A program made the position numbers and the translations under genes. A DNA stretch of 64,000 nucleotides from Niabella ginsenosidivorans. Lineage in GTDB: Bacteria; Bacteroidota; Bacteroidia; Chitinophagales; Chitinophagaceae. The stretch spans positions 5,146,001 through 5,210,000 of the forward strand of contig NZ_CP015772.1 in assembly GCF_001654455.1 (NCBI RefSeq), read 5' to 3'. Positions 1 to 64,000 of the stretch are shown in pieces. The notes under the pieces were generated by a model. That model had not been told where the DNA came from, did not search any database, and saw nothing but the letters and a program-made list of their open reading frames with translations. How positions within the stretch are numbered: the first letter of the stretch is position 1; each line of letters begins with the position of its first letter.

Positions 1-1014
1 GTAATCGCCAATATAGGGAATAATTCTACCAATTATCAGGGGAAAGGATTTTTGAATGGCGGATATATTATGTTGAATAACCGATTTACCAACAAACTGA
101 AATTTGATTGGGGTGTTCGGGTTGAAAACTATAACCAACGTCTTATTCCTGTATCTGGCAGCCTCAAAGTTCAACGGCAAAACCTTGATTTTTTGCCTTC
201 TGGTAATTTAACATACGAATTAACACCTAAAACCAATTTAAGATTAGCAGCTTCGCAATCTGTTAACCGGCCAGAATTTAGAGAAATTGCTTCTTACAGT
301 TTATATGATTACAACACAGACTTTATTTATAAGGGAGATCCTGATTTAATAAGAAGTAAAAATATAAATACCGATTTAAGGTATGAATTTTTCCCGGCCG
401 CGGGTGAAATTATATCAGCAACTGTTTTTTATAAAAACTTTAAAAACCCGATCGAACAAATAAATGCAGGGAATAACATATTATCTTATCAGAACGCTAT
501 TAAATCTGAAGTATACGGTGGTGAGTTAGAAATAAGAAAGAAGCTGGATTTTTTGAGCAGCGATTTTTTTAATAACCTGACCTTCTATACGAACCTTTCT
601 TATATCCATGGGTCTATTCAACTTCAAAACTCAAATAGCAACAGTGGATTAATGCAGGGCCTGTCTCCATATATTATTAATGGCGGTCTGACATATGATA
701 ACAGAGATTTTGCAGTAAACGTTTTATTCAACAGGATCGGCCCACGATTGGCTTTTCGGGGACAGAATGACCAGGCACAGGATATTTATGAAAAACCAAG
801 GAGCGTCTTAGACGCACAGGTTAGCAAGAAATTGATAAAAAATAAGCTGGAAGTCAAATTAACTGTTGGAGATATTTTAGCGCAACCATTTAAAATGTAC
901 TACCGTTTTGATAAGACATTAAAAAGTCCTGAATATGATGCATCTTCTGATAAGATTACAAGGCAATATAAAATGGGATCAACCGGAATACTTTCTTTAA
1001 AATATAATTTTTAA
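1..1014 (+). CDS. TonB-dependent receptor, C-terminal part (5' end outside window)
   Basis: The frame is open from base 1, so only the C-terminal part (about 338 residues) of an outer-membrane receptor is visible. What is present is the second half of a 22-strand beta-barrel: alternating polar and aromatic strands, for example RLAASQSVNRPEF and YEFFPAAGEIISATVFYKNF, a run typical of TonB receptors of the OMP_b-brl type, and a final strand ending in LKYNF with the C-terminal Phe needed for barrel insertion. Plug domain, TonB box and signal peptide lie upstream of the window. It is followed after 18 bp by a lipoprotein gene on the same strand, so the two are probably co-transcribed and act together at the cell surface. 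The substrate cannot be read from the barrel alone. Confidence 0.9.
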   Translation, partial: VIANIGNNSTNYQGKGFLNGGYIMLNNRFTNKLKFDWGVRVENYNQRLIPVSGSLKVQRQNLDFLPSGNLTYELTPKTNLRLAASQSVNRPEFREIASYSLYDYNTDFIYKGDPDLIRSKNINTDLRYEFFPAAGEIISATVFYKNFKNPIEQINAGNNILSYQNAIKSEVYGGELEIRKKLDFLSSDFFNNLTFYTNLSYIHGSIQLQNSNSNSGLMQGLSPYIINGGLTYDNRDFAVNVLFNRIGPRLAFRGQNDQAQDIYEKPRSVLDAQVSKKLIKNKLEVKLTVGDILAQPFKMYYRFDKTLKSPEYDASSDKITRQYKMGSTGILSLKYNF

Positions 1015-1032
1015 TTCAGTAAAAAAACAAGT

Positions 1033-2427
1033 ATGAAACATTTAAAAACAATGACCACAATCATGTTGGCTGCAATTGTGTTCGCCTCCTGCAGCAACAA
1101 AGATAGTGAATTACCACCGCCGGTAACGCCACCCGGAGAAAATGGCACCGTTGACATAAGGGGAAGCATCAGTGCTAACCAAACCTGGACAAAAGATAAA
1201 AAGTATCGTCTAAGGGGATATGTTTATGTAGAAAACGGAACTACATTAACGATAGAACCTGGCACGCAAATAATTTCAAATGCAGATTCTGCAGGAGTAC
1301 TTGTTATTTATAAAGGGGCAAAAATTAATGCTGTCGGAACGGCAACAGATCCTATTGTTTTTACATCGGCTGAAGCCAATCCTGCTCCAGGTCAATTAGG
1401 TGGTGTTATACTGGTCGGAAATGCTACAGGAAATGGAAACCATTCTGTTTTAGAAGGAGGTGTTGATGCTGCGCATCAAAAATTTGGAGGTACAAACGAT
1501 GCTGACAATAGCGGAACAATGCAATATGTGCGCATTGAATACGCTGGTAAAGCTGTAAATCCGAATGATGAAATTAATGGTCTGTCTTTGTATGCTGTAG
1601 GTTCCGGAACAACGATTGATCACATTCAGGTGGTTAATGGTTTGGATGATGCATTTGAATTTTTCGGAGGAGCCGTAAATTGCAAATATTTAATTGCATA
1701 TAACTGTGCGGATGATGATTATGATATGGATGACGGATATCATGGAAAAATTCAATTTGCCGTTTCTGTAAAAGCTCCGGGCTGGACTGACAACAAAACC
1801 GGAGGAGACCTTTCCAACAATTTTGAAGTAGATAATACAAACGGAACTCTTCCATATACTACAACACCGGTTACGCATCCTATTTTGTCCAACTTCACAG
1901 CAATAGGACCTAATAATGCGGCAGGAACTTCTGCAGATTATGGGTATGGCATGCGGTTTAGAAGAGGAAGCAAGCCAGTACTTGCCAATTCGGTTATATT
2001 AGGTGGACAAAAGGCCGGCCTGGTTGCTGAGAATACGGAAACACAGGCCGCTTTTCAGGCAGGAGATGCTATGTTCTATAATAGCCTGCTAAGTGCTGTT
2101 ACAACTCCGTTCCTTACCTTACCTACTGGTTCTGCATTAACCAATCAGCAATTACAGGATCTTATTACCGGTACTACTTATGGAACCAAATTACTGGCTA
2201 GTGCAGCTGACGCAGGATTAACAGATGCTATTAATCCGGCGAATCCAAACCTGCAACCAAAATCAGGTTCTCTTGCGCTTACTACTGCCGGTAAATTTGA
2301 TAAATCCACATTATCGGATGCATTTTTTGTTAAAACCAATTATATTGGTGCATTTGATGGCACAAATGACTGGACAAAAGGATGGACTGTGTGGGGATCA
2401 AAGTACGTTTTGGTAAAACAACAATAA
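1033..2427 (+). CDS. Surface lipoprotein with beta-helix-like repeats, partner of upstream TonB receptor
   Basis: A 464-residue protein with a lipoprotein signal peptide: hydrophobic stretch, then FASC with the lipidated Cys at residue 20. The mature part starts with a Pro-rich linker (residues 28-36), then short repeats of the kind that form a right-handed beta-helix (NGTTLTIEPGT, GVLVIYKGAKINAVGTATDPIVF, VRIEYAGKAVNPNDEINGLSLYAVG given here in short pieces). An Asp-rich segment around residue 235 (DDDYDMDDGY) could bind Ca2+ or another cation. Homologues in Bacteroidota are often mislabelled as multidrug transporters, but there are no membrane segments and the lipobox is clear. It lies 18 bp behind a TonB receptor and is followed by a strong hairpin, so the two form the end of an operon. 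A role as surface binding protein for the receptor is an inference. Confidence 0.75.
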   Translation: MKHLKTMTTIMLAAIVFASCSNKDSELPPPVTPPGENGTVDIRGSISANQTWTKDKKYRLRGYVYVENGTTLTIEPGTQIISNADSAGVLVIYKGAKINAVGTATDPIVFTSAEANPAPGQLGGVILVGNATGNGNHSVLEGGVDAAHQKFGGTNDADNSGTMQYVRIEYAGKAVNPNDEINGLSLYAVGSGTTIDHIQVVNGLDDAFEFFGGAVNCKYLIAYNCADDDYDMDDGYHGKIQFAVSVKAPGWTDNKTGGDLSNNFEVDNTNGTLPYTTTPVTHPILSNFTAIGPNNAAGTSADYGYGMRFRRGSKPVLANSVILGGQKAGLVAENTETQAAFQAGDAMFYNSLLSAVTTPFLTLPTGSALTNQQLQDLITGTTYGTKLLASAADAGLTDAINPANPNLQPKSGSLALTTAGKFDKSTLSDAFFVKTNYIGAFDGTNDWTKGWTVWGSKYVLVKQQ

Positions 2428-2447
2428 TCAATAAGCAGTTATTTATA

Positions 2448-2474
2448 AAAAGCGCTTCCCGGAAGCGCTTTTTT
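2448..2474 (+). terminator. Intrinsic terminator after the receptor/lipoprotein operon
   Basis: AAGCGCTTCC and GGAAGCGCTT form a near-perfect palindrome followed by a run of T. It lies 20 bp after the lipoprotein stop codon. Confidence 0.85.
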
Positions 2475-2599
2475 ATTTCCTTTTCATGTAAAAAGAATCA
2501 ACAAAGAAGTTGAAAGATTAGAGATGGCAGGTGTCTGAAGGCTGAGCAAAAACATGCGGTCTACAACCAATTGTAAAATGGTTTTGATTGATGTTGTTT

Positions 2600-3799
2600 T
2601 TAAGGTTTGTAAACATACGCCACCTCATAAGACTCCTTTTTTAACTGTGGCAATAATTGCCCGATGCGGATATCTTCCTTTTGTGGCGTGGGCTCACAAA
2701 CGGAATAGGCTTCACCGTTATAAATAACCGGAACGCCGATGGGTTTATGAAATTTTACGGCAATGGTCACATGCTGTGGATACACCATTACGATCATAGG
2801 CAGATTATAGATCTCTTTTACAAGATAATAAAAGAACAGGACGCGGTCTTCACAATCGCTGCCATCGTATAAAAGGGTTTGTTCCGGCGTTAATCGCTTT
2901 TCCTGGCCAAACTGGTAAGTGTCTTCTTCAAAAGGAAAAGCATAGCGGGTGAACCGCATTAAATAATCAACACCATTTCTTACAGATAGTCCTTTGAGCT
3001 CCTTTTTGAGCATTGTTATCAGAGAGGCCCTGGTTTCATTGCTCAGCGGTATAGAAAAATAGGTGTTATAATCAACTGTAGGATAATTGGCAAATAAGGT
3101 TTTTATTTTTGGGTTTACTTTTATTTTATAATCATAGGTCTGGTTATACATAGAAAATTTCAGCTCTTTGGTTACATAATCCGTTGCCGGGAAAACAGGC
3201 AGCCGGGTAACTTTATAGGAAAAGGAACGGTGGTGCTGTGGTGTGGCTAAAGCAATTTCAGCAAAAGGAAAACGGTCAAAATCAATATTACTGCCATAAT
3301 CATGATAATTAAGGCAAACGTATTGCCTCCCATCTTTCATCCTGTAAGGAATGTTGTAAATATTTTCATCGCACTGAATATAGAACAGCAGCCTGTTTCC
3401 GTTAATGCTCAGCAACGGGTCATAACCGGATTGCAGCATAAAATACCATTTGTAAAGGGTATACCGCAGGTAATTTTTTTCTTTGGGACTTATTTGCTGG
3501 GCTATGGCCCGCACCAGCTGGTAATACAGCCAGTCATCAGGTTGTTTCTCTGTTTTATAATCGTTAAGCGCATTAAAAACCGCTGTATAATCCTTTTGCT
3601 TTATGGCTGCATAAAAGCGGTTTACAGATGCATCCGAAAGCGCCGCCTCATTAAAGTCTATAGACTGGCTTTTATCATACCGGAACCGGATGCTGTCCCC
3701 GTAAAAAGAGAACCGGACGATCCTCTGATCCTCATTTGCCCATAATACTGCTGCCGGCAGGATCAGGGCAAGGAATAATATGACCAGTCCTTTATTCAT
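2600..3799 (-). CDS. Secreted transglutaminase-like (Cys-His-Glu) protein
   Basis: A 399-residue protein with an N-terminal signal peptide (cleavage likely after VLWA, about residue 21). The C-terminal third has the layout of the transglutaminase/papain-like superfamily. A Cys sits at the start of a helix (DGSDCEDRVLFFYYLVKE, C316), a His lies in the next strand (PQHVTIAV, H343), and an acidic residue follows Val-Cys (VCEPT, E369). Family members more usually carry Asp at the last position. The N-terminal 200 residues are not recognised and may be a beta-sandwich. The product is probably periplasmic. It is transcribed convergently to the upstream operon and stands alone. The fold assignment rests on motif order only, and whether it is an active protease or cross-linking enzyme is unknown. 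Confidence 0.7.
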   Translation of the reverse strand: MNKGLVILFLALILPAAVLWANEDQRIVRFSFYGDSIRFRYDKSQSIDFNEAALSDASVNRFYAAIKQKDYTAVFNALNDYKTEKQPDDWLYYQLVRAIAQQISPKEKNYLRYTLYKWYFMLQSGYDPLLSINGNRLLFYIQCDENIYNIPYRMKDGRQYVCLNYHDYGSNIDFDRFPFAEIALATPQHHRSFSYKVTRLPVFPATDYVTKELKFSMYNQTYDYKIKVNPKIKTLFANYPTVDYNTYFSIPLSNETRASLITMLKKELKGLSVRNGVDYLMRFTRYAFPFEEDTYQFGQEKRLTPEQTLLYDGSDCEDRVLFFYYLVKEIYNLPMIVMVYPQHVTIAVKFHKPIGVPVIYNGEAYSVCEPTPQKEDIRIGQLLPQLKKESYEVAYVYKP

Positions 3800-4257
3800 G
3801 AAGCTATCTAAGTTACAAAACTTAATAATTATTTAATATTAAGTTTTTGACCCTTATAGCTGGCTAATAATGAGCTTGTTTAGACTTTTTGAGTTAATAA
3901 CAAACAGGCCGCTCCTGTGGAAGCTCTTATTTAAAGAGTTTTGTTTTTACCAGGATTTTGTCCCTGAACGGCGTTCGGCTGGCCGGGCTCCTATAAAATT
4001 AATTTGGTGTTGTCATAGAAATCAGGGCGATATTTATTTTCAATTATTTAAGCCGCTTGTCATTAACAGATAATGCCCTATGAATGACAAATAAGCCTGA
4101 CATACCTTCACTCCTGGTGCAATTTAAAAGTTTGAAGTCTAACGGTATTAACAGGCTGCTAACCTAATAAACCGCCGGTTCGGATCTTGCATTAAACATT
4201 GACCCGTCATTGAACCGGATCCGGTATAACGCCCGTCTATAGTGCATTGAAAGCATA
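3800..4257. other. Non-coding spacer with small palindromes
   Basis: About 460 bp without a supportable gene. It must hold the promoter of the transglutaminase-like gene. An AT-rich imperfect palindrome (CTTAATA...TATTAAG) lies at 3819-3841 and a perfect 12-bp palindrome (ACCGGATCCGGT) at 4214-4225. A short frame at 3870-4073 has no recognisable content and I do not call it. Nothing else is visible. Confidence 0.5.
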
Positions 4258-4261
4258 AAAA

Positions 4262-4282
4262 AACCGCTCTTTTTGAGCGGTT
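4262..4282 (-). terminator. Hairpin plus T-run on minus strand
   Basis: On the minus strand AACCGCTC and GAGCGGTT pair around a 5-nt A loop and are followed by seven T. It lies directly behind the tRNA-like 3' fragment, in the position of the terminator of a real tRNA gene. Confidence 0.75.
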
Positions 4283-4306
4283 GTGTGCCCGGGACTCGAA
4301 CCCGCG
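4283..4306 (-). other. tRNA 3'-end fragment (T-arm and acceptor 3' strand)
   Basis: Read on the minus strand, the segment has a T-loop (TTCGAGT) closed by a CGGG/CCCG stem and then GGCACAC, which looks like an acceptor 3' strand, followed by a tRNA-type terminator. No D-arm, anticodon arm or matching acceptor 5' strand (GTGTGCC) is found in the 120 nt upstream; that space is taken by the susD terminator hairpin and susD itself. So this is a fragment, not a tRNA gene. tRNA 3' ends are standard attachment sites of integrative elements, and a displaced 3' end is what integration or excision leaves behind. That reading is an inference. Confidence 0.6.
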
Positions 4307-4317
4307 TTAATACAAAA

Positions 4318-4348
4318 CCGGAGCTTCCCTGGCTGTGGAAGGCTCCGG
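4318..4348 (-). terminator. Terminator hairpin of the first susCD operon
   Basis: On the minus strand CCGGAGCCTTCC and GGAAGCTCCGG pair with one bulged base and are followed by TTTT. It starts 26 bp after the SusD stop codon. Confidence 0.75.
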
Positions 4349-4374
4349 CGATTTGATAACAGCTGGTTACCGGG

Positions 4375-6249
4375 TCAGCTCTTTGTATAGCCCGGGTTTT
4401 GCTCCAGTTTTGAGTTTTTATTCAGTTCATCCCGGCTAAACGGACGGTAGTACATCTTATTATCCCAGGTCCTGTTCTCGTGTGCATTATCCACAAAAGG
4501 CGTATAGGTATAGTTATAGATCGTCTCATCATGATGATAGGGTGCTGACATTGTTTTTCCTGACTTGAATTTTCCTGATATGGAAATAAAAGTAAGTTTT
4601 CTGCCAAGCGTTTGTGGCGCAATCAGCCATCTGCGGGCATCATGATACCGGTGCTCTTCATATGCCAGTTCAATCCTCCGTTCGTTTCTGTATTCTGCCA
4701 GCAACGCTGCTCCTGAAGATGTAATTGCAGGCATGCCCGCCCTGAAACGTATTTTGTTCAGCCAGGTTTTAGCGGTGGCCTCATCCCCGGTTTCTATACA
4801 GGCTTCTGCGTAATTGAGAACGGCTTCTGTATAACGAAAGAACGGCCAGGGAATAAACTGTTTGTCGCTGGCATCTTTGATCTTTGGGTTCGGATCAATA
4901 AACTTTCGCATATAATAACCGGTGCGGCTGCCATTCCAGTCCTCAATGGAACTGCTTCTGGTATCAAGCCCGGCAACGGTTATGGTTTTTCCGCCGGAAG
5001 CCAGGTCGTAAAACCCGGTTTGGATCTGGTTGGCGGGGTCTACATCTCCGGATACAAGGTTACGGGGTTTCCAGCCGGCACCGTCATACATGATGGTGGC
5101 ATAGAACCGGGGATCGCGATTGGTATAAGGGTGGGCCTTTTGATCCGGATTGCTCCAGGAGAAAGGCGTTCCATCCTTCATCCGGTAATCGTCCACCAGT
5201 AAGCCAACCGGGGTATTCCCGGACCAGTTATGATAACCGTTGGGCCCATTGTATTTACCAATATATTCCCCGCTTTCATCTTTGTCCGCAATAAAATACC
5301 GTGCGAATAATAAGTCCGAAGCGGCTGATGCATCTACTCCCGGCGCGGTGCTTCCTCCACCCATGCTTATAGAAATATAATTTAGCGTTCCTATGGAGTC
5401 TGCAACCGGCGCTGTCAGGTCCAGCTTATAACCGCCGCCGCCTTCCTGGATCACCGCCAGGGCTGCCTGTTTGGCCAGTTCCCAACGATCCTTTTGTGAC
5501 CCGCCGGAATAGACCAGCTGATCTGTTGCCCCCGCTGCCCATACTGCTGAAATTTTTGCCTTATCATGCAGATCGCTGGCCGCATACAGCAGGGTCCTCG
5601 ACTTTAAGGCCAAAGCGGCAACGCGGGTGGCTCTTCCGTTGTCCATTGTCTGGCCTTTTAATAGCAGCGCCGCACTATCGCAATCGTTTACAATAAAATT
5701 AATACATTCCTCAAAGCTGTTCCGGGCTGCAGAATAGTCCTCGTCCAGGTCATACACTTTTGTGATCAGCGGCACACCGCCATAATAGCGCACCAGTTGA
5801 TGATAAAAGTAGGCCCGTAAAAAATAAGCCTGCCCCATTAAAAGCGCCTTTGTATTGTTGTCAAGCATATTTTCTGGGTTAGACAATTCCTGCAGTGTAA
5901 TATTACAGGCCCTGATGCGGTTATACATGGTGCCATATTTATAGGTGTCAGATTCCCAACCTACATTGGTGGCATTTAAGCTGCCCTCATTAATCGTATT
6001 GATATTACGGCCGGTATGCGTAAATACCGCTTCGTCTGATACTGAAGCCAGCATCTGTTCTTCAAATCCGCCCTGGCCCAGGCCATTATATATTTCGTTT
6101 ACAAATGCGGTGGCCAGTGCGGGGTCTTTCCATACCTGGTCTTTAGGTACCCGGTCAACAGGAGTCTGATCCAGGAAACCCTTATTACAGGCAACCAGCA
6201 GGCTGCCGAAAAAAAGCGCAGAGAATAATGTTTTATAAAAATGTGTCAT
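4375..6249 (-). CDS. SusD/RagB family nutrient-binding outer-membrane lipoprotein
   Basis: SusD-type surface lipoprotein of about 624 residues. The start is placed at the second ATG (MTHFYKTLF), which gives a normal signal peptide with lipobox VAC at residue 21; the frame extends 8 codons further upstream. The N-terminal TPR-like part has the usual SusD features (CNKGFLDQTPVDRVP, FLRAYFYHQLVRYYGGVPLIT), and the C-terminal part has the usual late block (NYAEACIETGDEATAKTWLNKIR, YRNERRIELAYEEHRYHDARRW). It caps the SusC channel and hands substrate over. The SusC gene lies 39 bp upstream on the same strand and a hairpin follows, so the two form a two-gene operon. No glycosidase, peptidase or regulator is adjacent, so the substrate cannot be inferred. 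Confidence 0.93.
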   Translation of the reverse strand: MTHFYKTLFSALFFGSLLVACNKGFLDQTPVDRVPKDQVWKDPALATAFVNEIYNGLGQGGFEEQMLASVSDEAVFTHTGRNINTINEGSLNATNVGWESDTYKYGTMYNRIRACNITLQELSNPENMLDNNTKALLMGQAYFLRAYFYHQLVRYYGGVPLITKVYDLDEDYSAARNSFEECINFIVNDCDSAALLLKGQTMDNGRATRVAALALKSRTLLYAASDLHDKAKISAVWAAGATDQLVYSGGSQKDRWELAKQAALAVIQEGGGGYKLDLTAPVADSIGTLNYISISMGGGSTAPGVDASAASDLLFARYFIADKDESGEYIGKYNGPNGYHNWSGNTPVGLLVDDYRMKDGTPFSWSNPDQKAHPYTNRDPRFYATIMYDGAGWKPRNLVSGDVDPANQIQTGFYDLASGGKTITVAGLDTRSSSIEDWNGSRTGYYMRKFIDPNPKIKDASDKQFIPWPFFRYTEAVLNYAEACIETGDEATAKTWLNKIRFRAGMPAITSSGAALLAEYRNERRIELAYEEHRYHDARRWLIAPQTLGRKLTFISISGKFKSGKTMSAPYHHDETIYNYTYTPFVDNAHENRTWDNKMYYRPFSRDELNKNSKLEQNPGYTKS

Positions 6250-6288
6250 AGTACTAATTTTTTGATGGTGCATAAATGCGATAATTGT

Positions 6289-9200
6289 TTAAAAATTAAC
6301 GCTGATGCCGGTATTGATTACCTTGGCTTGCGGATAATACTGGCCACTGCTGTTGGTGGATTCCGGATCCCATATTTTTATTTTATCCCATGTAACCAGG
6401 TTTAGCCCGTTTACAAACAACCGGACTGATTGAATACCTGCTCTCTTTAAGAATTCCGGCTGTGCCGTGTAGCCGATCTCAACATTTTTGAGACGCAGGT
6501 AATTATTATTTCTCAGCCAGTAGGTATTCCAGCCGGCTTTTGCCACATCGGTGTAGTAGGTGTTATTCCTGTTGGCCAGACGGGGATCCACGCTGTTCTG
6601 GTTGTCAACAGTCCACCGGTTGTCGTAGGCATATTTTGTAAAGTTGCCGATATCGCCGGATTCTGTAAGGCCAATCAGCTGCAATCCTCCTGTTGCGCCC
6701 TGGAACAGTATCGCAGCATCAAAACCCTTATAGGAAAACGCAATATTGACTCCGCCGGTAAAAGTAGGATCCTGCACCTTATCCAGCCGCACTTCATCAT
6801 CACCGTTAATTTTACCATCGTTATTTACATCTTTAAATTTCATATCTCCCGGCCGTAAAGATCCGGTTAAGGCGCTATAATCAATTTTATTGGCATCAAT
6901 TTCTGCCTGTGTGGCAAAAACACCATCATACTGGTAGGCAAGGGGTGCATTAATTGGCATACCTGTTGAACGCTGATAGGCAGGAGCGCCCGGAGTTTCG
7001 TCCCAGAAGTTCACTTTATTTTTTGCATAGCCGCCATTTACGCTGATGCTGTAATTGAAATCATGAACGGCTCCGTTATAGCCTACCTTGAACTCCCAGC
7101 CTTTGTTGGTAACCACACCCAGGTTTACCGGCGGCAGTTTATCCACGATGCCGGAGCTTGTTGGAATGGAGCCCCCGCGGTTGATTAGAATTTTTGTGCG
7201 CTTATTATAAAAATAATCAAAGTCAAAGCTGATATGATTGCTTAACAGGCTTCCTTCCAGGCCAATGTTGGAGTTATTAGCTACCTCCCAGGAAAAATCG
7301 GGGTTGGGCAGGTTGTTCTCAATTAAAGACTTGGCAACATCGCCACCCAGTATATAGCTTCCAAACCCAAGTGTGGCCAGGTATTGGAACTCTGCCAGGT
7401 TTCCGGCCGGATCATAGGCTTCTGCTCCCATTCGCCCCCAGGAACCACGTATTTTCAGGTTATTGAAAAAGGAAACATGGTTCTTGAAGAAAGGCTCTTC
7501 GGAAATACGCCATCCGGCGCTCACCCCGGGGAAAAAGCCAAACCGCATGGTGGGCGGAAAGATATAGGAACCGTCTGCCCGCCACAGGAATTCAGCCATA
7601 TACTTTTCCTTGTAATTATAACCCAGCCGCCCGAAATAGCTTAAACGGGCCCTCAGGAACTGGCCGTAAGGGTTTCCGGTAGCTCCGTCATTGCCAATAT
7701 TCTGTTCTTTGGTGCCCCCTACAGAAAGCTGGTCAATATAGGAGGAAATAAAATACCTCCTGTAAGCCCAGAAATCTTCATTGTTTACTTTTTCCCGGGT
7801 TACTCCGGCCAAAAAAGTTAAGGAGTGCACACCGTTAAATTTGCGGTCATAATTGATTAACCCTGTAAGGTTCACGGCCAGCTGGGAAGCGGCCGCCTGG
7901 GTTAAACGGGGATCCGTAAAGGGAGAGCGTACACTGCCGGTTAATACAGGCGTAACGCCGTCTGCTTCGTACGATTTTTTATCCCAGAAATATAAGGTCC
8001 ACGGTGTTTCCCATTTTTTACGGCGGGCAGACATTTTATCAATGGATGCTGTTCCGGTAAGCTTTAAGCCCTCTATCCCGGGAATATCTATTTCTACTTT
8101 ACCGTTTGACTGAAAATAATCTCTGATATCCTTGTCATACCCTGTAAGGCTGGTAGTAATTACGTATGGGTTTTGCCCGTATTCAATATCCGGTCCTGGC
8201 AGGCCATTGGGCCAAACTTCAATTTCGGTAGGTTTTCCGCGCATGATCATCCGGAAGATGTCTCCTGCGCCCAGTGTTGGGAAATGGCGGTCTTCTTCCC
8301 GCGCTACCACATTAACACTTGTCCGTATATGTTTGCTCACTTTTACATCCAGGTTCACCCTTAAATCATATTGGCTGTAGCCCGTTGCAGATTTCCTGTA
8401 GTAACCATCCTGGTCCAGATAGCCCAGGGAGGCCATATATCTTGCGTTTTCTGATCCGCCGGAGATCTGCAGGTTGTGCTTTTGCTGGGGCGACCAGGTT
8501 TTAAGGGTGGTTTTATACCAGTCGGTATTAGGATGCCCCAAGGGGTCGGACCCGTCCCGGTATTTCTGGATATCGTCAGCTGTAAAATCAGCAGCTACCG
8601 TTTTGCTGTTATCCTTTAAGGTATAGCTTCCGGTAGATGCAAACGCGGCTGCAGCCGCGGCCCATTCATCAGTGGGCACATTGTCATATATTTTCAACTC
8701 ATTCCGGATGGTTGCATATTCTGCCGCATCGGACATCTGGGGCGTACGGGTAGGTCGTTGCCACCCGTAACTAAAATCATAGTTAACACGGGGCTTCCCG
8801 CTTTTTCCCTGCTTGGTGGTAATCAATATAACCCCGTTTCCTGCCCGAGATCCGTATATGGCAGCGGATGCATCCTTTAATACGGAAATGGATTCAATGT
8901 CTGCGGGGTTTAAACGCTCCAGCCCCCCGGCACGGTTCGGAACCCCGTCAATTACGATCAATGCATCACTGTTTCCTAAAGAGTTGGTGCCGCGTATCCG
9001 TATTTTAGAACCGTCATAACCCGGTTCCCCTGTAGTCTGCACCGCAGTAACACCGGGCAATCTCCCCGCCAGGGAATTGGATAGATTGGTGGCCGGCGAC
9101 TTTTGCAGATCAGCCCCTCTTACTGAAGTTACGGCACCGGAAACCACAGCTTTCTTTTGCGTGCCATATCCTACAACAACCACATCTGCAAGCTGATCTG

Positions 9201-9567
9201 TAGCACTGGCAATAAGAGTAACGGTAATTTCCTGTTTTTCCCCAACTGCAACCTCCTGTTCCGCAAAACCTATATGGGAAAAAACAAGCGTTCCTCCCGT
9301 ATCCGGAACCCGGATGGTAAAAACACCGGCATTGTTTGTAGTTACGCCTGTGCTGGTACCTTTTAACAGAACAGAAACCCCTGAAAGAGGCTGGCCGGCC
9401 TGATCAGTAACCGTTCCGGTAATGACTTTGTCATACAACGGGTGCGTTTTTGCAAGTACGCTGCTGCTGGTAACTGTAAACAGCAGGATCGCAATCAGTA
9501 GCAATGATTTTTGATAAAAGAGGGCATAGTAAGCACGCAGTGCGCACAATCGGCTGGGTTTAGACAT
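6289..9567 (-). CDS. SusC/RagA family TonB-linked outer-membrane transporter
   Basis: A 1092-residue SusC protein in the normal size range. In order: signal peptide ending near residue 40, a carboxypeptidase-regulatory-like domain (about 49-125, ITGTVTDQAGQPLSGVSVLL), the SusC signature and plug (VVVVGYGTQKKAVVSGAV, then VIDGVPNRAGGLERLNPADIESI and VLKDASAAIYGSRAGNGVILI in pieces), and a long beta-barrel ending in INTGISVNF with terminal Phe. It imports a nutrient delivered by the SusD partner downstream, powered by TonB/ExbBD. A TAnnTTTG-type box lies about 73 bp before the start codon. There is no anti-sigma factor, hybrid two-component sensor or SusR-like regulator beside it. Confidence 0.95.
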   Translation of the reverse strand: MSKPSRLCALRAYYALFYQKSLLLIAILLFTVTSSSVLAKTHPLYDKVITGTVTDQAGQPLSGVSVLLKGTSTGVTTNNAGVFTIRVPDTGGTLVFSHIGFAEQEVAVGEKQEITVTLIASATDQLADVVVVGYGTQKKAVVSGAVTSVRGADLQKSPATNLSNSLAGRLPGVTAVQTTGEPGYDGSKIRIRGTNSLGNSDALIVIDGVPNRAGGLERLNPADIESISVLKDASAAIYGSRAGNGVILITTKQGKSGKPRVNYDFSYGWQRPTRTPQMSDAAEYATIRNELKIYDNVPTDEWAAAAAAFASTGSYTLKDNSKTVAADFTADDIQKYRDGSDPLGHPNTDWYKTTLKTWSPQQKHNLQISGGSENARYMASLGYLDQDGYYRKSATGYSQYDLRVNLDVKVSKHIRTSVNVVAREEDRHFPTLGAGDIFRMIMRGKPTEIEVWPNGLPGPDIEYGQNPYVITTSLTGYDKDIRDYFQSNGKVEIDIPGIEGLKLTGTASIDKMSARRKKWETPWTLYFWDKKSYEADGVTPVLTGSVRSPFTDPRLTQAAASQLAVNLTGLINYDRKFNGVHSLTFLAGVTREKVNNEDFWAYRRYFISSYIDQLSVGGTKEQNIGNDGATGNPYGQFLRARLSYFGRLGYNYKEKYMAEFLWRADGSYIFPPTMRFGFFPGVSAGWRISEEPFFKNHVSFFNNLKIRGSWGRMGAEAYDPAGNLAEFQYLATLGFGSYILGGDVAKSLIENNLPNPDFSWEVANNSNIGLEGSLLSNHISFDFDYFYNKRTKILINRGGSIPTSSGIVDKLPPVNLGVVTNKGWEFKVGYNGAVHDFNYSISVNGGYAKNKVNFWDETPGAPAYQRSTGMPINAPLAYQYDGVFATQAEIDANKIDYSALTGSLRPGDMKFKDVNNDGKINGDDEVRLDKVQDPTFTGGVNIAFSYKGFDAAILFQGATGGLQLIGLTESGDIGNFTKYAYDNRWTVDNQNSVDPRLANRNNTYYTDVAKAGWNTYWLRNNNYLRLKNVEIGYTAQPEFLKRAGIQSVRLFVNGLNLVTWDKIKIWDPESTNSSGQYYPQAKVINTGISVNF

Positions 9568-9639
9568 AGCATTTCTGGTTTAGATATTAAACAAAGGATT
9601 GTTGATGGCAAAGCAAAGGGCAAATCAACCTTATCACGC

Positions 9640-9647
9640 CAAATGTA
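9640..9647 (-). promoter_or_regulatory. Candidate -7 box (TACATTTG) for the first susC
   Basis: It matches the Bacteroidota consensus TAnnTTTG on the minus strand and would give a leader of about 65 nt. No clear -33 TTG is seen at the expected distance, so support is moderate. Confidence 0.4.
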
Positions 9648-9749
9648 AAAAAAATTTATTTTTAAAAACGTATAAAAGAGAAAATAATTGTTATGATGAC
9701 AAAAGTTTTTAAAATAAAAAAACGACAGCAATAGGGGTTGCTGCCTAAC

Positions 9750-9782
9750 AAAAAATCTGCAGTTTTATACTGCAGATTTTTT
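9750..9782 (-). terminator. Symmetric terminator between hydroxylase and susC promoter
   Basis: AAAAAATCTGCAG and CTGCAGATTTTTT form a perfect 13-bp stem with a 7-nt loop. Either strand ends in a T-run, so it can stop transcription from both sides. It lies 26 bp behind the fatty-acid hydroxylase stop. Confidence 0.85.
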
Positions 9783-9808
9783 AAAATTAAAACTATATTT
9801 GACGGACG

Positions 9809-10477
9809 CTATTTCTTCTTTTCAAACATTAAAGACTTTACTTTTTCCTTGTCTTCTTTTTCTTTTTTCAGATCAAACATGGTGCCGAACACATGATCCC
9901 AGATAGTGCTGCTTACACCGAATCCCTTATGCTCATCCTTATAATGATGCAGATGGTGGTTGCGCCACAAACCTTTCATCCATTTAAAAGGCGGGTTCCA
10001 GGCATGTATGGCATAGTGCATGGTTCCATACATCAGGTACCCCAGCATAAAGCCCGGAAAGAACATAAATGCCCTGGAGCCCATCAGCAGGTAGAAAATT
10101 CCCAGCAATACAGATGCAATGATAATGCTGGGCACCGGGGGCATAAATAACCGCTGCCGGTCCCTTGGGTAATGATGGTGGTTGCCATGCATTACATAAG
10201 CGATCTTCTGTGCGGTGGGGTTATCACTTACCCAGTGAAATACAAAACGATGGGCAATGTATTCAAAAAAACTCCACGAAAAGATGCCGATAAAAAACAG
10301 CAAAAGCACATAACTCCATGTATAACCATTAGAGGCATGGCTGTAATACAACATATATACAATTACAGGAATATACATGCCCCAGATAACCAAAGGGTGT
10401 GTTTTGGTAAGCATTTCCAGGTAATCATTTTTAAAAAGCCTGGCCTGCCCTTTATTGTGAATTTTATCAAACTGCAT
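9809..10477 (-). CDS. Fatty acid hydroxylase (sterol desaturase superfamily, FA2H-like)
   Basis: A 222-residue integral membrane protein with four or five hydrophobic segments and the complete set of His boxes of the di-iron fatty-acid hydroxylase superfamily: HRFVFH (about 72-77), HGNHHH (about 97-102), HYAIH, and HHLHHYKDEHKGFGVSSTIWDHVFGT near the C terminus. Spacing resembles the 2-hydroxylases that act on sphingolipid or ceramide acyl chains (FA2H/Scs7) without the cytochrome b5 domain. In Bacteroidota such enzymes probably hydroxylate the acyl chain of sphingolipids or sulfonolipids; that role is an inference. It is a monocistronic gene with its own terminator. Confidence 0.82.
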   Translation of the reverse strand: MQFDKIHNKGQARLFKNDYLEMLTKTHPLVIWGMYIPVIVYMLYYSHASNGYTWSYVLLLFFIGIFSWSFFEYIAHRFVFHWVSDNPTAQKIAYVMHGNHHHYPRDRQRLFMPPVPSIIIASVLLGIFYLLMGSRAFMFFPGFMLGYLMYGTMHYAIHAWNPPFKWMKGLWRNHHLHHYKDEHKGFGVSSTIWDHVFGTMFDLKKEKEDKEKVKSLMFEKKK

Positions 10478-10645
10478 AACGGAACAAAATTACACCAAAA
10501 TAAATTGATAAAAGATCGGTTTCATTCAATTGACAAAAAAGGGCGCTGATTTGTTGTATTCTGTTGCTGAAATGTTGTGCCGGATCAACAGGAATGACCA
10601 TTTTTTTACTTTATTGCTACAAAAACAAAACAATTGTTTGTGTGC

Positions 10646-11887
10646 TTACCGGTATGTTTTTTTCCAGTTGCTGAGATCGGGAATGATGCTTCTTTTTTTG
10701 TTGAGCTCATAATTATAAATAATAGTGCCTATTTCCTTGAAGAAAGGGAACCCGATGGTTTCATAATCGTATTTATCATCATTCAGTATGCCATCGCTGT
10801 TTACATAAATGGTAGCGCTCAGCATAAATTCCACGTTATTTTTAAAATCCACCACATAACAATAATCCGTTAAATAACCATAGCTCCATCCTGCTTTATT
10901 AAATACCCGTATATAGCCGGGAATTTTTTCTTTGCCCGCCCTGAAAAAGAAAAACTTGGTATAGCTGTCAAAGAATTCTGTGGTATCATACCGGGGATAA
11001 CGGCTTTCATACGGCAGCTCCGACAGATAGGTGTACAGCAGGTTGTATTGCTCTTTGGTGAGATGGAACCGGCTTTTTTCCGGCACGGATTGCGGGAACA
11101 GTACAGACCGGAGCAAAAGATTCCCATCTTCCAGTGGCAGGTTGTTATGCGTGGTAAAGTCCATGGGTTCATGAATCAAACTGTCGTTTTTATCCCAGTG
11201 GCCGGTGCCTACCAGTATTTTGTTTTTGGGAAAATGGAAAAGTACCCTGCTGTAGGCCGGGGGTTGTGTATATACCAGCTTTCCGTTGTTAAAAAAGCGG
11301 AGCTGGTTGGTATGCCGGTTTTCTTCTTCATTCATAGGTACAAAGCGCCGTGTAATACGGATATCCTTATACCCTTTTTCCCATAAGGATTCATTTAAAT
11401 ATTGCTGCCCTGTAAATTCGTACAACCGGTTATAGGCATCATTATCGCTTACGATAAAGATCTTTTTGATGTAATGCTCAATAGAAGGCAGCCCGTTAGC
11501 CGCTGTGCTATCGCTGGTTACAGCGCTTTGACCGCTGTAAGAGCTGTCTGTGATCATGGCCATTTGTGCATTGATCCGGCCTTTAAGCCCGTTCAGCTTT
11601 TCAAGAGCCGTAAATGCCACGGGCATCTTTACCGTGGAGGCAGGATTAAAATACCGGTTACGGTCTACATTCAGATAATGATTAATAAAGGAAGGCCGCT
11701 GGTGCGCGTCCCGTTTGATCTCTGTATAAATAACCTGGTATTGAAAACTATCCTTTTTATCCAGGACGTTCTTTAAGAATGATGATGCGTTTTTCCGGAT
11801 CAGGGCTTCAAAAGAGCGATCTGTTTTTTCCTGAGCCTGTATGGAAGCGGCGGTAAACAGCAGCATTAAAAAAGAAAATCGATTCAT
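10646..11887 (-). CDS. Serine hydrolase of the class A beta-lactamase fold
   Basis: About 413 residues with a signal peptide ending near IQAQ. The start is the ATG of MNRFSFLML, because the five upstream codons begin with TTG. Motifs of penicillin-recognising serine hydrolases are present in order: STVK (SxxK, Ser about 84 and Lys about 87), SDN (about 147-149), and KAGWSYG near residue 340 in the place of the KTG box. It is longer than a true class A beta-lactamase and lacks a clear omega-loop ExxxN, so it may be a periplasmic peptidase or esterase rather than a resistance enzyme. It stands alone and is transcribed away from gcvT. Confidence 0.78.
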   Translation of the reverse strand: MNRFSFLMLLFTAASIQAQEKTDRSFEALIRKNASSFLKNVLDKKDSFQYQVIYTEIKRDAHQRPSFINHYLNVDRNRYFNPASTVKMPVAFTALEKLNGLKGRINAQMAMITDSSYSGQSAVTSDSTAANGLPSIEHYIKKIFIVSDNDAYNRLYEFTGQQYLNESLWEKGYKDIRITRRFVPMNEEENRHTNQLRFFNNGKLVYTQPPAYSRVLFHFPKNKILVGTGHWDKNDSLIHEPMDFTTHNNLPLEDGNLLLRSVLFPQSVPEKSRFHLTKEQYNLLYTYLSELPYESRYPRYDTTEFFDSYTKFFFFRAGKEKIPGYIRVFNKAGWSYGYLTDYCYVVDFKNNVEFMLSATIYVNSDGILNDDKYDYETIGFPFFKEIGTIIYNYELNKKRSIIPDLSNWKKTYR

Positions 11888-11992
11888 GCGGAAAAGATAC
11901 AAAATCCGTCAGCCAAACCGGTTATTTTTTGCGGGGAAGGAATGCCGCTGATTGCATGAATCCGCTTACTTTTGCCAACAATACATTTTTAT

Positions 11993-13099
11993 ATGAAGCA
12001 GACTCCTTTTACGCAAAAGCACATTGCCCTGGGTGCCAAAATGGCTGAATTTGCGGGGTACAATATGCCCATCAGCTATACCGGCATCAATGAAGAACAT
12101 CAGACAGTAAGAAAAAATGCAGGTGTTTTTGATGTAAGCCATATGGGAGAGTTTATCTTAAAAGGGCCCGGGGCGCTGGATTTGATTCAGCGGGTAACAA
12201 CCAATGATGCTTCCAAGCTGAAAAGCAACCATGCCCAGTACAGTTGTTTTACCAATGAGCAGGGCGGCATCATTGATGACCTGATCATTTATTGTATTGA
12301 GGAAAAGAACCTGCCTGCCGGACAGGCGGGTGTATACATGATTGTTGTGAACGCCGCAAATATTGATAAGGACTGGGAATGGCTGGTGGCGCACAATACA
12401 GAAGGTGTAGAAATGCATAATATTTCAGACAAGACCTGTTTGCTGGCCATACAGGGCCCTAATGCAACCGCTATTTTACAACCGCTGACCGATGTGGATA
12501 TCCTGAACCTGAAATATTACACTTTTGAAAAAGGCACATTTGCCGGGGTAAAAAATGTGTTGATCAGCGCTACTGGTTATACCGGGGCAGGTGGGGTGGA
12601 GATCTATTTTGAAGATAAAGAAGGCGCTGCTGATAAAATATGGGATGCCATTTTTAAGGAAGGCGCGCCAAAAGGGCTGAAACCGATCGGCCTTGCTGCA
12701 AGAGATACGCTGCGGCTGGAAATGGGCTACTGCCTATATGGCAATGACCTCAATGATACCACCACTCCGCTGGAAGCAGGACTGGGATGGATTACAAAGT
12801 TTACCAAAACGTTTACGGCAAGCGATCTGCTGAAACAGCAGAAAGAAACAGGTGTGGAACGCAAACTGGTAGGCTTTGAGCTGAAAGATAAAGGCATTCC
12901 GCGTAACGGATATGAGATTTGTGATGAAGCCGGCAATACTATTGGTCACGTCACTTCCGGTACGCAGGCCCCCTCATTAGGCAAGGCCATTGGCATGGGG
13001 TATGTAAAAAAACAGTTTGCGGCATTTGATACGCCTGTATTCATTAAAGTGCGCGATAAATTATTAAAAGCAAAAGTGGTAAAGCTGCCCTTTGCATAA
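11993..13099 (+). CDS. gcvT: Aminomethyltransferase, glycine cleavage system T protein
   Basis: About 368 residues, the normal GcvT length. The start is the ATG of [10 protein letters not shown]; an upstream TTG in frame would add seven residues that the family lacks. Typical GcvT segments are visible: [72 protein letters not shown] and [20 protein letters not shown]. It transfers the aminomethyl carbon of glycine to tetrahydrofolate. A 21-bp GC-rich palindrome has been inserted in frame and adds seven residues (LPAGQAG) after EEKN. comB follows 25 bp downstream on the same strand and may be co-transcribed. A TAnnTTTG box (TACTTTTG) lies at 11967-11974, about 18 bp before the start codon. The P and H proteins are not in the window. 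Confidence 0.96.
12310..12330 (+). repeat. In-frame palindromic repeat inside gcvT
   Basis: CCTGCCTGCCGGACAGGCGGG can fold with CCTGCCTG against CAGGCGGG (one G-T pair). Length 21 bp is a multiple of three, so the gene stays open and gains LPAGQAG. The flanking protein (IIYCIEEKN before, [11 protein letters not shown] after) is continuous with normal GcvT, so the repeat is an insertion. Confidence 0.8.
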
Positions 13100-13124
13100 A
13101 TCCGGTTGAGTTGTATATAACAGC

Positions 13125-13859
13125 ATGAGTCAAAAACCCACTCTTTTTACCTCTTTGTCTCCGGCGTTACTGCATTTGTATGATCTGCAGAACGCAGTGG
13201 TTGTGATTATTGATGTTTTCAGGGCTACATCTACCATTGCATCAGCATTGTATAACGGGGCCCGGTATATAATACCTGTTGATGCGGTCTCAAAAGCAAT
13301 TGAGATCAGCAAAAAAACCGGCGGCATCGCAGCCGGTGAACGGGATGGAAAACTGGCAGATGGCCTGAGCCACGGCAATTCGCCCCTGGAATATAAAAGA
13401 GCATTTATTGAAAATAAAGTGCTGGTGTTAACCACCACCAATGGTACCCGTTTACTGCAGATGGCGCTGGATCAGGGTGCAGACACTATTATTACCGGTT
13501 CTTTCCCGAACCTTTCATCGGTTTGCAGCTATTTATTGCAGCAAAATAAAAATGTGGTGCTGGCATGCGCGGGGTGGAAAGATAAATTTAACCTGGAAGA
13601 TACTTTATTTGCTGGGGCTGTTATCAGCAGGGTACAGGAGCATTTCTCTATCCACTGCGATAGTTCCCTGATGGCTGCATATACCTACAACTGTAATAAA
13701 GCAGATCTGCTGGGTTTTGCAAAGAATTTCACGCATTATCACCGTTTGGTAGACCGCTTTGGTTATATTGATGATATTGCCTTTTGCTTACAGGAGGACC
13801 GTGCAGATGTGCTGCCCCTGTATAGAGAAGGGCGCCTTGTAAACGGAAAAAACACATAA
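13125..13859 (+). CDS. comB: Probable 2-phosphosulfolactate phosphatase
   Basis: A 244-residue protein of the ComB family, normal length. Family blocks: IIDVFRATSTI (about 29-39), AAGERDGKLADG, GNSPLEY, LTTTNGTR (about 103-110), CAGWKDKFNLEDTLFAGA (about 147-164) and DDIAFCLQEDR near the C terminus. ComB is a Mg2+-dependent acid phosphatase that turns 2-phosphosulfolactate into sulfolactate. In archaea this serves coenzyme M synthesis. In Bacteroidota, which lack coenzyme M, a role in making sulfonated precursors such as cysteate for sulfonolipids is conceivable but unproven. It lies 25 bp behind gcvT, probably in the same transcript. Confidence 0.85.
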   Translation: MSQKPTLFTSLSPALLHLYDLQNAVVVIIDVFRATSTIASALYNGARYIIPVDAVSKAIEISKKTGGIAAGERDGKLADGLSHGNSPLEYKRAFIENKVLVLTTTNGTRLLQMALDQGADTIITGSFPNLSSVCSYLLQQNKNVVLACAGWKDKFNLEDTLFAGAVISRVQEHFSIHCDSSLMAAYTYNCNKADLLGFAKNFTHYHRLVDRFGYIDDIAFCLQEDRADVLPLYREGRLVNGKNT

Positions 13860-14119
13860 AGATAAAACTTTTTTTTGGTAAAGCTGCCTAATAAATTTTC
13901 CCAAAATGTTCATTAAATAATAGGAAAAGCGGATCAAATTCTTTTATTTTTGCCGATTGTCCTTTTTGTAGCCCTGTCAGGATAAACAGGTGTTTGATGA
14001 ATAATTTTTAAAATGGATTTGTTAATGCTAAAACAATATTGTTTTGAGCAAATGCCCGGCTTCCCGGAAAGGTGCAGGAAGGATAAGACTATTTTTAACT
14101 AAGCATAATTCATAATAGT

Positions 14120-17100
14120 TTGGCATTACCACATTTATTAAAGCACGTTTATACTTTTGGAACAGACGAGGTCATTCGCAGGGGAAAAAAAACATTTGCG
14201 CTGGGCTTTGTAGAGCTGATTGAGTATGATAAGCTGACCGGCAGTGTTTTTTTCCGGGTTAAAGACGATACCTATAGCACTTTTTACAAGGTACAGGTTC
14301 AAAAGTTTAACGATCCCAAAAACCTTACTTTAAAATGTAACTGCCCCTATAACCTTGGCGAGATCTGCAAGCATGAGGTGGCGGCTCTTTTTCAGCTACA
14401 GGAATTAATAGATAAAGGCCAGCTCGAAGATGAAGAAGTATATTATGACCAGCGGCATACAGTTGTAAAGATCCGTAACCTGGATGTGCGTTCCATCCGG
14501 CTGCTTTGCGCCCCCGAAACATTTAACGAGGCGGAGAAGTTCCTGCAGAAGAAAAAGGCAAAAATTGTATATGCACAGGATGAAACCGTAAAAGCCATTG
14601 TACCGCTCAACGGAACGGATTATAAAGTAGCCGTCAAAAAGAATGAAGAGCGCAATTTTGACACCAGCTGCGATTATGAGGATACGGACCACCCGCTTTG
14701 TTTACCCAAGGTGATCGTTTTTCTGCAATTGATCAAACAGCACGGATCGGATTATTTCGACACCATCAGGAACCGCGACGTGGAGAAAAACAAGCTCCTG
14801 GAAGCCTATGGCTATTCTTTAAATGACGATCTGAAAGGCAAATTTGAATTCGTATTTAAAGACGGAAAGCCATTCCTCCGGGTGCTGGATCCAAAGATCA
14901 AACGGATCAATACCCTGCCGGCTACCGGCCGGCCGGCTGCGGTTGTTACCAAACAACCTCAGCAGCTCATTGAAAAGGAAACAGCGGTGGCTGAAGAAGA
15001 ACCACTGGCAAGGAAGCTGGCGATTGTGTTTGATTTTAATAAAAGCCTGTACCCTTATTTTAAGGTGCACCTGGTTACCGGGGAGATCAATGAAGCCGGC
15101 AATGGTTTTAACGGGAAAGCCACAGCGCTGGATGTTACGCATTTTATTGATACCAGCGATTATAATGAAGAAGATATTAATCTGCTGAATTCTGTAAGAA
15201 AATTACAGGATGTTGAAATAAATAAATATGTAGCAAGAAATACGCCTTTTAATACATCCTGGGACGAAGAGTTGCCCGCTGTTGAAGCAGGGAGTGAAAC
15301 CCGGCAGCTGATCAATGAATACGTACTGCCCCGCTTGCGCAAGCTGCTTACAGATGCAGGAGACGATGCACTGGCATTTATTGTGCCCAGGGGAAAGGAA
15401 TTTATTACCGCAAATATTGAACAGATTGATATTTTTACAGAGCCGGCCGTAACAGAATTCTATGTAGATCGTGAAGGAGCAGAGAACTTCAGTTGTGACT
15501 GCCTGGTTCGTTTAAGGGGTATGGTACATGGCGTAGAGCAGAATGAAAGCCCCAGCCCTTTATTGTTTTTATACAACCACCAGCTTTTTTTATTTACCAA
15601 TTCGGAAAGCATCAGCCTTATTGAAAAATTCCTGCCGGATGGTAAAATGGTCATTCCTGCAGCGGAGTGGCCCCGGACATTGCATACCTTTATCCTGCCT
15701 CTGGCAAAGGAATATAAAGTGGATTTTGATGCATCCATGCTGCATGTAATGAAAAATATTGTTCCGGATGCCAGGCTGCTGCTGATTGAAAAAGGAGAAT
15801 ACCTCGTCTTTAAGCCGCAGTTTTCGTATAAAGGCTATGAAACAGACCTGTTAGGAAAAGAAGTGTTCCTGGTACCGGAGGGCGATAAGATCCTGGCCAT
15901 ACACCGCAATAAAGAAAAGGAAAAAGCATTTGTTGACCGGTTGAAAAACCTTCATTCCAACCTGATAATGAATGAAGAGAACGGAACACTGGCATTAAAG
16001 GGATCGGAGATCCTTAAAGACAACTGGTTCTTTTTATTTGTAGATGCCATGAAGGAAATGCAGGTGCCTGTATTTGGTTATGACGCGCTGCGCAATTTCC
16101 GTTTCAATACAGCAAAACCCCAGACCAAAATCTTCATCTCCAGCAATACAGATTGGTTCGATGCCAAAGTAGATATTGTATTTGGCGATCAGCAGGTATC
16201 TATAGCTGATGTAAAACGCGCGCTGGCCAATAAGCAGCTATACGTGCAGCTGGGCGATGGCACACTGGGAGTGCTTCCGGAAGAATGGCTGAAAAAATAT
16301 GCCTTGCTGTTCCGTGTAGGAGAAGGAGCCAACCAGAACCTGAAACTTTCCAAATACCACAAAAGCGTGGTGGATGAATTGTTTGAATTAAAAAATGAGG
16401 AAGAACTGGTTTTTGAGCTGGAAGAAAAATATAACCGGCTGAGAGATTTTGAAAAGATCCATGACATAGAGCCTCCCGCTCATTTACAGCAGGTGCTGCG
16501 CCCTTACCAGATGGCCGGTTTTCAATGGATCAATTACCTCCGGAACGTAAACTGGGGCGGCATCCTGGCAGATGATATGGGGTTGGGTAAAACAGTGCAG
16601 GCTCTTTCCTACCTGGAACATTACAAGTCGGAGAATCCCGATGCGAGGATCCTGGTCATCTGCCCTACCACGCTGATCTATAACTGGGAGAATGAAATAA
16701 AAAAATTTACTCCTTCCCTCACGTATCGCATTCACCATGGCCCGTCCCGCACAAGGGCGGCAGATGATATTTTAAGACAGGATGTAACCATTACTACTTA
16801 TGGCACTTTAAGAAGCGACATTAAGCTGTTTGTGGGCATACAGTTTGACTATGCGGTGCTGGATGAAAGCCAGGCCATCAAAAACCCTGCAAGCAAGGTT
16901 ACAAAAGCGGCGTATCTGATCAATGCCAGGCACCGCCTTTGTATGAGCGGTACGCCGTTGCAGAACAATACCTTTGACGTTTATGCCCAGATGAATTTCC
17001 TGAACCCGGGTATGCTGGGCAGCATAGAATTCTTCCGCCAGGAGTTTGCCATTCCTATTGATAAGTTAGGCGAGGCAGACCGGAAGGAGCATTTACGGAA

Positions 17101-17884
17101 GCTGCTCTATCCCTTTATTTTGCGCAGAACCAAGGAGCAGGTGGCAAAAGACCTTCCGGAAAAACAGGAAATGATCCTGTGGTGCGAAATGGACGGCCCC
17201 CAGCGTTCTATTTATGATGCCTACCGCAATGATTACCGGGATAAGATCCTTGGAAATATTGAAACACAGGGCATCGGCCGCTCACAAATGACCATTTTAC
17301 AGGGTTTGATGAAACTGCGCCAGATCTGCGATTCTCCCGCTATCCTGAATGAAGAAGAGACGTTTGAGAACCATTCCATTAAAATAGAGGAGCTGGTAAG
17401 AGAGATTTCTGAAAACATGGGCGATCATAAAGCGCTGATCTTTTCCCAGTTTCTCGGAATGCTGGGCCTGATCCGCCAGAAGCTGGAAGAATTGGGCATT
17501 AAATATGAATATTTTGATGGGAGCACTTCTGCGCCCGACAGGGAAAAAGCGATCCAAAGTTTTCAGAATAACGACGAGGTACGGGTATTCCTGATTTCAT
17601 TAAAAGCCGGTGGTGTGGGTTTAAACCTTACAGCAGCAGATTATGTATACATTGTAGATCCGTGGTGGAATCCGGCAGTAGAGCAGCAGGCTATAGACCG
17701 TACACATCGTATCGGACAAACAAAAAACATTTTTGCCTATCGCATGATCTGTAAGGACACTATCGAAGACAAGATCCTGAAGCTGCAGGAAAAGAAAAAA
17801 GCACTGGCAAAAGATCTGATTTCAGATGAAACAGGTTTTGTGAAATCACTGACACGGGAAGATGTGGAATACTTGTTCAGTTAA
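14120..17884 (+). CDS. SWIM zinc-finger SNF2-family helicase
   Basis: A 1254-residue ATP-dependent DNA translocase of the SNF2/Rad54-like bacterial type. In order: an N-terminal SWIM-type zinc finger (C73, C75, C83, H85 in LKCNCPYNLGEICKHE), a long middle part not assigned to a known domain, then the SNF2 motor. The motor shows motif I DDMGLGKT (about 819-826), motif II DESQ (about 914), SGTPLQNN, ILRRTKEQ, and the second RecA lobe with FDGSTS, LKAGGVGLNLT, and DRTHRIGQ (about 1193). The only usable start is TTG at 14120, as the frame is closed by TAA seven codons upstream and no ATG or GTG precedes the conserved N terminus. It probably remodels DNA or protein-DNA complexes in repair or transcription. 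No partner gene identifies the process. Confidence 0.93.
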   Translation: MALPHLLKHVYTFGTDEVIRRGKKTFALGFVELIEYDKLTGSVFFRVKDDTYSTFYKVQVQKFNDPKNLTLKCNCPYNLGEICKHEVAALFQLQELIDKGQLEDEEVYYDQRHTVVKIRNLDVRSIRLLCAPETFNEAEKFLQKKKAKIVYAQDETVKAIVPLNGTDYKVAVKKNEERNFDTSCDYEDTDHPLCLPKVIVFLQLIKQHGSDYFDTIRNRDVEKNKLLEAYGYSLNDDLKGKFEFVFKDGKPFLRVLDPKIKRINTLPATGRPAAVVTKQPQQLIEKETAVAEEEPLARKLAIVFDFNKSLYPYFKVHLVTGEINEAGNGFNGKATALDVTHFIDTSDYNEEDINLLNSVRKLQDVEINKYVARNTPFNTSWDEELPAVEAGSETRQLINEYVLPRLRKLLTDAGDDALAFIVPRGKEFITANIEQIDIFTEPAVTEFYVDREGAENFSCDCLVRLRGMVHGVEQNESPSPLLFLYNHQLFLFTNSESISLIEKFLPDGKMVIPAAEWPRTLHTFILPLAKEYKVDFDASMLHVMKNIVPDARLLLIEKGEYLVFKPQFSYKGYETDLLGKEVFLVPEGDKILAIHRNKEKEKAFVDRLKNLHSNLIMNEENGTLALKGSEILKDNWFFLFVDAMKEMQVPVFGYDALRNFRFNTAKPQTKIFISSNTDWFDAKVDIVFGDQQVSIADVKRALANKQLYVQLGDGTLGVLPEEWLKKYALLFRVGEGANQNLKLSKYHKSVVDELFELKNEEELVFELEEKYNRLRDFEKIHDIEPPAHLQQVLRPYQMAGFQWINYLRNVNWGGILADDMGLGKTVQALSYLEHYKSENPDARILVICPTTLIYNWENEIKKFTPSLTYRIHHGPSRTRAADDILRQDVTITTYGTLRSDIKLFVGIQFDYAVLDESQAIKNPASKVTKAAYLINARHRLCMSGTPLQNNTFDVYAQMNFLNPGMLGSIEFFRQEFAIPIDKLGEADRKEHLRKLLYPFILRRTKEQVAKDLPEKQEMILWCEMDGPQRSIYDAYRNDYRDKILGNIETQGIGRSQMTILQGLMKLRQICDSPAILNEEETFENHSIKIEELVREISENMGDHKALIFSQFLGMLGLIRQKLEELGIKYEYFDGSTSAPDREKAIQSFQNNDEVRVFLISLKAGGVGLNLTAADYVYIVDPWWNPAVEQQAIDRTHRIGQTKNIFAYRMICKDTIEDKILKLQEKKKALAKDLISDETGFVKSLTREDVEYLFS

Positions 17885-18035
17885 CGGAGGTTTGGCTGGG
17901 CCAGGCACCAGGCAAAAGCCGCTCAATAGCACTGTTTGAACCACAGCCGGCTTCATGGCAGAAATATATAAAGCTGTTAACAAACAGCAGGAGCAGCAAT
18001 AAAACAGTTTCCGCAACGGTGTATAAATTGAGTAT

Positions 18036-18329
18036 ATGAAATTCAGAAGAGGCATTATTTTATTTATTATCGGTATCATCCTGGTGGCGTTCTTCACCAA
18101 GCCCGGCAAGGATGATTTTATAAGGCGGATACCACCAACGGTGAACCCCACACAGCTGCCCCCGGTGGTAGAGTATCAGGATCGCGTGATCTATGCCACC
18201 GTTACCGCTACTTATGTTGATGCTGCAAACCCGGTAAAAGAAGGCGACCATATGGTTGCCCCGGCCAGAAAGGAAGAATATATCGGGTTGTTCGGCCGTT
18301 ACTGGAAGCTGGCCGGTGGCAGCCACTAA
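18036..18329 (+). CDS. Small membrane-anchored protein of unknown function
   Basis: A 97-residue protein with one N-terminal membrane segment (RRGIILFIIGIILVAFF, residues 4-20) followed by KPGKDDF and a short extracytoplasmic domain. The layout resembles small DUF4359-type proteins, but I cannot confirm this from sequence alone. It is separated by about 150 bp from the helicase gene on the same strand. It is probably real, since the TM segment and coding pattern are good, but the function is unknown. Confidence 0.55.
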   Translation: MKFRRGIILFIIGIILVAFFTKPGKDDFIRRIPPTVNPTQLPPVVEYQDRVIYATVTATYVDAANPVKEGDHMVAPARKEEYIGLFGRYWKLAGGSH

Positions 18330-18651
18330 ACCTCCTGCCCTGTTACAAACAATCTCCGGTCACTTTCAATCATCATCTGCAGGGTTTCGGATTGAAATAC
18401 TTTGTTTCATTATAGCTATATTGCCGGCTAAAAAAACGTACGGAATAACGGGTTGCCTGTTGCAGCCGGATAAGATCGATTTTGAATAAACAATGCTGAT
18501 CACAGGCTGTTTGTAGCAGGATCGGACACCTGCCTGTGATCCGTATTTTTTTATGTGATCAAAAAATGTAAATAATGCATTAAACAGGGAGAGCGCCCGA
18601 CCGCTTATTTGCTGTATTGAATTAATGAAAACCAATTAAACAGGCTATATC
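18330..18651. other. Non-coding spacer upstream of second susC
   Basis: About 320 bp with no supportable gene. It carries the inverted repeat at 18498-18541 and must hold the promoter of the second susC. No clean TAnnTTTG box was found; the nearest partial match is in CGCTTATTTGCTG near 18601. Confidence 0.4.
18498..18541 (+). terminator. Inverted repeat with T-run, probable terminator
   Basis: GATCACAGGC and GCCTGTGATC are perfect 10-bp arms around a 24-nt loop that contains a second pair (GCAGG/CCTGC), followed by CGTATTTTTTT. The loop is long for a terminator, so a small structured RNA end is possible. Confidence 0.5.
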
Positions 18652-21600
18652 ATGATTTCTAACACAATGCTTAAAGGCCCGCTTCTGATGCGGCCGTTAT
18701 TGCTGCTGTTGCTGCTGTGCTTTTCTGTGCTTTCATTTGCACAGAATAACCTGCAGACCATCAGGGGCACTATAACCTTAAGCCGGTCCTCCGATGAACC
18801 TGCCGGTACTTCTGTAAATATTAAGGGAAAGCTGGAGGCTACCGTCACTAATAACGAAGGCGCATTCTCTTTGTCCGCCAGGCTTCCCGTTACGCTGGTT
18901 ATTTCAAGGGTGGGATATGGATCCCTTGAAGTAAGGGTGACCGATACAACCCTGGTAAAAGTGTTGCTTACAGAAGGGAACAATAACATGAACGAAGTAG
19001 TGGTGGTAAGTTATGGCACCCGGCTGGCCAAAGATATTACCAGTGCCGTGTCTACTTTTAACGCATCCCGGGCAAAAGAGATCCCCGCAGCAGAATTCGG
19101 ACAAAAGCTGCAGGGACGCGTTGCCGGTGTGCAAATCAGCATGGCCAATGGCCGGCCGGGGCAGGGTATTGATATGCGCATACGCGGGGCAGCCACCCTG
19201 GGTGGAGGGTACCAGCCACTGATTGTGGTAGACGGGCAGATCTTATCGGGTGCCGATACCCGGAACGGCGATATGAACCTGATAAACCCGGATGATATTG
19301 AAACCTTCACGGTTTTAAAAGATGCGGCGGCGGCAGCGCTTTACGGATCAAGGGCCGGCAACGGGGTAATACTGATAACCACCAAGCAGGCAAAAGTAGG
19401 GCGCACAAACATCACTTTTGATACCTATTATGGCTGGCAGAAAGTACCTCAGAAGGGAAGACCGGATATAATGAATGCCCATGAGTTTGCCGCCTTTATG
19501 AAAGGGTATTATGAAGATAAAATAAAATATGAAGGATATACCAAAGGCATACCGGAGGATTATGCGACTCCGGATCAATATGGTGAAGGCACCAATTGGT
19601 ATAACGCCCTGCTCCGGACGGCACCGATGCAGAATTATTCGCTGAACCTTTCTTCCGGTACTGAAAAACTTTCCTCCTCTTCTACCTTATCTTATTTTAA
19701 CCAGGACGGCGTGCTGCTGAATACCAATCTGCAGCGTTTTTCCTTCAGATCTAATAATGAATACCGCCCGGGCGACCGGTTTAAGATAGGGCTGAACCTG
19801 GCACCTACCTACCAGGCAGAAAAAAATACAAGAAACTATACAGACGGAAACCGCCAGATCATTGCAAACGCAACAGCTGCATCGCCGTTAAAGCCTGTAT
19901 ACAATGCCGACGGAACGTTTAACACCAATGCAAGCTCCTATGGTATGCTGAACCTGAATAACCCGGTGCAGCAATTATTACTGGCAGATTCAAGGTATAA
20001 GACCCTGCGGTTATTAGGCAATGCCTATGCAGATATTGCCATTTTAAAAAACCTGCATTTTAAAACAACCATAAACGGAGACCTTGCTTCTGTTCAGCAG
20101 GATAGTTACCAGGGCACTATGTACGGCATCGGACTGGGCGCTTCTCCTTTGCCCCGGCCGCCTTCCAACTCTACCGCAGTACATGTTTCTTATGATTATG
20201 TGTCCTGGCTGAATGAAAATACATTGAATTATAACCTGAGCTTAAATGATCACCATCTGGATGTTATGGCCGGCTACAGTGCCCAGAAATGGAGCCGGGA
20301 ATACCGCAATATTAACGGGTCCAACTTTGCCAATGATGAAATTTACTGGATCTCCGGAGCCGCCGTTACCAACGGTTCCACTAATAAAGAGGCGTGGACG
20401 ATGGCTTCCTCCTTCGGGCGCCTGAATTATGACTACAAAGGCAAATATTTGTTAACCGCTACTTTCCGCAGGGACGGCTCCTCCCGTTTTGGCCCTACGG
20501 TTAAATATGCGGATTTTCCTTCTGTATCTGCCGGCTGGGTGATAAGCGATGAAGGTTTTTTTAAGAAAAATAATGTGGTTTCCTTTCTGAAGATCCGGGG
20601 CAGCTATGGGAAAACAGGAAATTTTAATATAGGCTATTATACGATGGTTACCAATATAAATGCATCCAACTATGTGTTTGGAGGAAACCTGACGCCGGGT
20701 TTTGTGCCAGGCCCTACATTGGGCAACCCACAGGTTACCTGGGAACCCTCTGCACAAACAGATATAGGAGCCGATATCAATTTTCTGAAAAACAGGATCA
20801 TCTTCTCTTATGATTACTACAGCAAAACTACTACAGATATGCTTTACCCGGTAAACCTGCCGTATGAGTCGGGTTTCAGCAATATTCAGATGAATGTGGC
20901 AAAACTGCGCATGTGGGGGCATGATTTTTCCGTCAGCTCCAGAAACCTGACAGGCGCCTTTGAATGGACCACGGATGTAAATGTTTCGCTGATGCGGAAT
21001 AAGCTGCTTTCGCTGCCCCCCAACACGGAGTTCATAGGTAATAATACTACTTATGCAGGCTATAACCGCTCTGTAGTGGGAAAATCCATCGGCCAGTTCT
21101 ACGGATATGTATTTGACGGTATTTATATGAACCAGGCTGAGTTGGACAGCGCGCCTAAGCATACAACTTCTACAGTAGGCTCTGTGCGCATGAAAGATAT
21201 TAATGAAGATGGTGTTATTAACGCTGATGACCGTACTCTGATAGGCGACCCCAACCCAAAATATAATTACGGTATTACCAATACCTTCCGGTACAGGAAT
21301 TTTGATCTGGCCATTGTGTGTTACGGACAGGGAGGCAACAAGATCCTGAATACCAACCGGGCAGACTGGACCAACCTGGATGGGGTAATGAATGTTGCCT
21401 CAGATATGATGTATCGCTGGAGGTCTGAAGCTGACCCCGGCAATGGAAAAGTGCCCGGCACGCGCAGTGGTACAACAGAATTATACCGGCTGGCCAACTC
21501 AAGCTGGGTAGAAAACGGCAATTTCTTTACCATTAAGAACATTGCATTGGGATATACTTTCCGGGAAAACCTGGTAAAATATGTAAAGGCTGCAAGGATA

Positions 21601-21759
21601 TATGCAAGCGTACAGCAGGTGGCTGTTTTTACACATTACTCAGGGATGAACCCGGAAGCCAATGCAACAAAAGACAACCTTACCGGAATTTACGGGCAGG
21701 ACCTGAGTACCTTTCCCATACCCCGTACGTTTACGATTGGTGCCAATTTTAGTTTTTAA
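18652..21759 (+). CDS. SusC/RagA family TonB-linked outer-membrane transporter (second copy)
   Basis: A 1035-residue SusC protein. Signal peptide ends near SFAQ (about residue 31). It has a carboxypeptidase-regulatory-like domain with a somewhat divergent start (IRGTITLSRSSDEPAGTSV), the SusC signature EVVVVSYGTRLAKDITSAV (the family usually has GYGT where this has SYGT), a plug with VVDGQILSG and LKDAAAAALYGSRAGNGVILIT, and a barrel ending TIGANFSF. It pairs with the SusD gene 27 bp downstream. It is clearly a different transporter from the one at 6.3-9.6 kb, since the barrels differ throughout. No enzyme or regulator adjoins it. Confidence 0.95.
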   Translation: MISNTMLKGPLLMRPLLLLLLLCFSVLSFAQNNLQTIRGTITLSRSSDEPAGTSVNIKGKLEATVTNNEGAFSLSARLPVTLVISRVGYGSLEVRVTDTTLVKVLLTEGNNNMNEVVVVSYGTRLAKDITSAVSTFNASRAKEIPAAEFGQKLQGRVAGVQISMANGRPGQGIDMRIRGAATLGGGYQPLIVVDGQILSGADTRNGDMNLINPDDIETFTVLKDAAAAALYGSRAGNGVILITTKQAKVGRTNITFDTYYGWQKVPQKGRPDIMNAHEFAAFMKGYYEDKIKYEGYTKGIPEDYATPDQYGEGTNWYNALLRTAPMQNYSLNLSSGTEKLSSSSTLSYFNQDGVLLNTNLQRFSFRSNNEYRPGDRFKIGLNLAPTYQAEKNTRNYTDGNRQIIANATAASPLKPVYNADGTFNTNASSYGMLNLNNPVQQLLLADSRYKTLRLLGNAYADIAILKNLHFKTTINGDLASVQQDSYQGTMYGIGLGASPLPRPPSNSTAVHVSYDYVSWLNENTLNYNLSLNDHHLDVMAGYSAQKWSREYRNINGSNFANDEIYWISGAAVTNGSTNKEAWTMASSFGRLNYDYKGKYLLTATFRRDGSSRFGPTVKYADFPSVSAGWVISDEGFFKKNNVVSFLKIRGSYGKTGNFNIGYYTMVTNINASNYVFGGNLTPGFVPGPTLGNPQVTWEPSAQTDIGADINFLKNRIIFSYDYYSKTTTDMLYPVNLPYESGFSNIQMNVAKLRMWGHDFSVSSRNLTGAFEWTTDVNVSLMRNKLLSLPPNTEFIGNNTTYAGYNRSVVGKSIGQFYGYVFDGIYMNQAELDSAPKHTTSTVGSVRMKDINEDGVINADDRTLIGDPNPKYNYGITNTFRYRNFDLAIVCYGQGGNKILNTNRADWTNLDGVMNVASDMMYRWRSEADPGNGKVPGTRSGTTELYRLANSSWVENGNFFTIKNIALGYTFRENLVKYVKAARIYASVQQVAVFTHYSGMNPEANATKDNLTGIYGQDLSTFPIPRTFTIGANFSF

Positions 21760-21786
21760 TTTTTAAAACCTTTAATCAAAAAGATC

Positions 21787-23349
21787 ATGCAAAAGCATAC
21801 ATATATATCCGCTGTTTGCCTGGCAGCTGTCATTTTTTCATCCTGCAAAAAAGAATTCCTGACGCTTTATCCTGAGGGGAACCTGAATGAAGGCGTTTTT
21901 TATAAATCTGATGCAGATTTTCAGCAGGCAATAGTAGGCGCTTACACCCCGCTGAGGGATATTGCCAACGATGCCTTCTGGATGGATGAAATGCGTTCAG
22001 ATAACGCTACCTATGATTATTATGAAAAGGACCGGGGAAGCGCTGCCCGTGAAAATATTTCTACTTTCCTGGATGATGCAACAAATGGCGAAACACTGCT
22101 TCGGTACCGGTCCTGTTATACAGGTATTAACAGAGTGAACGCCATCCTGGATCATTTGTCTGTGAATACAACCATGTCAGATTCTTTAAAGAATTTAATT
22201 ACAGGAGAGGCAAAAGCATTAAGAGGGCATTTTTATTTTGACCTGGTGCGCAATTTCGGAGGCGTGCCGCTTCATTTGCACGAAACCACTAATTATGACG
22301 AGGGCTTCCTTGCAAGGTCAACCGCAGAAGAAGTATATAACCAGATGATCAGCGATCTTAAAGATGCCAGAAACCTGCTGCCACCCCCCTCCTTTGCGGA
22401 TGTACAAACAGGGCGCATCAACAAAGGGGTGGTAACAACCGAACTGGCCGCTGTTTATATGCAACGTAAAGATTATGCTGGCGCGGTACCGTTGCTTCAG
22501 GAAGTAACCAAAATGGGATATGCTCTTTTACCCGTCTTCAGGAATATTTTTGACCCCTCCAACAAAGGAGCCGGCAAAAACAGGGAACTGATCTTTGACG
22601 TGCAATACCAGTCCGGCACCACCGGTCAGTCCAGCGCATTTATATACCGGTTTATACCTAACATGCCTTCAACAAAACTCCTGCTGGGTGTGGATTTTAA
22701 TGTGAGCGGCTATGGCGGCTGGGATGTGCCTACCGATGATTTAATGAGTGTTTTTGAAGCGGGTGACAGCCGTTTGGATGCATCAATAGGCGTTGTGGAA
22801 GGGCATATGGGCGATAACCAGGATTTTGTGGCAGATACCCTGGTAAGCATCGTTAATTATAAACCCAAAGCCGGGGTTATTGTAAAATATTTCAACAAAA
22901 AATATTATTACCCGCCTTATCCGGACCTGAATCAGAATACAGATCAGAACTGGCCTTTGTATCGTTATGGCGATGTATTGCTGATGCTGGCAGACTGCCT
23001 GAATGAAACCGGCGCCTCCGGGCAGGCCTTAACTTACCTCAACCAGATCCGCCAGCGTGCTTTTGGAAACGCCGGCCATGCAGTTACTACAACCGACCAG
23101 ACACAATTGCGCGCCGCCATAGCACTGGAACGCAGGAGGGAGCTCGCATTTGAAAACAAAAGATGGCAGGACCTGATCCGCACAGGCCAGGCGATTCCTG
23201 TAATGACGGCCTATGGCGCCAAAGCAAAACAGAAATATCCCTATATGCTGCCCCAGTCCTTTACAGTAACACAAAACAGGCTCCTGTATCCTATTCCCCA
23301 GAATGAGATGAATTTAAACAAAAAACTGGTTCAGAACCCGGGGTACTAA
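21787..23349 (+). CDS. SusD/RagB family nutrient-binding lipoprotein (second copy)
   Basis: A 520-residue SusD protein. Lipobox SSC with Cys at residue 20 (VIFSSCKKEFLTLYPEGNLNE). TPR-type N-terminal blocks (GEAKALRGHFYFDLVRNFGGVPL, in pieces) and the late SusD block (YGDVLLMLADCLNETG, ALERRRELAFENKRWQDLIR, LYPIPQNEMNLN, LVQNPGY) are present. It is 27 bp behind its SusC and is the last gene of that operon. No obvious terminator follows directly; the first strong hairpin (9-bp stem, 23434-23459) lacks a T-run. The next 1.7 kb is non-coding. Confidence 0.94.
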   Translation: MQKHTYISAVCLAAVIFSSCKKEFLTLYPEGNLNEGVFYKSDADFQQAIVGAYTPLRDIANDAFWMDEMRSDNATYDYYEKDRGSAARENISTFLDDATNGETLLRYRSCYTGINRVNAILDHLSVNTTMSDSLKNLITGEAKALRGHFYFDLVRNFGGVPLHLHETTNYDEGFLARSTAEEVYNQMISDLKDARNLLPPPSFADVQTGRINKGVVTTELAAVYMQRKDYAGAVPLLQEVTKMGYALLPVFRNIFDPSNKGAGKNRELIFDVQYQSGTTGQSSAFIYRFIPNMPSTKLLLGVDFNVSGYGGWDVPTDDLMSVFEAGDSRLDASIGVVEGHMGDNQDFVADTLVSIVNYKPKAGVIVKYFNKKYYYPPYPDLNQNTDQNWPLYRYGDVLLMLADCLNETGASGQALTYLNQIRQRAFGNAGHAVTTTDQTQLRAAIALERRRELAFENKRWQDLIRTGQAIPVMTAYGAKAKQKYPYMLPQSFTVTQNRLLYPIPQNEMNLNKKLVQNPGY

Positions 23350-23433
23350 GTGTCACGAACAAATAATGAATGTTCAGTTTAGTTCTTTGTATATTATTTG
23401 ATGCTTTGCAAAAGATGAGAGTTGGGGTCTCTC

Positions 23434-23459
23434 GTAACCAACATGCAGGTGTTGGTTAC
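23434..23459 (+). other. Strong hairpin in the 3' region of susD
   Basis: GTAACCAAC and GTTGGTTAC form a perfect 9-bp stem with an 8-nt loop. No T-run follows on either strand, so it is not a classical intrinsic terminator. It could be a 3'-end stabiliser or part of an uncharacterised RNA. From here to about 23590 the sequence is purine-rich and has no open frame I trust. Confidence 0.45.
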
Positions 23460-23592
23460 AAACTACTTCTAAGCTGCTGCGGTTAAGTACGTGGAGAGAA
23501 GCGTTAGAAGAAAAGGCGCTGTTAAAAGTGTCAGGTAGGTTGTAGGAAGGCGAAGGCCGGTTCTTCCGGAATTCTGTTGAAAAAAGGGCTGG

Positions 23593-23670
23593 AAATAAAA
23601 AAGGTCCTTCTGTGGAAACAGACTGACCTCTAACGATTGCTTGCCATATGAAAAAAGTTAATAAATAACT
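23593..23670 (-). ncRNA. Structured repeat copy 1 (3' module of small-RNA family)
   Basis: First of four near-identical elements. Read on the minus strand it runs CATATGGCAAGCAATCGTTAG, then a terminator-type hairpin at 23602-23629 (AGGTC / CTGT / ACAG / GACCT, loop TTCC) and a T-run. Upstream of CATATG it does not resemble the other copies, and no TAnnTTTG box lies at the distance seen in copies 2 and 4; a weaker TATATTTA is near 23675. It may be a 3' half-copy, or a shorter RNA. The 5' limit given is approximate. Confidence 0.5.
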
Positions 23671-23922
23671 TCTGTTATAAATATAGTCATATTTCGTGCC
23701 ATTTTAAAATGCTGTTACTGTTATAGTTAAATTTCCGGATAACAACTTCTAAAATCCCGCAACACTGATAGGAATAATCAAATTTGCTTAACAATCAGCA
23801 TTGAAAAAAAACTAACAAAACAATAGTTTTTTTTATTTTTAAAAAAAAATCATTGCTGGCTTAACATTTTAATAATAGAAATCCTATTTTAGTGTTAAAA
23901 TAACCTTAGGAAAACAATTACT

Positions 23923-23948
23923 GATGACCTCTGCGAATTGACCTTGCC
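23923..23948 (-). repeat. Degenerate relic of the small-RNA conserved block
   Basis: On the minus strand GGCAAGGTCAATTCGCAGAG followed by GTCATC resembles the family core GGCAAGCAATCGTTAGAGGT with a few substitutions and one extra base. The covarying terminator stem of the intact copies is missing. Confidence 0.45.
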
Positions 23949-23959
23949 AAAAATGAACA

Positions 23960-23988
23960 GCGAATTTCCTAAGGAGTTCGCTTTTTTT
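23960..23988 (+). terminator. Plus-strand hairpin with T-run, able to compete with an upstream arm
   Basis: GCGAA / TCCT / AGGA / TTCGC forms a two-part stem at 23960-23981 followed by seven T. The sequence TTTCCTAAGG inside it is also a perfect 10-bp complement of CCTTAGGAAA at 23904-23913, so an alternative pairing would break the terminator. No coding gene starts directly downstream. Confidence 0.6.
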
Positions 23989-24003
23989 ATTCCTTTTTGT
24001 GCC

Positions 24004-24126
24004 AAATAAAAAAGGTCCTTCTGTAGAAACAGACTGACCTCTAACGATTGCTTGCCATATGAAAAAACTTAAAAAACTCTGCTCTTTTGCTGTTACCACT
24101 CTGCACTCTTTCTATCTCCTCAATTG
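24004..24126 (-). ncRNA. Candidate small RNA, copy 2
   Basis: The most complete copy. On the minus strand a -33 TTG (24159-24161), a 19-bp spacer and a -7 box TATTTTTG (24132-24139) would start a transcript near 24126. It has a purine-rich 5' half, the conserved core CATATGGCAAGCAATCGTTAG, and an intrinsic terminator (hairpin 24013-24040: AGGTC, CTGT, loop TTCT, ACAG, GACCT, then TTTTTT). Predicted length is about 120 nt. Copies 2, 3 and 4 can be aligned over nearly the whole length on this strand. The family is not one I recognise, and start and strand are predictions. Confidence 0.65.
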
Positions 24127-24458
24127 CTACACAAAAATAATAAGCGTTCTTACGCACACAAACACAATATAGACGGCATTCTATTACTTTCAATGAGTAA
24201 AAAAACAGGTAAAATGCAGTCATAGCCTGGGTTTTAGGGCAAAAGATTAATTATATCCAACTGTATCTGAAGAAACAGATATTTTATTGAAAAATGTATA
24301 AATAAATCAGAAATCGATGGAGAATATCAAAAACTTTAAAAAAACTTTACAGAAAGTAAGATACTGTTAAAAAATACCGCTAATTTAGTTGCCTGAAATC
24401 AATTAACTTTTTATTAACCATATAAGTTATTGACTAAGAAAGTAACATTTGTTATTTG

Positions 24459-24482
24459 ATGACCTCTAAGTTTGGTTTGCCT
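24459..24482 (-). repeat. Second degenerate relic of the conserved block
   Basis: On the minus strand GGCAAACCAAACTTAGAGGT followed by CATC matches the core at most positions. It has no terminator hairpin behind it, so it is probably a dead copy. Confidence 0.45.
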
Positions 24483-24575
24483 CTGACGGTTGCTTTTTTC
24501 CTCCCCCTAATCTAATGATAAGGCTAAAATCCGGAAACGAAATTTCCCCGGTTTAAACAGGACCGGCAGGGATTA

Positions 24576-24700
24576 AAATAAAAAAGGTCTTTCTGTAGAA
24601 ACAGACTGACCTCTAACGATTGCTTGCCATATGAAAAACTTCAAAAATATCTTATCACAAACCCTGATTGCCTGTTGCACTTAATTCCTTATAGATCCTC
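24576..24700 (-). ncRNA. Candidate small RNA, copy 3
   Basis: Same core and hairpin as copy 2 (hairpin 24585-24612, with one change in the internal loop, AAA for AAG). The 5' half aligns with copies 2 and 4 on the minus strand (TTGTG, a purine-rich stretch, AAGTGCAACA, GGCAATCA). The promoter position holds only a degenerate box around 24700, so this copy may be weak or silent. Confidence 0.55.
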
Positions 24701-24777
24701 ACAATCAGGTTATTTTATGTTTAGTATGACGCTAAATTGGTAAAACATCTTCACCGAAAATGTTAAAAGATTACTAA

Positions 24778-24902
24778 AACAAAAAAAGGTCCTTCCGTAG
24801 AAACGGACTGACCTCTAACGATTGCTTGCCATATGAAAAAACTTAAAAATCTTGTTTGTGCTGCCTACGGCTTTTGTCTCACTTTATCATTCCCTTCAAT
24901 CA
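24778..24902 (-). ncRNA. Candidate small RNA, copy 4
   Basis: On the minus strand a -7 box TATCTTTG lies at 24908-24915, 120 bp from the terminator stem; in copy 2 the same distance is 118 bp. The core is identical. In the hairpin (24787-24814) the inner stem reads CCGT/ACGG instead of CTGT/ACAG, a compensated pair change. The terminator T-run follows. It is divergent from the alpha-solenoid gene that starts at 25094. No -33 TTG at standard spacing was found. Confidence 0.62.
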
Positions 24903-25079
24903 CAACACAAAGATACGGGCTTAATATATCCTGTTCCTAACCAACAATTGGGCTGCAGTAGCATGGCTAAGGTGTTATAAAAACAATAAAACCCGCTACA
25001 GCACTGTGTTTTGGGCTGTTTTATGTCAGATGCCCAAGGCTATTTTTAAGGATTCTGCTGTTTGTGTAGAGATAGCCGT

Positions 25080-25087
25080 TAAATTTG
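25080..25087 (+). promoter_or_regulatory. -7 box (TAAATTTG) six bases before a start codon
   Basis: It matches TAnnTTTG, and only six bases separate it from the ATG at 25094. Transcription would start at or within a base or two of the start codon, giving a leaderless mRNA. Confidence 0.5.
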
Positions 25088-25093
25088 TGTATT

Positions 25094-26671
25094 ATGCCAA
25101 GCAAGCCCGGAGATATACTTTTTCAGTTGATAAAATCCTTGGAGAAATCTGAAAAAAGGCATTTTAAGCTCTATATTACCCGTAGTTCCGGGAATGAGGA
25201 TCTTAAAGTGATCAAATTGTTTGATGCGCTGGATAAAATGCCCCAGTATGATGAAAAAATGCTGCTGAAGAAGCTTAAGGATGTTACCAAGCCCCAGTTG
25301 TCTAATTTAAAATCACATTTATACCGGGAAATTCTGGCCGGACTGAGATTGCTGAAAAGTAGCGAAAGTCTTGATCTTCAACTAAATGAATTGTTTGATA
25401 CGGCACATATCCTTTACAAAAAAGGTTTGTTTTACCAAAGCCTGCGGGTAATTGATAAGGCAAAGGAAATGGCCAGCCTGAACCAGAAATTCTTTTTCCT
25501 GCCCCAGATCCTTTCGCTTGAAAAGCGTATTGAAGCATTAAATGTTACAGACAGTTTTGTAAGCCGCATGGATGAGCTGGCGGATGAATCCAATGAGGCG
25601 AACACGAAGCTGAATATGATCACACGCCTTTCCAACCTTTCTTTGCAGATGTATGGTTTTTTTATTGCCAACGGCCATGCCCGTAATGAGGCAGAAGAGG
25701 AAAAGGTAAAAAAGTTTTTCAAACAGAACCTCCCCTCAGGTTCTGCCCAGCAGGAAGGGTTTTATGAACGGCTGTATTATTACCAGAGTTATACCTGGTA
25801 CGCTTTTATACGGCAGGATTTTTTGCTCTACTACCGGTTTGTGCGGAAGTGGGTAGATCTTTTTTATGAAAAGCCCAATATGCAGCGTGCAGAAACGGGC
25901 CATTTTATAAAAGGGTATCACAACCTGCTGAATGCGCACTTTGACCTTAGGAACTACCAGCAGTTCAGTATTGACCTGCATAAGTTTGAGGAATTCAGTC
26001 ATACCAAGCGGGTGCAGAGCAATGAAAATTTCAGGGTACAGTCTTTCGTTTATATTGCCAGTGCCAAGATCAATTATTTTACAATAACCGGGCAAACAGC
26101 GGCGGGGTTAAAAGAAGTGCCCTATATAGAGGATAAGCTGTCAGAATACGCTATATTCCTGGACCGTCACCGGGTGATGGTGATCAATTATAAGATAGCG
26201 ATGCTGTATTTCCTGTCGGGGGACTATAGCACCAGTATTGATTATCTGCAAAAGATCATCAATGACTCATCGGAGTTAAGGACTGATCTTCAATGCTATG
26301 CGCGCCTGGTGCACCTGCTGGCCCATTATGAAATGGGTAATCTGGAGCTGATGGACTCGCTGACCCGTTCCGTTTTCCGCTATATGTCCAAAATGAAGAA
26401 CCTTACTGTTATAGAGCAGGAGATCTTCCGGTTTTTCAGGGGCTCTTTCCGGTTTACAAAAAATGAGCTGAAACCGGAATTTGCTAAGTTCCTGAATAAG
26501 GTAAAGCACCTGGAAGGAAATCGCTTTGAAACCCGTTCCTTTGCTTACCTGGACATTATTTCCTGGCTGGAAAGCAAGGTAGAAGGCAAATCCATGCGCA
26601 AAATAATAGAGGAAAAATTCCGTAAAAGCAAGCGGAGCAAAAATGTGGTGCCCGTAGAGGCAGATCAGTAG
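25094..26671 (+). CDS. Alpha-solenoid (TPR-like) cytosolic protein of unknown function
   Basis: About 525 residues, no signal peptide and no membrane segment. The start is the ATG of MPSKPGDILF; three codons upstream begin with TTG inside the promoter box. The protein is almost entirely amphipathic helices in pairs, with TPR-like signatures in the second half (MLYFLSGDYSTSIDYLQKII, YARLVHLLAHYEMGNLELMD in pieces). The C terminus is basic (EEKFRKSKRSKN). Proteins of this size and pattern are widespread in Chitinophagaceae but have no assigned role that I know. It probably serves as a scaffold. Convergent with the next gene, 11 bp apart. Confidence 0.7.
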   Translation: MPSKPGDILFQLIKSLEKSEKRHFKLYITRSSGNEDLKVIKLFDALDKMPQYDEKMLLKKLKDVTKPQLSNLKSHLYREILAGLRLLKSSESLDLQLNELFDTAHILYKKGLFYQSLRVIDKAKEMASLNQKFFFLPQILSLEKRIEALNVTDSFVSRMDELADESNEANTKLNMITRLSNLSLQMYGFFIANGHARNEAEEEKVKKFFKQNLPSGSAQQEGFYERLYYYQSYTWYAFIRQDFLLYYRFVRKWVDLFYEKPNMQRAETGHFIKGYHNLLNAHFDLRNYQQFSIDLHKFEEFSHTKRVQSNENFRVQSFVYIASAKINYFTITGQTAAGLKEVPYIEDKLSEYAIFLDRHRVMVINYKIAMLYFLSGDYSTSIDYLQKIINDSSELRTDLQCYARLVHLLAHYEMGNLELMDSLTRSVFRYMSKMKNLTVIEQEIFRFFRGSFRFTKNELKPEFAKFLNKVKHLEGNRFETRSFAYLDIISWLESKVEGKSMRKIIEEKFRKSKRSKNVVPVEADQ

Positions 26672-26682
26672 CCCTATCTGAC

Positions 26683-27732
26683 TTATAGCGGCACCACTCT
26701 TCTCTCCCTGCTGCTTAAAAGGGCAGCATCAATGACCTTCATTGTCAAAACGGCATCAGAAGCAGGCACCGGATTGGGCATATTATTGCGCAGGGCACGA
26801 TAAACATCCTCATAATAGTCCATATAATTCCCCATTTCCGACCGGGTCTGCTTTTTTACATCCTGGCCATTAATAGTAGTGTGTAATACTCCGTCAAAAC
26901 CTTCCGGGGCCGGTATCCATGTTTCTATTGTTGGTGTAACCCCCTCTAAGAGCTTTGTTTCCTGCAGATCGGACCGCTGCTGTAAAAAAGTGCCGTTTTC
27001 TCCCTGTAAAATAAACGGATAAGGAGATTCTTTTGCAAATACGGTTCCCTTTATACGAACCCTGAATGCATGAGGATAATAAAGCAGTACCTCAAAATAG
27101 TCGTTAGCAATAAGGTCTTTCCGCATGGTGAGCACATCTGCAAAAACTGCTTCAGGATACCCGAACAGTTGCAGGGCCTGGTCTATAAGATGCGCGCCCA
27201 GGTCATGCAGGTTTCCTGCGCCCGGCAGGTCTCCTTCTTTATGCTCTTTGCCGCTGTGCCCCGGCCGGTAACGGTCATAACGCAGCTCCACTTCTTTCAG
27301 CTCGCCCAGCATATTTTCAGCAACCACGTCTTTAATAGCTTTGTAATCGCCATCATACCTGCGGTTCTGGTAAACGCTCAGGAATAAATTTTTTTCTTTT
27401 GCCAGCTGGTTAATTTCCTCAGCTTCTGCCGCGTTTACCATAAAAGGCTTTTCCACTACAATATTTTTACCGGCCTCCAATGCTTTTTTTGCATATTCAA
27501 AATGTGTTTGAACAGGCGTGTTCACAATAACCAGCTCTATTTCAGGATCAGCAAGCAGCTCTTCAAAAGAGCGGTATAATTTTGAATTGGGGTAGCGTTC
27601 GCGCGAATCTTCTTTATGGCGCTCTACAATTGCTCTTAATTCATAATGCGGGTTAGCCTCAATAAAAGGCGCGTGAAACAGTTTTCCGCTCATGCCAAAT
27701 GAGGCAATACCGGCAACAATAGGTTTACTCAT
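26683..27732 (-). CDS. Gfo/Idh/MocA family oxidoreductase
   Basis: 349 residues, normal for the family. The N-terminal Rossmann domain begins VAGIASFGMSGKLFH (the usual GxGxxG is here ASFGMSG) and the cofactor-side EKP motif is at 94-96 (VVEKPF). The C-terminal alpha/beta domain carries the substrate-side HDLGAHLIDQ (about 175-184) with the conserved Asp and His. It resembles the YdgJ/YvaA type that acts on sugars or inositols with NAD(P). It is cytosolic. The arginase-fold gene lies upstream on the same strand (53-bp gap); a functional link is not obvious. Confidence 0.9.
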   Translation of the reverse strand: MSKPIVAGIASFGMSGKLFHAPFIEANPHYELRAIVERHKEDSRERYPNSKLYRSFEELLADPEIELVIVNTPVQTHFEYAKKALEAGKNIVVEKPFMVNAAEAEEINQLAKEKNLFLSVYQNRRYDGDYKAIKDVVAENMLGELKEVELRYDRYRPGHSGKEHKEGDLPGAGNLHDLGAHLIDQALQLFGYPEAVFADVLTMRKDLIANDYFEVLLYYPHAFRVRIKGTVFAKESPYPFILQGENGTFLQQRSDLQETKLLEGVTPTIETWIPAPEGFDGVLHTTINGQDVKKQTRSEMGNYMDYYEDVYRALRNNMPNPVPASDAVLTMKVIDAALLSSRERRVVPL

Positions 27733-27785
27733 ATTTTTTAATTTGGACTGTTGTAAAAATACCTAATAAATACCAATGCTTGCTG

Positions 27786-28919
27786 CTATCGCTGCTGCTC
27801 CCGGAACCATCTTTCGGGGATCTCTCCTTTTGCAGCCATCTGATAGTCCTTATAACTGCAGGGAATAAATTGTTTATTAGGCAGCTGCATCCACCAGCGG
27901 CCGGTCCGTTTACTTTGCAGGAAGCTGGTTTCTATCTCTGAAAAGATCATCAGGTATTCATTGAATGCTTCTTTTTCAAGAAGATCCGCTTCCCTTTTTT
28001 TACGGTGCACACCATCAATGGCATACCACAGCATGTGGCTGATCTGCCTGGCGGTTAGCTCGTCCCGGTCCTTTCGCACATCATACCCGTAAATACCAAT
28101 TGTATTAACAGAAGCGCTCATACCGGCATACTGCATAAGAATGCAGGCTTCTTCCCCGTTAAAACCATTTGGTGTCAGCTGGTTGGCGGGCGCATAAGCA
28201 TTGGCAACAGCATTAATATCAAAAGAAAATAAATGGCTGCCCCTTATTGCCGGCTCTATCTGCTCAATATCTTCTTTTACATGCCCTACCCGGTAAAAAT
28301 CAAACTTTAATTTATCCAGTGTTTGCAGCATGCCCGGGTGCACCAGATAGCTTTGAAAACCAATATGGTTATAATGGCGGATGAAATTAGGTTCGGCAGT
28401 GAGCATCTCCATAAGGAAATTGTCGTTAGCAAAAGGAGATTCCATATCCAGATCTATAATGGCATCCACAACAGATGCATCGATTACTTTTTTTAAAGCG
28501 GCATATGCGCCATACTGGGCCAGGGTAAGATCATGTGATCCTCCCAATACAATAACCGTTTTCCCCTCTTCCAGCAAGGCTGTGAGCACGGTTTTTAAAG
28601 CAGCTATTGTATCTGAATAGGACGCGCCCTGCTTTACATCTCCGATGTCTGCTATTTTTATACCTTCATGCCAGAAAAAGAGGGAATAAAAGTGCCTGCG
28701 CACGGCATCAGGTGCAGAAGCAGGAATGCCCAGGATCCCATTGCCTCTTTGCTCCCCGCAACCTACAATCACCAGTTCGGTCTGCTCCAGATCGGGAAAA
28801 TATTCATCATAAAGATCAATGCTGCGGCCTATTTGATTGGGCTGGTAAGTATTGTCGCCTGTTATTTCAACGAGATGAACAGGAGATAGGAATGCTGAAA
28901 TATTCATGTGATCTGACAT
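27786..28919 (-). CDS. Arginase/formimidoylglutamase-fold protein with altered metal site
   Basis: 377 residues of the ureohydrolase (arginase, agmatinase, formimidoylglutamase) fold. The blocks that normally bind two Mn2+ ions are recognisable but changed. GGDHS reads GGSHDLT (126-132, His kept), the DAHxD block reads IDLDME (155-160, His lost), and SxDxDxxDP reads SFDINAV (232-238, second Asp and DP lost). With at least three of six ligands missing, normal binuclear catalysis is doubtful. The C terminus has an extra about 60 residues rich in aromatic residues (GRWWMQLPNKQF). Homologues in Bacteroidota are annotated as formimidoylglutamase, but no other histidine-degradation gene is nearby. 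Confidence 0.75.
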   Translation of the reverse strand: MSDHMNISAFLSPVHLVEITGDNTYQPNQIGRSIDLYDEYFPDLEQTELVIVGCGEQRGNGILGIPASAPDAVRRHFYSLFFWHEGIKIADIGDVKQGASYSDTIAALKTVLTALLEEGKTVIVLGGSHDLTLAQYGAYAALKKVIDASVVDAIIDLDMESPFANDNFLMEMLTAEPNFIRHYNHIGFQSYLVHPGMLQTLDKLKFDFYRVGHVKEDIEQIEPAIRGSHLFSFDINAVANAYAPANQLTPNGFNGEEACILMQYAGMSASVNTIGIYGYDVRKDRDELTARQISHMLWYAIDGVHRKKREADLLEKEAFNEYLMIFSEIETSFLQSKRTGRWWMQLPNKQFIPCSYKDYQMAAKGEIPERWFREQQR

Positions 28920-29028
28920 GGGCGCAAGATAGCATAATCAGTGAAAGATTCAGGAGCAACACCGTATAAAGTTTTGCATATCAGGCAAAGAAGATCTGAT
29001 TATTGCTCGCCCTTTAAAAATAGAGGCT

Positions 29029-29036
29029 TATTTTTG
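29029..29036 (+). promoter_or_regulatory. -7 box (TATTTTTG) for the DUF3078-trmB operon
   Basis: It matches TAnnTTTG, 22 bp before the ATG at 29059, giving a short leader of roughly 15 nt. Confidence 0.5.
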
Positions 29037-29058
29037 TCGCTGAACAAAAATAAACAGG

Positions 29059-30006
29059 ATGAAAAAGTATCTTTTTGCGTGCTTATTGCTAACAACAGTT
29101 ATAATGGTACATGCCCAGGATGAAACTGTAAAGCAGCTTCAAACGGATGCCAACCGCACCATTACCAAGGATCCGAATGACACAACCGTGAAAACCTGGA
29201 AAACCGGGGGCGTGTTTAACTTTAATATAGCACAGGGGTCATTGAGTAACTGGGCTGCAGGAGGGGACAAGTTTTCACTGGCATTAAATTCTTTATTAAG
29301 CACCTATGCTTTTTACACAAAAGGAAAGCATCATTGGGACAACACGCTGGATCTGAACCTGGCCTATTTGAATACAACCTCGCAGGGCACACGTAAAAAC
29401 GATGACCGTATTGACCTGGTATCAAAATACGCGTATGATCTGGCTAAAAAATGGGATGTTGGTCTTTTATTCAACTTCCGCTCTCAAATGCTGAAGGGGT
29501 TTGACTATGCAGACGATAACTCAAAAACCCTGACATCTAAGTTTCTTTCACCGGCCTATGTATTATTGAGCCCTGGTGTTACGTATAAGCCCGTACCGGA
29601 ATTTTCGATCTTTCTTTCTCCGGTAACCACCCGTTGGACGGTTGTAATGGACGACTCTCTTTCTGCAAGAGGCGCTTATGGTGTAGATTCCAGCAAGCAT
29701 ATAAAAACAGAATTCGGCGCTTTTGCCACGGTGAACTTTTTTAAGGAGTTTAGCAAAACTATTTCTTTTAAAAGCCGGGCAGATCTTTATTCCAATTACT
29801 TGCACAACCCGCAGAATATAGATGTATACTGGACCAACCTGCTGACTATGAAACTGGGCCGGGTGTTTGCAATTACATACGCGCTGGATCTGATTTATGA
29901 TGATGATGTGCGTCTTTTCGGTCCCAATGGTGACGCGGCACGACCACAGATCCGCTCTATGCTGGGCATTGGTTTGTCCTATCGCTTTAGTAATATTAAA
30001 AAGTAA
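29059..30006 (+). CDS. DUF3078 outer-membrane beta-barrel protein
   Basis: 315 residues, signal peptide ending MVHAQ (about residue 20). The mature part is a run of amphipathic beta strands with the DUF3078 opening (WKTGGVFNFNIAQGSLSNWAAGG, given in two pieces: WKTGGVFNFNIAQ and SLSNWAAGG) and closing (MLGIGLSYRFSN). The family is confined to Bacteroidota and its role is unknown; it is probably an integral outer-membrane protein. Its stop overlaps the trmB start by one base (TAATG), so the two are translationally coupled in a run that continues through DUF5522 and the alkyltransferase-like gene. Confidence 0.85.
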   Translation: MKKYLFACLLLTTVIMVHAQDETVKQLQTDANRTITKDPNDTTVKTWKTGGVFNFNIAQGSLSNWAAGGDKFSLALNSLLSTYAFYTKGKHHWDNTLDLNLAYLNTTSQGTRKNDDRIDLVSKYAYDLAKKWDVGLLFNFRSQMLKGFDYADDNSKTLTSKFLSPAYVLLSPGVTYKPVPEFSIFLSPVTTRWTVVMDDSLSARGAYGVDSSKHIKTEFGAFATVNFFKEFSKTISFKSRADLYSNYLHNPQNIDVYWTNLLTMKLGRVFAITYALDLIYDDDVRLFGPNGDAARPQIRSMLGIGLSYRFSNIKK

Positions 30007-30716
30007 TGGCCCAAAAAAAACTCGTTCGCTTTACAGAGCTGAACACGTTTGAAAATGTGTTGCAGTTCCCGCAAAATATAAAAGGAAAATGGGATGATCA
30101 TTTTAAGAATGATCATCCCATTGTGCTGGAACTGGCATGTGGCAAAGGCGAGTATGCACTGGGTTTAGCACGTTTGTACCCCGATAAAAATTTTATAGGC
30201 GTAGATATTAAAGGCAACCGCCTTTGGGCCGGCGCTAAAAAAGCATTAAAGGAAGAACTGCACAACGTGGCCTTTTTAAGGGTACAGATTGAGCAGTTGC
30301 AACAATATTTTGCCCAGGGAGAGGTGCGTGAGATCTGGATCACCTTCCCCGATCCGCAGTTGCGGTTCTCCAAAGCAAAAAAAAGGTTAACGCATCCGCG
30401 TTTCCTGAGGATCTATCATCAGCTACTGAAAACAGGAGGTCTGATCCATTTAAAAACGGACAGCCCCAATTTATACCGCTTTACAAAAGAAGTGCTGTAC
30501 CTGTATAACTGTACCATTGTAAAAGACGCGGATGATCTTTATAAAGAGGATGCACTTTCCGAGGAATTGAAGATTAAGACCTATTATGAAAGTCTGGACA
30601 TTGCGGAAAGTAACCGTATTCACTATCTTGCGTTTCAGCTGCCCCCTGTGTTGGCAGATGCGCAAAAAGATCTGGAATTAAAAGAAGCGATCCGTTATGA
30701 GCTTGATAGCCGGTGA
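30006..30716 (+). CDS. trmB: tRNA (guanine-N7-)-methyltransferase
   Basis: 236 residues. SAM-binding motif I LELACGKGEYALGLA (about 42-56), acidic motif FIGVDIKGNRLW, and the TrmB signature WITFPDPQLRFSKAKKRL (about 116-133) with the catalytic Asp of FPDP. It methylates G46 in the variable loop of tRNAs. The start ATG overlaps the preceding stop and the 3' end overlaps the DUF5522 gene by 20 bp. A perfect 13-bp inverted repeat lies inside codons 29-39. Confidence 0.95.
   Translation: MAQKKLVRFTELNTFENVLQFPQNIKGKWDDHFKNDHPIVLELACGKGEYALGLARLYPDKNFIGVDIKGNRLWAGAKKALKEELHNVAFLRVQIEQLQQYFAQGEVREIWITFPDPQLRFSKAKKRLTHPRFLRIYHQLLKTGGLIHLKTDSPNLYRFTKEVLYLYNCTIVKDADDLYKEDALSEELKIKTYYESLDIAESNRIHYLAFQLPPVLADAQKDLELKEAIRYELDSR
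30090..30120 (+). repeat. 13-bp perfect inverted repeat inside trmB
   Basis: TGGGATGATCATT and AATGATCATCCCA flank a 5-nt loop (TTAAG). It encodes WDDHFKNDHPI. This is long for a chance hairpin in coding sequence. Confidence 0.7.
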
Positions 30717-30888
30717 GGATTACTCTATAAATGCAGACGGCAGGGTGGTGTTTACAGAAAAATACCACCTCAAACGGGGGTATTGTTGCAGCAACGGGTG
30801 TTTGCATTGCCCCTATAATTATGAAAATGTTCCGGAGCCAAGAAAAACACAGTTATTAAATGAGCGTAAAAAAAAGCAACAGCAATAA
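30697..30888 (+). CDS. DUF5522 small cysteine-motif protein
   Basis: 63 residues. The core is GYCCSNGCLHCPY (about 28-40), four Cys and one His that look like a metal-binding knuckle, followed by a basic tail (NERKKKQQQ). This is the DUF5522 pattern. The start overlaps the end of trmB by 20 bp and the end overlaps the next gene by 29 bp, which supports a coupled operon. Function unknown. Confidence 0.8.
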   Translation: MSLIAGEDYSINADGRVVFTEKYHLKRGYCCSNGCLHCPYNYENVPEPRKTQLLNERKKKQQQ

Positions 30889-31252
30889 CACTAAACTCAG
30901 GGCTCTGCGGCCGTCGGGGAAGAAAGAGGACAATATCTTTGACCTGGTCTATGAAGTTGCGCGGCAAATACCAAAGGGCAGGGTAACCTCGTATGGAGCA
31001 ATTGCCAAGGCCATTGGCTCCGGGAAATCTGCAAGGATTGTAGGCTGGGCCATGAGCAATGCCGGCACGGCACGGCCAAAGGTTCCGGCGCACCGGGTTG
31101 TAAACAGTGTGGGACTGCTCTCCGGCAAGCACGCTTTTAAAACACCTACACAAATGCAGGAGCTTCTGGAAAAAGAAGGCATAACAATTAAAAATGATAA
31201 AGTGGTGGATTTTAAAGTAAAGTTCTGGGACCCGCTGGAGGAATTATTTTAA
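30860..31252 (+). CDS. Alkyltransferase-like protein (MGMT family without catalytic Cys)
   Basis: 130 residues, the DNA-binding domain of O6-alkylguanine-DNA alkyltransferase. IPKGRVTSYGAIAKAIG (about 37-53) and VGWAMSNA precede the active-site block, which reads VPAHRV (75-80). Repair enzymes have PCHR there, so the acceptor Cys is Ala. Such ATL proteins bind O6-alkylguanine and flag it for nucleotide excision repair instead of reversing it. A basic N-terminal extension of about 20 residues precedes the domain. Last gene of the 29.0-31.25 kb operon. Confidence 0.88.
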   Translation: MSVKKSNSNNTKLRALRPSGKKEDNIFDLVYEVARQIPKGRVTSYGAIAKAIGSGKSARIVGWAMSNAGTARPKVPAHRVVNSVGLLSGKHAFKTPTQMQELLEKEGITIKNDKVVDFKVKFWDPLEELF

Positions 31253-31298
31253 ATTGTTTTTCAGAAAACCAACACAGTAATTACTCTTACCAAATTTG

Positions 31299-31306
31299 TA
31301 TATTTG
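31299..31306 (+). promoter_or_regulatory. -7 box (TATATTTG) upstream of a broken gene
   Basis: It matches TAnnTTTG and lies 16 bp before the first recognisable codon of the retropepsin-like pseudogene. Confidence 0.45.
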
Positions 31307-31321
31307 TAAAAAGCCCTTTTT

Positions 31322-31746
31322 AAGGGAGTAATACATGCAGAGATAGAACTGATAAATGCCGGAGATCTTGAGATGGCTCGCCGTCATATCATTGGGGAAG
31401 AAGAAGTAAAGCGCATGCCGGTTCATATGCTGGTTGATACAGGAAGTGAATATATGTGCATTAACGAAACTGTGCAGGAACAATTGGATTTGCCTTTTCG
31501 CGAAAAGGACAATTAACGAACGGTGATGTAGTGGAATATGATGTTGTTGGACCCATTGAAATACGATTTAAAAATAGAATGTGCGTTACTACTGCAATGG
31601 TTATCCCTGGTGAAAATGAATTATTATTAGGGGCTATTCCTATGGAAGATATGGATGTGCTTATTCATCCGCAACGACGGGAACTGGTAGTCAATCCGGA
31701 ACATCCTTATTATGCTCAAATGAAATTAAAGGGTATACGCCGTTAG
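31322..31746 (+). pseudogene. Broken retropepsin-like (clan AA) aspartic protease
   Basis: A decayed paralogue of the intact gene at 43701-44147. The first part (31322-31516) reads GVIHAEIELINAGD, then HMLVDTGSEYMCINE with the catalytic DTG, and ends at TAA after REKDN. The second part, in the next frame, reads RKGQLTNGDVVEYDVVGPIEIRFKNR and so on to the normal C terminus. Comparison with the intact copy (EKRKRQLADG) shows that loss of one copy of a 7-bp direct repeat (CGAAAAG) explains the frameshift. The start Met of the paralogue is also lost (AAG where it has ATG). Confidence 0.8.
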
Positions 31747-31887
31747 TCTATTCGAAATTCAACTACAACGATTTCGGTATCTCTTGGACTGTTAAAAAGG
31801 AATTTATATAAATTCGCTGATACGCTGCGGAGTTACTCGCAATCATGTGTCCCGCCATGCGCCATAGATTTTAACGATTTTCAAATT

Positions 31888-33309
31888 ATGACAACAAGAA
31901 GAGCTTTTATCCGCCATTCGGTACTGGCTACAGGTGGCGTTGCCCTGAACGGCTTATTTACAAAAGTAAATGCCTCCAGTTATAACCGCATTATCGGGTC
32001 CAATAGTAAAGTCAATTTAGCGCATATAGGCATTGGAAACAGGGGTGGGGAAATTATAGCAGAGTTTGCAAAAACCAACTTGGCCAACGTGGTGGCTTTA
32101 TGTGATGTGGATATGGGCGCCAAGCATACACAGGCAACGATAGCGCAGTTTCCGAACGCCCCCCGGTTCCAGGATTTCAGGAAGATGTACGATAAAATGG
32201 CGAAGGATATTGAAGCAGTGACCATAGCTGTTCCTGATTTTGCGCATTTTCCCATTACGGTGCATTCAATGGCTTTAGGTAAGCATGTATATTGTGAAAA
32301 GCCGATGGCACGGACGTTCCATGAGGTGGATCTGATGATCAAAGCGGCAAAGAAATATCCCGGAGTGGTTACGCAAATGGGCAACCAGGGGCATTCTGAG
32401 GCCAATTATTTCCAGTTTAAGGCATGGACAGAAGCAGGGATCATTAAAGACGTTACAGCTATAACCGCGCATATGAACAGTCCGAGGCGCTGGCATGGCT
32501 GGGATCCGAACATTAAGAAATTTCCCGCCGCGGAACCGATCCCCGAAACATTAGATTGGGATACCTGGCTTTCTTCACAAATGTATCATGACTATAATAA
32601 AGACTTTCATTACGGGCAATGGCGTTGCTGGTACGACTTTGGTATGGGCGCCCTGGGCGATTGGGGTGCGCATATTTTAGATACCGCCCATCAGTTCCTG
32701 GACCTTGGATTGCCGGAAGAAATCAATCCTACAAGGTTAGACGGGCATAACGATTATTTTTATCCGATGTCCAGCACCATTGAATTTAAGTTCCCGGCCC
32801 GTAAAAAAATGCCGCCGGTAGTCATTACCTGGTATGACGGACTGGATAATATTCCTCCGCTTCCCAAAGGGTTTGGAGAATCCAAATTAGATGCCAGCAT
32901 TCCTACTGTAGGCGGAAAGCAGATCCAGGCAGTGAAATTGAACCCCGGGAAAGAAATTTACAGCAAAACGCTTACGTTTAAAGGCGGTTCACATGCCAGT
33001 ACGCTTTCCATTATTCCGGAAGAAAAAGCAAAGGAAATGGAAAAGAAATTACCGGAAGTGCCCAAAAGCCCCTCCAATCACTTCGCTAATTTCCTGCTGT
33101 CCTGCCAGGGGAAGGAAAAAACGCGTTCTCCGTTTGAAATAGCAGGTCCGCTGAGCCAGGTCTTTTGCCTGGGCGTAATGGCACAACGGCTGGGGCGTAA
33201 AATTGTTTTTGACCGGGCAACCCGGCGTGTTACCAATGACGCTTTTGCAGATGCTTTTTTAACGGGTATACCTCCCCGCAAAGGCTGGGAAGATTATTAT
33301 AAGGTATAG
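31888..33309 (+). CDS. Secreted Gfo/Idh/MocA family oxidoreductase with Tat signal
   Basis: 473 residues. The N terminus is a twin-arginine signal (TTRRAFIRHSVLATGGVAL), so the folded, cofactor-loaded enzyme is exported to the periplasm. The Rossmann motif is HIGIGNRGGE (about 46-55) and EKP is at 137-139 (YCEKPM). The substrate domain has the aromatic-rich insertion of the exported subfamily (RRWHGWDPN, HYGQWRCWYDFG, GDWGAHILDTAH). Members of this group act on sugars or glycosides. It is monocistronic. It is clearly distinct from the cytosolic Gfo/Idh at 26.7 kb. Confidence 0.92.
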   Translation: MTTRRAFIRHSVLATGGVALNGLFTKVNASSYNRIIGSNSKVNLAHIGIGNRGGEIIAEFAKTNLANVVALCDVDMGAKHTQATIAQFPNAPRFQDFRKMYDKMAKDIEAVTIAVPDFAHFPITVHSMALGKHVYCEKPMARTFHEVDLMIKAAKKYPGVVTQMGNQGHSEANYFQFKAWTEAGIIKDVTAITAHMNSPRRWHGWDPNIKKFPAAEPIPETLDWDTWLSSQMYHDYNKDFHYGQWRCWYDFGMGALGDWGAHILDTAHQFLDLGLPEEINPTRLDGHNDYFYPMSSTIEFKFPARKKMPPVVITWYDGLDNIPPLPKGFGESKLDASIPTVGGKQIQAVKLNPGKEIYSKTLTFKGGSHASTLSIIPEEKAKEMEKKLPEVPKSPSNHFANFLLSCQGKEKTRSPFEIAGPLSQVFCLGVMAQRLGRKIVFDRATRRVTNDAFADAFLTGIPPRKGWEDYYKV

Positions 33310-33360
33310 AAGGGGCGCGGTTTGAAAGAATTTGTCATCCGGGTGATCGGATTCAATGAA

Positions 33361-33380
33361 CCTGCTACCGGACGGGCAGG
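33361..33380 (+). repeat. GC-rich palindromic repeat, diverged relative of the gcvT insertion
   Basis: CCTGCTACCGGACGGGCAGG shares its arms (CCTGC/GCAGG) and CCGGA centre with the repeat inside gcvT. Here it lies in an intergenic region 52 bp after an oxidoreductase gene. Confidence 0.5.
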
Positions 33381-33465
33381 CCTGAATGCAAACGCTTTTA
33401 TGGTTGTTTCAATATGACAAATAAGAAGCCTTTTTCGTCAACGCGGAGATCAAAATAAGAAATTG

Positions 33466-33473
33466 TATTTTTG
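33466..33473 (+). promoter_or_regulatory. -7 box (TATTTTTG) four bases before a start codon
   Basis: It matches TAnnTTTG. The ATG at 33478 follows after only four bases, so the transcript would be leaderless. Confidence 0.5.
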
Positions 33474-33477
33474 AAAG

Positions 33478-33807
33478 ATGCAATTACTGAACAGGCCGGT
33501 GCTGTGCTTTCTTTTATCTGTTTTTAGCTGCTGCTGTCTGCAGTTAAAGGCGCAGCGTGTCAGCAGTGTTGTTTACCCTTCAAAAAAGGACAGTGCCCAC
33601 GTATTTGCCCCGGCAAAACCAACTGCGGCCTTTTATGGGGTACACCCGGTAAACTTTCCTGTTTTATATTACCACCGGTTGGGATTTATGTGCCGCCAGG
33701 AGTGGAAGCTGGAAAAGGCAACCGGAACCTCTTTTCGTGTACGGTTGGGAACTGTGGAGAATACAGATCGGATGGAAGGCAAAATAAAACCCGGGGAGCT
33801 GCGCTAA
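33478..33807 (+). CDS. Small secreted protein of unknown function
   Basis: 109 residues with a signal peptide (cleavage likely after QLKAQ, residue 26). The mature part of about 83 residues ends with a stretch (LGTVENTDRMEGKIKPGE) reminiscent of other small Bacteroidota exported proteins. It has no domain I recognise. A good promoter box directly precedes it, and coding quality and signal peptide support it as real. Confidence 0.6.
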   Translation: MQLLNRPVLCFLLSVFSCCCLQLKAQRVSSVVYPSKKDSAHVFAPAKPTAAFYGVHPVNFPVLYYHRLGFMCRQEWKLEKATGTSFRVRLGTVENTDRMEGKIKPGELR

Positions 33808-33833
33808 ACAGGTTGACAGATGCGCCGGTGTTA

Positions 33834-35315
33834 TTAATGTTCCCGCATCTGTTCAACAGCCTGTTGCAGTTTGTCCAAAACAAGCGCTGCTTCAGGAGCT
33901 GTAAAGTTCCCAAATCCCAGGCGCATAGCGCTGAGCTGGGTGTTCTGGTAAAGTAATAACCGGGGTAATTGTAAACCCATTGCTGCACAGGCCCGGCTTA
34001 CCCGCAGCAGGCTGATCTCCTGCTTCCACTGCGTCCATACAGCCAGCCCGCCGGGGGGCAGCACCAATTCAAGTTCTGTTCCCAGTTTTTTTTCCAGTAA
34101 TCCGCAAAAATGATCCCGCCTTGTATGATAGATCTTCAGAGTCTTCTTTAGGTGGCGGTGTATTTCTCCTTCGGCAATCAGTTCTCCCAGCACCTGCTCC
34201 ATAATCGTATCTCCCTGCCGGTCTATGATCGCCTGTACTTTTTGCATTTCAGTGATCAGGTTGTCCGGTGCAACCAGGAAACCTGCACGGAAACCCGGCG
34301 CCAGGGTTTTGCCAAAAGCGCCCAGGTATACTACCATGCCTTCTGTATCCGCGCTGGCCAGGGGAAGGATCGGGCTGCCTTGATAATGGAGATCATATTC
34401 ATAATCGTCTTCCAGTATAATAAAGCCATAGGCTGCAGATAGCTTCAGCAGTTGCACCCTGCGCTCTGCACTTAGCACCACAGTAGTGGGATAATGATGG
34501 TGAGGCGTAAGGTACAACAGCCGCACCGGCTGCTTTTTACAGATGCGTTCTACTGTTTCCACAAGAATTCCTTCATCATCAACCGGCAGGGTCTTTAACC
34601 GTGCTCCTGATTGCTGAAAGATCATATTAGCTGTATAATAGCCCGGCGTGCCTACTAATATGATATCCCCGGTATTAATAAGGGTTTGGGCAGCTATATA
34701 CATGCTCATTTCTGTTCCCCGTGTTACCAGTATGTTTTTGGGAGCAATATGCAGTCCCCGGGTACTGTTTAGAAAATTGGAAAGCTGCGCTTTAAAAAAA
34801 GAAGTTCCCGGCATGTGATAGCCCAGGTGCTTACGGTTTACTTTTCTGCGCAGGGCAGCGGTATAATAGCGCGCCAGCTGATCAGTGGGCGACAGGCGGT
34901 AATCCGGTTGCCCGTCTGTGAAAGTGGGTGCCGGACCCGGTTCTTCCGCTATGTCCAGGATGGTATTTCTTTTAAAATAGAAGCCGGCTTTTGCCGGGTA
35001 GCCGGTCAGCCGGAGCACATCCAGCTTTTTTTTTCCTGAGGGGCCGGAGGCTGGTTTTATAAAACTGCCTTTATTAGGTACGGTGATAATCCAGCCCTGG
35101 GCGTCCAGTTCTTCATAGGCTGCAACCACGGTTTTACGGTGGATGCCCAGTAAAAGGCTCATGGCGCGTGTTCCGGGCAGTTGCTGCCCTCCTGAAAGAA
35201 ACCCCCGCTGGATGGCATTGATTACCTGGTGCACTACCTGCAGGTAAACAGGCGTGCTGCTTTGCCTGCTGAGCGCTATAATCGTTGGATATGGTAACTG
35301 AACCGGACTACTCAT
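33834..35315 (-). CDS. MocR-type transcriptional regulator (GntR HTH plus aminotransferase domain)
   Basis: 493 residues. The N-terminal winged helix of the GntR family (YLQVVHQVINAIQRGFLSGG, LPGTRAMSLLLGIHRKTVVAAYEELDAQG in pieces, about 24-85) is joined to a fold-type I aminotransferase domain. PLP residues are visible: TRGTEMSMYIAAQTL, YLTPHHHYPT, LEDDYEYDLHY (Asp that contacts the pyridine N), and GAFGKTLAPGFRAG (Lys of the Schiff base). Known relatives are PdxR, GabR and TauR, which respond to PLP or amino compounds. Here no pdxST, gab or tau genes are adjacent. Instead a TonB receptor is divergently transcribed 143 bp away. Confidence 0.92.
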   Translation of the reverse strand: MSSPVQLPYPTIIALSRQSSTPVYLQVVHQVINAIQRGFLSGGQQLPGTRAMSLLLGIHRKTVVAAYEELDAQGWIITVPNKGSFIKPASGPSGKKKLDVLRLTGYPAKAGFYFKRNTILDIAEEPGPAPTFTDGQPDYRLSPTDQLARYYTAALRRKVNRKHLGYHMPGTSFFKAQLSNFLNSTRGLHIAPKNILVTRGTEMSMYIAAQTLINTGDIILVGTPGYYTANMIFQQSGARLKTLPVDDEGILVETVERICKKQPVRLLYLTPHHHYPTTVVLSAERRVQLLKLSAAYGFIILEDDYEYDLHYQGSPILPLASADTEGMVVYLGAFGKTLAPGFRAGFLVAPDNLITEMQKVQAIIDRQGDTIMEQVLGELIAEGEIHRHLKKTLKIYHTRRDHFCGLLEKKLGTELELVLPPGGLAVWTQWKQEISLLRVSRACAAMGLQLPRLLLYQNTQLSAMRLGFGNFTAPEAALVLDKLQQAVEQMREH

Positions 35316-35333
35316 TATCTGTAAACCGGACTA
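35301..35333. promoter_or_regulatory. Direct repeats, candidate MocR operator
   Basis: AACCGGACTA occurs at 35301-35310 and again at 35324-35333, 23 bp apart (about two helical turns), followed by two more CCGG half-sites (TTCCGG, ATCCGG) up to about 35347. The first copy overlaps the regulator's own start region. MocR-type regulators commonly bind spaced direct repeats, so autoregulation and control of the divergent receptor are plausible. Confidence 0.55.
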
Positions 35334-35458
35334 TTCCGGTCATCCGGCAAGATAATAGTTTTGGCGAAAAATAACCCGGCAATAGGATCAGAAAAAAAGG
35401 ATCTGTCTGGAAATTTCCGGGAAGCTGCTGATCTGCCGGGGAAGTAAAAATTACAGAG

Positions 35459-37372
35459 ATGAAGAAATTATTTTTGGGATTTGTTTTACTTGCAGGATGG
35501 TTGTCCGGGATAAAAGCACAGGAAAACCTGGATCCGGTAACCGTTACCTCTTCTTTAATAGAGGCCAGGAGTTCGGAAACCGGAAGAAATATTACGATCA
35601 TCAGCGGAGAAACCCTGGCAAAACTGCCGGTGCATTCTGTTGATGAACTGCTGAAATACATTCCCGGGGTGGAAGCACAAATGCGCGGACCCCAGGGTGC
35701 ACAAACCGATATTTCCATACGCGGAGGCACCTTTCAGCAGGTATTGGTCATATTGGACGGATTACGCCTGAATGATCCTAATACCGGCCATTTTACCGGG
35801 TATATCCCCATCAGCCCTGCAGAAATTGAACAGGTGGAAGTGCTTAAAGGAGCTTCATCAGCTATTTATGGTTCGGATGCCGTTGGAGGAGTAATCAATA
35901 TTATTACAAAAGCATTTGATAAAAATAAACAGACAAATCAAACACAGGTGGCGGGCCAGGTTGCGGCAGGTGAGTACGGGCTGCTGGATGCAGCAATTGG
36001 CGGGTTTTATCAGAATGATAAAATAAATATCGGAGCTGGTTTGCAAACCAATAATTCGAACGGGGTTGCACAAAGGGGTATACGGGGTTATTTCCATAAT
36101 ACAGCCGCTTCTGCCGGGGCAATGATCAAACTGAACCCCTGCTGGAATATTGCTTTAAGAACCGCCTATGATAAAAGAGATTTTGCTGCACAAAATTTTT
36201 ATACCACATCTGTTTACGATACTGCTTCGGAAAAAGTAACTTCCTGGTGGAACCAGGCAAGGATACAGTATCAGAAAAACCGCACACAATTGAGCCTGAA
36301 TGCTGGCTATAAAAGCCTGGAGGATGCTTATTATTTCAGCCCTACATCGGCCCCTAATAATAACAGATCCCATTTGTTCCAGGCGCTGGCCACCCTGCAA
36401 CAGCAATTTTCCGGGCAAACAGACCTGATAGCAGGATTGAACTATCAGTATAAAGATATCCGGTCCAATGACCGGGGTAACCATAACCTGAATACAGCCG
36501 CCCCTTTTGTTTCATTGATCCAGAAAGCAGGTGCTCATTTTATGTTGAATCCCTCTTTGCGGATGGAGTTTTATGGAAACTTACCGGCTGAATGGGTTCC
36601 TCAGCTTACTGCTTCTTATAAACTGGAGCATCTTCAGTTGCGTGCAAGCGGAGGCAAGACCATACGCAATGCTGATTTTACAGAATTGTATAACAACTAT
36701 AATAAGTCAGAGGTAACCAGAGGCAGCATTGGCAACCCGGATCTGGCTGCTGAAAAATCCTGGGGCTATGAAGCCGGTTTCGACTGGTTTTATCAATCGA
36801 AACTGAAAATTTCTTCCAGCTTCTTCCAGCGGTTTCACGCAGAATTGATCGATTGGGTAAACACTCCTTATGAAGAGATGCCCAGAAAAACCAACTTGGT
36901 GCCCAACGGAAGCTATGCGCTGGCAAAGAATGTGGCCAAAGTGAACACCACCGGCTGGGAAACGGACATTGCCTATACACAACGATTTGCGGCAGATCAG
37001 TCTTTATTGATCAATAGCGGGTTTATATGGATGTACAGCAGCAGCAGTGAGCAGGACCCTTCTTTTTATATTTTATCCCATGCGCGGTTCCTGGCAAATG
37101 GCGTAATCACTTACCAGGCTGGTTCCTTTTCAGTAAGCCTTACGGGCATTTATAAAACACGAACCCCGCAAACCAACACCGACATCAATGCAATAATTAC
37201 AAAAGATTATTTCTTAATGAATGGAAGGGCTTCCTATGCTTTTTTAAAAAGGAGATGGGCGGTTTTTGTTCAGGTGGATAATATCCTGGATCGCCGGTAT
37301 AGTGATTTGTTGGGTGCACCAATGCCGGGAAGGTGGACGCAGGCCGGAATCAGCTTCAGCCTTGCGAAGTAG
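35459..37372 (+). CDS. TonB-dependent receptor (BtuB/siderophore-type)
   Basis: 637 residues with a signal peptide ending IKAQ (about residue 21). No carboxypeptidase-like N domain, which sets it apart from the SusC proteins. The plug is complete: LDPVTVTSSL as TonB box region, LKYIPGVEAQMRGPQGAQTDISIRGG (in pieces), VLILDGLRLND-type block VILDGLRLNDPNTGH, and VEVLKGASSAIYGSDAVGGVINI in pieces. The barrel ends QAGISFSLAK. Size and plug resemble vitamin B12 or siderophore receptors, but no cobalamin riboswitch or Fur box was seen. It is divergent from the MocR regulator, which suggests control by it. Confidence 0.92.
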   Translation: MKKLFLGFVLLAGWLSGIKAQENLDPVTVTSSLIEARSSETGRNITIISGETLAKLPVHSVDELLKYIPGVEAQMRGPQGAQTDISIRGGTFQQVLVILDGLRLNDPNTGHFTGYIPISPAEIEQVEVLKGASSAIYGSDAVGGVINIITKAFDKNKQTNQTQVAGQVAAGEYGLLDAAIGGFYQNDKINIGAGLQTNNSNGVAQRGIRGYFHNTAASAGAMIKLNPCWNIALRTAYDKRDFAAQNFYTTSVYDTASEKVTSWWNQARIQYQKNRTQLSLNAGYKSLEDAYYFSPTSAPNNNRSHLFQALATLQQQFSGQTDLIAGLNYQYKDIRSNDRGNHNLNTAAPFVSLIQKAGAHFMLNPSLRMEFYGNLPAEWVPQLTASYKLEHLQLRASGGKTIRNADFTELYNNYNKSEVTRGSIGNPDLAAEKSWGYEAGFDWFYQSKLKISSSFFQRFHAELIDWVNTPYEEMPRKTNLVPNGSYALAKNVAKVNTTGWETDIAYTQRFAADQSLLINSGFIWMYSSSSEQDPSFYILSHARFLANGVITYQAGSFSVSLTGIYKTRTPQTNTDINAIITKDYFLMNGRASYAFLKRRWAVFVQVDNILDRRYSDLLGAPMPGRWTQAGISFSLAK

Positions 37373-37517
37373 GGATCAGGGAGTGAACAGTATTGGATGC
37401 ATTGGTTGCAGTAATTTATACAAACCGTGACTATATCAGAAGCCGTTTTACAGCGGAATTTTGTTCTGTCTGCCGGTTGGCGGATCAGTATCTATTGATA
37501 ATCATATACGATTTTTA

Positions 37518-37648
37518 AGGGGTGACCAAAAAGTCCCTTTTGCCATGCTGAATTTATTTCAGCATCTAAAATGGCGTCTGATTGTCAATAGATTCTGAAA
37601 CAAGTTCAGAATGACAATCCACTATAAACAAACTTTTTGGCCACCCCT
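37518..37648. mobile_element. MITE-like element with 17-bp terminal inverted repeats
   Basis: The ends AGGGGTGACCAAAAAGT (37518-37534) and ACTTTTTGGCCACCCCT (37632-37648) are inverted repeats with one mismatch. The 97 bp between contain two nested hairpins: GCTGAA/TTCAGC, and GATTGTC...ATTCTGAA/TTCAGAAT...GACAATC. Motifs of the type CTGAAacaagTTCAG recur between genes in many Bacteroidota genomes (known from experience, not searched). There is no coding capacity and no clear target duplication. Confidence 0.65.
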
Positions 37649-38074
37649 GACAATTGTGACTTTTGATACAGCCTGATTATGGCGGTCAGTAACATCCGGT
37701 CTTCCACTTTATAAAAGCTGAAGAAGTTTAATTTACCCTTTTTTGCTCGCTCGTTCAGAACTTTCGGGCTTTTTGCTGTGGCAGTTTCTTTTCCCTTTCT
37801 GAACCGGTACATCAATGACCCCTCCTGTCCGGCGGTTATCCCAATGGCTGTATACATCTAAAAATACACTTCCATACTGGCTTGCAGCACGTGATTGTTG
37901 CAGGTTGAATGGATCCGTAAGGCTGAGCGTTATGGTTGCATTATTTTTAAGAGGTTCCTTTGCCAGGGCAAACGACACAATGCCCCTGGGAGCTATATTA
38001 AAGATTGCATGCCCTGCATACACGGACTGATAGGTCCCCGAAAGTTCAGCAGTCCAGGTTCCGGCAACACTCAA
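37649..38074 (-). pseudogene. Remnant of an outer-membrane beta-barrel receptor (C-terminal piece)
   Basis: On the minus strand the piece reads AGTWTAELSGTYQSVY, then RGIVSFALAKEPLKNNATITLSLTDPF (in pieces) and SHWDNRR, which is the C-terminal barrel of the large OMP_b-brl TonB-receptor type. After NRRTG the frame shifts: one extra base in a run of four G (plus-strand C run at 37819-37822) separates it from YRFRKGKETATAKSPK in the next frame. The upstream 500 or more residues are missing; the piece begins right at the stop of the epimerase gene. The original stop was not found and the reading runs into the MITE-like element. Confidence 0.75.
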
Positions 38075-39081
38075 CGGGGTTCTGTATACCTGCGGCAGGC
38101 ATTTAAGATCGTTTCCTCCAGCGGCCGGTATTGGAACCCGGGCAATGTGTTTGCCAGCTTTGATCCGTCAAACAGGGTAGCGCTGTTCGCTACCTTTGCA
38201 CTTTCTTTGGTAATCAGGGGTTTGCTGCTGCTCAACAGGGATTTCAGCCATTCTATCCGCCAGGCAATGGAAGACAGAAAGGGCGTGGCTTCTTTTGACG
38301 GACGTTTTTTGCCGAAACCATCGGCAATGGTGTTGAGCAGTTTACGAAACGACCAGTTGTCATTGCATACAATAAAGCGCTCTTCCGTAATAGCAGACTG
38401 CGCCAGCATTACTGCTGCCCGGGCAACATCTTCCACGTCTGCAAACCCGTTAACGCCATTGGTATACCAGTCAAATTCTTTGTAAACGTTTTTGAAAATA
38501 GCGCAACTGCCTTCTTCCCAGTTCCCGTAGCCCAGAATGGTGGCCGGGTTCAGCACGGCTCCTTCCAGCCCTTCGGCAAAGCCCCGCCAGGCCTCCAGCT
38601 CCGCGTTAAATTTGCTGATGGCATAATGGGTATTATTACTGCCTTCTTCCCATCTGGCTGTTTCATTTACCGTCCGGCTGTCTTTCCTGCGCCCCAGGGC
38701 AGCAACAGAGCTTATATAGACAAGTCGCCTTACATCCGTCTGCAGGGCCATATTCACCACGTTGGCTGTACCCTCAACATTTACCTTATACATACGGCGG
38801 CGATCCTTTTTTGAAAACGACACCACTGCGGCACTGTGAATAATGGTATCAATGCCCTGCATTGCTTCCTCAAGGGCTGTTACATCCAAAATATCACCTT
38901 CAACCCATTCCACTTTATTGAGGATCTGCGGATCAATAAAACGCGGAAGGATGGAATGGCTTCTTTTTATTGCCCTTACAGAAAGACCCTGCTGCACCAG
39001 CTCTTTGAGGATATAGGCTCCCAAAAGGCCGGTACCACCGGTAACTAATATATTTGGCGTTTGTTGTTTGATACTGGACAA
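38071..39081 (-). CDS. NAD-dependent epimerase/dehydratase (extended SDR)
   Basis: 336 residues. Glycine motif ILVTGGTGLLGAYI (about 11-24) and the SDR active site with Ser-Ser (YISSVAALG) and YAISK (Tyr/Lys, about 172-176). It looks like the dihydroflavonol-reductase-like group of extended SDRs. The only start is TTG at 39081; the glycine motif is just 14 codons inside, so little sequence is missing. The stop codon abuts the outer-membrane receptor remnant on the same strand, suggesting a deletion joined the two. The S41 peptidase gene lies 19 bp upstream on the same strand. Confidence 0.88.
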   Translation of the reverse strand: MSSIKQQTPNILVTGGTGLLGAYILKELVQQGLSVRAIKRSHSILPRFIDPQILNKVEWVEGDILDVTALEEAMQGIDTIIHSAAVVSFSKKDRRRMYKVNVEGTANVVNMALQTDVRRLVYISSVAALGRRKDSRTVNETARWEEGSNNTHYAISKFNAELEAWRGFAEGLEGAVLNPATILGYGNWEEGSCAIFKNVYKEFDWYTNGVNGFADVEDVARAAVMLAQSAITEERFIVCNDNWSFRKLLNTIADGFGKKRPSKEATPFLSSIAWRIEWLKSLLSSSKPLITKESAKVANSATLFDGSKLANTLPGFQYRPLEETILNACRRYTEPR

Positions 39082-39100
39082 TTTTGACGAAAGTAGTTAT

Positions 39101-40507
39101 TTATTTTGCAAGAATCCAATTAGATGCGGCTTCAATGTCCGCGTCTTTACCAGCATTCGGCTCAACCAAAATATCAGGAATCAGTTTTCCATAATATACT
39201 TTTTCTGTTCTGTCTGCAACCGTAGTAGTTGCTAAGGCGATCATGGCCCCGTCTGGCAGGTAAAAAATACTATTTGCCGTGGTATAACCGGCTGAGGGTT
39301 GCCCAAAGGTTTTAACATTTGGTTTCCCGATAAAAGCAACGGCGGTCATTTCTCCACTACTTGCTGTGGATGGGCCCAATAAGACAGCAATCTTATGGAT
39401 CTTGTTTTTTAAGCGCATTGAGGGACCTCCAATTCGCCAGGCTGTTTTATACTTTCCTTTAATAAAATAGCCAGGGGTACCTTTTCCTACAAAGGTCTTT
39501 AATCCTGAAAGCATGGGCCACATATTACCACCACCGTTTTTGCGTAGATCAATGATCCAGCCTTCTATTTTGTGGTGATTATCGATCGTTTTTATAAGCG
39601 TTCTTATTGTATCTGAAAAATTCTGACCAACCTTATTGTTGACAGTTCCAAATGTGGGTACATAAATATAGCCGATCCGATCATCAATTAGGGCACTTTT
39701 AGGAACATCGGCCACAAAATTACCTTTCTTATAGTCATTGGCTACTTTTTTATTAGTAAAGAACGAGTGATTATCGCCGGCCGCTCTAAGTTCGCTTAAC
39801 AAATAGTTCGTAGCGTCCCTGGTGTCTTCAATTGTAACTGCACCAGCCAGCAGCTTTTGCATAGAAGGTTTTATACCGCTCCAGTTTAAGGAGTCGGTAA
39901 ATAGAGAATTTTGTTCAACAATCTCTGTAAATTTTTTGGAATAAAGTGCTGCCTCTGCCGAAGGAGGAGTGTTTGACAGCGTATTTTTTTCAGTTGTAAA
40001 ATCATCAAACCAAACCGCTCCGGATCCCATTAGATAAGCTCCAAAAAATAAAGTCTTCACCTGGCTGCTTACTGTCATTTTCAGCTTCAATGCCTGCCAG
40101 TCATTGGTTCCGTTTAAAACAGCATTTTGATTACTGTTGTAAAAACCGATCTGTTTTCCGGCACTATCCCAGAGCTGACACCACAGCGCAACATTGTTTT
40201 TTACATCTTTTAATTTTACAAATACATTCAACGATATTTTATCGATGGTGTCTATAGAGACGGCAATTTTTTGTGAAAAGGATTGAAATGTCTTTACATC
40301 GTTATTTGTTGTGTTTGAAATGTATAACGAATGGTTCCCATTGTGTTTTTCTGCCGATGTAACTTTAATGGTATATCCGTCAACTTTTTTAATATTCCAG
40401 TTCTGTGGATGGCCATCAGATACCGTTTCAAAACCGGGGTTCTCAATCTGCGAAAAAGCGGTAGCAATGCTTAGAGCACCAATTAGTGTGGCAATTATAT
40501 GTTTCAT
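39101..40507 (-). CDS. S41 family C-terminal-processing-type peptidase
   Basis: 468 residues, signal peptide ending TAFSQ (about residue 20). An N-terminal carbohydrate-binding-like beta-sandwich (about 21-175, NPGFETVSDGHPQNWNI, WFDDFTTEK) precedes the S41 helical linker and tail-specific protease domain. The domain shows GWIIDLRKNGGGNMWPM and the nucleophile block GPSTASSGEM (Ser about 383). No PDZ domain is apparent. It is probably periplasmic or surface-attached. It is the fourth gene of a minus-strand operon with an HTH protein and two DUF2975 membrane proteins (7-bp gap to the HTH gene). Confidence 0.88.
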   Translation of the reverse strand: MKHIIATLIGALSIATAFSQIENPGFETVSDGHPQNWNIKKVDGYTIKVTSAEKHNGNHSLYISNTTNNDVKTFQSFSQKIAVSIDTIDKISLNVFVKLKDVKNNVALWCQLWDSAGKQIGFYNSNQNAVLNGTNDWQALKLKMTVSSQVKTLFFGAYLMGSGAVWFDDFTTEKNTLSNTPPSAEAALYSKKFTEIVEQNSLFTDSLNWSGIKPSMQKLLAGAVTIEDTRDATNYLLSELRAAGDNHSFFTNKKVANDYKKGNFVADVPKSALIDDRIGYIYVPTFGTVNNKVGQNFSDTIRTLIKTIDNHHKIEGWIIDLRKNGGGNMWPMLSGLKTFVGKGTPGYFIKGKYKTAWRIGGPSMRLKNKIHKIAVLLGPSTASSGEMTAVAFIGKPNVKTFGQPSAGYTTANSIFYLPDGAMIALATTTVADRTEKVYYGKLIPDILVEPNAGKDADIEAASNWILAK

Positions 40508-40514
40508 GATGTTA

Positions 40515-40721
40515 TTATTTGGATGCTATGTCAATAATATCTCCTGGTTTACAGTCAAGTGCCTTGCAGATGGCCTCTAAGGTATCAAAACGAACACCTT
40601 TTGCTTTACCGGTTTTTAATATGGAAAGATTTACAATAGTAATGCCCACTTTTTCCGATAGTTCGGTTAAAGACATTTTGCGCTTGGCCAGCATCACATC
40701 CAGGTTAATAATAATGGGCAT
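40515..40721 (-). CDS. Small Cro/CI-type HTH regulator (YozG-like)
   Basis: 68 residues, essentially one XRE helix-turn-helix: LDVMLAKRKMSLTELSEKVG, ITIVNLSILKTGKAKGVRFD, TLEAICKALDCKPGDI. This is the YozG-like group that regularly pairs with DUF2975 membrane proteins. It lies 2 bp after the DUF2975 gene and 7 bp before the S41 peptidase gene, so all are co-transcribed. Confidence 0.9.
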   Translation of the reverse strand: MPIIINLDVMLAKRKMSLTELSEKVGITIVNLSILKTGKAKGVRFDTLEAICKALDCKPGDIIDIASK

Positions 40722-40723
40722 GG

Positions 40724-41257
40724 TTAAATAAAGAATTCGTTTTCTTTTTTGATGGAATACACATATTCAAGAAATAAGGATACAAAAAACAGACAGCCGA
40801 TCAAAGGTCCCTGGATAAAAAGGGCTTTCCCCAATGCATACCCATTGGCGTATGATGAAAATAAAATATTTATGAATGGAGGACATACCGCTATTTTGTT
40901 AACGAGGTAGGTATTTCCGGTATATGCAGCTAATGAAGAGCAATAGGTTCCAACTACTAATAAAAAAGCAATCCACCGAATGGATTTTGAGGAATTCCGG
41001 GACCATTTAGCAGATTGGATGATAGCGTTCAATACGCTGAAAAGCCGCATACTTGCCAACCCGTTTATGAGTGATGAAACTAATGCGGTTATCAATACAG
41101 CCCTCCGTAAATCCGTACATGGTGTGGTTGTATAAAAGATGGGCGTTTTTAAAACCACCAGGTCGCAGATAATAAAGGCGAACTTTATTAGCAGCACGAT
41201 CCCGATGAAGACAATAAGATAGAGCGCGTATTTGCTTTTTTTTAATATGGATTCCAT
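40724..41257 (-). CDS. DUF2975 membrane protein
   Basis: 177 residues with four predicted membrane segments (about 12-35, 53-70, 93-112 and 145-163). Size, topology and the adjacent YozG-like HTH gene match the DUF2975 family. The C terminus is a short charged tail (KKENEFFI). Function unknown. It is related to the next upstream gene. Confidence 0.82.
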   Translation of the reverse strand: MESILKKSKYALYLIVFIGIVLLIKFAFIICDLVVLKTPIFYTTTPCTDLRRAVLITALVSSLINGLASMRLFSVLNAIIQSAKWSRNSSKSIRWIAFLLVVGTYCSSLAAYTGNTYLVNKIAVCPPFINILFSSYANGYALGKALFIQGPLIGCLFFVSLFLEYVYSIKKENEFFI

Positions 41258-41282
41258 GACTGATCAGTTTGACTTGAAAAAT

Positions 41283-41804
41283 TTAAATAATGGAATCGTT
41301 TTCCATTTTTATAGTACTGGTATATTGTAGTACATCTGCAATCAGGAAAATGCAGAGAATGAGGAACCAGGATAAAGGAGCATTGAAAAGCGCGGTCAGC
41401 AGTGCATTCTGATACAGGTTATGATCAGCCAGGTGGTTTGTTATGGCTTCCTGTTTTGAAAACAGGGATTCTTTCCAGGTTGTGATAGCAGCGTCAATCA
41501 ATAATACCAGTACATTCAGCCAGCCGATCAGCTTGATTTTTTTGTAATAACTCCTGTTCCATTTTACCCGGCTCATTACATTTCTGATAATGCGAAACAA
41601 CAGGTACCCCATGACCAGCAAAAGGGCAGATTTTACAAACTCCAATATATTAACAGGTAATACCTGGTTACGGTACTCCTGTATCGACACAATATTAGAA
41701 GAAAGCGAGTTCGTAATCAGGATCACCAGGTTAACAATAAAAGCTGCACAAAGAAAACCCATTGCGATAAGGGTGCTGCCGGTAATTTTAAATTTGGGGA
41801 GCAT
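41283..41804 (-). CDS. DUF2975-like membrane protein, paralogue
   Basis: 173 residues with four membrane segments and the same end as its neighbour (IKMENDSII versus KKENEFFI). First gene of the operon, 25 bp before the second DUF2975 gene, and preceded by a clean promoter. Probably a tandem duplication that has diverged. Function unknown. Confidence 0.8.
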   Translation of the reverse strand: MLPKFKITGSTLIAMGFLCAAFIVNLVILITNSLSSNIVSIQEYRNQVLPVNILEFVKSALLLVMGYLLFRIIRNVMSRVKWNRSYYKKIKLIGWLNVLVLLIDAAITTWKESLFSKQEAITNHLADHNLYQNALLTALFNAPLSWFLILCIFLIADVLQYTSTIKMENDSII

Positions 41805-41827
41805 ATTTAATGAACTTTTTGGTGCCT

Positions 41828-41857
41828 CAAATATATATCAGTCTTAAAATAAAACAA
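41828..41857 (-). promoter_or_regulatory. Promoter of the DUF2975-HTH-S41 operon
   Basis: On the minus strand a TTG (41855-41857), 19 bp, and TATATTTG (41828-41835), then about 23 bp to the ATG at 41804. It has the same spacing as the promoter of small-RNA copy 2. Confidence 0.65.
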
Positions 41858-42002
41858 AAAATATTTATCGTTTTATTTTAAATAAATAATGCTCAACATT
41901 AAAGATAAGATAGGCCCTTAATGTGTTCTGGTTTTGAAAGAGGATTTGCAATTTCAGGGGCAATCAGCAAAAAGGGTTAATGATCGATTTATTTGCTTAA
42001 GC

Positions 42003-43286
42003 TCAGATCAACCCTTTCTTTTTCATACCCAGCCAGGCAGCTAATTGCAAAAGGATGATAATGATAAGAATGGGCACCAGGCTTTGAAAAATGTCTCTTA
42101 GCCCGCCGCCTTCAAGAAACAGTCCATAGAAGGCTTCCAGGCACCAGTAAAGTGGTGAAATACGCATTATCCCCTGGAAAGAGGCCGGCATGGCAAATGC
42201 CGGAACCAGCAGTCCGCCAATGGCGGCAAACAAAACAATGCTGATGGCGCCAATGCCGTTACTTTGTTCCTGTGTATTGGCAAAGGTGCCGATGCAAATG
42301 GCAAAACTGGTGGCGCACCAGCCACAAAGGAATGTTACCAGCAGTAGCCCCAACTTGTCTGAAGGAATATTTAATGCCGGTAACCCGATGACGGGAAACA
42401 GCCACCGGCCCAGGTTAAAGATAACTGCCGCCTGTAGCATGGTAATAAGCACATAGGTAACCTGTTTAGAGAGGATGGAGATGGACAGGGAGGTGGGCAT
42501 TGTTTTTAAGCGCAGGAAGCTGCCGCTGGTTTTTTCACGCACCAGGCTGCTTCCAAGCGAAATAACAATAAAGAACATGGCAAAAAGGGTCCATGCAGGA
42601 ATATTGTGCTGCGTGGCATTGGGAACCGGGAGGGTATGATCTTTTGAAACAGGGATCTGGTTTACCGGGGTTTCATTGGTAAGGATCTGCTGTTCCAGCG
42701 ATTGCGGTATCTCCGGTTCATTATTAATACTGCTGTACAGGGCCCTGACAATATATTTGCTTTGCACCACCTGTAATACGCTGTTGAGGGCACCATCAAT
42801 CCCCTGCCGGAAAGACTTTTGCAGCACCGGATGGTAGTATAAGGTAATAGCGCTGGCTTTAATTTTTGCAGCATCGCTACTGCTATCCGCAATGGCGATG
42901 GTTTTCAGTGCTTCGCCCGAAACGTGTTCCGCCTTTGCCAGTACATCCTGTGTATAGTTGGAAGGAATGACCATTCCCAGCAGGGCTTCTTTATCTTCCA
43001 TCCGCTTTTTTATAATATCCACTGAGGCATTGGCAGGCACTTTTTTCAATGCAAATACTCCTCCTTTTTCCATGGATGTAATCAACTCCCTGGAAGCTTC
43101 GCCGGTGTCCCGGTTTAAAAGCAGTAAAGGTACTTTTTTGTCATTGACCAGCTCATAAGTGCTGTTTTGCACGGAGGCGATGATGATAGCAAGGACAATG
43201 GGCATCAGGAACATAAGGGCCAGTCCCACTTTATCCCTTATCAGAATAAGGCCATCCTTTTTTATGCTTGCCCAAAGTTTGTACAT
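42003..43286 (-). CDS. ABC-2 type transporter permease
   Basis: 427 residues. One N-terminal membrane segment (GLALMFLMPIVLAIIIA), a large extracytoplasmic domain (about 45-225), then five membrane segments (about 233-250, 280-300, 315-340, 350-375 and 400-418). This is the YhhJ/YbhR or NatB-like layout of ABC-2 permeases for drugs or small molecules. No ATP-binding protein or membrane-fusion protein lies on either side within the window, so it either works with a distant ATPase or is an orphan. Its start is 19 bp behind the truncated S41 gene. Confidence 0.9.
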   Translation of the reverse strand: MYKLWASIKKDGLILIRDKVGLALMFLMPIVLAIIIASVQNSTYELVNDKKVPLLLLNRDTGEASRELITSMEKGGVFALKKVPANASVDIIKKRMEDKEALLGMVIPSNYTQDVLAKAEHVSGEALKTIAIADSSSDAAKIKASAITLYYHPVLQKSFRQGIDGALNSVLQVVQSKYIVRALYSSINNEPEIPQSLEQQILTNETPVNQIPVSKDHTLPVPNATQHNIPAWTLFAMFFIVISLGSSLVREKTSGSFLRLKTMPTSLSISILSKQVTYVLITMLQAAVIFNLGRWLFPVIGLPALNIPSDKLGLLLVTFLCGWCATSFAICIGTFANTQEQSNGIGAISIVLFAAIGGLLVPAFAMPASFQGIMRISPLYWCLEAFYGLFLEGGGLRDIFQSLVPILIIIILLQLAAWLGMKKKGLI

Positions 43287-43305
43287 GATTTTTGCCAGGT
43301 ATACC

Positions 43306-43560
43306 TTATTGGTTTTGCTTTTTTATTGCCTCTATATAATCAGAAAGATCCCCGCTTTCCACTCTTACATCATATTTAAATCCTTTGGCGTTATCTGTAA
43401 GACTATCAAAAGCGGATTTATATATGGGTGTCCAGTCTATTTTATCGCGATTAACAGAATGTATTTTCATGGTATCCAACGCAGCCTTCAAATATTGCTT
43501 TGAACGAACCTGAGCATTTGCAGCGTAACTGCTCAACAAAAAAAGAAAAAATATAAACAC
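43306..43560 (-). pseudogene. Truncated S41-peptidase-like gene (N-terminal piece)
   Basis: 84 residues from a GTG start: signal peptide (FFLFLLSSYAANAQ), then YLKAALDTMKIHSVNRDKID and WTPIYKSAFD, which matches the helical lead-in of S41 peptidases (compare YSKKFTEIVEQNSLF and LNWSGIKPS in the intact S41 at 39.1-40.5 kb). It ends AIKKQNQ before any catalytic block. An ATG in another frame just upstream (MKCLYF) would need one base change in a T-run to join. Probably a remnant; a small secreted protein cannot be excluded. Confidence 0.55.
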
Positions 43561-43700
43561 TTCATATAATATTTTAGAACCTCAGAATCAATCTAAATTT
43601 TATTCCTGCTCAATACTTCAGTTCGTATTCCCCTTTTTACTGATAACGACTAATTGGCGGCAAAACTAACCCTTTTTTTTGCGCTGATCATGTATAAAAA

Positions 43701-44147
43701 ATGGGTAAATTTAAAAATAAAAGAAGGATGGGCGTAATCTATGCAGAAATAGAGCTGATTAATGGAGATGACCTGGCATTAGCACGGCGGCATATTATTG
43801 GTGAAGAAGAAATCAAACGCATTACGGTAAATATGTTGGTAGATACCGGAAGTGTGTATATGTGCATCAATGAAAATATACAGGAACAACTGAAATTAAA
43901 CATTGTTGAAAAAAGAAAAAGGCAATTAGCCGATGGTAGTATTGTAGAATACGATATAGCCGGACCTATTGAAGTCCGGTTTAAAAACAGGCGTTGCGTG
44001 GTGGATGCTATGGTTCTGCCTGGCGATAGCGAATTATTGCTTGGCGCTATTCCTTTAGAAGATATGGATGTATTGATACATCCTTACCGGAGGGAATTGA
44101 TCGTAAACCCCGAGCATCCTTATTTTGCTCAAATGAAGCTAAAGTAA
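43701..44147 (+). CDS. Retropepsin-like (clan AA) aspartic protease, intact copy
   Basis: 148 residues, no signal peptide, so cytosolic. The single catalytic motif is MLVDTGSVYMC (Asp 48, Thr 49, Gly 50), so an active enzyme would be a homodimer as in retroviral proteases. The C-terminal half has the expected strands and second hydrophobic-Gly motif (ELLLGAIPLEDMDVLIHPY). A basic N terminus (GKFKNKRRMG) precedes it. A broken paralogue lies at 31322-31746. Substrates are unknown. Confidence 0.85.
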   Translation: MGKFKNKRRMGVIYAEIELINGDDLALARRHIIGEEEIKRITVNMLVDTGSVYMCINENIQEQLKLNIVEKRKRQLADGSIVEYDIAGPIEVRFKNRRCVVDAMVLPGDSELLLGAIPLEDMDVLIHPYRRELIVNPEHPYFAQMKLK

Positions 44148-44154
44148 TTGTGTA

Positions 44155-44185
44155 GGCCTATAAGTTTTTCAAAACCTTATAGGTC
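44155..44185 (+). terminator. Bidirectional terminator between protease gene and cysS
   Basis: GGCCTATAAG and CTTATAGGTC form a 10-bp stem (one G-T pair) followed by TTT on the plus strand. It sits in the short gap between the two convergent stops. Confidence 0.7.
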
Positions 44186-44186
44186 T

Positions 44187-45689
44187 TTACTCAACGCTCC
44201 AGCTTGCGGCTCCGTCCTTTTCATCTTTTAAAAGGATACCGATATTTGCCAGCTGGTTGCGGATTTTATCAGAAGTAACAAAATCTTTCCGGCTGCGCGC
44301 TTCTTTCCGTATTTCAATCAGCAACTGCATTACATCGTTCAGCTTTTTATTATCGGCTTCAGATACGGACGTGAGGCCCATAATGGTTTCCAGATAGGTA
44401 TGAAATTGTTTTTGCAGGAGATCGAATGTTGCTTTTGAAAGATGATTCAACGGAATGGTCTTATCTTTTATGCTGTTGATAACGGGTACCAGTTCAAACA
44501 TATTGGCCAGTACCTTGGCGGTGTTAAAATCATCATTCATAAACTCGTCAAATGCCTCTACTCCTTTTTTTACACGCGCATCCAGTTCTGCATCTGCGGC
44601 TGTTGCAGAAAGCTCGCTGTCTCTTTCCTTTAACCGGATCAGGTTTTCATAAGCTTCCCAAAGACGTTTTAGCCCTTTTTCCGATGCCTGCAGCGCTTCA
44701 TTGCTAAAATCAAGGGTACTGCGGTAATGGCTTTGTAAAATAAAGAAGCGTACCACCATGGGGTGATAGGCCTGGCTCAGCAAGGGATGATCACCGCTGA
44801 ACAACTCCGTTAATTTAATAACGTTGTTGTAGCTTTTGCCCATTTTACGGCCGTTGATGGTGATCATGTTGTTGTGCATCCAGTATTTTACCGGGGCCGT
44901 ATGATTGCAGATCGTACTTTGGGCTATTTCACTTTCATGGTGCGGGAACTGCAGATCCATCCCGCCCCCGTGGATATCAAAACGAGCGCCTAAATATTTT
45001 GTAGCCATGGCAGAGCACTCAATATGCCAGCCCGGAAAGCCCTCGCCCCAGGGGCTTTGCCAGCGCATAATGTGCTTGGGCGGCGCTGCTTTCCACAACG
45101 CAAAATCCGCTGCATCCTTTTTTTCTTCCTGTCCTTCCAGCTCTCTTGTTGTTTCTAAAAGGTCTTCTATTTTCCTGCCGCTCAGCTTACCATAATCGTG
45201 CCCTGCTGCATATTTTTTTACGTCAAAATAAACGGAACCATTGGTTTCATAAGCATACCCGTCTGCAATGATCTTTTTGATCATCTCAATCTGTTCTACA
45301 ATATGCCCCGTGGCCGTTGGTTCAATAGAAGGCGAAAGTGTGTTGAACTGGTTCATGGCCCAGTGAAACAGGTTGGTGTATTTCTGCACCAGTTCCATCG
45401 GTTCCAGCTTTTCCAGGACCGCTTTGTTTGAGATCTTGTCCTCCGCTTCGCGGCCCTCTTCTTCAAAATGCCCTGCATCCGTAATATTCCTTACATAGCG
45501 CACCTTATATCCCAGGTATTGCAGGTAGCGGTACACCACGTCAAAGGTAATATAGGGGCGGGCATGCCCCAGGTGACTTTCTCCGCTTACTGTAGGGCCG
45601 CATACATACATTCCTACATAGCCAGGCGTTATGGGTTCAAATACTTCTTTCTGTCGGGAATAAGAATTATAAAGCTTTAGCTCACTCAT
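44187..45689 (-). CDS. cysS: Cysteinyl-tRNA synthetase
   Basis: About 500 residues, class I. The start is the ATG of MSELKLYNS; the frame extends seven codons further without family support. Blocks: [17 protein letters not shown] (HLGH in place of HIGH, with the zinc Cys of MYVCGPTV), the zinc ligands C and H further on ([20 protein letters not shown]), and KMGKS for KMSKS ([12 protein letters not shown]). The C-terminal DALR helical domain follows. An essential enzyme, single gene with its own promoter. Confidence 0.97.
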
Positions 45690-45707
45690 ACCATTTTTGT
45701 AAGAATA

Positions 45708-45715
45708 CAAATATA
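45708..45715 (-). promoter_or_regulatory. -7 box (TATATTTG) for cysS
   Basis: It matches TAnnTTTG on the minus strand, 18 bp before the cysS ATG. Confidence 0.5.
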
Positions 45716-45835
45716 ATAGATAAATAAGTGGAGACAGGCATTAAGACGGCCTGAGCAGCAGAAAAAGAAAACGAACACATCCTAATAAAGCCAACTGTTT
45801 ATAAGGGGTATATATTGAAAGCGTGCCGGACACGG

Positions 45836-46957
45836 TTATTGCACCGGTACCAGCTCAAGATCGCAAACCATCATATAATGATCAGAATAATTGGTGGTAA
45901 TTCGTTTGATCTGATCTATTTTAAAATGGTCATCCGTAAAAATATAATCGATGCGTAATGTAGGCGAAAGCGAATTATAGGTCCTTCCGATGCCAAATCC
46001 TTTTTTCAGGTAAGCATCCTGCATGTTGCCCCGGATGGTATGATACGTGTAGGAGTTGGGTACATCATTCAGATCTCCGCAGAACAGGGTCGGGCTGGGG
46101 CTGTTCTTGAGAATATCGCTGATCATATCTGCTTCAATGCTTCTGTGCCGTATGGCAGTACGTAGTTTCGTGAAAATATAAAAAGCATTACTGAATATAT
46201 CCCCCTTGGCTTTTTTCAGTTCTTCGATCTTTGAAATATCCTCTTTGCGGAACTGGTTAGATTGAAGATGCGTGGTATACACCCTGAAAAGCCGGTTATC
46301 TTTTTTTATATCTACAAATAACAGCGCTTCCGGCAATGTAGGCCGCGGGTAGCGGACAATGCCGGTATCTACAATGGGAAAACGGCTGAAGATGATGCTG
46401 CCGTTAAAAAGACGGTCTCCATCCCAGTCGTGTGAATAGTAGAAATAAGGGTATCCCAGCCCTTTGCTGATGGCAACAATATTATTATACCAGTCCGGGT
46501 TAATAGAGGAGCTGAATTCCTGGAAGCACAGCAGGTCTGCATTGGCTGCATTGATCTGCTGCAGCATCTTATACCGTGTTTGGCTGCCTTTATTATTATT
46601 AATAACCATTTCCACAAAGCGCGCCACATTCCAGGTTACCACCCGTATATGCCCCGCTTTTTTTTCCTGCCGGAAGGGTCTTTTGGGGTTGAATGCAAAA
46701 AAATTGGTTATCGCTCCCCCGCCTACTAAAATGGCTATGCCCGATACCAGTGCCCATTTACGATTAACAAACAGCCACCATACCAGGAAAAGCAATACAA
46801 ACAACAGCAAAAACGGGAACATGAGACTAAAAATATAAAGGATGGGCCAGTCAGCGGGGTTTACGTAAGCAGCAATACAGGCCAACAGGAAAAAGAAAAC
46901 CACCAGTATATTGGTGATCAGTAAAACCTTATTGCTGATTTTTGTAAAAACACTCAT
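45836..46957 (-). CDS. Membrane-anchored endonuclease/exonuclease/phosphatase family protein
   Basis: About 373 residues from the ATG of MSVFTKISNK. Three membrane segments (about 10-30, 35-60, 68-85) precede an EEP catalytic domain. Its motifs are in order: VVTWNVARF (Asn), LLCFQEFSSS (Glu, metal), HSWD-like segment, FCGDLNDVPNSYTY (Asp/Asn catalytic) and NYSDHYMMVCDLEL (Asp-His pair). Such proteins in Bacteroidota are anchored with the domain outside. Substrate (nucleic acid, phospholipid or inositol phosphate) is open. Confidence 0.85.
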   Translation of the reverse strand: MSVFTKISNKVLLITNILVVFFFLLACIAAYVNPADWPILYIFSLMFPFLLLFVLLFLVWWLFVNRKWALVSGIAILVGGGAITNFFAFNPKRPFRQEKKAGHIRVVTWNVARFVEMVINNNKGSQTRYKMLQQINAANADLLCFQEFSSSINPDWYNNIVAISKGLGYPYFYYSHDWDGDRLFNGSIIFSRFPIVDTGIVRYPRPTLPEALLFVDIKKDNRLFRVYTTHLQSNQFRKEDISKIEELKKAKGDIFSNAFYIFTKLRTAIRHRSIEADMISDILKNSPSPTLFCGDLNDVPNSYTYHTIRGNMQDAYLKKGFGIGRTYNSLSPTLRIDYIFTDDHFKIDQIKRITTNYSDHYMMVCDLELVPVQ

Positions 46958-47028
46958 GACCAAGATCTTTCAGCATGAAAGATAGCTAAGTATAAATAAA
47001 GTAATGTAAAGACGTGCCGGAAAATGAC

Positions 47029-47967
47029 TTAGTTGCCTTTAAAATCCTCCTGGCTGGCGCGGTTCAGCAGGTCCTTTTCCTCCTGCGTAAGTGTTTCATA
47101 ACCACCACCCTGATTCATTTTGTCCAGGATCGCGTCCAGGCGTTGCTGGGTTAATTTGGCTCTTTTGGCAAAGGGGCTTCCGCTTGCCTTATAGAAATAA
47201 GTGTCTTTTATCCTTTTTCGTGCCAGGTGCTTTTCGGGATTAAACAGGTTGATAAACCAATCATACAGGTTGTTCATCCACTCACTTCCGTCATATCCCT
47301 TTCTCAACAGGAAGATAAAGAGAAACCCTGTGAGCGCTGCCGTGATCTGCGAAAAATAAAGCGCCGGTACCCCGGCAGGGGTAGTTGCAAAATCAATTAC
47401 GGCATAAATAAGGGTGATGATCCAAAGGGACACGCCACCATTTAGGAAGGGAAACAGTTTATAATTGGGCGCTATGGTTGTAGCAGCCACCGCAATGGCC
47501 AATATACAGGCGCCTGAACCGCAGAAATAAGGCAGTGCATGGGTTTCCGGGTGCATTGTTTTGGAAACCAGTACATATACAAGGCCGGAAAGAACGGTTG
47601 CATATAAGAATAACGGAACCAGCTTTCTGTTGCCGGTAATATCAATAAAGATGTACCCAAAGCACCAGAGCCAAAGCATGTTGGCGATCAGTTCCCAAAC
47701 GTTTATCTGTACAAAAGAGTAGGTCAGAAAGGTCCAGATTTTTGAAAGGGCAGTTCCCAGTTTGGGCGATAAGGCTATGGTACTGAGAATATGATCATCA
47801 AAATAGCCCATTACCGCCCCGCCTTCCGGGAACCGCAGGTAGGTGAGTGCCTTAAAAAAAGCAAGCACTACAAAAGTGATCATACTCATTGCTATCAGTA
47901 TCACCAGCGGGTTCACACGGGTTCCAAAAGACAACCTGCTATCATAATTTCTGTCAGAAATACCCAT
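47029..47967 (-). CDS. Rhomboid-like membrane protein lacking the catalytic His
   Basis: 312 residues with six membrane segments and a charged C-terminal tail (about 235-312) that is not part of the rhomboid core. Rhomboid layout is visible: WELIANMLWLWCFG (N96 in the HxxxN position, His replaced by Glu), FCGSGACILA (S151 in the place of the GxSG nucleophile, first Gly replaced) and FSQITAALTG (Q207 where active rhomboids have the His of HxxG). A pseudoprotease is therefore likely. It lies 58 bp after the stop of an intact rhomboid gene on the same strand, so the two probably form an operon. Confidence 0.82.
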   Translation of the reverse strand: MGISDRNYDSRLSFGTRVNPLVILIAMSMITFVVLAFFKALTYLRFPEGGAVMGYFDDHILSTIALSPKLGTALSKIWTFLTYSFVQINVWELIANMLWLWCFGYIFIDITGNRKLVPLFLYATVLSGLVYVLVSKTMHPETHALPYFCGSGACILAIAVAATTIAPNYKLFPFLNGGVSLWIITLIYAVIDFATTPAGVPALYFSQITAALTGFLFIFLLRKGYDGSEWMNNLYDWFINLFNPEKHLARKRIKDTYFYKASGSPFAKRAKLTQQRLDAILDKMNQGGGYETLTQEEKDLLNRASQEDFKGN

Positions 47968-48025
47968 AACTAACTACCAACAAAATTAAAAGGTCAAAAG
48001 TTGAATTGTTTCTGCAATATAAACT

Positions 48026-48694
48026 CTAATATAAAGTTTTCCTGTTTGTTTTATTCCAGATTTTCAGAAGGATAAAACCGGTTATGGCACCGCCCAGATG
48101 CGCATAATGCGCGATACCGTCTCCCGAGGCCTGGTAAAGGCCAAAGAAAAGGTCTAATGCAATCAGCCCGGTAATGGCCCATTTAGCCTTTATAGGAATG
48201 GGAATGAACATAATATAAAGCTCTGTATTGGGAAAGGTCATTGCAAAAGCCACCAAAACACCAAATACGGCCCCGGAAGCACCAAGCGCAATACCGCCAG
48301 GTAAAAAATACTCGGATACCAAGTGCAAAGCCGCTGCCCCGAGCCCGCAGATCATATAAAAAATAAGAAACCGCCTGCTGCCCCAAACATTTTCAAGAAT
48401 ACGGCCAAACATCCACAAAGTAAACATATTAAAGAGAATATGAAAATACATCTGCGGCCCTTCTGCGGCATGCGCAAACATATGCGTAATCAGCTGATAT
48501 GGCTGAAAACCTTCTCCAATGGGGTAAAGGGCCAGCTTTGCGGTAAGAAAACCTGCTGTTTCATCTCCTACAGGAACGCGGGGAAGCCGCCGGTCATAGA
48601 TCAGCTGCGCCAGCCATACCACCACATTGGTTGCAATTAAAGCCCGTATTGCGGGAGGAAACTTTTCAGGGGGTCTTGTATAATATTGATTCAT
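48026..48694 (-). CDS. Rhomboid family intramembrane serine protease
   Basis: 222 residues, six membrane segments, compact bacterial form. All catalytic features are present: HILFNMFTLW (H85, N89), GASGAVFG with the nucleophile S140, and AHYAHLGGAITG with H199. It cleaves transmembrane substrates within the bilayer. Directly upstream of the inactive paralogue. Confidence 0.93.
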   Translation of the reverse strand: MNQYYTRPPEKFPPAIRALIATNVVVWLAQLIYDRRLPRVPVGDETAGFLTAKLALYPIGEGFQPYQLITHMFAHAAEGPQMYFHILFNMFTLWMFGRILENVWGSRRFLIFYMICGLGAAALHLVSEYFLPGGIALGASGAVFGVLVAFAMTFPNTELYIMFIPIPIKAKWAITGLIALDLFFGLYQASGDGIAHYAHLGGAITGFILLKIWNKTNRKTLY

Positions 48695-48735
48695 GAATGT
48701 TTTTAAGTTTATATAATTCTTTACCTGGTATTGGC

Positions 48736-50169
48736 TCAGGTACGGAGTTTTAGTTGCACTACATTTTCGATGTGCAGGGTATGGGGAAACATATCCACCG
48801 GCTGTACTTTTGTTACTTCGTATTTCCCGTTGAGCAGTGCCAGGTCCCGGGCCTGTGTAGCCGGGTTGCAGCTTACATAAACAACAGTAGGTGCAGCCAT
48901 TTCATTAATTTTGTTTACCAGCTTTTCATGCATTCCGGCCCTTGGGGGATCAGTGACTATAACGTCAGGCCGCCCATGTTGTTCAAAAAAACTATCTGTA
49001 CAAATATCAATTACATCGCCTGCATAAAAACGGGTCTTCTCCAATCCGTTCAGTGCCGCATTTTCTTTTGCATCTTCAATTGCTGCGTCAATCAGCTCCA
49101 CTCCAATCACCTTTGCGGCTTTTTTACTGCAAAAAATTCCGATGCTTCCGGTTCCGCAATACAGATCATACAGGGTTTCATTGCCGGTCAGTTCTGCAAA
49201 GTCCCTTGCAATGCGGTATAGCTCCACAGCCTGCAGGGTATTGGTCTGGAAGAACGATTGGGGCCCGATCTTGAACTGGTATTCTTCCAGTTTTTCTATC
49301 ACGTATCCTTTTCCTTTATAGACAACAGGCTCCAGATCATGCAGGCTGTCATTCCTTTTGGTATTAATGGTATATAAGAGGGTGGTGATCTGCGGAAATT
49401 TTTCAGCAAGTTCATTGAGGAGGGGTGTTCTTTTTTCTTCGTCATCCTCCCCCATTACCAGGTTTACCATCAGTTCACCGGTTTCACAAAGGCGGATCTG
49501 CATTGTACGCAAAAAACCACTGTGCCGGCGGAGATCATAGAAGCTGTAATTATGGGCTTTTGCAAAGTCCTTTACGGCCAGGCGAATGGCATTGGTCGGC
49601 GCTGCCTGCAGGTAGCAGGTTTGCAGGTCTACAATCTTATCCCAGAAACCCCTGGCGTGAAAGCCGGCAACGCCCTGCTTTCCGTATTCATGCGGATTGG
49701 TGCCTGCTTCTTTAAGGGCATTGAACTGCTCTTTGGGCAGGAACAGCTCTGTTCCAAAAGTGTACTCGATCTTATTGCGGTACCATTTTGTTTGGGATGC
49801 GCCCAATATGGGCCGGATCTCCGGCAGCGGAATCTTTCCTATCCGCTGCAACTGGTCTTTCACCTGCTGTTGCTTGTAGTGTAATTGCTGTTCATAGGGC
49901 AGCATCTGCCACTGGCAGCCACCGCACACGCCAAAATGTGCGCAAAACGGATCTACCCGTTCTTTGGAATAGGATTTAAAAATAACAGGAGCACCCTCTG
50001 CCCAGTCTTTTTTGTTTTTGCCCAGCCGGATATCAACCACATCTCCGGGCACAGCCTGCTCTACAAAAATCACCTTGCCGTTTGCATGGGCAATGGATCT
50101 CCCTTCAGCGGCATAGTCCTCTATAAGGATGTTTTCAAGAACGATATTTTTTCTCTTTTTACGAGCCAT
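48736..50169 (-). CDS. rlmD: 23S rRNA (uracil-5-)-methyltransferase RlmD (TrmA/RumA family)
   Basis: 477 residues. An N-terminal TRAM domain (about 10-65, IEDYAAEGRSIAHANGKVIF in short), the iron-sulfur cysteines (FCAHFGVCGGCQW, about 76-88), SAM motif DLYCGTGSIGIF (about 345-356), DPPRAG (about 415-420) and the catalytic Cys in VYVSCNPATQARDL. It methylates a uridine of 23S rRNA; exact position (U1939 or U747) is assumed from the family. Its start is 1 bp away from the stop of the small DUF1330-like gene, so the two are coupled. Confidence 0.92.
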   Translation of the reverse strand: MARKKRKNIVLENILIEDYAAEGRSIAHANGKVIFVEQAVPGDVVDIRLGKNKKDWAEGAPVIFKSYSKERVDPFCAHFGVCGGCQWQMLPYEQQLHYKQQQVKDQLQRIGKIPLPEIRPILGASQTKWYRNKIEYTFGTELFLPKEQFNALKEAGTNPHEYGKQGVAGFHARGFWDKIVDLQTCYLQAAPTNAIRLAVKDFAKAHNYSFYDLRRHSGFLRTMQIRLCETGELMVNLVMGEDDEEKRTPLLNELAEKFPQITTLLYTINTKRNDSLHDLEPVVYKGKGYVIEKLEEYQFKIGPQSFFQTNTLQAVELYRIARDFAELTGNETLYDLYCGTGSIGIFCSKKAAKVIGVELIDAAIEDAKENAALNGLEKTRFYAGDVIDICTDSFFEQHGRPDVIVTDPPRAGMHEKLVNKINEMAAPTVVYVSCNPATQARDLALLNGKYEVTKVQPVDMFPHTLHIENVVQLKLRT

Positions 50170-50170
50170 T

Positions 50171-50473
50171 TTATAATTGTTTTCCCTGAAGGAGAACAGA
50201 CGACCGGATAGATTGTTCCTTTAAATATAAAAATTGTTTCCGTTCCTCATCATTCAGGAATTGCCGGAAATCCCCTTCGGTTTCGAAAGAAACCAGGTGG
50301 ATCTCATAAGGCGGTTCCGTATTGATCTCAATATAAGCAGCTCTTTCGGGGCGTAAGCGGAATAAAAGCCGGCCCCGGTATTTTTTTATCAGTGGAAGCG
50401 CCAGTTGTTCAAATGAGTTAAATACGGCTTCGCTTCCTTCTTTGATGTAAATGAGTTGTGTAATGAATATCAT
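50171..50473 (-). CDS. Small dimeric alpha/beta-barrel protein, DUF1330-like
   Basis: 100 residues, ferredoxin-like fold pattern (strand, helix, strand, strand, helix): QLIYIKEGSEAVFNSFEQLA, GGRLLFR-type strand YRGRLLFRLRP, IHLVSFETEGDFRQFLNDEE. It resembles DUF1330 or antibiotic-biosynthesis-monooxygenase-like proteins. Function unknown. It is translationally coupled to rlmD. Confidence 0.7.
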   Translation of the reverse strand: MIFITQLIYIKEGSEAVFNSFEQLALPLIKKYRGRLLFRLRPERAAYIEINTEPPYEIHLVSFETEGDFRQFLNDEERKQFLYLKEQSIRSSVLLQGKQL

Positions 50474-50527
50474 TTGGGCGATTCAATAAATGCGTATTTG
50501 CTGTTTCCTGAAAACCAGGATAGAGCA

Positions 50528-51478
50528 CTACAACTGCTTTACTACGTTGCTTACAATCTGTGGCTTTCCCAGCGTATAATAGTGCAAAACCTGCACGCCG
50601 TTCTTCTTTAAGTCCTTTGATTGCATTAATAACCATTCCTCTCCTACTTTTTCAACGGCTTCGTTGGTTTTGCATTGCATTATTTCTTTTGAAAGCTCTG
50701 TTGGCAGGTCAATATGAAAGGTCTTGGGCAGCACATTCATCTGTTTCAGGGAGTAGATCGGTTTTAATCCGGGTATAATGGGCACATTGATGCCTGCTTT
50801 GCGGCAGGCAGCTACAAATGCATAATATTTGGCATTGTCAAAAAACATCTGTGTTACGATATAATCGGCCCCGCCATCCACTTTTTGTTTCAGATAGGCC
50901 AGGTCGGTATCCATATTAGGCGCTTCAAAATGCTTTTCGGGATAACCCGCAACACCTATGCAGAAATTGGTTTTTTGCGTATTCTTCAGGTCTTCTTCCT
51001 GGTAAATGCCATTATTTAAGTTTACAACCTGCTTTAAAAGTTCGGAAGCATATTTATGCCCGTCCGGCTGGGGAATAAAAGCAGTTTCACTTTTAGCCGC
51101 GTCGCCACGCAGTACCAGCACATTGTCAATGCCCAGGTAGTTCAGGTTAATAAGGGCATCTTCCGTTTCATTAACACTGAAGCCACCGCAGATAAGGTGG
51201 GGCACCGTGTCTACATTATACTTGTTCATAATAGCAGCGCAGATGCTTTCTGTGCCTGGCCTTTTGCGGATTTCTACTTTTTTAAAGCTGCCATCCGGAT
51301 TTTTCTTAAAAATGTGCTCGCTTCTGTGATAAGTAACATTGATAAAAGCAGGCTTGAACTCCATTAAGGGATCCAGATGATCATACAACGCCTGTATGCC
51401 TTTTCCTTTTAATGGCGGAAGAATTTCAAAAGAGATCAGTGTCTCTTTTGCATTATTAATATGGTCGATCACCTTCAT
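50528..51478 (-). CDS. metF: 5,10-methylenetetrahydrofolate reductase
   Basis: About 316 residues, FAD-dependent TIM barrel. The start is the ATG of MKVIDHINNA; an upstream TTG would add three residues. Motifs: SFEILPPLKG (catalytic Glu), FINVTYHR, DTVPHLICGG, NVLVLRGDAAKSE, CIGVAGYPEKH and DYIVTQMFFDNAKYYAFV (in pieces). It makes 5-methyl-THF for methionine synthesis. Together with gcvT at 12 kb it is one of two one-carbon genes in the window. No SAM riboswitch was seen upstream and metH is not adjacent. Confidence 0.95.
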   Translation of the reverse strand: MKVIDHINNAKETLISFEILPPLKGKGIQALYDHLDPLMEFKPAFINVTYHRSEHIFKKNPDGSFKKVEIRKRPGTESICAAIMNKYNVDTVPHLICGGFSVNETEDALINLNYLGIDNVLVLRGDAAKSETAFIPQPDGHKYASELLKQVVNLNNGIYQEEDLKNTQKTNFCIGVAGYPEKHFEAPNMDTDLAYLKQKVDGGADYIVTQMFFDNAKYYAFVAACRKAGINVPIIPGLKPIYSLKQMNVLPKTFHIDLPTELSKEIMQCKTNEAVEKVGEEWLLMQSKDLKKNGVQVLHYYTLGKPQIVSNVVKQL

Positions 51479-51625
51479 AGGCTGCAAAACTAATGGAAAG
51501 AGGGGAGTTTTTGCAGTTGTGGGTTATCAGATACCGGCTATCAGTTTTTGAGTTAAAAAAAGCAAAAATCCTGTGCGTTGAAGACGGAAGACTGAAAACG
51601 GATCCCTAATGTATGGAAGCTTTCT

Positions 51626-51633
51626 TATTTTTG
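51626..51633 (+). promoter_or_regulatory. -7 box (TATTTTTG) just before lptB
   Basis: It matches TAnnTTTG. An ATG at 51639 lies five bases away and the preferred one at 51645 eleven bases away, so the lptB transcript would have almost no leader. Confidence 0.5.
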
Positions 51634-51644
51634 CTGTAATGCTG

Positions 51645-52433
51645 ATGAAAATATATACCCGGGACCTGGTAAAGCGCTATGGCGAGCGTACAGTGGTAAA
51701 CCATGTTTCTTTTGAAGTGAACCAGGGAGAGATTGTAGGCTTGCTGGGCCCCAATGGTGCTGGTAAGACCACCTCCTTCTACCAGGTGGTGGGGCTTATA
51801 AAGCCGGATGAAGGGCATGTATTTCTGAATGATGAGGATATTACCAGGCTGCCTATGTATAAACGGGCGCAGATGGGCATTGGTTATTTGCCACAGGAAG
51901 CGTCGGTTTTCAGGAAATTAAGCGTGGAAGACAATATTGCTGCTGTGCTGGAAATGACCCGGTTACCAAAAGAACAGCAAAAGGAAAAACTGGAATCCCT
52001 GCTGGCTGAATTTCGCCTGGGGCATGTACGCAAAAGTAACGGGGATGTATTGAGCGGCGGGGAGCGGCGCAGAACGGAAATTGCCCGGGCGCTGGCCGTG
52101 GACCCCAAATTTATTTTGCTGGATGAGCCTTTTGCGGGTATTGACCCGATTGCAGTGGAAGATATTCAGAGCATTGTAGCCCGGTTAAAGTATAAAAATA
52201 TAGGAATCCTTATTACAGACCATAACGTAAATGAAACCCTGTCTATCTGCGACCGTGCTTACCTGCTGATTGACGGAAAGATTTTTGAGAAAGGCACTGC
52301 TGAAGAGCTGGCTGCCAATGAGCAGGTACGCCGGTTATATCTGGGCCGTAACTTTGAGCTGAAGCGAAAAGATTACCTGCACGAAGAAGCCCAGCAGAAT
52401 ATTGCCGAGCTGGGACTGCAATCTGAAAATTAA
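51645..52433 (+). CDS. lptB: LPS export ABC transporter ATP-binding protein
   Basis: About 262 residues. The start is set at [13 protein letters not shown] by comparison with the family; ATG codons at 51639 and 51609 are also in frame. Walker [10 protein letters not shown]-loop [14 protein letters not shown] signature [16 protein letters not shown], Walker [13 protein letters not shown] and the H-loop [10 protein letters not shown] are all present. The FRKL after the Q-loop is typical of LptB. It drives LPS extraction from the inner membrane with LptFG and LptC. lptC is 1.3 kb away on the other strand; lptFG are not in the window. Confidence 0.93.
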
Positions 52434-52463
52434 AAAGCCGCAGCAATTGCTTGCTGCAGCTTT
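52434..52463 (+). terminator. Bidirectional hairpin after lptB
   Basis: AAAGC / GCAGCAA / TTGCTGC / GCTTT forms a 12-bp stem with a C/A mismatch and a 4-nt loop, starting at the lptB stop codon. It serves both lptB and the convergent gene at 52496. Confidence 0.7.
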
Positions 52464-52495
52464 GATGTCAGATCAACTCTGCGAACTTTAAAAAA

Positions 52496-52777
52496 CTATA
52501 CTTTAGGCGCTTCTTCGGACTCTTCCAGCTTATTGTCTTTTGAGAATTTGTTACGATGTTCTGTAAACTTGCTGATGATCTGGTCGATTTCTTCAATAGC
52601 CTTGTCTACATTTTCATGAACATCCGGGAGCGTTTTATCCAACAGCCCTACACCCAGGTTAATATTTTCTGTTTCAATCTGTGCAATTTTCTTTAACACG
52701 GATGTTTCGCTGTTTTTAAGATCGTCCAGCTCCCTTAAAATCTTGTCCATTACCGCTAATTTTTCTCTTTTATCCAT
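52496..52777 (-). CDS. Small coiled-coil protein of unknown function
   Basis: 93 residues, acidic at the C terminus (NKLEESEEAPKV), predicted all-helical with heptad-like spacing (VMDKILRELDDLKNSETSVL, VDKAIEEIDQIISKF). No signal peptide. No family recognised. Good coding pattern, with a terminator right behind it on the lptB side. Confidence 0.6.
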   Translation of the reverse strand: MDKREKLAVMDKILRELDDLKNSETSVLKKIAQIETENINLGVGLLDKTLPDVHENVDKAIEEIDQIISKFTEHRNKFSKDNKLEESEEAPKV

Positions 52778-52925
52778 AATGAGTTTTTTTAAGTGTGATC
52801 TTATCCTTAAAATGATAGCTATGCACCTGTTGGTACAAACACTGTGCAGGAATGAAATTCCGGGTACGGTTTTACGGTTTCTTTTGCAGAAACCGGGGTG
52901 GAATCTTAAAAAAACGCAAAAGCGG

Positions 52926-53750
52926 CTATTGATCCAGGAAAAGGTCGGTATACAGTTCCTGACCGGGCATTATGGCATACTGACTGAAATCTGTAATTCC
53001 TTCTGCCAGGAGCACTTCTTCATCTGTAAAACAGTTTCCGGTACAGGCACGCGGATCTTTCTGTAAAATATAAAAGGCAGCATCTGCAACAATTTGTGGT
53101 GAACGGCTTCTGTTGGCCAATGCCTGCCCGCCTAAAAGATTGCGGACCGCGGCTGTATCAATAGTGGTTCTGGGCCATAAGGAATTGGCTGCTATAGGAA
53201 CCTCTTTAAATTCTGCAGCCCATCCCAGAGTAAGCAGGCTCATATTGTATTTTGAAATAGTATAGGCCACATGCGGCCCCAGCCATTTTGCATTTAAGTT
53301 TATGGGAGGGGATAGCGTTAAAATATGTGCAGTTGCTGATTTTTTTAAATACGGCAGTGCCGCTTGCACCATCAAAAAGCTGCCCCGTACATTTACCTCC
53401 TGCATCAGGTTATACCGCTTTAGGGGTGTGGAGGCCGTATCTGTTAAAGAAATGGCGGATGCATTATTAACAATGATATCAATTCCACCGAATGCTTCTG
53501 CTGTTGCTGCGATAACATTTTTCACCTGCTCTTCATCCCGCACATCACAGGCCACGGGGAGCGCCTTTCCCCCCGCGGCTTCTATTTCCTTGGCAGCGGA
53601 GTAAATAGTGCCGCCCAGCTTTTCGGTTTCTACAGTTGATTTTGCGGCAATAGCAATATTGGCGCCCTCCCGGGCCAGCTTCAGGGCGATTGCTTTTCCA
53701 ATGCCCCTGGTGGCACCGGAGATAACGGCGGTTTTGTTGTTGAAGATCAT
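52926..53750 (-). CDS. Short-chain dehydrogenase/reductase (HSDL2-like)
   Basis: 274 residues. NAD(P) motif SGATRGIGKA (about 10-19), NNAS (about 94-97), and the catalytic SPPINLN...YTISKYN block with Tyr and Lys. An extra AAKSTVETEKLGG insertion after the second strand is typical of the HSDL2-like group, which acts on steroid or fatty-acyl substrates. Cytosolic. It is 27 bp downstream of lptC on the same strand. Confidence 0.87.
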   Translation of the reverse strand: MIFNNKTAVISGATRGIGKAIALKLAREGANIAIAAKSTVETEKLGGTIYSAAKEIEAAGGKALPVACDVRDEEQVKNVIAATAEAFGGIDIIVNNASAISLTDTASTPLKRYNLMQEVNVRGSFLMVQAALPYLKKSATAHILTLSPPINLNAKWLGPHVAYTISKYNMSLLTLGWAAEFKEVPIAANSLWPRTTIDTAAVRNLLGGQALANRSRSPQIVADAAFYILQKDPRACTGNCFTDEEVLLAEGITDFSQYAIMPGQELYTDLFLDQ

Positions 53751-53777
53751 AAGGGGAAGTTACAAAATCGGCAACAT

Positions 53778-54452
53778 TTATTTTGCAGGACGCTGAGCCG
53801 GTGCGGCTGGGGTGCTATCCTTAACAGGTGGTGTCATTGGAGTGGCTGGTCCTTTATGACCGGAACTGTCTGCCTGGCCGGTACCTTCTCCCTGCCCGGG
53901 CAGGTCATTTTGGCCGGGCTGTACCTGCCCGTGCCCGCTTTTGAATTTTACATTCTTAAGATCCTGAGTTGCTTCCAGGCCCTGATCGCCCTGTAAATGC
54001 TGGGCCTGTGAATTGTATTTTGCCGGCTTATCGGTATAAAAAAGTTGTTTGTTCTGGTCCCACCAGAGATCCTGGCAATACAGGGTATCTCCTTTTATGG
54101 AAATGACCCGCACACTGTCGCGCAGGTAGATCATATTTAAAGATTCCATGTATTTCCCATATTTGCTGTCCAGCTTGCTGTCCACCTTTGCACTGTCATT
54201 ATAGAAGTCTACGTGAAGGGTTTTGGGAAATTCTGTATACAGGGTATCTGCCTGAACTCTGAGCATTACGGGCGCTGTTAGCCGGGCCTTTATTTTACCG
54301 CCCTGGGAAAGATAGCCTTCCACTTTAACGGCCCTGTCTGTCATGGATACTTTTTTATTCAATGCATTGATCTCTTCCTGTGAGTTTTCGCAGGAAGAAA
54401 GAATAAGCGCAGCGCTTACTGCAAAAAAATATGTGCAACCGGCTTTGAGCAC
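53778..54452 (-). CDS. lptC: LPS export periplasmic protein LptC
   Basis: 224 residues from a GTG start. A lipoprotein-type signal ends with SSC (residue 20), whereas LptC of Proteobacteria is anchored by a membrane helix. The beta-jellyroll repeats of the LptC/OstA fold follow (VKVEGYLSQGGKIKARLTAP, VKVDFYND-type strand LHVDFYNDSAKV, YLRDSVRVISIKGDTLYCQD). From about residue 175 the protein becomes a Gly/Pro/Gln-rich tail ending APAQRPAK that is not part of the fold. It bridges LPS from LptFGB to the periplasmic LptA chain. Third gene of the coaX / outer-membrane protein / lptC group. Confidence 0.87.
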   Translation of the reverse strand: MLKAGCTYFFAVSAALILSSCENSQEEINALNKKVSMTDRAVKVEGYLSQGGKIKARLTAPVMLRVQADTLYTEFPKTLHVDFYNDSAKVDSKLDSKYGKYMESLNMIYLRDSVRVISIKGDTLYCQDLWWDQNKQLFYTDKPAKYNSQAQHLQGDQGLEATQDLKNVKFKSGHGQVQPGQNDLPGQGEGTGQADSSGHKGPATPMTPPVKDSTPAAPAQRPAK

Positions 54453-54510
54453 CTTCAGTTCTTCGTTTCGCGAAGATAATGGTAAAGAATCAGAAAGAAT
54501 TTATAAGGTG

Positions 54511-55890
54511 TTACATGCTTCTTCTTTTCCCAAACCAGAGATCTGTTAAGGAGAAACCAACCGTAACCCGATAGGCATTTTCCTGCAACGGGTTTTTATT
54601 ATTGCCGCGTTTAAAATACTCAAATGCCAGGTTAATGATAGAGAGCTGGCCTGCTGCCATTTGGTTATGATTGGCAAGCGGAAGCCCTAACCCTGCTGTA
54701 ATGCCATAAGTGGGCAACTGGTTACCATTAAATTTAATATAATCCGGTCCGGTATAAAAGCCAAGACGGTAAGAAACATTACTGAAATAGCTCTTTTTTC
54801 CAACAGGAGTAAACTCTGCGCCCACTTTTAACTTCCAGTTATTGGTAACTGCTGAATCCGGGATCCCGTTAACGGTAAATTCCCGCCAGTTGGTTGAGGT
54901 AAAATCTGCTCCGAACAGCCAGCCGGCTTCCGTTGCTGTCTGGTATTTTTGCAGCACAAACCCTGCAGTAACATTAGTGGGGTACACAATATTACCTTTT
55001 TGATTTGTTTTGGAATAGGAACTATCGGGTGTGGCGGAAGTATAATTAACGCTGCTGGTTGTAATATCAGCCGAGGTATTGATGGTCTGTTTCCAGTTTC
55101 CGTAGGCTCCCAGGCCCAGGTATAACCGGTTGCTTAGCTTGCCATAGTACTGGATACCGGCATCTGCATATAACTTGCCCAGCCCGGTTTTGCTTTCCCA
55201 GGTGCCCGTTGCATAATACGTAGAGTCATTATAAAGGGATCGCGTTGTAGTAAAGTCCTGAGAGCCAAACATATATCCTCCGTTTACCCCCAGCGCAATG
55301 TACTGCTCCTTTCCTACTTTAAATTTAAAGCCTGTTCCTAGCGATGCAAGGTATAAACCTCCATATCCCTGGAAATTAGTTGTTGCGGAATCTATAAAGT
55401 TCCCGGTATTTTCATCGTAAAGTTTACCGGACTGCTGAATATTATAGCTGATCCTGTTCAGGGGCCTTAAGCCAAAAGCAAGCCCCCAGTTACGCCGGAG
55501 GGGCAGCCCAACGGAAACACGGTTGAACAGCAGGTTGGCAGATGTAAATCTTGACTGCTGTGTATTGTCAATAATGGTGCGGCCCTGCCCTTCTATACCG
55601 ATATCCAAAACCACACGGCCCTGTATCTGCTTTTTGGTACCCATTTCTGTTATGGATTGAAAGAAAGAATAAGAGGCCGGATTGGCATAGTTAACTGTGC
55701 CGGGGCTGCTGTAGGCAGCAGAAACACCTCCCATGCCTCTGCCGGCAGCGCTGGAGGAGGATATTTCATCCCCAAGCGCATACCTGGAATAGGGAGAATT
55801 ATCCTGGGAATAGGATAAAAAGTTTATACCTGTAAAACAAATTGCCAGGGCAATATATTTCACGGGGCCAACGTTCAATTTTCTAAGCAT
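54511..55890 (-). CDS. Outer-membrane beta-barrel protein, conserved between coaX and lptC
   Basis: About 459 residues from the ATG of MLRKLNVGPV (an upstream ATG at 55911 adds seven residues). Signal peptide ends near FLSYSQ. The mature part opens NSPYSRYALGDEISSSSAAGRG and continues with about fourteen amphipathic strands, ending VTVGFSLTDLWFGKRRSM. The pattern resembles FadL-type barrels. It overlaps coaX by 8 bp and precedes lptC by 58 bp, an order I know from other Bacteroidota. A role in LPS or hydrophobic-compound transport is suggested by context only. Confidence 0.8.
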   Translation of the reverse strand: MLRKLNVGPVKYIALAICFTGINFLSYSQDNSPYSRYALGDEISSSSAAGRGMGGVSAAYSSPGTVNYANPASYSFFQSITEMGTKKQIQGRVVLDIGIEGQGRTIIDNTQQSRFTSANLLFNRVSVGLPLRRNWGLAFGLRPLNRISYNIQQSGKLYDENTGNFIDSATTNFQGYGGLYLASLGTGFKFKVGKEQYIALGVNGGYMFGSQDFTTTRSLYNDSTYYATGTWESKTGLGKLYADAGIQYYGKLSNRLYLGLGAYGNWKQTINTSADITTSSVNYTSATPDSSYSKTNQKGNIVYPTNVTAGFVLQKYQTATEAGWLFGADFTSTNWREFTVNGIPDSAVTNNWKLKVGAEFTPVGKKSYFSNVSYRLGFYTGPDYIKFNGNQLPTYGITAGLGLPLANHNQMAAGQLSIINLAFEYFKRGNNKNPLQENAYRVTVGFSLTDLWFGKRRSM

Positions 55891-56611
55891 TGTTAACTTC
55901 ACTAATAGCATATAGGCCTTTAAAGATTAATTCAGGGTCGGCAAATATCCTGCTTTTCAGGTGTGATGCCAAATGTTGCAAATCGCCACCGGTTAATACC
56001 ACGTTAAAGTTGTCAAATTTTTCCTCATAAGCGGCTATAAAGCCGTCAAGCTCATAAGCCATTCCCAGAATCACACCGGATAAAATATTGGTTTCCGTGT
56101 CATAACCCATTAAGGGAACATCCGGTTGGGGAGTTATAAGGGGCAATTGAGCCGTATAATATTGTAACGATCGTAATCTCATTTCCAGCCCTGGTGAAAT
56201 AGACCCGCCTATCAGTTCTTTGTATTTATTAACGAAATTGGTAGTGATGCAGGTTCCTAACCCTATGAGCAGCAGGTTTTTATCTGGATAAAAGTGTACC
56301 CCGCCGGCGGCTATTGCCAGACGATCGGCCCCAATTGTTTCCGGTTTTCCGACAGGAGTGGTTATGGGCAATTTTGAGCGGTAGCTAAGCAGATGGAACC
56401 GGGTTCGGTCCTGTAAGATTGTTTCTATTTCCGGATTGTGATGAATAACAGAAGAAAGAATGGATTTTTTGGGCTTATAAGTGTCAATCAATGACCGGAT
56501 GGTGCCGCTTGTGTCATCCTGTAACACCAGCGTTTTTACAATTTCATTTCCTTCAAAGATGGCGACTTTTTTCCGGGTATTGCCAAAATCAAAACAAAGT
56601 GTGGATGACAT
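55883..56611 (-). CDS. coaX: Type III pantothenate kinase
   Basis: 242 residues. The ASKHA-fold P-loop LCFDFGNTRKKVAIF (about 4-18), the GADR block (PETIGADRLAIAAGG, about 93-107), GLGTCITTNFV and GGSISPGLEMRLRSL. It carries out the first step of coenzyme A synthesis. The ATG start is clear, and a ca. 100-bp gap separates it from the LON-domain gene. Confidence 0.94.
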   Translation of the reverse strand: MSSTLCFDFGNTRKKVAIFEGNEIVKTLVLQDDTSGTIRSLIDTYKPKKSILSSVIHHNPEIETILQDRTRFHLLSYRSKLPITTPVGKPETIGADRLAIAAGGVHFYPDKNLLLIGLGTCITTNFVNKYKELIGGSISPGLEMRLRSLQYYTAQLPLITPQPDVPLMGYDTETNILSGVILGMAYELDGFIAAYEEKFDNFNVVLTGGDLQHLASHLKSRIFADPELIFKGLYAISEVNNA

Positions 56612-56708
56612 GATGTGAAAGTAAGTTAATTTTTAAAACGAGTAGATGAAGTGTACCAAAGTTTCCGGTCTTGGGTCAGTGCCGGATTGTTTTTCAAATA
56701 CTATAGAA

Positions 56709-57347
56709 TTATTTTATATTAAACCCGTTCAGGTTCTTAAAATGGCCATTCATATTAATTCTGGCCTTTAACTGGTTCATTTTTTCAAAAACCGGCAGCG
56801 TCCTTTCAAAGTGGCGTTTCAGGTACTCCTGGCGCTGGCGCTCATGCGTTAATTGCAGCAGTTCATACTCCTCATAAAGGGTCAGCCCGGAATGATGTGC
56901 GATATCGTATGCATTCAGCGCTTCATCTTCTTTTTTAAAATCTTTTTTGACCTGTAAATAGCTATGTAACTGCCGCATTTGTTGTATCAGTTGTTTCATT
57001 ACCCTGGGATTGCCCTGGAAGTTGTTTTCCGGATAATTAACAATAGCACCGGAATATAATTTTTCCGGAATATCTTTTATTACCTCGAGTATCTTAAAAA
57101 GATCAGTACCCCTTGTTATAATATCCATTTCCCCGTTTTCGTAGGTTTTGGCAACTGCTTCCACATACACCAGCAATCCGAAATCCTGTAGCCTGTTATC
57201 CATGACCACCGGAATGCCGAATGGTTTTTTCAGCGCCACAGATTCTGTAATTAATTGTTGATACCGGGGTTCAAAAATGTGAAGATTGACCTGCTCATCA
57301 GGGAAAACAACAATTGATAACGGGAATATAGGTATAAAATTGGTCAT
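56709..57347 (-). CDS. LON substrate-binding-domain protein
   Basis: About 212 residues from the ATG of MTNFIPIFPL; twenty upstream codons lie in the promoter region. The N-terminal LON domain is visible (FIPIFPLSIVVFPDEQVNLHIF in pieces, FEPRYQQLI, FGIPVVMDN) followed by a helical C-terminal part (about 125-212). There is no ATPase or protease domain, so it is a stand-alone LAN-type protein. Function unknown; binding of unfolded protein is inferred from the fold. Confidence 0.85.
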   Translation of the reverse strand: MTNFIPIFPLSIVVFPDEQVNLHIFEPRYQQLITESVALKKPFGIPVVMDNRLQDFGLLVYVEAVAKTYENGEMDIITRGTDLFKILEVIKDIPEKLYSGAIVNYPENNFQGNPRVMKQLIQQMRQLHSYLQVKKDFKKEDEALNAYDIAHHSGLTLYEEYELLQLTHERQRQEYLKRHFERTLPVFEKMNQLKARINMNGHFKNLNGFNIK

Positions 57348-57376
57348 ACTTAAAAAACGATGTGAAATTTTCAACT

Positions 57377-57407
57377 CAAACCTACAATTAAAAATTTTAC
57401 ACACCAA
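57377..57407 (-). promoter_or_regulatory. Promoter of the LON-domain gene
   Basis: On the minus strand TTG (57405-57407), 20 bp, TAGGTTTG (57377-57384), then 29 bp to the ATG. A plus-strand TAATTTTG at 57532-57539 may serve the divergent glycosyltransferase gene. The rest of the 306-bp spacer (57348-57653) is AT-rich and shows nothing else. Confidence 0.55.
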
Positions 57408-57653
57408 GGGAAATACCTGCCGCCGTATATTGCCATGCCGGCAAAAATTTATGTATTTTACACTATTTGTTGTTTATTTATAATCAAATAGGTGACAATT
57501 ATTTAACAAAGATACTTGTTGTATATTTTAATAATTTTGTGCCTTCAGTGATGCAGGGTATGGCATCTTACTATTATGAGGTATTCTGAAATAGTTATCA
57601 GTAATTTTTAATCTGCAAAAAAATCATTTGAATTTTTTACAAACTTTATTTGC

Positions 57654-58550
57654 ATGACGGAGGGGCTGAATGTAAAATATCATCAATGCGAAAATAAAAA
57701 AAACGAATGCTTTTCCATATTAATCCCTTCATGGAATAATTTAGAATTTTTAAAATTGTGTATTGAAAGTATTCGAAAAAATTCGACCTATGCGCATCAG
57801 ATCATTGTTCATGTAAATGAAGGGAGCGATGGCACGCTCCAATGGCTTCAGGAACAAAGCAGTATCTGCTATAGCCATACCTCTCAGAATATAGGCATCT
57901 GTTATGCGCTTAACATAATGGCTGAGATGTCTACCACCAATTATATACTTTACATGAATGATGACATGTATGTGTGCCCGGAATGGGATAAACATTTACT
58001 GGAAGAAATCAATAGTATTGGTCATCATTTCTTTTTTATCTCAGCTACAGCAATAGAGCCTGTACCCCAAAGCAGATGCAGCATTAAAGGAGATTTTGGA
58101 AAGGATATCAAAAGCTTTAACGAAGAAAAACTGTTAAAATCATATGCCGGCCTACCCAAGGAAGACTGGCAGGGCGCTACCTGGCCGCCCAATGTGGTTC
58201 ATAAGAGCCTTTGGGCTCTTGTTGGAGGATATAGCATAGAATTTTCTCCGGGTATGTACAGCGATCCTGACTTTTCAATGAAATTATGGAAAGCGGGCGT
58301 TCGCTATTTTAAAGGAGTTGCCCGGAGCCGGGTGTATCATTTTGGCTCCGTTTCTGTTAAGAGAGTTAATAAGAACGGAGGGTATTATACGTTTATTTCA
58401 AAATGGGGCCTTACTGCAGGTACTTTTTCAAAATACTATTTAAGGCGGGGTCAGAAATTTGATGGTGAATTAGCTGTTCCCGAAAAAAAATTGTACCGAT
58501 CTGTCAAGTCTTTATATAAAGGGGTTGTTGCTATTTTTCATAGGAAGTAG
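57654..58550 (+). CDS. Glycosyltransferase family 2
   Basis: 298 residues, GT-A fold. N-terminal FSILIPSWNNLEFLKLCIES (about 21-40), the metal-binding NDDMYV (Asp-Asp, about 102-107), and the acceptor-side block LWALVGGYSIEFSPGMYSDP and DFSMKLWKAGVRYF (in pieces). The C-terminal 60 residues are basic and could lie along the membrane. It is cytosolic and probably adds a sugar to a surface glycan. It stands alone, and no polysaccharide cluster surrounds it. AT-rich relative to its neighbours, which hints at transfer. Confidence 0.85.
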   Translation: MTEGLNVKYHQCENKKNECFSILIPSWNNLEFLKLCIESIRKNSTYAHQIIVHVNEGSDGTLQWLQEQSSICYSHTSQNIGICYALNIMAEMSTTNYILYMNDDMYVCPEWDKHLLEEINSIGHHFFFISATAIEPVPQSRCSIKGDFGKDIKSFNEEKLLKSYAGLPKEDWQGATWPPNVVHKSLWALVGGYSIEFSPGMYSDPDFSMKLWKAGVRYFKGVARSRVYHFGSVSVKRVNKNGGYYTFISKWGLTAGTFSKYYLRRGQKFDGELAVPEKKLYRSVKSLYKGVVAIFHRK

Positions 58551-58612
58551 CCTATAGTTCATAGCAGATGGTTCATGGAATTTCACAGGATGCTGTTTTA
58601 AATCCGTAAATT

Positions 58613-59332
58613 TTAGCGGCTTCTTTTTTCTAACTGCTGTAAGGTGGCCTTCAGATCTTTATGCAATGGGGCGGTCAGCTCTATTGTATTGCCCTGTAGG
58701 TCATTGATCTTTAGCCGGGATGCATGCAGTGCCAGGCGGTTAAGAAGCGGCCGTTCCTCCGGTTCGTTTTTTGACAGGTTGAATTTGCTTTTAAAGGACG
58801 ATAAAAAAACGGGCCTGCCATCGCCATAGATGGCGTCGCAAACCAGCGGGTGCCCTATTGCTTTTGCGTGTACGCGGATCTGGTGCGTACGCCCTGTGTG
58901 GATCCGGAATTGCATCCAGCTGTAGATCTTAAAGTTTTTCAGCACTTTAAAATCCGTTAAGGCCTGTTTGCCTCTTTTGTGGATCAGCATAGTGCCGCGT
59001 TTAACTGTATTTTCCGCAATAGGCGCATCAATGCTTCCTTCCTGTTCCACGGGAGCACCCATTACAAGCCCGTTATAAAGCTTAACTGTTTTTCTTGCTT
59101 CAAATTGCAGGCTGAAATGTTTATGCGCTTCTGCATTTTTTGCAAAGATGATCAGACCGCTTGTTTCCCGGTCCAGACGGTGCACCGTAAAAATTTCATT
59201 GAATTTTTCCAGCAGCAGGTATTTTAGGGATGGTTCTTTCCCTTCCCTGTCCGGTATTGAAAGCAGGCCGGAAGGTTTGTTCAGGGCAATAAGATCATCG
59301 TTTTCAAAAAGGATCAACTCCTGCAGCTTCAT
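58613..59332 (-). CDS. RluA family pseudouridine synthase
   Basis: 239 residues. NKPSGLLSIPD (about 18-28) and the catalytic HRLDRETSGLIIFAKN (about 51-66, Asp). GRTHQIRVHAKAIGHPLVCD follows (about 148-167). No S4 domain. It acts on rRNA or tRNA; the exact site cannot be told. Confidence 0.92.
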   Translation of the reverse strand: MKLQELILFENDDLIALNKPSGLLSIPDREGKEPSLKYLLLEKFNEIFTVHRLDRETSGLIIFAKNAEAHKHFSLQFEARKTVKLYNGLVMGAPVEQEGSIDAPIAENTVKRGTMLIHKRGKQALTDFKVLKNFKIYSWMQFRIHTGRTHQIRVHAKAIGHPLVCDAIYGDGRPVFLSSFKSKFNLSKNEPEERPLLNRLALHASRLKINDLQGNTIELTAPLHKDLKATLQQLEKRSR

Positions 59333-59385
59333 TTTATCTTATAATTGTATGATAATTGGTACAGCAATAATGACCGGGCGCGTTT

Positions 59386-60300
59386 TTATTTTTTTCCCTT
59401 TCCAAAAAACTTAAGATTGCGGATTTCTTTTTCCTTAAGAAAACGATACTTTCCCCTTTCAATATTCTTTTTGGTAAGCCCTCCGAACATAACACGATCC
59501 AGGTGCTTTACTTCATACCCAAGAGATTCAAAGATGCGCCGGACAATGCGGTTGCGGCCACTATGGATCTCAATGCCGACTTGTGTCTTATCTTTTGAAT
59601 CAGCGTAAGCCAGTACATCAACCGGGGCCGGCCCGTCTTCCAGCACAACACCCTGTACTATTTTATCAAAGTCTTTTTTTTCAAGCGGCTTATTTAATGT
59701 AACTGCATACACTTTTTTTATTTCATTGCTGGGGTGTGTTAATTGCTGTGCCAGTTCTCCGTCGTTTGTGATCAATAAAACGCCGGAGGTATTGCGGTCC
59801 AGCCGGCCGACAGGGTAAACTCTTTCTTTTGTAGCATTTTTTATGAGATCCAGTACAGTCTTCCGTTTTTGAGGATCATCGGTGGTAGTAATATAGTCTT
59901 TGGGTTTATTGAGTAAGATATAGACCAGGTTCTTTTCCGGGGTTACTTTTTTACCATTTGCCGTAACTACATCATTGGGCTGCACCTTATAGCCCGGGTC
60001 CCACACCACAACCGCATTTACTTTTACTTTTCCTTCTTTAACCAGTTCCGCGGCATCTCTTCTGGAACAGAGACCGCTGTGCGCCAGGTATTTGTTCAAC
60101 GGCATCTGAGCTGTCTGGGTTGCTGCCCTGCGCTCTATCTTTGGGGCTTCGGCAGCAATTCTCGCTGCTGCTTTTTTTTGCTCAAAATATGCAGCGCGTT
60201 CCTTTTTGTATTGGCGCTTTTCCTGTTTAAAGGCTTCCTTTATTGCTGCATTGCTTTTTTTATGCGCAAACTTTTCAAAACGGGGATCAACTTTTTTCAT
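59386..60300 (-). CDS. RsuA/RluB family pseudouridine synthase with S4 domain
   Basis: 304 residues. The first about 65 residues are a Lys/Ala-rich basic extension, predicted helical. An S4 domain follows (MPLNKYLAHSGLCSRRDAAE, about 73-92), then the catalytic domain with GRLDRNTSGVLLITNDG and IHSGRNRIVRRIFESLGYEV. It modifies rRNA (RluB- or RluE-like). 53 bp upstream of the RluA-type gene on the same strand, probably one transcript. Confidence 0.92.
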   Translation of the reverse strand: MKKVDPRFEKFAHKKSNAAIKEAFKQEKRQYKKERAAYFEQKKAAARIAAEAPKIERRAATQTAQMPLNKYLAHSGLCSRRDAAELVKEGKVKVNAVVVWDPGYKVQPNDVVTANGKKVTPEKNLVYILLNKPKDYITTTDDPQKRKTVLDLIKNATKERVYPVGRLDRNTSGVLLITNDGELAQQLTHPSNEIKKVYAVTLNKPLEKKDFDKIVQGVVLEDGPAPVDVLAYADSKDKTQVGIEIHSGRNRIVRRIFESLGYEVKHLDRVMFGGLTKKNIERGKYRFLKEKEIRNLKFFGKGKK

Positions 60301-60341
60301 GATTTCTATTTTTCAACAGTAATGCGCAAATATCGCCTAAA

Positions 60342-60375
60342 ATCAAAAGCCATCCTAATAAAGATGGCTTTTGAT
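60342..60375 (-). terminator. Terminator after the small Spy-like gene
   Basis: ATCAAAAGCCATC and GATGGCTTTTGAT form a perfect 13-bp stem with an 8-nt loop. It lies 35 bp behind the stop of the gene at 60410. Confidence 0.8.
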
Positions 60376-60409
60376 CTATCTGGTAAACTAACTAATAAGA
60401 AAAAGGTAT

Positions 60410-60784
60410 TTAAGAACCGGAATTACCTCCTCTTCTACCACGCATTTCTTTCATTTTGGCATCCAGCTTTTCAGATTGCTCCTTGGTCAGTATTTTGTCG
60501 CGTGCTTCTTTTTGTGCCATACGGATCTCTTTCATTTTATCCTTTTTCTGGTCTTCAGAAAGGGAATTGTCTTCATGAACTGCCTTCATTTGCTTAAAAC
60601 CGTCTGCATCCAGCGCTTTCAGTTTGTCTTTTTGATCCTGTGTAAGGTTCAGGTCGTTATAGAGTGCTTCGCGACGATTTCCCATTTTTCCATGCCCGTT
60701 GCCCGCGGAAGCGCTGTCCTGGGCGTAAGTGGCGGAAACACTAAAAAGGGTTACAATTGCTGCAATTAAAAACGTTTTTTTCAT
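60410..60784 (-). CDS. Spy/CpxP-like periplasmic protein, short copy
   Basis: 124 residues, signal peptide ending ATYAQ (about residue 22). The mature part is helical with two LTxxQ motifs (LNLTQDQKDKL, ILTKEQSEKL) typical of Spy/CpxP chaperones, and a Gly/Arg-rich C terminus (RGRRGGNSGS). It may bind unfolded envelope proteins or metals. 27 bp downstream of the longer copy; the two form an operon with a terminator. Confidence 0.75.
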   Translation of the reverse strand: MKKTFLIAAIVTLFSVSATYAQDSASAGNGHGKMGNRREALYNDLNLTQDQKDKLKALDADGFKQMKAVHEDNSLSEDQKKDKMKEIRMAQKEARDKILTKEQSEKLDAKMKEMRGRRGGNSGS

Positions 60785-60811
60785 TTTTTTACTTTTAAGT
60801 TAAAGGATTAT

Positions 60812-61516
60812 TTAATTAATAAGGGGTTGTGTTTGCCGGCTGTCCGGGTTCCTCCGTTGCTGCCTTTGTTCGGGTGTTAAAAGCGCTTTGCGTTGCTGAT
60901 GCAGCTCTTTTTTCAAAGCGGCTAATTGCTCTTTTTTTTCATCTTCAGAGAGCGCAGGGTTCTTTTTTACAGAGGATGCTTTTTCTTTAAAACGGGCGTT
61001 CAGGGCCTCCATTTTTTGCTGTTGCTCCTGTGTAAGTGACAATGTGCTTTTGGAAAAAGATGGGGTCTTATCAGGCAAGCCGTTCACATCACGGCTGCTA
61101 TCGGCATGTGGATCTCTCTGATGAACCGTTACCACATCCCGGTTTTTACCGGCCGCTTTTCCCAGGACCTGCTCTTTCCATATTTTTTGTTGCTCCGGTG
61201 TCAGAAGCGCATTTCTTTTTGCTGCCTGTTCTTTAAAAACCTGTTTCAGCGCTGCTTCTTTTTCAGCAGAAGTCAATTGCTGATTGTTGCGTATGTCTGT
61301 TATACGCAGCCGCTGCTGTTTTTGTAAACTGACCAATTTTTGCTTTTGTTCGGAACTAAGATGCAATTGCTGGTAAATCTTTAACCGGTCCGGATCTGGC
61401 TTATTACGCTGAATACCATCATTGGGCCTTGAGGGGATCTCCTGTGCGATGCCCTGGCTGACGGCTATAAGAAACCCCGCAACAAAAAGCGATCTTATTT
61501 GAATAAATAAATGCAT
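60812..61516 (-). CDS. Spy/CpxP-like periplasmic protein, long two-repeat copy
   Basis: 234 residues, signal peptide ending GIAQE (about residue 25). Two units of the same helical pattern: LHLSSEQKQKLVSL to ALLTPEQQKIW, and LSLTQEQQQKMEAL to ALLTPEQRQQR, each with an LTxxQ-type start and LLTPEQ end. It is very rich in Gln, Lys and Glu. Probably an internal duplication of a Spy-like unit and a stress chaperone. Confidence 0.72.
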   Translation of the reverse strand: MHLFIQIRSLFVAGFLIAVSQGIAQEIPSRPNDGIQRNKPDPDRLKIYQQLHLSSEQKQKLVSLQKQQRLRITDIRNNQQLTSAEKEAALKQVFKEQAAKRNALLTPEQQKIWKEQVLGKAAGKNRDVVTVHQRDPHADSSRDVNGLPDKTPSFSKSTLSLTQEQQQKMEALNARFKEKASSVKKNPALSEDEKKEQLAALKKELHQQRKALLTPEQRQQRRNPDSRQTQPLIN

Positions 61517-61651
61517 CTGCTATTCTTTTAGATGGGTTTTTGCTGAAAACCCTTTGCCTGTTCTGTTAAAATATTCATGAAACAGGTAGTTTGACACCTG
61601 CCGGGGCGAAAAGTTTAATATTCCGTTTGCAATTGTTGTTATAATGGCGAC

Positions 61652-61659
61652 TAATTTTG
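61652..61659 (+). promoter_or_regulatory. -7 box (TAATTTTG) six bases before a start codon
   Basis: It matches TAnnTTTG, and the ATG at 61666 follows after six bases, so a leaderless mRNA is likely. Confidence 0.5.
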
Positions 61660-61665
61660 CGCCAC

Positions 61666-62505
61666 ATGAACCGAAGGAAATTTTTAAAAAGCGCCGGTAT
61701 CTTAGGTGGTGCAGGTGTGCTAACCGGTTTGTATACCTGGCAGATAGAACCCTTTTGGCTGGAGTTTACGCATGTTCCCATGAAAATAAAAAACCTGCCG
61801 GATACTCTGGCAGGCAAAACATTAATGCAGATCAGTGATATTCATATCGGTGAAACGTCACGGGATACTTACCTTAAGGAATCTTTCATAAAAGCTATGG
61901 AATATAAGCCCGATTTTGTGGCTTATACAGGTGATTTTATTACTTATACTGATGAAAGACAATTGGCGCAGCTGAACGAACTGATCCGGTACGCTCCAAA
62001 GGGAAGCCTGGGAACAACAGCCATTCTGGGCAATCATGATTATGGGAAACACTGGAAGAACAGCACCCTGGCCAATCAGATTGTGGCTGTTTTAAGAACG
62101 GTAAACATCCCGGTTTTGCGAAACGGGCAGCAAATGATCTCCGGCCTGAATTTTATAGGCATCGATGATAAATGGGGCACTAATTTTCATCCTAAGAAGG
62201 TGATGCAGCAATGGGATGCGTCTTTGGCAAATGTAGTCTTATGTCATAATCCGGATGTAATGGATCTGGATGTATGGAATGGTTACGATGGCTGGGTCCT
62301 ATGCGGGCATACGCATGGCGGTCAGTGCAAGCCCCCTTTTTTGCCGCCACCGTTGCTGCCCGTGAAGAACAAACGCTATACATCCGGGAAGTTTAATTTT
62401 GATGACGGCCGCACCATGTATATTAACCGCGCCCTGGGATTCACCTGGCAGGTGCGTTTTAATGTACGGCCGGAGATCACCATCTATCAGTTACAGCAGG
62501 CCTGA
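61666..62505 (+). CDS. Calcineurin-like metallophosphoesterase with Tat-like signal
   Basis: About 279 residues from the ATG of MNRRKFLKSAG; the three codons upstream start with TTG. The N terminus is a twin-arginine-type signal (NRRKFLKSAGILGG). Metal motifs: SDIHIG (Asp, His), YTGDFI (Asp), LGNHDYG (Asn-His), LCHNPDV (His), CGHTHGGQ (two His). This is the YaeI-like group. It is probably exported or membrane-bound, perhaps on phospholipid-type substrates. Confidence 0.88.
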   Translation: MNRRKFLKSAGILGGAGVLTGLYTWQIEPFWLEFTHVPMKIKNLPDTLAGKTLMQISDIHIGETSRDTYLKESFIKAMEYKPDFVAYTGDFITYTDERQLAQLNELIRYAPKGSLGTTAILGNHDYGKHWKNSTLANQIVAVLRTVNIPVLRNGQQMISGLNFIGIDDKWGTNFHPKKVMQQWDASLANVVLCHNPDVMDLDVWNGYDGWVLCGHTHGGQCKPPFLPPPLLPVKNKRYTSGKFNFDDGRTMYINRALGFTWQVRFNVRPEITIYQLQQA

Positions 62506-62542
62506 CCAAGGCTACCCTGCAGGCGGCCTATGGCTTTCCGGA

Positions 62543-63238
62543 TCAGAAAATATGTTCCAGCTCCTTTAAAGAATATACCGTGTAGGTAGCCTTAAACTCC
62601 GGTGCTTTATTTACATGGTTAATATAAACCTGGTCCAGGCCGGCGTTTGCAGCACCAATAATATCCGCCTCCAGGTCATCGCCCAGCATAATACTTTCTT
62701 CTTTTTTAGCGCCGGTTGCATTCAATGCAAAATCAAAAATTGCCTTGTGCGGCTTCAGGCTGTTGGAGCCCTCGGAAGTGATCACCTTATTAAAATAGTG
62801 ATTGATTTTTGAGTGGCTGATCTTATGATGCTGTACTTCCTCAAACCCGTTGGTGATCAGGTGCAGTTGGTAATTTTTTGCGGTAAGGTAATCCAGTATT
62901 TCCTTAGCATAAGGAAACAGGGTGTTACGTGTGGGAAGCATTTCCAGAAAGAGCCTGCTCATCTCCTGTGCCAGTTGTTCATCGCCGATTTTAAAGTCCA
63001 GCAGAGATAATTGCATTCTTTTAACGCGCAGCTCCGCCTGTTTTATAAAGCCATTGCGGTAGCGCTCCCATAGTTTCATATTATGCTGCAGGTATTGACG
63101 GTAAAAACGTTCAAAATCATCTATTCCCCGTTCTTCCAAGTCAAGTGTTTTGTAAAGCGTCTGTAAAGTCAGCTTCGCATTCGTATCAAAATCCCACAGG
63201 GTATGATCCAGGTCAAAAAAAAGATGCTTGTATTTCAT
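62543..63238 (-). CDS. HAD-superfamily hydrolase, YjjG-like
   Basis: About 231 residues from the ATG of MKYKHLFFDLD; the upstream codons of the open frame lie in the promoter. Motif I FFDLDHTLWDFD (two Asp), a helical cap, motif II ITNGF, motif III Lys in LKPHKAIFDFAL, and motif IV MLGDDLEADIIGA. It matches the YjjG/noncanonical pyrimidine nucleotidase group of HAD phosphatases. Single gene. Confidence 0.9.
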   Translation of the reverse strand: MKYKHLFFDLDHTLWDFDTNAKLTLQTLYKTLDLEERGIDDFERFYRQYLQHNMKLWERYRNGFIKQAELRVKRMQLSLLDFKIGDEQLAQEMSRLFLEMLPTRNTLFPYAKEILDYLTAKNYQLHLITNGFEEVQHHKISHSKINHYFNKVITSEGSNSLKPHKAIFDFALNATGAKKEESIMLGDDLEADIIGAANAGLDQVYINHVNKAPEFKATYTVYSLKELEHIF

Positions 63239-63504
63239 GAGCTGCAAAATACGAAAAGCAGGTATGATTTCACGGAAAGGTGAACAGTAAGCAGAGAATA
63301 GCGAGTAGCGAGTAGGTAGCAGGGCACTCAATGCTGAATGCTAAAAGCTGTTCTCTATTGCCCATTCACAGATCAACACTTCCTCATTCCTTATTTTAAA
63401 TTTATTATTTTTTATTCCTCCATGAGGCCATCGGTAATATAATTATAACATTCCGGTAATACGGGCGCAACATTCATTTAGGAATTTTGATAAACACATT
63501 TTAA

Positions 63505-64000
63505 ATGTCTCAGCGCCGTGTTGAAATAGCTGTTGTATCAGATCTTCACCTGGGCACTTATGCCAGCCGCGCCAGGGAGTTTACTGCTTACCTCAAAAGC
63601 ATTGACCCACGCATATTAATCTTAAACGGGGATATTATAGATGGGTGGCAGTTTAATAAGCGTTATTTTCCGCCGGATCATATTGCCGCTATTAAGGAGA
63701 TTTTCAGCAAGCTTACCTGGGGCACAAGGGTTATTTATATAACCGGTAATCATGATGACTGTATGCGCCGGTATTCAGACCTGGAGGTGGGGGGCTTTCT
63801 GCTCACGGATAAAATTGTTATTGAGATCAATGGCAGGAAAGTATGGATCTTCCATGGAGATGTATTTGATCATACCACAACCCGGCAGGCAAAATTCTGG
63901 GGAAAGCTGGGTAGCAATGGCTACGCCATTCTGTTGGGGTTTAATAAATGGGTCAATGCCGTTTCTCATTTCTTTGGAAAGGAAAAGCTATCGCTTTCAA
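63505..64000 (+). CDS. LpxH-like metallophosphoesterase, 5' part (runs off the window)
   Basis: 165 complete codons are visible, starting ATG TCT CAG (MSQRRVEIAVVSDLHLGTYA in the protein). Metal motifs: SDLHLG (about 11-16), LNGDIIDGW (about 43-51), GNHDD (about 84-88) and HGDVFD (about 119-124). This is the UDP-2,3-diacylglucosamine diphosphatase (LpxH) type as found in Bacteroidota, which makes lipid X for lipid A. No signal peptide, so it is cytosolic. The end lies beyond base 64000. Confidence 0.82.
   Translation, partial: MSQRRVEIAVVSDLHLGTYASRAREFTAYLKSIDPRILILNGDIIDGWQFNKRYFPPDHIAAIKEIFSKLTWGTRVIYITGNHDDCMRRYSDLEVGGFLLTDKIVIEINGRKVWIFHGDVFDHTTTRQAKFWGKLGSNGYAILLGFNKWVNAVSHFFGKEKLSLS

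Follow-up and report, generated by a model that had tools for sequence, protein, structure and literature searches.

Four closely similar blocks of DNA stand in tandem between a susD gene and an alpha-solenoid gene of the soil bacterium Niabella ginsenosidivorans. What do they encode, and how would their product act? A preliminary description had taken them for a multi-copy small RNA (sRNA) locus. We analysed the whole surrounding stretch of 64,000 nts, here called the window (5146001-5210000 of a 5.63-Mb single contig), and compared it with related genomes. The array consists of four minus-strand predicted sRNA genes of 75–120 nts, members of a Chitinophagaceae-wide RNA family. Three features go beyond the preliminary description: a divergent solenoid partner, copies in lipoprotein 3′UTRs and a family-wide spread.

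Blocks, terminators and promoter boxes of the array

The blocks were found where they had been described, on the minus strand at 23597-23664 (copy 1), 24008-24075 (copy 2), 24580-24646 (copy 3) and 24782-24849 (copy 4), with start-to-start distances of 411, 572 and 202 nts. Over an ungapped stretch of 85 nts, copies 2–4 are 82, 84 and 85% identical to copy 1, and a 24-nt core, CATATGGCAAGCAATCGTTAGAGG, has the same letters in 4/4 copies. 3′ of each core, on the minus strand, come a G+C hairpin and then six or seven T in a row, so that the intrinsic terminators reported earlier hold for all four blocks. One stem pair of the copy 4 terminator is altered on both sides, as read from the repeat alignment.

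The predicted sRNA of copy 4 (24781-24902, minus strand, about 120 nts with a 5′ end placed from the box) includes the core at 24835-24812, a terminator stem reaching 24788 and a U tract at 24787-24781. Its promoter −7 box TATCTTTG lies at 24915-24908, and the same box type precedes other Niabella copies. Similarly, the predicted sRNA of copy 2 (24008-24126, minus strand, again about 120 nts as counted from its box) carries the core at 24061-24038, a terminator to 24014, a U tract at 24013-24008 and a −7 box TATTTTTG at 24139-24132, with a TTTG 19 nts farther upstream. Copy 1 would be of a short-leader type (23597-23672, minus strand, about 75 nts by its presumed 5′ end; core 23650-23627, terminator to 23603, U tract 23602-23597); its −7 box TATATTTA (23678-23685, minus strand) is degenerate, and several related Niabella genomes have an intact TATCTTTG there. 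For the copy 3 block (core 24633-24610, terminator to 24586, U tract 24585-24580, all minus strand) no promoter was identified, and no convincing box was seen at the distance equivalent to that in copies 2 and 4. The TAnnTTTG boxes previously noted for copies 2 and 4 are therefore present, and they are the only intact ones of the window's copies. They lie 78 nts (copy 2) and 80 nts (copy 4) before the core start, against 35 nts for the degenerate box of copy 1; the earlier figures of 118 and 120 give the same positions, with the stem's 3′ arm as the end point. Of the alignment of copies 2–4 upstream of the block, also claimed earlier, the part concerning copies 2 and 4 stood best, and copy 3 could be aligned by eye only weakly.

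The surrounding DNA, first thought to be otherwise gene-free, is indeed devoid of long ORFs but holds other elements. Degenerate extra core copies on the minus strand at 24460-24498, perhaps a decayed copy, show no visible terminator, and similar ones occur at three other loci (L014, L016 and L018); a further degenerate core was read from the sequence at 23925-23948 (minus strand). Between the susD stop and the array, on the plus strand at 23417-23536, we also observed a full-length match of 67.8 bits to RF01999 (group II intron D1-D4-2), with no matching 3′ intron domain among the Rfam matches. Nothing else in the window reached an Rfam gathering threshold. The other Rfam matches at E up to 5 in 23000-25200 were all under gathering scores and the blocks themselves had none; the preliminary description likewise knew of no described family with this core. 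PADLOC gave no match.

Conservation of core, terminator and promoter in Chitinophagaceae

A search with the 68-nt block at E up to 0.1 recovered 40/59 genomes (own genome included), some by short stretches only. Within the genus, 17/17 genomes, own included, gave 4–7 matches each, some short, and the block is, as had been argued, not a random repeat. A covariance model, the search suggested in the preliminary description, was built from 37 diverse copies and found the element at E up to 0.01 in 104/147 Chitinophagaceae genomes, two of which were positive only at E 0.007–0.008. Positive genomes mostly have 1–4 copies and up to 10, and the own genome has only the four array copies at this threshold. 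The order sample (198 genomes) gave 31 positives, 29 in the same family and two others at E 3.6e-4 and 5.5e-4; the phylum sample (395 genomes) gave 13, 11 in the family and two others at E 3.2e-4 and 3.8e-4, the family, order and phylum samples overlapping. The covariance-model signal thus extends only weakly outside the family. A record scan that requires an exact 19-mer found at least 80 records and is no census: among the 80 listed, 61 name Chitinophagaceae, Chitinophagales or genera which we take to be assigned there, 17 are labelled only Bacteroidetes, Bacteroidota, Sphingobacteriales or Sphingobacteriia, and two are a MAG labelled Flavobacterium (L042) and one labelled Pedobacter (L094). 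Separately, a contig of a viral collection (L152:3767-3850) has the 19-mer and, 3′ of it, a terminator that shares the GTTTCTAC loop.

Since invariance of the core is partly built into loci fetched by pattern, we checked it in 30 loci fetched via the neighbouring protein. The core was perfect in 26, with one mismatch in three and two mismatches in one, and a T run followed it in 30/30. The terminator stem covaries: 95.4% of cells are paired, 7/9 pairs have changes on both sides, and doubly changed cells number 47, against 11.1 in shuffles and 3–13 in slid controls. A weak inner hairpin in the core (consensus fold) rests on near-invariant letters and hence proves nothing, and the core is predicted to be unpaired with a probability of 0.53, barely above the 0.52 of the RNA body.

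For promoter statistics 128 of 197 copies were used, after removal of those with more than one mismatch, flanks below 400 nts or more than 60% upstream identity to a copy already kept. The terminator starts with GAGGTC in 81/128 (standalone type) and otherwise in 47/128. A TAnnTTTG box 25–150 nts upstream was present on the RNA strand of 52/81 standalone-type copies and on the opposite strand of 4/81; the corresponding values for the other 47 copies were 7/47 and 4/47. Together with the covarying terminator, this strand bias supports over many genomes the earlier argument that promoter, body and terminator point to the same strand, as expected of a multicopy sRNA locus. The sRNA reading of the blocks is well supported by these signals, and the locus very probably encodes minus-strand sRNAs. 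We infer minus-strand transcription from these sequence signals.

The promoter counts also bear on a plus-strand reading, in which the blocks would be leader peptides or start regions: on that strand each block ends in ATG then AAA (MKK or MKN), and four ORFs start MKKVNK, MKKLKK, MKNFKN and MKKLKN. These ORFs have only 6–37 codons and are mutually dissimilar past the repeat, and in the 81 standalone-type copies the 400 nts beyond the core have 16 TAnnTTTG boxes on the opposite strand against 66 upstream on the RNA strand, which leaves this reading the least credible of those considered.

The 128 non-redundant copies fall into two recurrent contexts and a remainder. The upstream neighbour of 51 encodes, on the opposite strand, one homologous solenoid protein; 24 lie 3′ of a small lipoprotein-like ORF, starting MKKLLFVLALGAFAAC and rich in D, T, A and K; 53 are in neither context, some of these being array copies that lie closest to another copy. 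At seven loci (six being L034, L058, L061, L064, L095 and L122) we observed a gene for a presumably asparaginase-like protein, which lies 94–199 nts 3′ of the sRNA and has its orientation. The preliminary description had considered that the block might be a repeat carried by transposons into unrelated contexts; this is not what the copies show. Mobile or repetitive DNA of the REP or MITE kind, without RNA function, would account for a multicopy tandem array, for copies outside the two contexts and for a similar core and terminator on a viral-collection contig. Against such dispersal, 75/128 copies sit in the two recurrent contexts, boxes are biased to one strand, a near-invariant core stands beside covarying stems and the element is hardly found outside the family; a mobile origin is thus highly improbable.

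Additional modules were seen in the solenoid-adjacent RNAs. GCAATCG occurs 33 times in 32/51 sequences (0.48 in shuffles), AATCGTYA 33 times in 25/51 (0.24 in shuffles) and GTNAGAGG in 23/51, far above shuffles; among 40 other standalone copies, GCAATCG was found in 7 and GTNAGAGG in 2. In other genera a single long RNA with two or three modules is the more usual pattern, in Niabella several predicted RNAs of about 120 nts with one core each; the median predicted length over 38 RNAs, Niabella included, is 161.5 nts with 5′ ends placed from boxes. From this comparison, conservation seems to have acted on how many sites there are rather than on the exact RNA.

The solenoid gene and the lipoprotein mRNA ends

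The divergent gene beside the array (paralog 1; 25094-26671, plus strand, promoter box TAAATTTG at 25080-25087) encodes an alpha-solenoid, TPR-like protein of 525 aa and pI 9.3. Pfam gave no family above cutoff and weak TPR matches only. NCBIfam BT_2802_fam (NF058569), the BT2802/RusR family, aligned over the full length (E 1.1e-35) but at 123.7 bits, far under the curated cutoff of 550, and the protein is accordingly a distant relative of that family and not a member. Its 37 orthologs are 54–94% identical to it, and pI is 8.76–9.60 over the 38 proteins. AlphaFold2 modelled an all-helical solenoid (pLDDT 84.5, pTM 0.73). Foldseek returned TPR superhelices (LGN, Rap, MalT domain III); these superposed poorly, just two reaching E 0.001 or below, and the PDB searched by sequence gave designed TPR proteins only, at E 0.12 or more.

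A solenoid match was present in 112 family genomes, two or more in 78. For paralog 1 (at least 855 bits), the core was on the opposite strand 208–270 nts before the gene start in 30/30 fetched loci. The core was found in 85/85 genomes with paralog 1; 19 of the 104 core-positive genomes have no paralog 1 and 43 genomes have neither, these counts depending on a cutoff chosen after the list was seen, on a profile made from sRNA-side proteins and on related genomes, so that a P value computed from them is no valid test. The back-to-back arrangement of RNA and solenoid in many species suggests a shared regulatory system.

One form of such a system is protein titration. The repeated core would be a protein site, most likely for the divergent basic solenoid, and the RNA would sequester or present this protein in a CsrB-CsrA-like manner; the lipoprotein mRNA 3′UTR would be a second binding site. 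The co-occurrence and fixed divergent spacing just described, the conserved high pI, the presence of more than one module per RNA or more than one RNA per locus, and an invariant core while antisense-target searches found none are all in favour. However, no RNA-binding fold was recognised, the best PDB matches (TPR proteins, LGN and Rap among them) having poor rmsd, and paralog 1 is lacking from the 19 genomes above. We regard titration as a tentative explanation, somewhat less probable than the base pairing discussed below.

Paralog 2 is divergent from a gene which we take, from its sequence, to be 2-isopropylmalate-synthase-like (leuA) in 14/15 loci examined by eye and in the window's own genome. 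Shortly 5′ of the start codon, many genes of both paralogs have an imperfect AAACCCTT-N-AAGGGTTT-like palindrome (for example L057 and L102 for paralog 1, L215 and L268 for paralog 2), and among the 8-mers upstream of paralog 2 AAACCCTT ranks first (16/47). The palindrome is perhaps a common operator of both solenoid paralogs.

The second context was analysed on a wider count of 58 lipoprotein-type copies. The 3′UTR is at least 35 nts long in 43 of them, 41 of these non-redundant; in 15 short 3′UTRs the core directly follows the stop codon, without a GCUUGC loop. In lipoprotein-type copies the core and terminator form the predicted 3′ end of a small lipoprotein mRNA. GGTTACYTT occurs within 110 nts upstream of 53/58 lipoprotein genes, followed by GTATWA 10–26 nts later in 51. 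As a separate observation, GGTTACYTT...GTATWA (L040, L071 of Sediminibacterium, L109 and others) resembles an alternative-sigma promoter. The own genome has neither a lipoprotein-type copy nor a stricter form of this pattern, so that the lipoprotein partner seems missing in the window's species.

The hexamer GCTTGC was found in 27/41 non-redundant long lipoprotein 3′UTRs (shuffles: mean 1.38, maximum 6) and is absent from 14/41; it starts 28–36 nts before the core in 25/27. At the RNA level this hexamer, GCUUGC, exactly complements the GCAAGC of the core. By comparison, the 70 nts before the core contain GCTTGC in 0/51 solenoid-adjacent and 2/53 other copies. GCUUGC often stands in a loop, with stem letters that vary between genomes: stems of at least 4 pairs surround the loop in 19/31 against 36% of shuffles, with an outer stem of 7.35 against 6.50, so a loop structure in the long 3′UTRs is suggestive only. 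A loop of the GCUUGC type also occurs in one genome without paralog 1 (L229).

These 3′UTR copies bring in a third possibility, that the element acts in cis only. Core and terminator would then be a conserved 3′-end module for termination, processing or stability, with the standalone copies as by-products. The terminator-like T run that follows the core in 30/30 loci, and likewise at the lipoprotein mRNA ends, fits this, and the GCUUGC loop could fold back on the core. Yet termination needs neither promoter-driven standalone copies beside the solenoid gene nor extra modules far from the terminator, and we consider a purely cis role unlikely.

Possible base pairing or titration, and known sRNA families

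Searches for mRNA targets found none. Within the own genome, antisense sites for the 17-nt CGATTGCTTGCCATATG with up to 3 mismatches comprised the 4 array sites plus 7 elsewhere, while the reversed control gave 11. None of the 8-mers complementary to the G+C part of the core stood out in 940 start regions (best rank 35/420). Two 7-mers ranked higher in these regions, CTTGCCA (10 against 1.44, rank 3/420) and AACGATT (16 against 4.42, rank 5/420). CTTGCCA was rejected as a target signal: 5/10 of its regions are starts of sRNA-side solenoid genes, where by eye it belongs to their own upstream element. Complementarity to rRNA, in one operon, was no better than in shuffles (best −19.8 kcal/mol; mean of shuffles −20.9 kcal/mol).

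Paralog 2 was considered as a target as well. TTGCTTGC is the third commonest 8-mer upstream of it (12/47 non-redundant loci), often directly after a promoter box. A control weakened this candidate: TTGCTTGC also occurs upstream of paralog 1 in 13/30 loci, where in our reading it is the reverse complement of the 5′ module of the RNA itself, and its presence there makes the strand of the paralog-2 element ambiguous. Upstream of the window's own paralog 2, TTGCTTGC is absent.

We further observed in the leuA/paralog-2 intergenic region (L215, L219-L221, L262 and others) an inverted repeat, AGCAGGCTG...CAACCTGCT, enclosing a promoter box and TTGCTTGC. The element there reads UUGCUUGC on one strand or GCAAGCAA on the other, and GCAAGCAA resembles the sRNA core. 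In six genomes (G000, G018, G020, G096, G123 and G140), TTTG with TTGCTTGC following within 9 nts was found 138 times, against 65 for the reversed pattern; of 46 loci inspected (some sites twice) all but 6 fell within ORFs, and paralog 2 accounted for 2 of those 6.

The best explanation, to which we give a probability of about 0.5, would be a trans-acting multi-site riboregulator whose repeated GGCAAGCAAUCG seed pairs with RNAs bearing GCUUGC. Standalone RNAs would be made from a sigma-ABfr-type promoter, present upstream of most standalone copies, and would act in trans via several sites. The GGCAAGCAAUCG stretch would be the repeated seed, with GCUUGC or UUGCUUGC as candidate partner sites; the loop of the lipoprotein mRNA 3′UTR, with the same core and terminator at its end, would be the only recurrent partner candidate. 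Rbp-like proteins of the RRM type may help in this, and the own genome encodes three RRM_1 proteins. The GCUUGC loop may instead pair within its own RNA, which we counted against base pairing, as we did the scarcity of extra modules in the 40 other standalone copies, the apparent lack of the lipoprotein partner in the window's species and the small difference in unpaired probability between core and body. Overall, base pairing is slightly favoured over protein titration.

A known Bacteroidota family was counted for base pairing by analogy. FopS, as described in PMC11697453, has 14 sRNA members in B. thetaiotaomicron, one of them derived from a 3′UTR. The family has sigma-ABfr promoters, a terminator and a seed that is single-stranded; it binds RbpB and represses translation of SusC-like transporters. 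Like FopS/GibS of Bacteroides in that account, the RNAs predicted here are multicopy paralogs with sigma-ABfr-type promoters, a conserved seed and a terminator; a 3′UTR-derived member and occurrence of the sequence in phage (here a viral-collection contig) are also shared. Unlike FopS, whose seed R1 is at the 5′ end (PMC11697453), the core here abuts the terminator; FopS is described within Bacteroidaceae and the present family is found in Chitinophagaceae; and the solenoid partner seen here has no mention in the accessible text on FopS. Rfam gave no match to FopS at E up to 5, the presence of a FopS model in that Rfam copy being unconfirmed. LhrC of Listeria is likewise reported to consist of sibling sRNAs in several copies (PMC4132741), and differs in phylum and sequence.

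For the titration view, the counterparts would be CsrB and RsmZ. Such protein-titrating RNAs have several copies of one short motif per RNA and redundant genomic copies. A repeated short motif and redundant copies are found here as well, with protein binding hypothetical; their motif is GGA in hairpin loops, in contrast to GGCAAGCAAUCG/GUUAGAGG. A more specific RNA-protein pair, with the solenoid as an RNA-binding regulator, the GGCAAGCAAUCG-repeat RNA as its dedicated titrator and the lipoprotein 3′UTR, through its core and its GCUUGC loop, as a competing cis site, is rather doubtful, less probable than titration taken broadly. If true, a protein of unrelated fold would here run a circuit like that of CsrA/CsrB, and RNA would be suggested as the target of other BT2802-like regulators too. 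BT2802 is presumably rusR. RusR itself is described in PMC12596196.

Literature searches, which covered few subscription journals and top-ranked results, returned nothing relevant on the motif or on RNAs of Chitinophaga, Chitinophagaceae or Niabella, and few Bacteroidota sRNA families outside Bacteroides appear in the literature searched. In the RNA family predicted here the core hardly varies throughout Chitinophagaceae, and Rfam gave no match. A partner gene and a candidate partner RNA are already at hand, which makes its mechanism testable, and deciding between base pairing and titration might show the role of the unexplained BT2802-like solenoid proteins.
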